Part shown: piece by piece, positions 1 to 25,157 of the stretch
How positions within the stretch are numbered: position 1 is the stretch's first letter
Layout of the letters: each line of letters opens with the position of its first letter
IMG/VR virus record: IMGVR_UViG_3300030106_004333
Location: 1 to 25,157 of that record
Source of the DNA: a virus
Strand: one strand, 5' to 3'
DNA: 25,157 nt
The notes under the pieces: model-generated
Databases searched by the model: none
What the model was told of the DNA's origin: nothing
The model's input: the letters and a program-made list of their open reading frames with translations, nothing else
Translations under genes and position numbers: made by a program

Positions 1-2082
1 TATTTGATACAAACCATGTTCTATAGAAGCATGAACCGTAGAAGTTGAATCAAATGAAAACCCTTTTAGATAACCATAAGTAGGAGCCATACCTTCAGAA
101 CCAAGAGTGTCTTGCACAGAAGGAGTGTAATACGTTTGATCTACTCCGTTTTCATCTGCAGTTACACCAAAAACATTATTAAAAAAAGGTTGGGTCGTAC
201 TATCTCCCTGGGCTATTCGTGCCTTAAAAAGCTTTGTATAAGCAGGAGCTTTTATTTCGTTATCTATTGCATTATAACTCAGCACAGGTAGTATTACATA
301 CTGACTAGTTAAAGAATCAAAAACAATATTAAAAGGAATGTAGTATTTATTAGGATTATTATCTATATATCGTGCGTCAATTAAGTTTGCTCTCCCCGCT
401 GTGTCAAAACCACCTGATATTAAAACAAATAGGTCCTGACCGAGGCTTGGTGCATAAGTAGATAATATTTTACTAGTTACTAAACTTGTATCTTGAGGTG
501 TTATGTTTTTGTTAGTAGTATAGTTATAGAGCATATATCCTGTAGGTCCTTGAAAAAATGATCCGTTTTCAAATCCAGGAAAATCATATACCTGATTAAG
601 CGGGAGTGCAAAGTCCGAGAATTGAGTTCCATTAACACTGTTTACATCATCAATAAAATTCTGCATCATGTTTTGCCAGTTATGCCCAGCAAAGTCATTA
701 GTTGCATCTCGAAGCAAAGAAAAATGTTGATCTACTCCTCCTATAGGATTTATAGGATGTCTATGAAGACCTGGGCCTAAATACTCATTAGTATTAAATA
801 GATCAGAACCAAAACATATCCCTCTAACATCACCATAACCAGTGCCAATTGTACCACCAGGATAGTTCAAATTTGTTCCTAATATATTCATTGTATCGTG
901 ATTCCATACATTTCCTAAAGGAACATCAGGATTATTACAATCTAAAGCATTTACTACTGAACCGATCTCATTTTGATCACCAGAAGTTTCTATAGCTAAA
1001 TTATGTCTGTTTAAATCAAACAGTAGCATTTGAGCCTCACCTTTACTATAACTAAATACACTAACTATTGAATGATCCTGTATTATTGTATGCTGTGCAA
1101 ATAATTTTGGGCTAGAATACGAATTAGCATCAGTCATTATGTTCTCTGCTCCATTAGAAGGAGTATACGAAGATCCAGAGTTTCTAGAATATTTTACAAC
1201 AGACAAACCATCGGATGTCTGTACAAAAATATTATTACCTTGCCTATCTGCTACTTCAAACTCTGAAACACTATTTTTATAAAAAGATAATAATGGATTA
1301 CCACTTTGATCTGTCATTACAAATGACTCTGCACCAAAAGCAACAGGAGCCTGAGAACTACTAATCAATTTTGCAGTGTTATTTGCTATATAACTTATTG
1401 GATTGTAAAAATCATTTAAGTTTATATATGTATTCGTTGATGCACTAATATCTATTACCGCTCCAAAATAAGGTCTAGAAGAATTTTGAACTGATCTATT
1501 AGCATATACTCTAACAGGATCAGATGGTGGTGAAAATACTGCAGTCCCATCATTTTTTGTTGCGTATGGATTATAGTTTATTGCAGTATTATTTATAGGG
1601 CCGTAAACTACAGGAGCCTCAATTGATGGGGATCCATAACAAGAGTATACTAAACGTCTTATATGTCTTTGATTAATAAGACCATTACCTTGAATAACAC
1701 CTTCTTTAGTTACTGGTAAATTATATCTTACTATATAATTTTTATTTTTAAATGTGCTAGGCAGTTTAACTCCTAACTCTTCTAGTATTTTATATATAAC
1801 TTCAGATAGTTTTACGTCTTTTTTAAAACCTCTTATACTAATAGAACTTGAAGAAGAAGATTGTTTTACCTTTTTAAATTTTAACTCAAGACTTCCTTTA
1901 CATTTATATCTAGAAGAGTATATAGTATTAAAAAATCCTAAAACTTGATCAAAAGCTCTTTCAATTTCTCGTTTATTATTTGCGCTTGCTCCTACAACTT
2001 CTATCTCTAAAGATCTATGAGATCCTCTTTTAACATCAGAAATAGCATTTAATAAATCTGAATTATATATTACTGCGGCCAT
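1..2082 (-). CDS. Large virion (tail) structural protein, 3' end beyond window
   Basis: An uninterrupted minus-strand reading frame of 694 codons begins at ATG 2082-2080 and is still open at base 1, so the C-terminus is missing. I do not recognise the family. The first ~110 residues are charged, with a Ser run near residues 79-84. The rest is rich in Asn, Gly, Tyr, Thr and Ser, with short hydrophobic strands, as in beta-rich phage fibre or tail-surface proteins. No signal peptide, transmembrane segment or catalytic motif was seen. The gene starts 6 bp after the 511-residue fibre gene and is preceded by an A/T-rich leader (TTGAAATAATAAAAT before ATG), like its neighbours. Position at the distal end of the tail module and composition suggest a tail appendage or receptor-contacting protein. 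That role is inference; the reading frame itself is secure. Confidence 0.8.
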   Translation of the reverse strand, partial: MAAVIYNSDLLNAISDVKRGSHRSLEIEVVGASANNKREIERAFDQVLGFFNTIYSSRYKCKGSLELKFKKVKQSSSSSSISIRGFKKDVKLSEVIYKILEELGVKLPSTFKNKNYIVRYNLPVTKEGVIQGNGLINQRHIRRLVYSCYGSPSIEAPVVYGPINNTAINYNPYATKNDGTAVFSPPSDPVRVYANRSVQNSSRPYFGAVIDISASTNTYINLNDFYNPISYIANNTAKLISSSQAPVAFGAESFVMTDQSGNPLLSFYKNSVSEFEVADRQGNNIFVQTSDGLSVVKYSRNSGSSYTPSNGAENIMTDANSYSSPKLFAQHTIIQDHSIVSVFSYSKGEAQMLLFDLNRHNLAIETSGDQNEIGSVVNALDCNNPDVPLGNVWNHDTMNILGTNLNYPGGTIGTGYGDVRGICFGSDLFNTNEYLGPGLHRHPINPIGGVDQHFSLLRDATNDFAGHNWQNMMQNFIDDVNSVNGTQFSDFALPLNQVYDFPGFENGSFFQGPTGYMLYNYTTNKNITPQDTSLVTSKILSTYAPSLGQDLFVLISGGFDTAGRANLIDARYIDNNPNKYYIPFNIVFDSLTSQYVILPVLSYNAIDNEIKAPAYTKLFKARIAQGDSTTQPFFNNVFGVTADENGVDQTYYTPSVQDTLGSEGMAPTYGYLKGFSFDSTSTVHASIEHGLYQI

Positions 2083-2088
2083 ATTTTA

Positions 2089-3624
2089 TTATTTCAAAGG
2101 TATTACTTGTAATGCGTATACTTTAACATCTGTAGTAGCTGATACATTTACATCCAGACTTACTTTTATTTTAGTATTCCAGTCTATCTCTAAGTTGTTT
2201 GTTAATCCTGATGCTGTATCATCTTGAGTCATATGTATAAAACCAAAAGCAAAATACTTAGCTGTGTCTGTATGCATAAATGTTACTTCGTGATGAACAA
2301 ATTGATTATTAGGGGCAGTTGTACCTGTTAAAGAAGACGCTAAAACTTGATTACCGTCTAATCCAATTGCAATAGTTTTTGTGTTACCATTACCTGCAGT
2401 TGCACAATGAGATACAACTTTAAATCCAGTTCCTATAGGATACTCTCTTAAATCTACATCTATTGACATAACTGACTCGTACGCTCCTGTGCTAGTAACC
2501 TGTTCTCCGTTTGTAATATCGTTTGTTAAAAAAGATTTTACACCAGAGCTGTCTCCTGCAGACGCAGAAACATTACTTTCTAAATACCAGGTTCCCATAC
2601 CATCATTATACAATTTTACAGAAGCTCCATTAGAATTTATAATATGAGTTCTAGATCCTTGTATGGTATTACCCCCAGCAGTAACTAGTGTAATGTTATT
2701 TTTTAACGAGTTGTTGTGCTCGTCTTTAATTATATATTTAACAACTTTAGGATTAGAAAGTCTTCCTATAGAAGGTAAGGTTATACTAACAGTATTTCTT
2801 CTACAATCAACACCTACTATACCTTTTTCAGATTCTACTAAAGTATATGTAGGAACATCTACAACTGTTCTATTATATTCGCTACCATTTTCTTGAGCTG
2901 TTTTATAAGCTAAAGGAGTTAAAGCAGCATCTTGAGCTCTTAGGTCTAATGCATCTTTAGTAGATGCAGCTCTAAGAATTCCTGCAGAACTTTCACTTGC
3001 AAAAACAACATTTGTATTTAAAATAGCATACTGATGTCCTGCCTCACCATGAGTACCTCCTGCAGAATCTTCTATACAAAGAAGTAAATCTCCTTTTTGT
3101 ACTTCAGGACCATTAGTTGCAAAAATAGTATGAGTTTTTTGAACAATAAAAGTTTCCCCAGCAGTTGCTTTTGGATAACCACTATCTCCTGAATTCTTTT
3201 TAACTTTTTTTAATACTTGTCTTAACTCGGTATCTACAAAATTTTTATCTACAACATCTGTAGATTTAAAACTAGAAGGACTTCTTCTGTAAGACAGCGG
3301 AGCCTCTAACATACTTGTACCATCATTTTTAATTACATTATGTAATGCAGTATCTACGTAGTGTTTTGTAGTTAAATGATTTCTATTTTTAGGATCGTGC
3401 GCTATAACAGGACTGTTAAATCTGTTAAAATTTTTCTTAAGAGTACTAGTTTCTACTTTATTAGCAACAGTTTTAATCTGAGAAGACACTCTTTTTATAG
3501 AAGATTCTAACTCACTTAAAAGAGCTTGCTTACTAATTGTTTTAGTGTGGCCATTTTGAACGATAGTAATTAAATCTCCTCTACCGCTTTTATGGGATCT
3601 TGGTAAATCTTTTATTTTTGTCAT
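2089..3624 (-). CDS. Tail fibre-like protein (511 aa)
   Basis: The protein has the modular look of a trimeric phage fibre. Residues ~32-65 form a likely coiled coil. Next come two copies of the fibre motif that ends in a Lys/Asn-x-Tyr/Phe-Val-Asp signature (HLTTKHYVD at ~83-91; DVVDKNFVD at ~123-131). At ~210-240 lies a segment of the type found in many tail fibres (SSAGILRAAS then LTPLAY). Residues ~265-350 form a beta-rich domain with the pattern N-T-V-S-I-T-L-P, YIIKD, GGNTI and a closing WYLES, seen in phage fibre shafts. The C-terminal ~145 residues look like a beta-sandwich tip. It lies between the Gly/Ser-tailed 375-residue gene and the large distal protein, with gaps of 14 and 6 bp. 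Role inferred: host-recognition fibre. The specific receptor cannot be read from sequence. Confidence 0.75.
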   Translation of the reverse strand: MTKIKDLPRSHKSGRGDLITIVQNGHTKTISKQALLSELESSIKRVSSQIKTVANKVETSTLKKNFNRFNSPVIAHDPKNRNHLTTKHYVDTALHNVIKNDGTSMLEAPLSYRRSPSSFKSTDVVDKNFVDTELRQVLKKVKKNSGDSGYPKATAGETFIVQKTHTIFATNGPEVQKGDLLLCIEDSAGGTHGEAGHQYAILNTNVVFASESSAGILRAASTKDALDLRAQDAALTPLAYKTAQENGSEYNRTVVDVPTYTLVESEKGIVGVDCRRNTVSITLPSIGRLSNPKVVKYIIKDEHNNSLKNNITLVTAGGNTIQGSRTHIINSNGASVKLYNDGMGTWYLESNVSASAGDSSGVKSFLTNDITNGEQVTSTGAYESVMSIDVDLREYPIGTGFKVVSHCATAGNGNTKTIAIGLDGNQVLASSLTGTTAPNNQFVHHEVTFMHTDTAKYFAFGFIHMTQDDTASGLTNNLEIDWNTKIKVSLDVNVSATTDVKVYALQVIPLK

Positions 3625-3638
3625 GTTTTAAATTTTTA

Positions 3639-4766
3639 TCAATATGAACTACTACCACTACTACCTCTACTACTACCTCCACTGCTACTACCGCTACCTC
3701 CTCTAGTAGGTCTAGGTAATACTGGATTTCCAGGAGTTGGTCCGCTGTCAGGTAGTGGAGTACCTCCAGTTGAACCATTACCTAAATCTAAGTTACTTCC
3801 ATCTTCTAAAACTATAGGCATGTTATCATCACCACTTATTATAGATGGGTATTTAGTGACTTTTAAATATGTGTCTTTATAATTAAATTTAAGTTCTATA
3901 GCAATATAATCTAAAATTCTATTATAACAATCGATTTGGTCTTGGGTTAAAGTTGGGCAAAACTTACCATCTACTCCACCTGATATAGTAGGAGAGTCTA
4001 TAGTTATAAATCTACCAGTTGTGTAAATTTTTTCTCCATTATAAAGAGTTCCTACGTCTTTGAATTTAAACGTTAGTGTAGTTTGCCCTTGATATGCAGT
4101 ATCGTATTCAGCAAATCCAGTAGTCTGCTGCATAGTAACTCTTATTCTAGAACTACCAACTCCTGCTGAATAATAATAAACGCTTTTGTCTTCTAGTAAA
4201 CCATCTGCATTATTATATGGCCCCCTAACTCCTAAAAAACTGTTATCAGTTTGCATGTTACTGTGATTTTCTGCAGTGCTTATAGTTTGTGGTGCAGTTA
4301 AATTTCCGTCAGCTATATTTTTTCTTTTTACATCTCCTTGAAACCCATATCTAAAAAAAGAATTTTGAGTTTGCCATACTATTAAAGACTCTCCAAGATA
4401 TAAATCTCCATCCCATTGAGGCCAATAAGCTATACCTATTTTAGCTAAGGGAACCATTTCTCCATGCTTATTTCTAGTCCAAAAATATTCAAAATGAGTA
4501 CAACCCCATTCACCAGGAAGATTAACAAAATTGTCTATATCTATTTGTATAGATATATCATTAGGATCTTGAGGTTCTACAGGAGTACAAGTAGGTACTC
4601 CACTTCCTAACATTTCTAGCCAATAAGATATAACAGATAATTTTTTATTTACATTTGGTTTTATGTTTGCAGTATTCAACCCTTGAATTACAGAAGAAGA
4701 ATACTCATGAAACTTATCTTGAGCCTGTTGTAATTTTAAATTTAATGTTTCTGTAATAGTAGCCAT
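3639..4766 (-). CDS. Tail/surface structural protein with Gly/Ser-rich C-terminal tail (375 aa)
   Basis: I do not recognise the family. Residues ~30-300 look like a folded domain rich in aromatic residues and beta strands, with several Cys (in the PTCTPVEP and CTHFEYFW segments). The last ~40 residues are low complexity: a Pro-rich hinge followed by Gly/Ser/Arg repeats ending in Tyr. Such tails are often flexible linkers or attachment points in virion proteins. The stop codon lies 14 bp before the 511-residue fibre gene, and the start lies 8 bp after the 1764-residue protease-like gene, so it is part of the same tail operon. No catalytic residues were recognised. A structural or baseplate/fibre-attachment role is inferred from context only. 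The reverse-frame reading of the same tail (3590-3778) is a shadow of the repeat. Confidence 0.7.
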   Translation of the reverse strand: MATITETLNLKLQQAQDKFHEYSSSVIQGLNTANIKPNVNKKLSVISYWLEMLGSGVPTCTPVEPQDPNDISIQIDIDNFVNLPGEWGCTHFEYFWTRNKHGEMVPLAKIGIAYWPQWDGDLYLGESLIVWQTQNSFFRYGFQGDVKRKNIADGNLTAPQTISTAENHSNMQTDNSFLGVRGPYNNADGLLEDKSVYYYSAGVGSSRIRVTMQQTTGFAEYDTAYQGQTTLTFKFKDVGTLYNGEKIYTTGRFITIDSPTISGGVDGKFCPTLTQDQIDCYNRILDYIAIELKFNYKDTYLKVTKYPSIISGDDNMPIVLEDGSNLDLGNGSTGGTPLPDSGPTPGNPVLPRPTRGGSGSSSGGSSRGSSGSSSY

Positions 4767-4774
4767 AGTAAATA

Positions 4775-7700
4775 TTATTTTGCAAAACTAAGAATTTTTC
4801 TTAGATTTGTTAGGATTTTTTCAAATTTTTTCGCATCAGGAACAAATGAATCTTTATCAAGATTATCAAAATTTTGTAAGAATAATTTACCTGTAGTTGG
4901 TGTAATGTAGTATCCGTTAGAGATATAAAGATTGGGATTATTATCATCTCGTGCTTCTAAACTTCCTTGTTCACCTTCAACGTAAGCTAAATGAGACAGA
5001 TGCAGTACTCCAAATCCTGCACTAAGTTCTGGAAGATTGTAACCGTTTTCACATTGATCTGAAGGAGTAAATACAGGTGCCATTGAAAAAGTGTCTATGT
5101 CAACAATCTCACTACTAGCATTTTCAACACACTGTCCCACCAAAGCCTGTCCTGCACTCCAGCCGCCTTCTATACATAAAGAAGAGTCGTTTATGTAATA
5201 ACAACCGTGCTCTATATTTTCTATACATATAAATTTAGGTCCAGCATTAACCCCTTCTTCTGGCATCATTTCTAATAATGCTTGAAAATGCCTCTGTATA
5301 TTATTTTCTGAATTTACATTAGGATTTATTGTACCAGATGGTGTTACAAACTCGTTAGCCAAAAGTATTTGCTCTATATTAGCTATACCATTACATACAA
5401 ATTCATCTGTGCTTGCACAAACTGGTATAGCAGTAGACTGAGGGCATTTACCACCATCGCATAAAGTGTACTCTCCTCCAAATAATCTAGGAATATTGTA
5501 AAGCAAGTTCTGTGAAAAGGGGATTGAAAAGTTGCTGTTTACTCCTGCTTGCGTGCTGTTTAACACACCAAAGTGACTATGTATAGTAGCCTCTTGAGCA
5601 AGATTATAAACTTTGTCTTCGCAATATTCTATGTGATCTCTAGCTGTATTAGTATTAAAATACTCTTCAGTTCTTAGATTAATAGACTCTCCAAATTCTT
5701 TTGCTACTAATAAATGGCCCATGCCTGATAGTATATTTGCCCGCATTAAAAGAATTTGATCAGGACTAAAAGCAGTTCTTACTTTTTCAGCTGCTGGGCT
5801 AGCGTGGCAGCAGGCGGAATCTGATTCACTGCTATTACTACGAGGAACAGTTCTATCTGTCGCATGAACTGTAAAAGCGCCAACATCGTCAGCCCTTAGA
5901 TAGTGTAATGGATCTAAACGGTACGACATAATATTACTAAGATTTCCAGGATTCATTACTCCCCATTTAGGAGACTCTTTACCTTGTAAAGTAAGACCTT
6001 TGAAATCTCGAAGATGCGACATAACACTCATATTATTCGGAACTGTTACTCCATTCCAAAGAAAACCATAACGCATTCCTTCATCATTCCAATTATTGCC
6101 GCTTGCCGCCATAGTGATTGCATAATGGTCAGTATTCATTTGAGTATGCAAATTCACTAAAAAAGGATTATAATAATCAGAGGATGGATTCTCACTTCCA
6201 AATGTAAATCTATGATCATAGAAAAATTGATGGGCTTCGTACGTTGCAGGAATATCTTGTGTAAAGTTACCTGCTAAATCTCTAGCAGGCTGAAAAGTTC
6301 CTTCCATAGTTACTGAGTCACCCACATACCCTAATGTATTTGCAGCTCTTCCATTTTCTTCAGATGCTGCTTGCCAATCAAATTTAAAATTAGCATACTG
6401 ATCTCCATAAGCAAATATACCTACGTATCCAACTCCTATAGGCAGTTGCATAAAATGTATAGGATCTGTAGATAATGTATCACCTTCAGAATATCCTCCA
6501 GGATAAGGTTTGTATCCAAATGGAGTATTATAAAAATAAAAATCGAATGCATGCGGAAATCCTACCAAACCAAATTTATGCCCTATACAAGTTACATGTG
6601 TCCAACCATGGCCAATGTCTTCTCTAGGCGTTTCAGATGTCATAGGATAATATATATCTGCGTCGCTATCGTACATATACTGTCCCATCTCTCTCCTTAG
6701 AGGAGCATCCTGTGCGTATCTATCATAAGCATTTGATACATAACTTAGACTTTTGTTACTTCCATAAGGCGTTGTGCTAGCACCAGAAGCTGGTTTAACA
6801 TATGGTTCAGCATTCCAATACCCATAAATGTCCACATCTACAGCTCCTTCATACCCATCAGCTAATAAATATCTTTTATAATCATTATTAGGAAAAGATG
6901 CCAAAGAGTCGTTAACATGCACACCAGTGGAATCCATATATATGTCAGTATTATTAAGAACAGTTGGCCAAGCTATAGAACCTCCCATACTTTGTACTAT
7001 TTCTTCTGGTAAACTTCTTGCAATAGTTCGTAATTTTTCTGCATCAGAATTTACAGGATAATTATCTGCGTCTATAAAAGCTTGTAATTGATTTGTATTA
7101 CCAGGACCAAAACCAGTTCTCTGTGCATCTATTGGTTTATATGTAACTGCTTGTCCATTAACATAATATTCTTGATATGCATATAAACAAGGACACAAAG
7201 GATTACCCTCATTATCAAACTCGTCATATAATTTAGTTACAGGCCAGTTTTCTGGAAAAGGTCTATTTTTAGGGTCTCTCCAATTTACATTAGCAAACCA
7301 AAAAGGATCAAATACATCAGAAGGCGTACCATCTTCATTAGGAACACAGAATGGAACTCTACTAGTAATAGCTGGACCTTTTCTGTTTGCAGGTATAGTT
7401 TCTTCTACAAATGTTATTGGGCTATTGTAAAGAACTTTTCTTACAGGCAGAACTCCAAAAGGAGTGCCAGGAGGTGTTAACGTAACATCGTTTTCTATTT
7501 CATAAGAATTTGCTGAATACGAAGTTGTACCTGGAGTTACTATTGCTATGTTTCCATTACTCATATTCTGTGCTACTGCGCAATTTCCATTTGTATCTTC
7601 AATTGCCATCGCATTACTTGGAGCACCAGTAGATATATCCTCACAAGTTGTAGATGACCACAAACAAACCTGTTCGTTACTGTCGTAAACATTGTCAAAC

Positions 7701-10069
7701 TGAGTGCCACCAAAAGCAGCTAAAGTAATAAGTCTGTAGCGTATTAGATCTGTTCTTGTAGGTAAAACCCAATCAGTATAATTTGTATATGCTAAATTAC
7801 TTGCTATTGTTTCTGCTTCAGATTTATTTAACCATTGCCCATTACTAAGTAGTGGAGAGTTATAAGAAAGATCTGGAAATACAGTTAAATACTTATCACT
7901 ACCTTCAGTAAATGCTCGTATAACAAATCCTCCCAACTCAGGATAATGTATATCATCATATGTAATCCCTTGAGTACTATAATTACCAAGAACGGTATGA
8001 AAGTCATCCCACGTAGGTAAAGAAGAAGTTGTTGTACTTCGACTTGCTGCTGGTGCAGTAGGAGTAGTTAAAATACCGTCTACTAAATCTGTAGTAGGAT
8101 TAACAACATAGACAGGTTTACCTCCTTGAGCCTCAGGTACGTTATTACCATTATCATCTAATAAAATATAACTGTCTCCCCATAAAGAATCTACACTAAT
8201 CGTCATTGCTAAATATTTATTTAAAATAATAAATGATTTAGCTTGGTCAGCTGCCGATGAGTTGCCGCGACCAGGGGCCTCTTGATCAGCTGCGCCTGGA
8301 ATTATCTCAGGCCAACTATGAGTAATAAAAAAGTCTTGATCTACATCTCCTGTATTAAAAATAATTTTTCTATTATAATTATTTGTTATGTCTTTAGGAA
8401 CTTTATCAAATAACATTTGAAGATATATTTTCTCATCATTTGATATATCTTTATAATCTTGCGTCTCCCCAAATCTATCCTCATATGTAAAAGGAGGTAT
8501 ATAGGTGTCAGCATTTTTAAACCAAGATTTTTTTGTATTTATAAAAGGTAATAAGGAATCTTTTGTAGACTTATAACCACTTTGTTGTGTATGCAATAAC
8601 CCTAAAGTGTGTCCAAGCTCATGAGCTAATACAGTAGCGACCCCTACAATACTCATGCTAGTGCTAGTACTATCTGCTGTATTCCACGGCACCTCTTTAG
8701 TACCGTTAGTAGCAGGATAGTTATTATACATATTAACTATATTATTAGCGTTTATGTATGAGAATTTATTAGGAGGAAATGGAAATTGAGCCTGAGCACC
8801 TCCCCTATTTCCAGAAAATAAAATATTAATAACAGGAAGTCTGTCTACAGTACTCACCATACCGCTTATTGATCCTAAAGTTGGGCTAAGAAATCCTGCA
8901 TTTGATGACGCTCTATCAAGACTCGATTGTCTAAGATTAATTGCAGAACCATTACTTCCCAAATAATAAGGATCTATCACATTATCATACACTGTTCCAT
9001 CTGCAAATTCTTTTCCTGAATCTGATAGATTCATAGTATGTCTAACAAATTCTCTATACCCTGCGTCTCCTGGCATAAGAGGGTCGGCACCTCCGTATTT
9101 ATCCGCACTGTATCTAAATATAGCCCCATAAGGTCCTGTAGTAAAATATTCATCAGAAGAAGTTCCTTCAGTAAGGTTAGCAATTGCGTGAGTACTAAAA
9201 TTAACTGTTGCATGCTGCTGGCATAAGTATTCCCCTGTAAAATTTTCTGCTTTGTATTTAGTTATATCAGTTACTATTTCTTGTTTGCTATGATTGTAAA
9301 GAATACCGCTGTTGTGGGTTGTTTGAAATGTATTAAGAACACCGCCTTCTGCTAAAGAACCTGTATAATCCTGTCCAAAACCCTGATCACCATACAGCTG
9401 GTCAGACATATATGCCTCTGGAAATATAGTATCAGGTCTAAAAGTAGAAGATCTTTCGTCTAGCCAACTACTATTCCAGTCAATAAAACCTTCTGCGTTT
9501 GTAGGATCAAGCGCTGCTTCTGTAACAGCGTCATTTTGTCCCATAGGTTTTAGACAAAAAGGCATTTGAAAAAGTGGATTTAAAAGTGATTTAGGTATTT
9601 TATGTATTAATTTAAATCTAATACCAGAATCTACACCGTGTCCAGCAGCATCTATAGCCCTAGGAATATTTTTAGTAATATTAGAAATCCCTGCATAAGC
9701 TGTATCACCATATAGATTTTCCCATGTACCTGCAAACATACTATTTACAACTTCTATCATTTCAGAAAAATCCTGATCACTGTATGCATCCCACCCATCT
9801 CTATCGGCCTGTCGCGTATGAATTATAATAGGAATATAAATCAACTCTTCATCTGTATATGTTGTAGTACGAGAATTACCAGATCTTGCTGCCCTTTCTT
9901 TTTGTTTATCCCTTTCTTTATTTATTTCTTTTTTGAATTTTTGAGGATAATCTCCCATACGAAGACTTTGAGCTTCTGACATATCAAAGTCACAGTAAAT
10001 CGAATTACCCTGCTCGTCAGTATCAAATAGTCTACCTTCTAAATTTATATTATCTTTTTCTGTTGACAT
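4775..10069 (-). CDS. Giant virion-module protein with pappalysin-like (M43) zinc metalloprotease motif and DUF1566/Lcl_C-like domain (1764 aa)
   Basis: Residues 483-493 read HELGHTLGLLH, the full metzincin zinc motif HExxHxxGxxH with catalytic Glu484. Upstream features fit the pappalysin/cytophagalysin (M43) family: a strand ending in His (IPIIIHT, 79-85) followed by a helix with VNSMF, and a strand like LPVINILFSG (411-420) about 60 residues before the zinc helix. Residues ~742-880 match the DUF1566/Lcl_C pattern: WVLPTRTDL (767-775), LWSSTT (803-808) and a closing VLPVRKV. A Met-turn candidate, NIMSYR, is at 1379-1384, followed by FSPDQILLMR (1434-1443), an arrangement typical of M43. It would lie ~890 residues after the zinc helix, far more than usual. 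The C-terminal ~350 residues contain clustered Cys. There is no signal peptide or membrane segment, which favours a virion component over host-type secretion. It sits 7 bp after a degenerate M43-like gene. Proteolysis of host surface protein or self-processing is inference. Confidence 0.8.
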   Translation of the reverse strand: MSTEKDNINLEGRLFDTDEQGNSIYCDFDMSEAQSLRMGDYPQKFKKEINKERDKQKERAARSGNSRTTTYTDEELIYIPIIIHTRQADRDGWDAYSDQDFSEMIEVVNSMFAGTWENLYGDTAYAGISNITKNIPRAIDAAGHGVDSGIRFKLIHKIPKSLLNPLFQMPFCLKPMGQNDAVTEAALDPTNAEGFIDWNSSWLDERSSTFRPDTIFPEAYMSDQLYGDQGFGQDYTGSLAEGGVLNTFQTTHNSGILYNHSKQEIVTDITKYKAENFTGEYLCQQHATVNFSTHAIANLTEGTSSDEYFTTGPYGAIFRYSADKYGGADPLMPGDAGYREFVRHTMNLSDSGKEFADGTVYDNVIDPYYLGSNGSAINLRQSSLDRASSNAGFLSPTLGSISGMVSTVDRLPVINILFSGNRGGAQAQFPFPPNKFSYINANNIVNMYNNYPATNGTKEVPWNTADSTSTSMSIVGVATVLAHELGHTLGLLHTQQSGYKSTKDSLLPFINTKKSWFKNADTYIPPFTYEDRFGETQDYKDISNDEKIYLQMLFDKVPKDITNNYNRKIIFNTGDVDQDFFITHSWPEIIPGAADQEAPGRGNSSAADQAKSFIILNKYLAMTISVDSLWGDSYILLDDNGNNVPEAQGGKPVYVVNPTTDLVDGILTTPTAPAASRSTTTSSLPTWDDFHTVLGNYSTQGITYDDIHYPELGGFVIRAFTEGSDKYLTVFPDLSYNSPLLSNGQWLNKSEAETIASNLAYTNYTDWVLPTRTDLIRYRLITLAAFGGTQFDNVYDSNEQVCLWSSTTCEDISTGAPSNAMAIEDTNGNCAVAQNMSNGNIAIVTPGTTSYSANSYEIENDVTLTPPGTPFGVLPVRKVLYNSPITFVEETIPANRKGPAITSRVPFCVPNEDGTPSDVFDPFWFANVNWRDPKNRPFPENWPVTKLYDEFDNEGNPLCPCLYAYQEYYVNGQAVTYKPIDAQRTGFGPGNTNQLQAFIDADNYPVNSDAEKLRTIARSLPEEIVQSMGGSIAWPTVLNNTDIYMDSTGVHVNDSLASFPNNDYKRYLLADGYEGAVDVDIYGYWNAEPYVKPASGASTTPYGSNKSLSYVSNAYDRYAQDAPLRREMGQYMYDSDADIYYPMTSETPREDIGHGWTHVTCIGHKFGLVGFPHAFDFYFYNTPFGYKPYPGGYSEGDTLSTDPIHFMQLPIGVGYVGIFAYGDQYANFKFDWQAASEENGRAANTLGYVGDSVTMEGTFQPARDLAGNFTQDIPATYEAHQFFYDHRFTFGSENPSSDYYNPFLVNLHTQMNTDHYAITMAASGNNWNDEGMRYGFLWNGVTVPNNMSVMSHLRDFKGLTLQGKESPKWGVMNPGNLSNIMSYRLDPLHYLRADDVGAFTVHATDRTVPRSNSSESDSACCHASPAAEKVRTAFSPDQILLMRANILSGMGHLLVAKEFGESINLRTEEYFNTNTARDHIEYCEDKVYNLAQEATIHSHFGVLNSTQAGVNSNFSIPFSQNLLYNIPRLFGGEYTLCDGGKCPQSTAIPVCASTDEFVCNGIANIEQILLANEFVTPSGTINPNVNSENNIQRHFQALLEMMPEEGVNAGPKFICIENIEHGCYYINDSSLCIEGGWSAGQALVGQCVENASSEIVDIDTFSMAPVFTPSDQCENGYNLPELSAGFGVLHLSHLAYVEGEQGSLEARDDNNPNLYISNGYYITPTTGKLFLQNFDNLDKDSFVPDAKKFEKILTNLRKILSFAK

Positions 10070-10076
10070 TAAAGTA

Positions 10077-11375
10077 TTATATATTAGTTATCCCTAAAAG
10101 GTTTTGTAAATAAAGTATTTGTCCTTGAAGTGTAATTTCTTCCTCTGTAAAATTAGTGCTACTAAAATCTACCTGACTTTGAAAAGAATTGATATGGTAT
10201 TGTATATCATTAGTACTTAAAATATTTCCAAACTCTTCACAGTCAATATCAAATACCACAGGCTCTATTACTACGTTTTGTGGTATAGTGTATATGCTTA
10301 AAAATGTCCATATAAAAGTAGCGCTTTCATAAGTATATGTGCAGTCAAACTGCGATCTAACTCTTCTTATTTGTTCCATAGTAGCAGTAATATTATCAGA
10401 AGGATAAAACCCCATAAAATTATCTAAAACTAATAAAGGAGAATCTATCATACAAGAAGCCTGAAAAGTTGCTGTAGAATCAAGACCTTCTGCTAAAGTA
10501 ATTTTATTATTGTCACTAACACACTCTCCTCCTCCAGAGCTGCCTCCTGATAATATGCAGTTATTTGAAGGACAACTGGTTGATAACAAAGAATCAAAAA
10601 TTAAACCTGAAGAAGAACTAGGCGCAGTAGGGCTATTAAATAAACCTAAACAATGTCCCATACCTCTATATACATCTGTTGTTTGTGATGGGAGAGTGTA
10701 AGCATGTGATAATACTTGATCTGAATATAAAGACTCCCCTTCAAACTCTTTAATAGACCACATAGAACAAACCAGTCCAAACTGTTTATTTTTAATCATA
10801 TGGAGTGCAGGATTAATAGAATATATAGGCATACTATAATCGCCAGTAGACTTTCTTACCCCATCAAAATCTAACCCCGCTATATCATGCACTAAAAAAA
10901 TATTAAAATGATCTATAAAAGAGTATGTAGACATTATACCATCTACTGTAGTTCCTGGAATATGAGTACCGTTTATATCTTGTTCAAGATAAGAAACTTT
11001 ATAAGTATTATCACTGTATGAATATTTTTGACCACTAGTTCTTGTTTCTTTATAACCACTTAAATCTTGCTCTAATATAGTAACATCAAAAACTATATTA
11101 AACAAACTCCAAAAATTATTTAATGCTGCCACAAAAGATTGCAAACTTTGTTGACTAGGTGAATACATTTTTTGGTTAGTGTCTTTATCTCTATAATAGC
11201 AAACATGAACTACAGTAGGTATTACCACAGCAACATCCAAATCATTTGCCAAAACACTACTATCTAAACTTAAATTGTATGCTTTTAATTGAAGTATATC
11301 GCTTGTATTATGCATTGCAGCTCTAAGTAAAAATTCAGAGCTATCCTGAGGTATGTTATATTGAGTTTCAGGCAT
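10077..11375 (-). CDS. Pappalysin-like (M43-fold) protein with degraded zinc site, putative pseudoprotease (432 aa)
   Basis: The layout follows M43 metalloproteases. There is a strand ending in VHV (VAVVIPTVVHVCYY, 48-61), a helix with AALNNFW (83-89) and the IVFDVTI strand (94-100). An FNIFLVHDIAG-like strand (157-167) is followed by a Gly-rich stretch. Then comes RGMGHCLGLFN (237-247) at the zinc-helix position, and NFMGFYPSD (319-327) followed by a helix with MEQIRRVR (333-340), resembling the family's Met-turn and following helix. Against HExxHxxGxxH, the first His, the Glu and the third His are replaced by Arg237, Gly238 and Asn247; only His241 and Gly244 remain, so zinc catalysis is not expected. 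The start overlaps the preceding gene by 8 bp and the end is 7 bp before the intact metzincin-motif gene. A structural or binding role in the tail is inferred. The family call is by pattern, without a database search. Confidence 0.65.
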   Translation of the reverse strand: MPETQYNIPQDSSEFLLRAAMHNTSDILQLKAYNLSLDSSVLANDLDVAVVIPTVVHVCYYRDKDTNQKMYSPSQQSLQSFVAALNNFWSLFNIVFDVTILEQDLSGYKETRTSGQKYSYSDNTYKVSYLEQDINGTHIPGTTVDGIMSTYSFIDHFNIFLVHDIAGLDFDGVRKSTGDYSMPIYSINPALHMIKNKQFGLVCSMWSIKEFEGESLYSDQVLSHAYTLPSQTTDVYRGMGHCLGLFNSPTAPSSSSGLIFDSLLSTSCPSNNCILSGGSSGGGECVSDNNKITLAEGLDSTATFQASCMIDSPLLVLDNFMGFYPSDNITATMEQIRRVRSQFDCTYTYESATFIWTFLSIYTIPQNVVIEPVVFDIDCEEFGNILSTNDIQYHINSFQSQVDFSSTNFTEEEITLQGQILYLQNLLGITNI

Positions 11376-12018
11376 TTTTTAAATTTTGTAATAATACATT
11401 ATAAAAAGCAACATCTTTTATATCTTGATCATCGCAGTCTTCGCATCTAAAATCTAAAGTAGTTAAATATTCGTCTACCTTGTTTTGAATATTACATATA
11501 GAGTTAAACTGAACCACTGTTGACGTGTTATAATCTATGTTATCACCTCCACTACCATGACCATATAAACCAGCACCAACAACGTATACATGATCTTGTA
11601 CTGACTCCCATTCATCAAGATTCTCTAATACATAATTTTTTTCTGCAACTGTTAGTCCTAAACTACCATAAACTTGTTGTATATTATTGTAAAATGCAAT
11701 GTATAACTCACTATGTGGTATAACCATTCTTACATCTGCAACATCATTATCTATAACAAAATTTGCATAAAAGCTCATTTCGGTAGAAAAAACTGCAATA
11801 GGATTTATTACTTTAGTTTCTCCTGAAGGAGAGACTGTTACATTAAAATAACATTGTATAGTAAATATTAATACTTTATCTGTAGAAGTAGGATTAGGCC
11901 CTGCTGTATTTCCCCACCCTGTAGGGTTAGTTTCGCTATAAGCTCCTGATGCTTCAGAAATAACTAAATTTTTACAGTCCCCTGATGTTTTTATGTTTAA
12001 CTTTAATTCTAATGCCAT
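11368..12018 (-). CDS. Conserved phage structural protein of unknown function (216 aa)
   Basis: The N-terminal ~45 residues carry a pattern I associate with virion proteins of Bacteroidota phages: a beta strand, DCKNL, a short Ser/Thr segment, then an Asn-Pro-x-Gly-Trp-Gly turn. The middle is beta-rich (roughly 45-120) and the C-terminus contains FRCEDCDDQD, a possible metal-binding or disulfide pair. I cannot name a function. The ATG at 12018 lies only about 10 bp after the T-tract of a strong terminator hairpin, so its mRNA probably comes from read-through of that terminator. It overlaps the following pseudoprotease gene by 8 bp, which suggests translational coupling. Its place right after the tube-like gene suggests a tail assembly or tail tip part (inference). 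Confidence 0.7.
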   Translation of the reverse strand: MALELKLNIKTSGDCKNLVISEASGAYSETNPTGWGNTAGPNPTSTDKVLIFTIQCYFNVTVSPSGETKVINPIAVFSTEMSFYANFVIDNDVADVRMVIPHSELYIAFYNNIQQVYGSLGLTVAEKNYVLENLDEWESVQDHVYVVGAGLYGHGSGGDNIDYNTSTVVQFNSICNIQNKVDEYLTTLDFRCEDCDDQDIKDVAFYNVLLQNLKNA

Positions 12019-12027
12019 AGGTAAAAA

Positions 12028-12063
12028 TTAAAAAAGGGCAGACAGAAAAGCTGCCTGCCCTTT
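12028..12063 (-). terminator. Strong intrinsic terminator after the 420-residue virion gene
   Basis: Read on the minus strand, the RNA forms a 10-bp stem GGGCAGGCAG / CTGTCTGCCC with one G-U pair and a 5-nt loop CTTTT, flanked by AAA before and TTTTTT after. Plus-strand arms are 12036-12045 and 12051-12060. It is the most GC-rich hairpin seen in an otherwise AT-rich window. It lies 25-60 bp after the stop of the 420-residue gene and just before the ATG of the 216-residue gene, with no room for a normal promoter between, so partial read-through is likely. Confidence 0.9.
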
Positions 12064-12087
12064 AATTGTATAAAAATTATAAGAGTA

Positions 12088-13350
12088 TTAATCCCAGTCA
12101 GTGATTGTGTTAGCTGCACCTCCAAATAAATCAGTAACATCTTCGTTACCATTACCTGTTTTAGCTGCTAAAACAATTTGAGCTCGTCCTACACCTGATC
12201 CTGAAACTGCATATTTTGGATCTGATAGTTTAACATCTATAAACAAAGTGTTATAGTATAAACTAGCATCTGCAAATAATGCAACATCATCACCGTTATT
12301 AGGCATAACCCCGTGACGGTAAGGAGCACCAGCAGAACCAATAGAGAACCATTCCATTTCTGCAATTTGTCGTCCATGTCCTTCACCTGGATCTGGAGCC
12401 GTTGATGTAGCTACAGCAGTAGTAGAACCAAAACCATCAATAGTTACATCAAAAGTAATTTGAGCATCTTTGAAAAGACCTAGTTTCCATTCTTGTTCGA
12501 TACCTGTAATAGTGATACCCCAAGAACCTGCTGCTGCTTGAGCTGCAGTCATTTGACCACAAGTTTGAGTTGCTGCGTCAGCACCTTGGTAAGGCTGATC
12601 TAAATAAATATTAGCGCCGTCTACTGATTCAACTTTATAAAGAGGAACATTAGTGTTAGTAGCATGTCCAACTTTTACATACTCACCAGCAACTAATCCG
12701 TGGTTAGTAGCACTAGCAAGAGCGTAGTCAGAACCACTGTAGAAAGAAATTGTAGCAGGAGATCCACCTAATGCAGCAGAAGTACCTGAAGAATATCTTT
12801 GAACTAAAGCACTAGCTCGTTTCTTACCTGAAGTTTTACCATTAAACTTCTCTATAGCAGACATTTTTTGAACTAAGTTATCTACGATTTCTACTTCAGT
12901 TGCAGAAGCATCTGAAACATATTCAAAGAAATGTAAGTCTGATTGTTTAGAGAATAAATCTACATTGTTAGTAAAGTTTACTCGAACAGTGTATCGATTT
13001 GAGTTAATAGCTTCGATTGAACCTGCAGCACCTGTATAACCAAATCCTGTAACTTGTTCAGCTCTTGAAGCATCTAATGCAGCCTCAACTTTAATTATAT
13101 CATCATAATTAAAAACAGGAGACCATCGGTAACTACCGTCTGAATCTTTTTGTCCAATTTTAACAAGTGTGCCTGCAGCAATTGCATCAGTATAGTTACC
13201 TGTAGCACCTTTTTCAATTGCACCTGTTGTTGCGTTTGCAATAATAAGATCTCCTGCAGTTGCTTCTCCTATTGAACTAGTTTCAATAGCTGCACCACTA
13301 CCAGCATCTCTCTGTACAAACACGTGTAAAGAATTATCTGTTTTAAACAT
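12088..13350 (-). CDS. Major virion structural protein, candidate tail tube protein (420 aa)
   Basis: An Ala/Gly/Thr-rich, beta-strand-rich protein of the size and composition of an abundant structural subunit. The N-terminus (VFVQRDAGSGAAIETSS) is followed by repeated short strand-turn units. The C-terminal half contains WKLGLFKDAQITFDVT and an EMEWFSIGSAGAPYRHG segment, then a two-strand ending with YNTLFIDVKLSD. I loosely associate this aromatic-Gly-Tyr-Arg pattern with structural or tail tube-type proteins of Bacteroidota phages, but I cannot prove it. The coding sequence is less AT-biased than the downstream tail genes, as is the capsid gene. It is followed directly by a strong terminator, as expected for the last highly expressed gene of an operon. 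Alternative: another major tail or decoration protein. If it is a tube, a tape-measure protein should lie outside this window. Confidence 0.6.
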   Translation of the reverse strand: MFKTDNSLHVFVQRDAGSGAAIETSSIGEATAGDLIIANATTGAIEKGATGNYTDAIAAGTLVKIGQKDSDGSYRWSPVFNYDDIIKVEAALDASRAEQVTGFGYTGAAGSIEAINSNRYTVRVNFTNNVDLFSKQSDLHFFEYVSDASATEVEIVDNLVQKMSAIEKFNGKTSGKKRASALVQRYSSGTSAALGGSPATISFYSGSDYALASATNHGLVAGEYVKVGHATNTNVPLYKVESVDGANIYLDQPYQGADAATQTCGQMTAAQAAAGSWGITITGIEQEWKLGLFKDAQITFDVTIDGFGSTTAVATSTAPDPGEGHGRQIAEMEWFSIGSAGAPYRHGVMPNNGDDVALFADASLYYNTLFIDVKLSDPKYAVSGSGVGRAQIVLAAKTGNGNEDVTDLFGGAANTITDWD

Positions 13351-13380
13351 TTGTTTTCTATTTTAAAAATTAATTAATTA

Positions 13381-13926
13381 TTAAGCTAAATCAGGGTATG
13401 AAGCAACTGCATCTGCATTATTGCCTGTAGCTCCTGACGCCATACTTATTATAGCCCAACCATCTGCTGTCCACATAAGCATATAATTTGCACCTATATC
13501 TGTAGTTGCAATTGTTGAATACGCGCCTGAAGTAGTTGCTGGAGTTAAAGTTACAGTATTATTAGTAGAAGATACAAATATCTTTACTTGTCCTACTGCA
13601 GTACCGTTAGCTAAAGTTACTCCTTCATCGCCATCATGATCAAGGATAGTAACTGGTACAGTAATACTGCATGCAGCAGAATCCGTACTAACAGTTTCCG
13701 ATCCTAGAACAAGACCTCCAGTAGCAGTTGCAACCCCAGTAACACCTAAAGTACTAGCAGCGGTTAAAGCACCTGCAATGGATTGAGCGTTAGAGTCTGA
13801 TAGACTCACATAGTCTCCCGCAAGATCATTAAAATCCTGTGCTCGAACGGGAGTATTACCAACTAGTCCTGCTGCATTTTTGCGAGGAGCTACATTGGCA
13901 TTTGTTATTTTTGCTGTTCTTGCCAT
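13381..13926 (-). CDS. Small fibre-like structural protein (181 aa)
   Basis: A short, low-charge, Ala/Thr/Ser/Gly-rich protein. Residues ~45-80 hold a pseudo-repetitive segment (GALTAASTLGVTGVATATGG) of the kind that forms beta-helical or trimeric fibre shafts. The C-terminal ~90 residues form a small beta domain (VTLTPATT, ANYMLMWTADGWAIIS) that resembles the shaft domain of the 511-residue fibre gene. The N-terminal ~40 residues may be the virion anchor. The gene begins 1 bp after the ring/adaptor-like gene and ends 30 bp before the 420-residue gene. I infer a head or collar fibre, or a decoration protein. No enzymatic motif is seen. Confidence 0.65.
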   Translation of the reverse strand: MARTAKITNANVAPRKNAAGLVGNTPVRAQDFNDLAGDYVSLSDSNAQSIAGALTAASTLGVTGVATATGGLVLGSETVSTDSAACSITVPVTILDHDGDEGVTLANGTAVGQVKIFVSSTNNTVTLTPATTSGAYSTIATTDIGANYMLMWTADGWAIISMASGATGNNADAVASYPDLA

Positions 13927-13927
13927 T

Positions 13928-14611
13928 TTATTCTATTTCGTTAAGTTCTATTTTACTTGTTTGGTATCGTGGTTGCTCTACATTTTCTAAAGCTTCTACG
14001 ACAGCCATCTTGACAATCTCGTTATGTGTATGATTTGGTAATATACAATCTTGCTCAGGACCAATAGGCAAAGGATGTCTAATATATCTTATATAATAAT
14101 CAGTTGCATATTGATCTTCTCCAGTAATTAATTCAACTATGTTAGAATAGTTTGATCCTCCATAATCTAATCTATAAACAGTGTCTTTTCCAGGCTTGTT
14201 AAAAGGATCGTCCATAATTTTATTATAACGATCATGAGTTATTGGTTTAACACTAACTCTTCTTCCTGAACCTTCAACGTTACTAGTACGAATATATGCC
14301 TCTTCCTGTATAGAATGTCTATAATCATCAGGTAATGTAACAAATCTACCATTTGGTTTATTTGTAGCTACTGATGAAGAAGAAGACATTTGAACTCCCA
14401 CAATTAAAGATCTTAAATCATCTCTACGCTTTTGATCTTCTTCAAAACCAGTACGTCTAACATTATTGCCAAATGCACGTTTAGATACAAACTTCTCTTG
14501 AGATATATTCAAAAAATGATCTATCTCTTCTATTAGAAAAGAAGGAGCGTCAAAAGAATCTCCTTTATCTACTAAAAGTTTAAACTCTGCATGCATTTGT
14601 GCTCTAGTCAT
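13928..14611 (-). CDS. Head-tail adaptor / ring protein-like (227 aa)
   Basis: The N-terminal ~50 residues have the pattern of phage connector proteins that dock on the portal: an amphipathic helix, FLIEEIDHFLN, then SQEKFVSKRAF. Further on, residues ~95-125 carry the RFVTLPDDYRHSI pattern seen in tail-tubular or ring proteins (proline after a leucine, then a helix). Near the C-terminus a strand with YYIRYIRHPLPI is followed by NHTHNEIVKMAVVEALENVE, a helix like those closing this family. The size (227 residues) and place, two genes after the capsid protein, match the ring protein 1/adaptor of crAss-like podoviruses. It is flanked by 1-bp gaps on both sides, so it is translated with its neighbours. 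Alternative: a generic head completion protein. Confidence 0.65.
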   Translation of the reverse strand: MTRAQMHAEFKLLVDKGDSFDAPSFLIEEIDHFLNISQEKFVSKRAFGNNVRRTGFEEDQKRRDDLRSLIVGVQMSSSSSVATNKPNGRFVTLPDDYRHSIQEEAYIRTSNVEGSGRRVSVKPITHDRYNKIMDDPFNKPGKDTVYRLDYGGSNYSNIVELITGEDQYATDYYIRYIRHPLPIGPEQDCILPNHTHNEIVKMAVVEALENVEQPRYQTSKIELNEIE

Positions 14612-14612
14612 A

Positions 14613-15476
14613 CTATTTGCCTATAGACAGTTTACCTTTTAAATCTAAATACACTTCCTGATTGTCAGGATTTTGTAAATATTCAATCGTTTGCTCAAGT
14701 GTATATCCTACAATGTCTCCACCAGGAAGTTGATATTTAGTACCATTCTTTACAAGAACTCTTGCAGATGTGCAATCGTCAATAAAAGCTCTCATTTTAA
14801 ATGTAGGATCTTCTACAGTATTTAAGAAATTCTGAGGATCATCTGATACGATTTTATCCAGTTGCGATTCAACAAAGTCTACAGACGCATCGTCTCCAGC
14901 TCGTTTACCCATAACTTTAAGAACATCTTGCATTTCTGTAGTAGACATGTTACTAAATACTTTGTAAGCTTTACGCTTAAGTTTAGATTTCTTATTTTCA
15001 ACTCTGGCTTCTTGCTCTTGTGAAGTCATTACATATTCTGCAAATGGAGAATCAAATCTTTCCATTTCAGAATTTGCAACTCTTTGGTGAGCTTTTAAAA
15101 CCAAATATTTTAACTCATCTTCTGGGAAACTAAGATCAAGAATGACTCCATCTTTAGGCACATCAATTCTAAACATAGTCCAATAATCTCTATTGTATCT
15201 AGATAATGTACCAGGAGACATGCTCATTTTGTCTTCAAGACGTCTCTCATCTTCCTCAGTTAAACCAGTGTTAAGTACTCCTGTACCTCTTGCAGCTTGA
15301 ACAGTTAAACGTTCAAAACATTTAGAGTAGCGGATGGCCCCGTCGTGATCGTCGGGCAGCCATCCATTTCTCTTAATAGGTTTTAAAGTAACCTTATCTG
15401 GTGTTGTATTTATAATAACACTTTCTTCCTTCACTGCAGGAGTAGTCTCTGTTTTTACAGTTTCTTTCTTTGCCAT
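14613..15476 (-). CDS. Conserved head-module protein of unknown function (287 aa)
   Basis: The first ~30 residues are Lys/Glu/Thr-rich and probably disordered. A folded part follows with NGWLPDDHDGAIRYSKCFERL (split as ~37-57), TGLTEEDERRLE (~70-81) and a beta segment DYWTMFRIDVP. A Lys-rich helix follows (ENKKSKLKRKAYKV, ~160-173), then a helical C-terminal half ending near DLKGKLSIGK. Similar proteins occur after the capsid gene in Bacteroidota phages as far as I recall, without assigned function. Possible roles are internal head protein, capsid-associated protein or connector part. The basic helix would suit contact with packaged DNA. It lies 33 bp after the capsid gene and 1 bp before the adaptor gene. 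Confidence 0.7.
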   Translation of the reverse strand: MAKKETVKTETTPAVKEESVIINTTPDKVTLKPIKRNGWLPDDHDGAIRYSKCFERLTVQAARGTGVLNTGLTEEDERRLEDKMSMSPGTLSRYNRDYWTMFRIDVPKDGVILDLSFPEDELKYLVLKAHQRVANSEMERFDSPFAEYVMTSQEQEARVENKKSKLKRKAYKVFSNMSTTEMQDVLKVMGKRAGDDASVDFVESQLDKIVSDDPQNFLNTVEDPTFKMRAFIDDCTSARVLVKNGTKYQLPGGDIVGYTLEQTIEYLQNPDNQEVYLDLKGKLSIGK

Positions 15477-15509
15477 CTTCTTTCGTGTTTATATTAATTT
15501 ATTATTCTA

Positions 15510-16952
15510 TTATACTGCAGATGAGTAAATCAATTCAGCACAAGACATTGGGTTTGCAATAAGCACACCTTGTTGAGCTTGAGCAAATAGTTGATAACCA
15601 TCTACTGCAGAAGCAGATCCTTTAGCAAAAGAAGTGTTAGGACCAAGTGGTGAAGTAGAACCAGCTACGTGCCACATTAATTCTTTACGTCCTTTAGGAT
15701 ATACTCTACGAATATTCTTCTCACCGCCTGAAGTACCCATGTTAAGGATAGTGTAACGGTAAGATTCAGTGAAACCACCTTTTGGGTGTGGTACACGGTT
15801 ACGTACTTCATCATCATACATTGGTAAGTGAACTAAAGTAAATCGGATACCTTGTGGCCCCATAAACTCTCTGTACTGACCTTGGAATGATAAGTTTTGT
15901 CCAGATCCACCAATTCTTTTAGAATCTAATGGTTGGAAACGAGCAGCGTGGTTTTCAAGAGCTCTATGGAATTGTACCATACCTCTTTCACCTGTAAACG
16001 CTACGAAGTGACGTTGATCTTCTGGAAGAATGTTAATTGATAAATTCAATAATACATCTTCTAAATAATCAATTGAGAAATCAGTGTAGTGGAACTTGTA
16101 AGACGGTGAGATTTGCTCACGTAATCCTGCACCTTCAATAATTGGAGAACCAGAATCACCCATCATAGAGTAAGTACCATTATTCTGTTTGTTAGACTTA
16201 GCAAAGAATAACATTCTTTCTTTTTCTTTCATCCACTGACACATAAACTCGTATTCAGCATATTGAGTCCAGATCTTAGTAGTCTTGTTAGACTTAGGAT
16301 CCATCATCTCAATAACTAAAGGACGTTGGTGCATGTTACCAGGAATAGTATAAGTCTTAGATAAGAAAGACATAGCATTACGCATTTTAAATGGAGAGTT
16401 GTAGCTCGTTTCACCATACGTTCTGTTTAATGTTCTTTCTTGTGGAGAGTACTCTTTACTTGCTTTAGATCCCACAGCTAATAATGAAGGAGCAATAAAG
16501 TCCTCTGGGTTACCAGACATCAATTGACATGGATAAACAAATGAAGTACCTGACATGTAAGGCTCACGCATTACACGAACAGCAGTTTCACCGTCATCTA
16601 AAACCAATTTATCAGTAACTGCAAAATACTTTTCAGCAAAAGTAATTAAAACTTCTGCACCATATCGACCTGGAGTTGCTCCAGAAGGTGCTGCTGTAAT
16701 AGTAATTGCACGCTCGTCGTCCCCTTTCAGGTACCACTCGTAATCATTATCATCTGGAAGTTCTTGCTCGCCTCCACCAATTGATAAAAAATAATCTAAA
16801 CCAGCATACTGGTTTAATCCAAAAACTCTACTAATGATGTTTGACACCAATGTAGGTTCTTGCGCAAATACGCTTCCTAGGTGGTTCTCAGTTGTTAAGC
16901 CAGACCAACTCTTAGGAGCATACATTTGTAATGAACTAATGTTGTTTGCCAT
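15510..16952 (-). CDS. Major capsid protein (480 aa)
   Basis: The protein forms the icosahedral shell. Its N-terminus has the pattern SVFAQEPTLVSNIISRVFG (27-45), which I associate with crAss-like and related Bacteroidota phage capsid proteins. The following Trp/Tyr/Gly-rich beta segments, the long central helix region (WTQYAEYEFMCQWMKEKERM, ~228-247) and the C-terminal beta strands fit an HK97-fold subunit in the ~490-residue class. It follows the acidic scaffold gene by 44 bp and precedes the head-module gene, the usual portal-scaffold-capsid order. The coding sequence is visibly less AT-skewed than the distal tail genes, fitting high expression. There is no Shine-Dalgarno motif; the leader is A/T-rich (TTAATTCAAA before ATG). 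No N-terminal propeptide or protease site can be told from sequence alone. Confidence 0.85.
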   Translation of the reverse strand: MANNISSLQMYAPKSWSGLTTENHLGSVFAQEPTLVSNIISRVFGLNQYAGLDYFLSIGGGEQELPDDNDYEWYLKGDDERAITITAAPSGATPGRYGAEVLITFAEKYFAVTDKLVLDDGETAVRVMREPYMSGTSFVYPCQLMSGNPEDFIAPSLLAVGSKASKEYSPQERTLNRTYGETSYNSPFKMRNAMSFLSKTYTIPGNMHQRPLVIEMMDPKSNKTTKIWTQYAEYEFMCQWMKEKERMLFFAKSNKQNNGTYSMMGDSGSPIIEGAGLREQISPSYKFHYTDFSIDYLEDVLLNLSINILPEDQRHFVAFTGERGMVQFHRALENHAARFQPLDSKRIGGSGQNLSFQGQYREFMGPQGIRFTLVHLPMYDDEVRNRVPHPKGGFTESYRYTILNMGTSGGEKNIRRVYPKGRKELMWHVAGSTSPLGPNTSFAKGSASAVDGYQLFAQAQQGVLIANPMSCAELIYSSAV

Positions 16953-16996
16953 TTTGAATTAATTTAATTATTACTTGTTGTTTATATAAATAGCTC

Positions 16997-18163
16997 CTAT
17001 CGCAGAGATTTTCTCATAGTGTCAAAATCAACATTTTTTGAGGTACCTCTACTTGGTCTGGAACCAGTTTTTTTCGTACTCTTTATCGCATCAGCTAACT
17101 TCCGTGTTGATTTGGTAGTCGACTGGCGCTCAAACGCTGAAAAATCCCACTTAAGGACTGTCGCTAAATATGCTATTTTTAAATCGAACTCAGGATCTTT
17201 TTCTCTCATTCTCATGATTTCATTTTTTCCTTGTTTGTCCAACTTAGTTATACCCTTATACAAATTGTCTTTATCTTTAGGAGACAAATTAAATCCAGGT
17301 AAAATTTCTTCTTTTTTTCCAATATGATCTTTAAGATCTACAAGCCATTTTTCATGCGCTTCAATTCTTTGCTTTTGCTCTTCTTTTTGAGCTTTAATCA
17401 TATTTTCTTTTTCATTCTTTTGTAAGTCTTTTAATGAAGCAAGCGCGTCTTCTGCTTCTTCATACAAAACTCCAGTGTCTTCGTATCTTTCTAACTTACG
17501 AGTAATTCTTTCATCAGACCACCCGCTTCTAGAAAGTAAATCTTTTATAAGCATTTTTTGTAGACTCCCATTCTCTTTTAAAGATTCTGCAGTAACATTC
17601 TCGTAAGATTTCTCACCTGCGCTCATGTTAATTAAGTCATACATGTTTACACCTGCTTCGTAGTTATCTAGTAAATACTTGATCTCTTCAGGCATATTTT
17701 CTTTATACTCTTCTACTTTACTAGTAATAGTTTCTTGAACTTTATCTAGTAACCATTCTTCTGAGTTTTCAAACTCTTCATCTTTAAAGTCAATTAAACC
17801 GCTATCTCTTTGGATTTCTGCGAACACTTTAAGTGCTGCGCCGTCATCTTCAGTATCTTGTTCAGTTTCGCTTGCTTCAGTTGTTTCTGAAACTTGCTCC
17901 TCTGTATTTTCTTCAACAGTTTCTGCTTGCGGTTCATCTTCTTTAACTTCTTCTTCAGAGGCTTCCTCTTCTTTTACTTTTGGCTCAGGTATTTCGTCAA
18001 CCTCTTGTATTTTTAACTCAGGGTTAAAAATTCCAGGATCTTCCGTTTTAGTCTCTTCACCTGCAGCCTCTGGCTGCTTTTCCTCTGCTTTTGGACTTGA
18101 AGTAATACTATCAAGTACGCTTAAATCCAATCCTTCTAAAATGTTATCTTCTCCTATTGCCAT
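16997..18163 (-). CDS. Acidic scaffolding-like protein (388 aa)
   Basis: About 130 N-terminal residues are strongly acidic and Glu/Thr/Ser/Pro-rich, probably disordered. The middle is helical and charged with likely coiled coil (SLKDLQKNEKENMIKAQKEE and following, ~245-275). The last ~45 residues are basic, rich in Lys, Arg, Ser and Thr (KKTGSRPSRGTSKN). An acidic helical body with a basic C-terminus that binds capsid subunits is typical of phage scaffolds. The position between portal and major capsid protein is the standard one. No serine protease motif was seen, so a fused maturation protease is not supported. The start is ATG at 18163, about 15 bp after the predicted transcription start of the promoter at 18185-18214, so this is the first gene of its transcript. 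Confidence 0.75.
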   Translation of the reverse strand: MAIGEDNILEGLDLSVLDSITSSPKAEEKQPEAAGEETKTEDPGIFNPELKIQEVDEIPEPKVKEEEASEEEVKEDEPQAETVEENTEEQVSETTEASETEQDTEDDGAALKVFAEIQRDSGLIDFKDEEFENSEEWLLDKVQETITSKVEEYKENMPEEIKYLLDNYEAGVNMYDLINMSAGEKSYENVTAESLKENGSLQKMLIKDLLSRSGWSDERITRKLERYEDTGVLYEEAEDALASLKDLQKNEKENMIKAQKEEQKQRIEAHEKWLVDLKDHIGKKEEILPGFNLSPKDKDNLYKGITKLDKQGKNEIMRMREKDPEFDLKIAYLATVLKWDFSAFERQSTTKSTRKLADAIKSTKKTGSRPSRGTSKNVDFDTMRKSLR

Positions 18164-18184
18164 AGAATTTTATTTATTAAGTGA

Positions 18185-18214
18185 CAAAAATAATTATTTT
18201 AAGTTATTTTACAA
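18185..18214 (-). promoter_or_regulatory. Bacteroidota-type promoter for the scaffold-capsid operon
   Basis: On the minus strand: TTG (18214-18212, within GTGTTG), exactly 19 bp, then TATTTTTG (18192-18185), matching the Bacteroidota -7 consensus TAnnTTTG. The predicted start of transcription is ~18179, leaving a short leader before ATG 18163. The -7 box and spacing are identical to those of the promoter at 21530-21560. Confidence 0.75.
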
Positions 18215-18251
18215 CACCTTGCCACCGTAGTGTATGCAAAATTAATTTGTA

Positions 18252-18264
18252 TTTATAGCTAAAA
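18252..18264 (-). repeat. 13-bp operon-boundary repeat, copy 2
   Basis: Minus-strand TTTTAGCTATAAA, identical to 21608-21596. In both places it lies at the 3' end of the preceding gene, 36-38 bp upstream of the promoter's -33 element. It may be an activator site or part of a conserved terminator-promoter cassette. Confidence 0.7.
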
Positions 18265-18286
18265 TCTAATTTTGCAGATTAGATTT
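18262..18286 (-). terminator. AT-rich hairpin over the portal stop codon, possible weak terminator
   Basis: A perfect 9-bp inverted repeat AAATCTAAT / ATTAGATTT (arms 18286-18278 and 18270-18262) with a 7-nt loop includes the portal's last codons and TAG stop. It is followed by TTTAGC on the minus strand, a poor T-tract, so a weak terminator or 3'-end stabiliser is as likely as full termination. Confidence 0.45.
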
Positions 18287-20662
18287 ATTGTTTGCTTTTT
18301 TTACTTTTTCTCTTTCTATAGATTCTTTAGCTTGATTTTGACGTCTAGTCTCTCCAAGTTTTTCTCGCTCTAAATTTAGTTTAGCTATATCTATATCGTC
18401 TCTTATGTTATTATTATTAGCATCTCTATCTTGAGCTTTGCTTTCTGCATTAATCAATGCTACTTCTACTTTCGTTTGGTTGTCTTGCGAATTTCTGGCA
18501 TCTTCTCTATTTTCTTTTTCGATCTCGAACTGCATTTGCATCTGCTGCTGTTGTTGTTGCATTTGCATTTGTTGTTGTTGCAGCATTTCATTTCGCTGTT
18601 GAGTTTCTGCCTCTGAACGTTTAAGGTTGTGACGTAAGTCTGCAAGAGAGCTTGCATTATAAATTTGTACAACATCTGACAATGACATTTTATCATTTTG
18701 TAAAGCTGCATGAGTAAGTTGTTTTAGAGCTTCGATAGCCATGTTATCTTTAGCTGAGTTAGAAACAAATAATCCGTATTCAGAATTTTTAAATTCATCA
18801 CCGTTTAATTTAAAGAATACATTTGCTAAATCATCTGTCATGTATTGGAATCGTTTAGACTTACCTTTGTAAACATCTTTAGATACGTTTAACAAACATT
18901 CCATAACTCTAACCTTTGTTTGGTTATGCACTTCATACCACTTTTCAGTGATGTAAGAAGATTGTTGTACAGATCTTTCTGTGTTACCAACTAACTCAGA
19001 AGTAGAGATAGATCCCATTCTTTGAGGAGTTACACCTGCTAGATTGTGGATCTTTTGCTCTGTAAATTCTAATAGCTGTATATGTTGTTGAATATGATTA
19101 CCAGTTTCCATATCTATCACTTTGTTCTGTGTAGATATGTTACCTGCTAATTTACCAGTGGATTGTCCTTTTTTACCTTCGTTAAACGAGTCAACAAAAC
19201 CAAACTTCATTGACTGTGCATAGTACATCCACTTTTCTATTTCCCATCCATCAGGAACTAGTGACAAATCTATAAGTGCAATCTTACCTTGGTTAGATGC
19301 AATAGCTAATTCTAACCTGTACCACAGTGTTATGTACATATACACCCATGGAACTAATCTGTCCATTAAAGAAACAGATTGCGCATTGTTTGCATTATAT
19401 ATTGTTCCAACATATCCAGAGCTGCACATAGATACATTATCCATGTGTCTAAATTGTTGTGGTCTTACTCTAATATTAATGTATGTGTTTTCTCCGATCT
19501 TTGTTCCTTCCCAATACTCGTTAATCCACATCCATTCTATAGACTCTCCTATAGATTCATTTATCTTATAGGTTTCTCCTACCATCATCTCTTGAGGCAT
19601 ACCTAACTCATCATAGTAAGTAAGTCTACCTATTTTTCTCATAGACTTCCACACCACTTTAGTTACACGTATGTTTCCATCTTGATCGTAGTAGTTAAAT
19701 AAACTAGAATTACCGTCATTACCTTCACGGTTTTCTATATATAACTTTTCTTGTGCAGGATAATTAAGTATACTCTGACTATCTATAGATCCTCTGTTAC
19801 CTTGCTCTTTTTCTAACTTGTCTATTTGAGCAGGAGTTAGATCTTCGTAAAAATTGTCTATAACAGTATTGATAGACATAAATGTATCTTCTACAATTAT
19901 GTCTGCGTTATCTACGTAATCTTCATTGTGCGGCAGTAAACAATAAAATTCTAATGGGTTAACTCTTCTTACAGTAGGCTCATTAGATATTTCTTCTACA
20001 CAGTATATTTCTTCACCTGCAATTAAAGCATCCTCCCATCCCTTAGCAAATTTAACTTTTAAATTCTGATCTCTTTCAAGAAAATTTAAGAGCTTGTTTG
20101 CAATAGATTCATTCATATCTTGAAAATCGTAATCAAAATACTTTTGAATCCTTTTTAATTCTTCTGGGATATTTTGTTGAGCGGCGTTAAGTAATTGTTG
20201 CTGCTCTTCAGGGTTTTGTGGTTCAGCCTGCTGCGACATGAATTGTTGCATAGACTGTTGCATTAAACCTTGAAAATAAGAAAGCACTCTATCTTTCTTC
20301 TCTTCTTCTTTAGAGGTTATAGCCTCTTCGTTTATAGATCTGACTATAACAGTGAATGCTCTTTTAGCTTCTTCACCGAACAGTAGATTAAATATAGGAG
20401 ATACTACATCATAGTATTGTAGAGTAGCAGGAAGTTCTGCAACCCCTCCTAATCCTAGAGGATCAGTTACATATTCTAGATCTTTCTTGTCGAACTTACC
20501 GTTATACAAATCGTAGTTCCGCTTTTTCTTAAAGCGAGAACTACGTCGTGTATGATCGTAAATACCTACTAAGCCTAATCCAGCTTCTATGCAATCTTCT
20601 CCCCACTTCTGAGTCTTTTTCCTTCGACTCAGTTTTTGTCTGGGAAAATCTAAATGAGGCAT
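18266..20662 (-). CDS. Portal protein (798 aa)
   Basis: The dodecameric portal forms the DNA entry and exit vertex. The length (~800) and N-terminal pattern fit the large portals of crAss-like and related phages: a basic start, NYDLYNGKFD (49-58), LPATLQYYDVVSPI (77-90) and NLLFGEEAKR (92-101). The middle contains mixed alpha/beta wing and stem segments, with EIYCVEEISNEPTVRRVNP (~218-236) typical of portal wings. The C-terminal ~115 residues are a glutamine-rich and charged helical tail (~688-710 almost all Gln/Met), a likely coiled-coil barrel or disordered extension. It follows the two small decoration-like genes by 9 bp. The stop TAG lies inside a 9-bp hairpin. The family call is by pattern; supported by order relative to TerL, scaffold and capsid. 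Confidence 0.85.
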   Translation of the reverse strand: MPHLDFPRQKLSRRKKTQKWGEDCIEAGLGLVGIYDHTRRSSRFKKKRNYDLYNGKFDKKDLEYVTDPLGLGGVAELPATLQYYDVVSPIFNLLFGEEAKRAFTVIVRSINEEAITSKEEEKKDRVLSYFQGLMQQSMQQFMSQQAEPQNPEEQQQLLNAAQQNIPEELKRIQKYFDYDFQDMNESIANKLLNFLERDQNLKVKFAKGWEDALIAGEEIYCVEEISNEPTVRRVNPLEFYCLLPHNEDYVDNADIIVEDTFMSINTVIDNFYEDLTPAQIDKLEKEQGNRGSIDSQSILNYPAQEKLYIENREGNDGNSSLFNYYDQDGNIRVTKVVWKSMRKIGRLTYYDELGMPQEMMVGETYKINESIGESIEWMWINEYWEGTKIGENTYINIRVRPQQFRHMDNVSMCSSGYVGTIYNANNAQSVSLMDRLVPWVYMYITLWYRLELAIASNQGKIALIDLSLVPDGWEIEKWMYYAQSMKFGFVDSFNEGKKGQSTGKLAGNISTQNKVIDMETGNHIQQHIQLLEFTEQKIHNLAGVTPQRMGSISTSELVGNTERSVQQSSYITEKWYEVHNQTKVRVMECLLNVSKDVYKGKSKRFQYMTDDLANVFFKLNGDEFKNSEYGLFVSNSAKDNMAIEALKQLTHAALQNDKMSLSDVVQIYNASSLADLRHNLKRSEAETQQRNEMLQQQQMQMQQQQQQMQMQFEIEKENREDARNSQDNQTKVEVALINAESKAQDRDANNNNIRDDIDIAKLNLEREKLGETRRQNQAKESIEREKVKKANNKSNLQN

Positions 20663-20671
20663 AAATTAGTT

Positions 20672-21061
20672 TTAGTCTACTTCTAATAGCATAAATTCTA
20701 CTATCGGAGTATTTGCTGATGATTTACATTGAATCTTTGTATTGTCTGCTGACGGATAGAAAGCAAATTCTCCTGGAGCTAGTCTACAGAATATTTGGTC
20801 ACCATCGTCTGCAAAAATTAAAGAATCTGTTGCATCTGGATTTTTTAGGTATACATAAGCTTTCTTACCACCATCTGTAGAACCTGCTAAAGCTTCTACG
20901 TTAATGTCTGCGTAAGAAGTACTTGTTACCATTGTTGTTAAACCTTGTCGGTTATCACCATTTATAGTAAGAGCATCTGTTACAGTTCTTGACACATTAA
21001 CCATGTCAAATAAATCTGTACTGCTGATGCTAAATGTTACGTTTAAAGTTGCGTCTGCCAT
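20672..21061 (-). CDS. Small structural/decoration-like protein, paralog 2 (129 aa)
   Basis: Clearly homologous to the preceding 138-residue protein. Shared features are NVT then STDLF near residues 7-17, a Thr-x-Thr-Asp turn, a strand AYVYLKN, LAPGEFAFYPSAD (~92-104) and a C-terminal VEFMLLE. The protein is beta-rich, with no enzymatic motif. Size, tandem arrangement and position between TerL and portal suggest a head decoration, cement or minor virion subunit (inference). It sits 9 bp before the portal start. The copies are diverged enough (roughly a quarter to a third identical by eye) that they are likely to have separate roles. Confidence 0.65.
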   Translation of the reverse strand: MADATLNVTFSISSTDLFDMVNVSRTVTDALTINGDNRQGLTTMVTSTSYADINVEALAGSTDGGKKAYVYLKNPDATDSLIFADDGDQIFCRLAPGEFAFYPSADNTKIQCKSSANTPIVEFMLLEVD

Positions 21062-21080
21062 GTCTTAAATATTTTTAAAA

Positions 21081-21497
21081 TTATGCTGCTTTATCAAATA
21101 GAAGGAATTCTACTGTTGGATTACCTGTTGCTGGCTCTACATCTATTCCTTGCATGTCAGCAATTGGCATAAACATGAACTCACCAGGTCCTAAAACTGC
21201 AAACCAGTCATCACCTGTTGAAGCTGAACCTACAGCCGATCTTAAACCTACTTTAATATATTCTCCAGTAGTGCTACTTGTGTTATGTAGAAATATATAA
21301 GATGCATCGTTTGTTCCGTCTAAAGCTTTATTATCTAAGGTTAGCGCATCTTTAGTACTAGATCCTGTTGTATATAGACGGCCTAGAATTTTTGAATCCC
21401 CTGCAGGAGATAAGACATCTGTCTCTGTAAAGCTAATGTTTTGTTTTGCAAACAAATCTGTGCTATTCAGAGTTAATGTTACGTTTACTGTTGCCAT
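21081..21497 (-). CDS. Small structural/decoration-like protein, paralog 1 (138 aa)
   Basis: First gene of its transcript, about 30 bp after the promoter at 21530-21560. A beta-rich protein with NVTLTLNSTDLF (4-15), a Thr-Glu-Thr-Asp turn, a strand ASYIFLHN, LGPGEFMFMPIAD (~101-113) and a closing VEFLLFD. All of these are mirrored in the next gene, so the pair is a tandem duplication. Low charge and many Ser/Thr/Gly suit a capsid surface protein. Being first behind a strong-looking promoter suggests many copies are made, which favours decoration protein over a minor part. Function is inferred from context; no named family is claimed. Confidence 0.65.
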   Translation of the reverse strand: MATVNVTLTLNSTDLFAKQNISFTETDVLSPAGDSKILGRLYTTGSSTKDALTLDNKALDGTNDASYIFLHNTSSTTGEYIKVGLRSAVGSASTGDDWFAVLGPGEFMFMPIADMQGIDVEPATGNPTVEFLLFDKAA

Positions 21498-21529
21498 ATT
21501 ATTATTTTTAAAATTCGCGAATTAAAGCA

Positions 21530-21560
21530 CAAAAATATAAATTTTCAATAAGGGTGCAAA
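21530..21560 (-). promoter_or_regulatory. Bacteroidota-type promoter for the decoration-portal operon
   Basis: On the minus strand: TTTG (21560-21557), exactly 19 bp, then TATTTTTG (21537-21530), matching the Bacteroidota consensus TTTG / TAnnTTTG. The start of transcription is expected near 21524, about 27 bp before ATG 21497. The gap of 105 bp before it is one of the two longest in the window. Confidence 0.8.
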
Positions 21561-21564
21561 TAAT

Positions 21565-21582
21565 AATCTATAAAATTAGATT
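21565..21582 (-). terminator. Possible weak hairpin after TerL
   Basis: A 6-bp inverted repeat AATCTA / TAGATT with a 6-nt loop, 20-40 bp after the TerL stop and just upstream of the promoter; the minus-strand RNA continues ATTATTT. It starts with the same AATCTAAT word as the portal 3' hairpin. All A/T except one pair, so termination is uncertain. Confidence 0.3.
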
Positions 21583-21595
21583 TTATGTTTTTGCG

Positions 21596-21608
21596 TTTAT
21601 AGCTAAAA
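21596..21608 (-). repeat. 13-bp operon-boundary repeat, copy 1
   Basis: Minus-strand TTTTAGCTATAAA spanning the TerL stop codon, identical to 18264-18252 at the portal stop codon. Both copies sit 66-67 bp upstream of an identical TATTTTTG promoter box. Confidence 0.7.
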
Positions 21609-23720
21609 AGGTCTTTTTCTTTTTGAGAATAAAGATTTATCCCAAAACCCTTGATCATATATAGTTGTTACTTTCTTTTCTTTTTCTACTTTAATTTTTT
21701 TAACTTCTTCTAAGTGATAAACAATCATCATAAATGCCATTACCCTATCGAAGTTTCCTACCTCATTGTAGGATATAAGCTCTTTTAATAAAGGTACACT
21801 TCTTATTTTGTGTAGATTTAAAAGGCCTTCATTTTCATATGGTTCTAACAACCACATTTTAATAAGTTCTTCTCCGTACATCTTTAAAGGTTTTGACATG
21901 TGCATACCTTTTTGTCTCTGTACTTTACTGTGTTGGATAACATCTTTGATTATTTCAGGCTGATCTGCAAGTAAGTATGTTTCATGTTTATGTTCTAAAT
22001 ACTGAAACAATCCTTTACGTTCGTTCTCATATAAACACTTGGCATTATAAAACTTAAGTAATCTTCTTACATTTTCGTAATACTGGTTAGCTGTCTCAGG
22101 CCTCCCTGTATATTCTGCTACAATACGATTAGTTAGTTTATTTATTACAAAAGTAGATCCTAAAGAAGATGTTGTAGATTCATCATGATCATAAGGGTCA
22201 GTACCTGCAAGATACATGCCATATGGTATATCCCCGTCTTTATCTTCGTAAGGCATTTCATATATAACAACACACCCTGATATATCATCACTACCTCTAA
22301 CAGGAAATTCATAGATTGGCTTGAGTTTTGCATTAGGTTTCCATTCGACCTTTTTAGTTTCTGTATTTACAAACAACTCTCCTATGTAGTCATGATTGCG
22401 TTCTCTGTTAGATGCTTCTAGTTCAGCAAGTCTAGTTAAAAGATCTGCAACTGGAAACAAATTACCTGTGCGCGTAAGAAATACTTCAGATGGTACAAGC
22501 GGTCTATTTTGTAATTCTGCATCTAGAGCACTTCTAGCATTTTTACCTTCTTTTAGTTTTTCTCTAAACTTATCTAAGTACTCTCTTGCAGGCTGCTCTT
22601 GCGTATTACCATTCTTGTCTTTAAACTGATTTAGTCCTCTGTAAGCAGGTACAAAATAAGATATTTTACCTTTATCTTCCCATTCATCGTTAAACGAAAT
22701 CATATCATAAACATCAGGGTTATAGAACATATCTCGTGCATCTACAGTACCTCCACCTTCCATGTCACCACCTGTACCAAGATACATGCAGCTTCCAAAT
22801 TTATATGCACCGTTTTTCATACATTCTACAGATGCTTCGTGCGACGCTTTAAGATTACTAAACATTCCAATCTCTTCAAGCACCATTACTGCAGGTCTTG
22901 TACCGTTGGCAGCAAATGGATTATCTTTAAATGTGCGGTGTTTAATTTTAGATTTAGAACCCATAACTTTCCAGGTTCCACCAAGTTTCTTTTTATACTC
23001 TGCAATAATTTCTTTACCAGAGTACCAGCTTCCTCCATATTGTTTAGAAAAAGGAGATGGGTAAAACTTATCTCCAATCTCTATACCGCCTGGTAAATTA
23101 TCTAAACCAAATTGCGTTTTCTTAAGTATGTCTCCAGAATATTTAGCATCACCTGCTCCCACTACAATCTCAGTTGATGGAGGGTTTTTTATAAGATCAG
23201 GATCGTATGCTTTCATTCCATCAAACACAAACTCATGTCCTGCTACACCTCCTGCAACAGAGTATGATTTACCAAATCCACGGCTACCCATCATCATAAA
23301 GTTTTTAGCTTCATTTTCAAACAATGGTCTGCCTAAATTCTTTTTATGTGTTCTACGCATATATTCTGCAGCAGGTACATAATGATCTTGTCCTATAAAC
23401 TCTCTATTACAGGTAAACTCTTTATCATCTTCAAATCCTGAAAATCCACGAGCTTCTACCCAATTGTAAAAAAACTCCCATTCAAGATCTCTAAGAAATG
23501 GTTTACCTGGAGTTTTAGTTTTAGAGTGTGCAGTTTTATTAAGAAGTATTGTCCAGAAGTTTACATAAAAATAAAGATTACCTGGCATCCATATGCCACC
23601 TACCCAATAACCTTCAATACATCGTTTTTTCTCTTCCCGCCAAAACAATAAGTATTCTTCGCTGGCAGGATGAAACTGAGGTATTTCGTTAAGTAAAAAA
23701 GCTTCTTTGTTAATAATCAT
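21603..23720 (-). CDS. terL: Terminase large subunit (705 aa)
   Basis: The DNA-packaging motor: an ATPase that drives DNA through the portal, plus a nuclease that cuts the concatemer. Walker A is GSRGFGKS (145-152, Lys151). Walker B is VMVLEE (278-283, with acidic 282-283), followed by a coupling-type GTGGDMEGG segment near 315-323. The C-terminal RNase H-like nuclease shows Asp508 in LAGTDPYDHD, Glu565/Glu567 in LYENER, and Asp658 in GNFDRVMAF, the expected metal-binding acids. A ~130-residue N-terminal extension precedes the ATPase (EYMRRTHKKNLGRPLF just before it). A length near 700 fits the crAss-like/Bacteroidota phage type. The start ATG 23720 overlaps the stop of the upstream 173-residue gene (ATGA), which suggests translational coupling. 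Confidence 0.95.
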   Translation of the reverse strand: MIINKEAFLLNEIPQFHPASEEYLLFWREEKKRCIEGYWVGGIWMPGNLYFYVNFWTILLNKTAHSKTKTPGKPFLRDLEWEFFYNWVEARGFSGFEDDKEFTCNREFIGQDHYVPAAEYMRRTHKKNLGRPLFENEAKNFMMMGSRGFGKSYSVAGGVAGHEFVFDGMKAYDPDLIKNPPSTEIVVGAGDAKYSGDILKKTQFGLDNLPGGIEIGDKFYPSPFSKQYGGSWYSGKEIIAEYKKKLGGTWKVMGSKSKIKHRTFKDNPFAANGTRPAVMVLEEIGMFSNLKASHEASVECMKNGAYKFGSCMYLGTGGDMEGGGTVDARDMFYNPDVYDMISFNDEWEDKGKISYFVPAYRGLNQFKDKNGNTQEQPAREYLDKFREKLKEGKNARSALDAELQNRPLVPSEVFLTRTGNLFPVADLLTRLAELEASNRERNHDYIGELFVNTETKKVEWKPNAKLKPIYEFPVRGSDDISGCVVIYEMPYEDKDGDIPYGMYLAGTDPYDHDESTTSSLGSTFVINKLTNRIVAEYTGRPETANQYYENVRRLLKFYNAKCLYENERKGLFQYLEHKHETYLLADQPEIIKDVIQHSKVQRQKGMHMSKPLKMYGEELIKMWLLEPYENEGLLNLHKIRSVPLLKELISYNEVGNFDRVMAFMMIVYHLEEVKKIKVEKEKKVTTIYDQGFWDKSLFSKRKRPF

Positions 23721-24238
23721 ATTAATCCTTTCTCGGACGCAGACTCTTCTGCTCCTCCTTTTGTAGAACCTTCGTTAGTTTCTTTATCCACGAGTTTAAG
23801 AAGACGTTCATAATCCTCAAACAATTTAACATTTGTTTTAAGTAATCCTTCGATAGTGTCTGCATTATCTTCATAAGTAAGTGTATCTAAATATAATGTT
23901 TTTTCATCCATCTTTTTATTCCATACCATAAGTTGTCTTTTGGCTGGAGTTACTAAAGATCTTTCATAATAAACCATTGCTTCTTTATATTTATCCCAAT
24001 CAAACTTTTCATCCTTTAAATGATCTTTAGCAATTATATTTTTTCGTGTGGGATAAGAGATATTAGAAAATTTAGAATCTGGATCCACTAAAAGAGCAAT
24101 AGCCCACATTATCTGTGAGCTTTTGCCTTTTGCTTTGCTTTTATCTTCTTTATAGATAGCAGCAAAGGGGGAGGGGACCTTAAGTTGTGGATGTAATTTC
24201 CAAAAATTTACATCCGTGTCGAATCCTTCTAGTATCAT
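23717..24238 (-). CDS. Unknown protein coupled to TerL, small terminase candidate (173 aa)
   Basis: I do not recognise the family. The first ~100 residues are mixed and contain HPQLKVPSPFAAIYKEDKSK and a likely helix with QIMWAIALLVDPDS. The C-terminal half is helical and charged (residues ~115-160, with likely coiled coil around LLKTNVKLFEDYERLLKLV), then a Gly/Ser/Glu tail. Both ends use the ATGA overlap: 4 bp with the GroES-like gene upstream and 4 bp with TerL downstream. Immediately preceding TerL in a coupled pair is the classical position of the small terminase subunit, and a helical oligomerising C-terminus fits that. However, no DNA-binding helix-turn-helix could be recognised, so the role is only a hypothesis. 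Confidence 0.6.
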   Translation of the reverse strand: MILEGFDTDVNFWKLHPQLKVPSPFAAIYKEDKSKAKGKSSQIMWAIALLVDPDSKFSNISYPTRKNIIAKDHLKDEKFDWDKYKEAMVYYERSLVTPAKRQLMVWNKKMDEKTLYLDTLTYEDNADTIEGLLKTNVKLFEDYERLLKLVDKETNEGSTKGGAEESASEKGLI

Positions 24239-24519
24239 TTTACAATGCCTAGTACATCGAACATATTCATTTGGAAATATTCTACTTCACCTACTCGCAC
24301 CATAAATCCTTGGCCTTTTGGTATAACAATATCTCCAACTTTTACGTTTTTAACATCTTGACTAACTGCTACTACTTTAGCGTGCCCGTCTCTTTTATCT
24401 CTCTCTTCTTTTAACATAGACTCGGATTTGATAATCCCGCTATCTGTTTCTTTCGCCACCTCTGGCATTTCAACAACAATATGTTGTCCTAAAGGTTCGT
24501 ATTTAATCATGGTTACCAT
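24235..24519 (-). CDS. GroES-like co-chaperonin (Cpn10 family, 94 aa)
   Basis: Residues 4-94 follow the Cpn10 pattern: MIKYEPLGQHIVVEM as the first strand, a mobile-loop region ETDSGIIKSES (24-34) that contacts GroEL, HAKVVAVSQDV, VKVGDIVIPKGQG (60-71) and a closing FDVLGIV. Phage proteins of this kind (for example T4 gp31) replace or supplement host GroES so that the host GroEL can fold the phage capsid protein. The start at 24519 overlaps the zinc-ribbon gene by 7 bp; a second ATG three codons later (24510) would give a start that matches the family N-terminus better. The stop overlaps the next gene (ATGA). Which protein it helps fold is inferred, not shown. Confidence 0.85.
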   Translation of the reverse strand: MVTMIKYEPLGQHIVVEMPEVAKETDSGIIKSESMLKEERDKRDGHAKVVAVSQDVKNVKVGDIVIPKGQGFMVRVGEVEYFQMNMFDVLGIVK

Positions 24520-24752
24520 TTTTTAAGTGGGCAGTGTGATTGCATTGATCTTGTTTTAGCAATCAGTGGGCACCCACATTTTGTACATCTATTTTTAACG
24601 TTAAACTCGCAAGTAGAGCATATACTAGCTCTAGCCTTTGCAATCTTTTCTACATGTTCATTTGGGAATACTACATTCTTCCAACCATTAAAGATTTCAG
24701 ACAGTTTCTCTGTTGCTGTTTTCTTTTTTTCTTCCTGTGGACTTTCTTCCAT
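24513..24752 (-). CDS. Small zinc-ribbon protein (79 aa)
   Basis: The C-terminal half has six cysteines in a compact zinc-binding pattern: Cys45-x2-Cys48, Cys56-x2-Cys59-x-Cys61 (CTKCGCPL) and Cys74 in HCPLKKW. The CxxCGCPL...KT...CP..KW arrangement is one I recall in small phage proteins of unknown role (DUF6171-like). The N-terminal ~35 residues are charged and helical. A role in nucleic-acid or protein binding is possible but not shown. The first 56 bp overlap the end of the HU-like gene in another frame. The start is supported by the leader TATAAAAATGG, and there is no later ATG before the cysteines. The end overlaps the GroES-like start. Confidence 0.75.
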   Translation of the reverse strand: MEESPQEEKKKTATEKLSEIFNGWKNVVFPNEHVEKIAKARASICSTCEFNVKNRCTKCGCPLIAKTRSMQSHCPLKKW

Positions 24753-24936
24753 TTTTATAATATTTAAATCTATTCTTTTTAACTGTAAACATACCTAAAT
24801 GTTTTAATCTAAGAGATTTAAAATCTCCCTCACTTATAACATCTTTAAGAACTTTAAACTGAGATTTAACAATTAAATCTATTTTAAATTCACTTATATC
24901 GTACTTCTTAGCTAATTCTTTTATTAGTTTGTCCAC
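24697..24936 (-). CDS. HU/IHF-like DNA-binding protein (79 aa)
   Basis: Residues 1-60 fit the first two-thirds of the HU/IHF fold: two helices (DKLIKELAKKY; LIVKSQFKVLKDVIS), then EGDFKSLRLKHLGMFTVKKN (36-55), matching the family's E/G-G-D-x-V-x-L-x-x-F/L-G-x-F strand pair, then RFKYYKNGRK leading toward the DNA-binding arm. The canonical arm and C-terminal helix are short or missing, so it is truncated relative to the usual ~90-100 residues. crAss-like phages are known to carry IHF-like proteins near their structural genes. The start appears to be GTG at 24936, overlapping the upstream helix-turn-helix gene by 13 bp. Its 3' end overlaps the zinc-ribbon gene by 56 bp. Confidence 0.6.
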   Translation of the reverse strand: MDKLIKELAKKYDISEFKIDLIVKSQFKVLKDVISEGDFKSLRLKHLGMFTVKKNRFKYYKNGRKSTGRKKENSNRETV

Positions 24937-25157
24937 GATATTTTATAGGTTATTTCTATTCCATTAGTCTTAATATTGTCTAAAATACTAGGATTAATCT
25001 TTTTGTCCACAATCATTTTCTTTTTACGAAGCATAGTAATATGATTATTAAAAGATGCTTCAGACATACCAATAGATTTTCTTACCATCTTTCTAACAGG
25101 AGTAGAAAACAATAGTTTGTCTATATCTTTTTTGTTTTTGTTATTCTGCCATACAGA
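24924..25157 (-). CDS. Helix-turn-helix DNA-binding protein, 5' end beyond window
   Basis: The minus-strand frame is open to the window's last base, with 77 residues visible before the TAA at 24924; the true start is outside the window. A TTG codon at 25112 could be a start, but upstream codons continue without a stop, so a longer protein is more likely. Residues ~23-51 of the visible part (VRKMVRKSIGMSEASFNNHI then MLRKKKMI) have the spacing of a helix-turn-helix recognition unit: a helix, a Gly turn, a second helix with SFNNHI, then a wing-like KKKMIVDKKINP. A sequence-specific DNA-binding role is inferred. It ends 13 bp into the HU-like gene, so the two are cotranslated. Confidence 0.6.
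   Translation of the reverse strand, partial: SVWQNNKNKKDIDKLLFSTPVRKMVRKSIGMSEASFNNHITMLRKKKMIVDKKINPSILDNIKTNGIEITYKISWTN

Follow-up and report, generated by a model that had tools for sequence, protein, structure and literature searches.

Gene content of the window and the position of P0001

The window analysed here is the whole fragment of 25,157 bases from an IMG/VR record, assigned to a crAss-like phage using Pfam and PHROGs; its features are collected in Table 1. The crAss-type portal, major capsid protein (MCP), and auxiliary capsid protein genes are all present alongside the gene of P0001, which provides the Crassvirales setting. Those Crassvirales whose hosts have been identified infect Bacteroidetes (PMC10136315). 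From the terminase to the auxiliary capsid gene, the gene order is largely that of the phi14:2 and crAss001 phages, and beyond the auxiliary capsid gene clade-specific genes are located. The gene of P0001 follows those of the capsid protein, the ring-protein homologue, and the auxiliary capsid protein, in the slot which in phi14:2 belongs to the virion 'pectate lyase' gene. The virion genes at the corresponding position of phi14:2 were identified by mass spectrometry, and the 'pectate lyase', annotated as a virion part by MS/MS, is among them.

The identity of P0001 with the muzzle protein was ruled out. The phi14:2 protein that is syntenic with the crAss001 muzzle has homologues which are separate genes, located elsewhere, in five of the seven related records. 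Given the phi14:2 slot of mass-spectrometry virion genes and the separate muzzle gene, we infer that P0001 is a tail-module protein, namely a tail appendage that would cut a host surface protein.

Table 1. Genes and protein features of the window; residue numbers of the features within P0001 refer to that protein
Feature	Position	Strand	Basis
Terminase-like gene	21603-23720		Match to phi14:2 terminase
Portal	18266-20662		PHROG portal, E 1e-146
crAss-type MCP	15510-16952		Pfam Crass_capsid, E 2e-131
Auxiliary capsid protein	12088-13350		Pfam crAss_AuxCP, E 1.5e-11
Zinc-dead M43-like paralogue, 432 aa, contiguous fold	10077..11375	-	Family profile, Pfam, zinc-position residues
P0001, split M43-like metzincin protein, 1764 aa	4775..10069	-	Intact ORF; predicted tail-module protein
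Cys26, candidate cysteine-switch residue	9992..9994	-	Cys in residues 11-30 of 15/15 catalytic homologues
First strand and backing helix, residues 75-115 (LIYIPIIIHT...FSEMIEVVNSMFAG)	9725..9847	-	hhalign to M43-like paralogue
Zinc helix HELGHTLGLLH, residues 483-493	8591..8623	-	H483, E484, H487, H493 in 15/15
Insertion between zinc helix and Met-turn, 885 residues (494-1378)	5936..8590	-	H1-to-Met gaps in 15 homologues
Constant part 1, residues 525-636 (PPFxY ... EKxY ... W630)	8162..8497	-	Conserved columns 525-529, 549, 630, 633
Optional Lcl_C/DUF1566-like module, residues 746-841	7547..7834	-	Pfam PF07603, E 7.6e-4
Constant part 2, residues 900-970 (PFC...FWxxNxNW...CPCLYxxQ)	7160..7372	-	C959, P960, C961, Q966 in 15/15
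Constant part 3, residues 1186-1305 (GYxG ... YNP)	6155..6514	-	Conserved columns 1215, 1217, 1291, 1300-1302
Met-turn NIMSYR, residues 1379-1384	5918..5935	-	M1381 12/15, Y1383 15/15
C-terminal helix of the catalytic fold, residues 1434-1450 (FSPDQILLMRANILSGM)	5720..5770	-	hhalign to paralogue FTxxQIxRxRAN
C-terminal helix/tail, residues 1745-1764	4778..4837	-	hhalign, E 5e-4, to C-terminus of the upstream family
P0002, downstream gene	1-2082	-	

A direct search for relatives of P0001 revealed none in 50,697 phage records and none in IMG/VR with short words, and a tblastn search of 50,697 phage records with P0001 and two relatives gave only a short repeat match in Synechococcus phage S-CAM3. 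The relatives were reached via the capsid protein, which led to 66 related IMG/VR loci. There is no PHROGs family for P0001, and two of 20 members of its family match phrog_4245 (function unknown). The homologues found, 14 full-length proteins and some partial ones, are all located on contigs of related phages. The proteins in the syntenic slot of the relatives are 1127-1945 aa in length, with an HExxHxxxxxH motif near residue 350-440. The alignment of 15 sequences used below contains P0001 and the 14 full-length homologues (L114 was added to the first thirteen), and L132 is a sixteenth family member outside it.

When nine contigs were compared, the level of identity to the window's proteins was 83-92% for the capsid protein and only 25-38% for P0001. 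Proteins that contact the host typically diverge fast in this way while the capsid protein hardly changes. A diversity-generating retroelement was considered as the source of the P0001 divergence, and no reverse transcriptase was detected in seven related records, some of them incomplete.

Additionally, the family of P0002 may begin with a zinc-dead matrixin-like domain (IGxxLGL...SPMNP...IYG). Pfam M10 was found in two of its 12 members (best E 0.005), and a profile search of the PDB with this family gave no matrixin match. If this reading is true, three metzincin-like genes are located close together. A repeat of the type GCTDPxAxNYNPxAxxDDGSC, found at about residues 158-182 of P0002 and about 1264-1288 of the P0001 homologue L124, is common to several genes of these phages and to the unrelated cyanophage virion protein of S-CAM3.

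A probable divided catalytic fold

The initial annotation reported a perfect HExxHxxGxxH motif at residues 483-493 of P0001, and this motif is indeed present; Pfam metzincin models match the protein at the same helix. Its three histidines and glutamate are invariant in all 15 aligned proteins. Past the zinc helix, methionine occurs in more than five of the 15 sequences at one column only, that of M1381 (12 of 15), and two residues further Y1383 is a tyrosine in every sequence. This single mostly-Met column agrees with the earlier view of NIMSYR as the sole convincing Met-turn. A closer Met-turn, sought at residues 500-600, was not found, as the alignment has no conserved methionine within residues 494-1370. 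The distance between H483 and M1381 is 898 residues, and across all 15 proteins the first zinc histidine and the Met column are 524-956 residues apart. In metzincins, the Met-turn is usually about 40-60 residues past the zinc motif (PMC3034196). The motifs are as described for the originally annotated span 5826-8621, but the span itself stops short of the FSPDQILLMR helix (residues 1434-1443, window about 5741-5770). At the other end of the fold, Y78, P80, and N109 are conserved in residues 75-115.

Several variants of the motifs can be noted. The L099, L100, and L104 proteins have T, S, or L in place of the Met-turn methionine and keep the zinc residues and the tyrosine. In one related phage, the split protease is encoded twice in tandem (L105a and L105b; L105:2745-6449 and 6452-10267, minus strand), and in both copies the motif glycine is replaced (HELGHTFALKH and HELGHSFTLSH). 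A truncated relative (L016:7459-8640, plus strand) contains HEYMHGAISGNH, with one extra residue between the second and third histidines compared with the standard motif.

The gene just upstream of P0001 offers a natural control, a zinc-dead and unsplit paralogue. Its zinc helix is degenerate (YRGMGHCLGLFN, about 10635-10667), and it has a Met-turn-like NFMGF. Its family (n = 12) comprises the window gene and the genes at the syntenic position of 11 related contigs. The family profile, compared with PDB sequences, places mirolysin first (E 1.7e-5), followed by pappalysin-2 (0.013) and pappalysin-1 (E 0.013-0.07 for these next matches). Pfam M43 was found in two of the 12 members, with one relative above the curated cut-off. 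An intact HExxH is present in none of the 12, and the pseudo-zinc helix and the Met-turn-like motif are 83-106 residues apart. The zinc motif of the relatives ranges from HSxxHxxGxxH in L098, where all three histidines are kept and only the catalytic glutamate is lost, replaced by serine, to complete loss.

A comparison of the P0001 family with the paralogue using hhalign gave three separate collinear blocks: the first strand and helix (E 1.9e-4), the zinc helix (E 8.9e-4), and the Met-turn with the C-terminal helix (E 2.5e-4). The block of the C-terminal helix was also obtained with another alignment (E 3.3e-5). These E-values come from single comparisons with modest probabilities of 23-72%, and it is the collinear order that gives the matches weight. 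A short C-terminal helix common to both families suggests that the split protein and the upstream gene are tandem paralogues.

The AlphaFold2 model of P0001 (residues 285-1484, 17 sequences) has a pLDDT of 36.5 and no VIA match; it is uninformative, and nothing was concluded from it. Structural support was therefore taken from a model of the complete L120 protein, the shortest relative (1127 aa), whose mean pLDDT is also low (38.5). The blocks above about 55 pLDDT include the first strand and backing helix, the zinc helix, and the C-terminal helix. The best VIA-align match of this low-pLDDT model is mirolysin (Z 10.6, rmsd 4.1 Å over 205 of 270 residues), followed by ulilysin (Z 9.5); PAPP-A2 also aligns (Z 8.9). 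The best seven matches are mirolysin or ulilysin (Z 9.2-10.6), and the 50 matches listed are exclusively metzincin-fold chains. Models without a clear match typically score Z 7-8, and the value of 10.6 exceeds this level. Residues 95..1009 of the model fall on residues 58..327 of the mirolysin chain, a range given by the outermost aligned residues only; since it reaches from the N-terminal region to the final helix, the alignment covers the chain on either side of the insertion. With Foldseek by itself, the L120 model had no match in the PDB and BFVD at E ≤ 0.001, and the Met-turn segment, used as the sole query against the PDB, returned no M43 chain.

The family-wide gap of 524-956 residues, the collinear paralogue blocks, and the fold match of L120 all support the first of the two possibilities raised in the initial annotation, and P0001 is very probably a single catalytic fold interrupted by a huge insertion. 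It appears to contain a functional zinc protease domain, with about 900 residues of chain between the two halves. The catalytic set is conserved though hundreds of residues part its halves; thus, the metzincin fold can apparently accommodate, or make use of, a very large insertion next to its active site.

Insertion, possible latency, and family assignment

Three parts of the insertion are constant in the family. For constant part 2, which contains the CPC block, no credible relative was found in the PDB or Pfam, and for constant part 3 none was found in the PDB. A scan of genome contigs with the CPC block, a method that relies on short conserved words and may overlook distant sequences, revealed no cellular relative. 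The DUF1566-like module noted earlier in the gap is real, being found at residues 746-841 and in three relatives (L124, E 3e-7; L013, 7e-5; L128, 8e-4), but it is optional and movable and cannot be equated with the insertion. The match to Lcl_C/DUF1566 (PF07603) is recurrent and weak, with a score of 20.2 bits for P0001 and 31.1 for the best relative against a curated cut-off of 34.9. In L128 (L128:7001-12835, residues 1287-1325), the module is located behind the Met-turn column, unlike in the other members, and it seems to move within this gene family. Since it is optional and lies behind the Met-turn in L128, it can be regarded as a movable decoration and not as the cause of the split.

All 15 catalytic homologues have a cysteine at a position between residues 11 and 30, whereas in ten of the 12 zinc-dead paralogues the first 45 residues contain no cysteine. 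L098, one of the two exceptions, is the paralogue with all three zinc-binding histidines. A prosegment cysteine is a known M43 feature, and the latency of mirolysin is maintained through Cys23 of its N-terminal segment (PMC8259862). Given this distribution and the mirolysin precedent, it is reasonable to suppose that the N-terminal cysteine of the P0001 family acts as a cysteine switch.

As for the family assignment, the HExxHxxGxxH motif of the metzincin clan is present in P0001, and so is Y1383, in the position of the M43 'tyrosine switch', the tyrosine two residues past the Met-turn methionine (PMC11674741). For the Met-turn that metzincins have past the zinc helix, packed beneath the zinc, the conserved MxY is the candidate in P0001. 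The M43 character of a fold closest to ulilysin and mirolysin was observed with the low-pLDDT L120 model. The clan spacing of about 40-60 residues is replaced by 898; in cytophagalysin CPL1, H231 and M284 are 53 residues apart (PMC11674741). P0001 scores 17.0 bits with Pfam PF05572 (M43), below the cut-off of 23, and the relative L114 reaches 25.4. M43 enzymes have two conserved disulfides in the catalytic domain, with the first cysteine of CPL1 six residues past the last zinc histidine (PMC11674741); these disulfides are absent from P0001, which has no cysteine near residue 499. Because of the Pfam score, the absent disulfides, and the unusual spacing, P0001 is, strictly tested, a metzincin that resembles M43 without qualifying as a formal member.

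Proposed mode of action and comparison with known systems

We consider it probable that P0001 is, taken as a whole, a phage-encoded, insertion-split M43-like metzincin protease, kept latent by Cys26, cutting a host protein at adsorption, and paired with its paralogue. One catalytic domain would be built from two chain segments, of which residues about 75-500 would supply the N-terminal sheet, the backing helix, and the zinc helix, and residues about 1370-1450 the Met-turn, the tyrosine switch, and the C-terminal helix. The insertion of about 885 residues would leave the domain at the loop between the zinc helix and the Met-turn, which has 40-60 residues in ordinary pappalysins. It would carry the constant phage-specific region, with the Lcl_C-type module added in some phages, and would bind a host surface structure beside the catalytic cleft. 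Cys26 may keep the zinc latent until a trigger at adsorption, after which the enzyme would cleave a host surface protein, as the polysaccharide-degrading tailspikes of other phages cut the capsule. The zinc-dead paralogue encoded just upstream probably docks or assembles with P0001. The family, its conserved catalytic set and split, the contiguous paralogue, and the fold match of the L120 model are what the analysis observed; proteolysis, zinc binding, latency, surface binding, virion place, and paralogue pairing are all predicted properties. The split layout kept in all 15 proteins suggests that the phage carries a latent protein-cutting enzyme at the host contact point; the proposal that P0001 cleaves proteins as an active tail enzyme is more tentative. 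In a more elaborate version, which we regard as doubtful, the active site would close only when the ends of a receptor-binding insertion of about 500-950 residues meet, so that receptor binding would arm the cysteine-switched tail metzincin, paired with its zinc-dead paralogue and replacing a polysaccharide-degrading tailspike by a protein-cutting one.

The split fold could instead function in binding, as a scaffold comparable to the zinc-dead neighbour, and P0001 would then be an adhesin and no enzyme. The absence of an intact HExxH from the entire upstream family, the loss of the Met-turn methionine in three homologues, and the Lcl_C modules of the insertion, named after a bacterial adhesin, are consistent with this. 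However, three histidines, a glutamate, and a tyrosine have remained invariant in 15 strongly diverged homologues, and the neighbouring paralogue demonstrates how fast zinc residues are lost once unneeded; a pure adhesin is unlikely. It is somewhat less likely still that the metzincin is active inside the infected or lysing cell instead of on the tail, for example in lysis or phage protein processing. Listeria is known to have a phage-derived, secreted metzincin with an effect on the cell envelope (PMC8235301), but the slot of P0001 is that of the phi14:2 tail-fibre/tailspike virion genes, its sequence diverges fast beside conserved capsid genes, and its modular insertion bears an adhesin-type domain. 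Finally, it is improbable that the zinc helix and NIMSYR belong to different domains, with the true Met-turn near residues 500-600 or missing and the likeness of NIMSYR due to chance. In favour of this, the P0001 model is of low confidence, three relatives have lost the methionine, and the Met-turn segment by itself finds no M43 chain in the PDB; against it, no conserved methionine exists within 494-1370, Y1383 is invariant, the Met-turn and C-terminal helix align with their counterparts in the unsplit paralogue, and the L120 model superposes on mirolysin over both halves.

The reading of P0001 as an insertion-split tail metzincin can be compared with several known systems. In the literature searched, which included few subscription papers, nothing comparable was found among phage tail proteins of the pappalysin, M43, metzincin, or zincin type. 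Mirolysin, ulilysin, and cytophagalysin (lower pappalysins, MEROPS M43) share with P0001 the HExxHxxGxxH zinc helix, the Met-turn with a tyrosine two residues on, the FTxxQ/FSPxQ-type C-terminal helix, and the N-terminal cysteine, and the first two are the best fold matches of the L120 model. Unlike them, P0001 is phage-encoded, has no Ig-like tail, shows neither of the usual two disulfides, and separates the first zinc histidine from the methionine by 898 residues (53 in CPL1). Pappalysin-1 and -2 (PAPP-A and PAPP-A2) also contain the M43 catalytic fold inside a very large multidomain chain; in contrast to P0001, they are eukaryotic and secreted. Their zinc helix and Met-turn are close to each other. 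Crassvirales tail-fibre and tailspike proteins, such as the phi14:2 'pectate lyase', resemble P0001 in their slot past the auxiliary capsid gene and as large virion-associated proteins, whereas their domains are glycosyl-hydrolase, phosphatase, or CHAP (PMC10136315). A review of the Crassvirales describes tail enzymes that act on polysaccharides and mentions no protease (PMC10136315). P0001, if it is a tail protease, would be a protein-cutting counterpart of the phage depolymerases.
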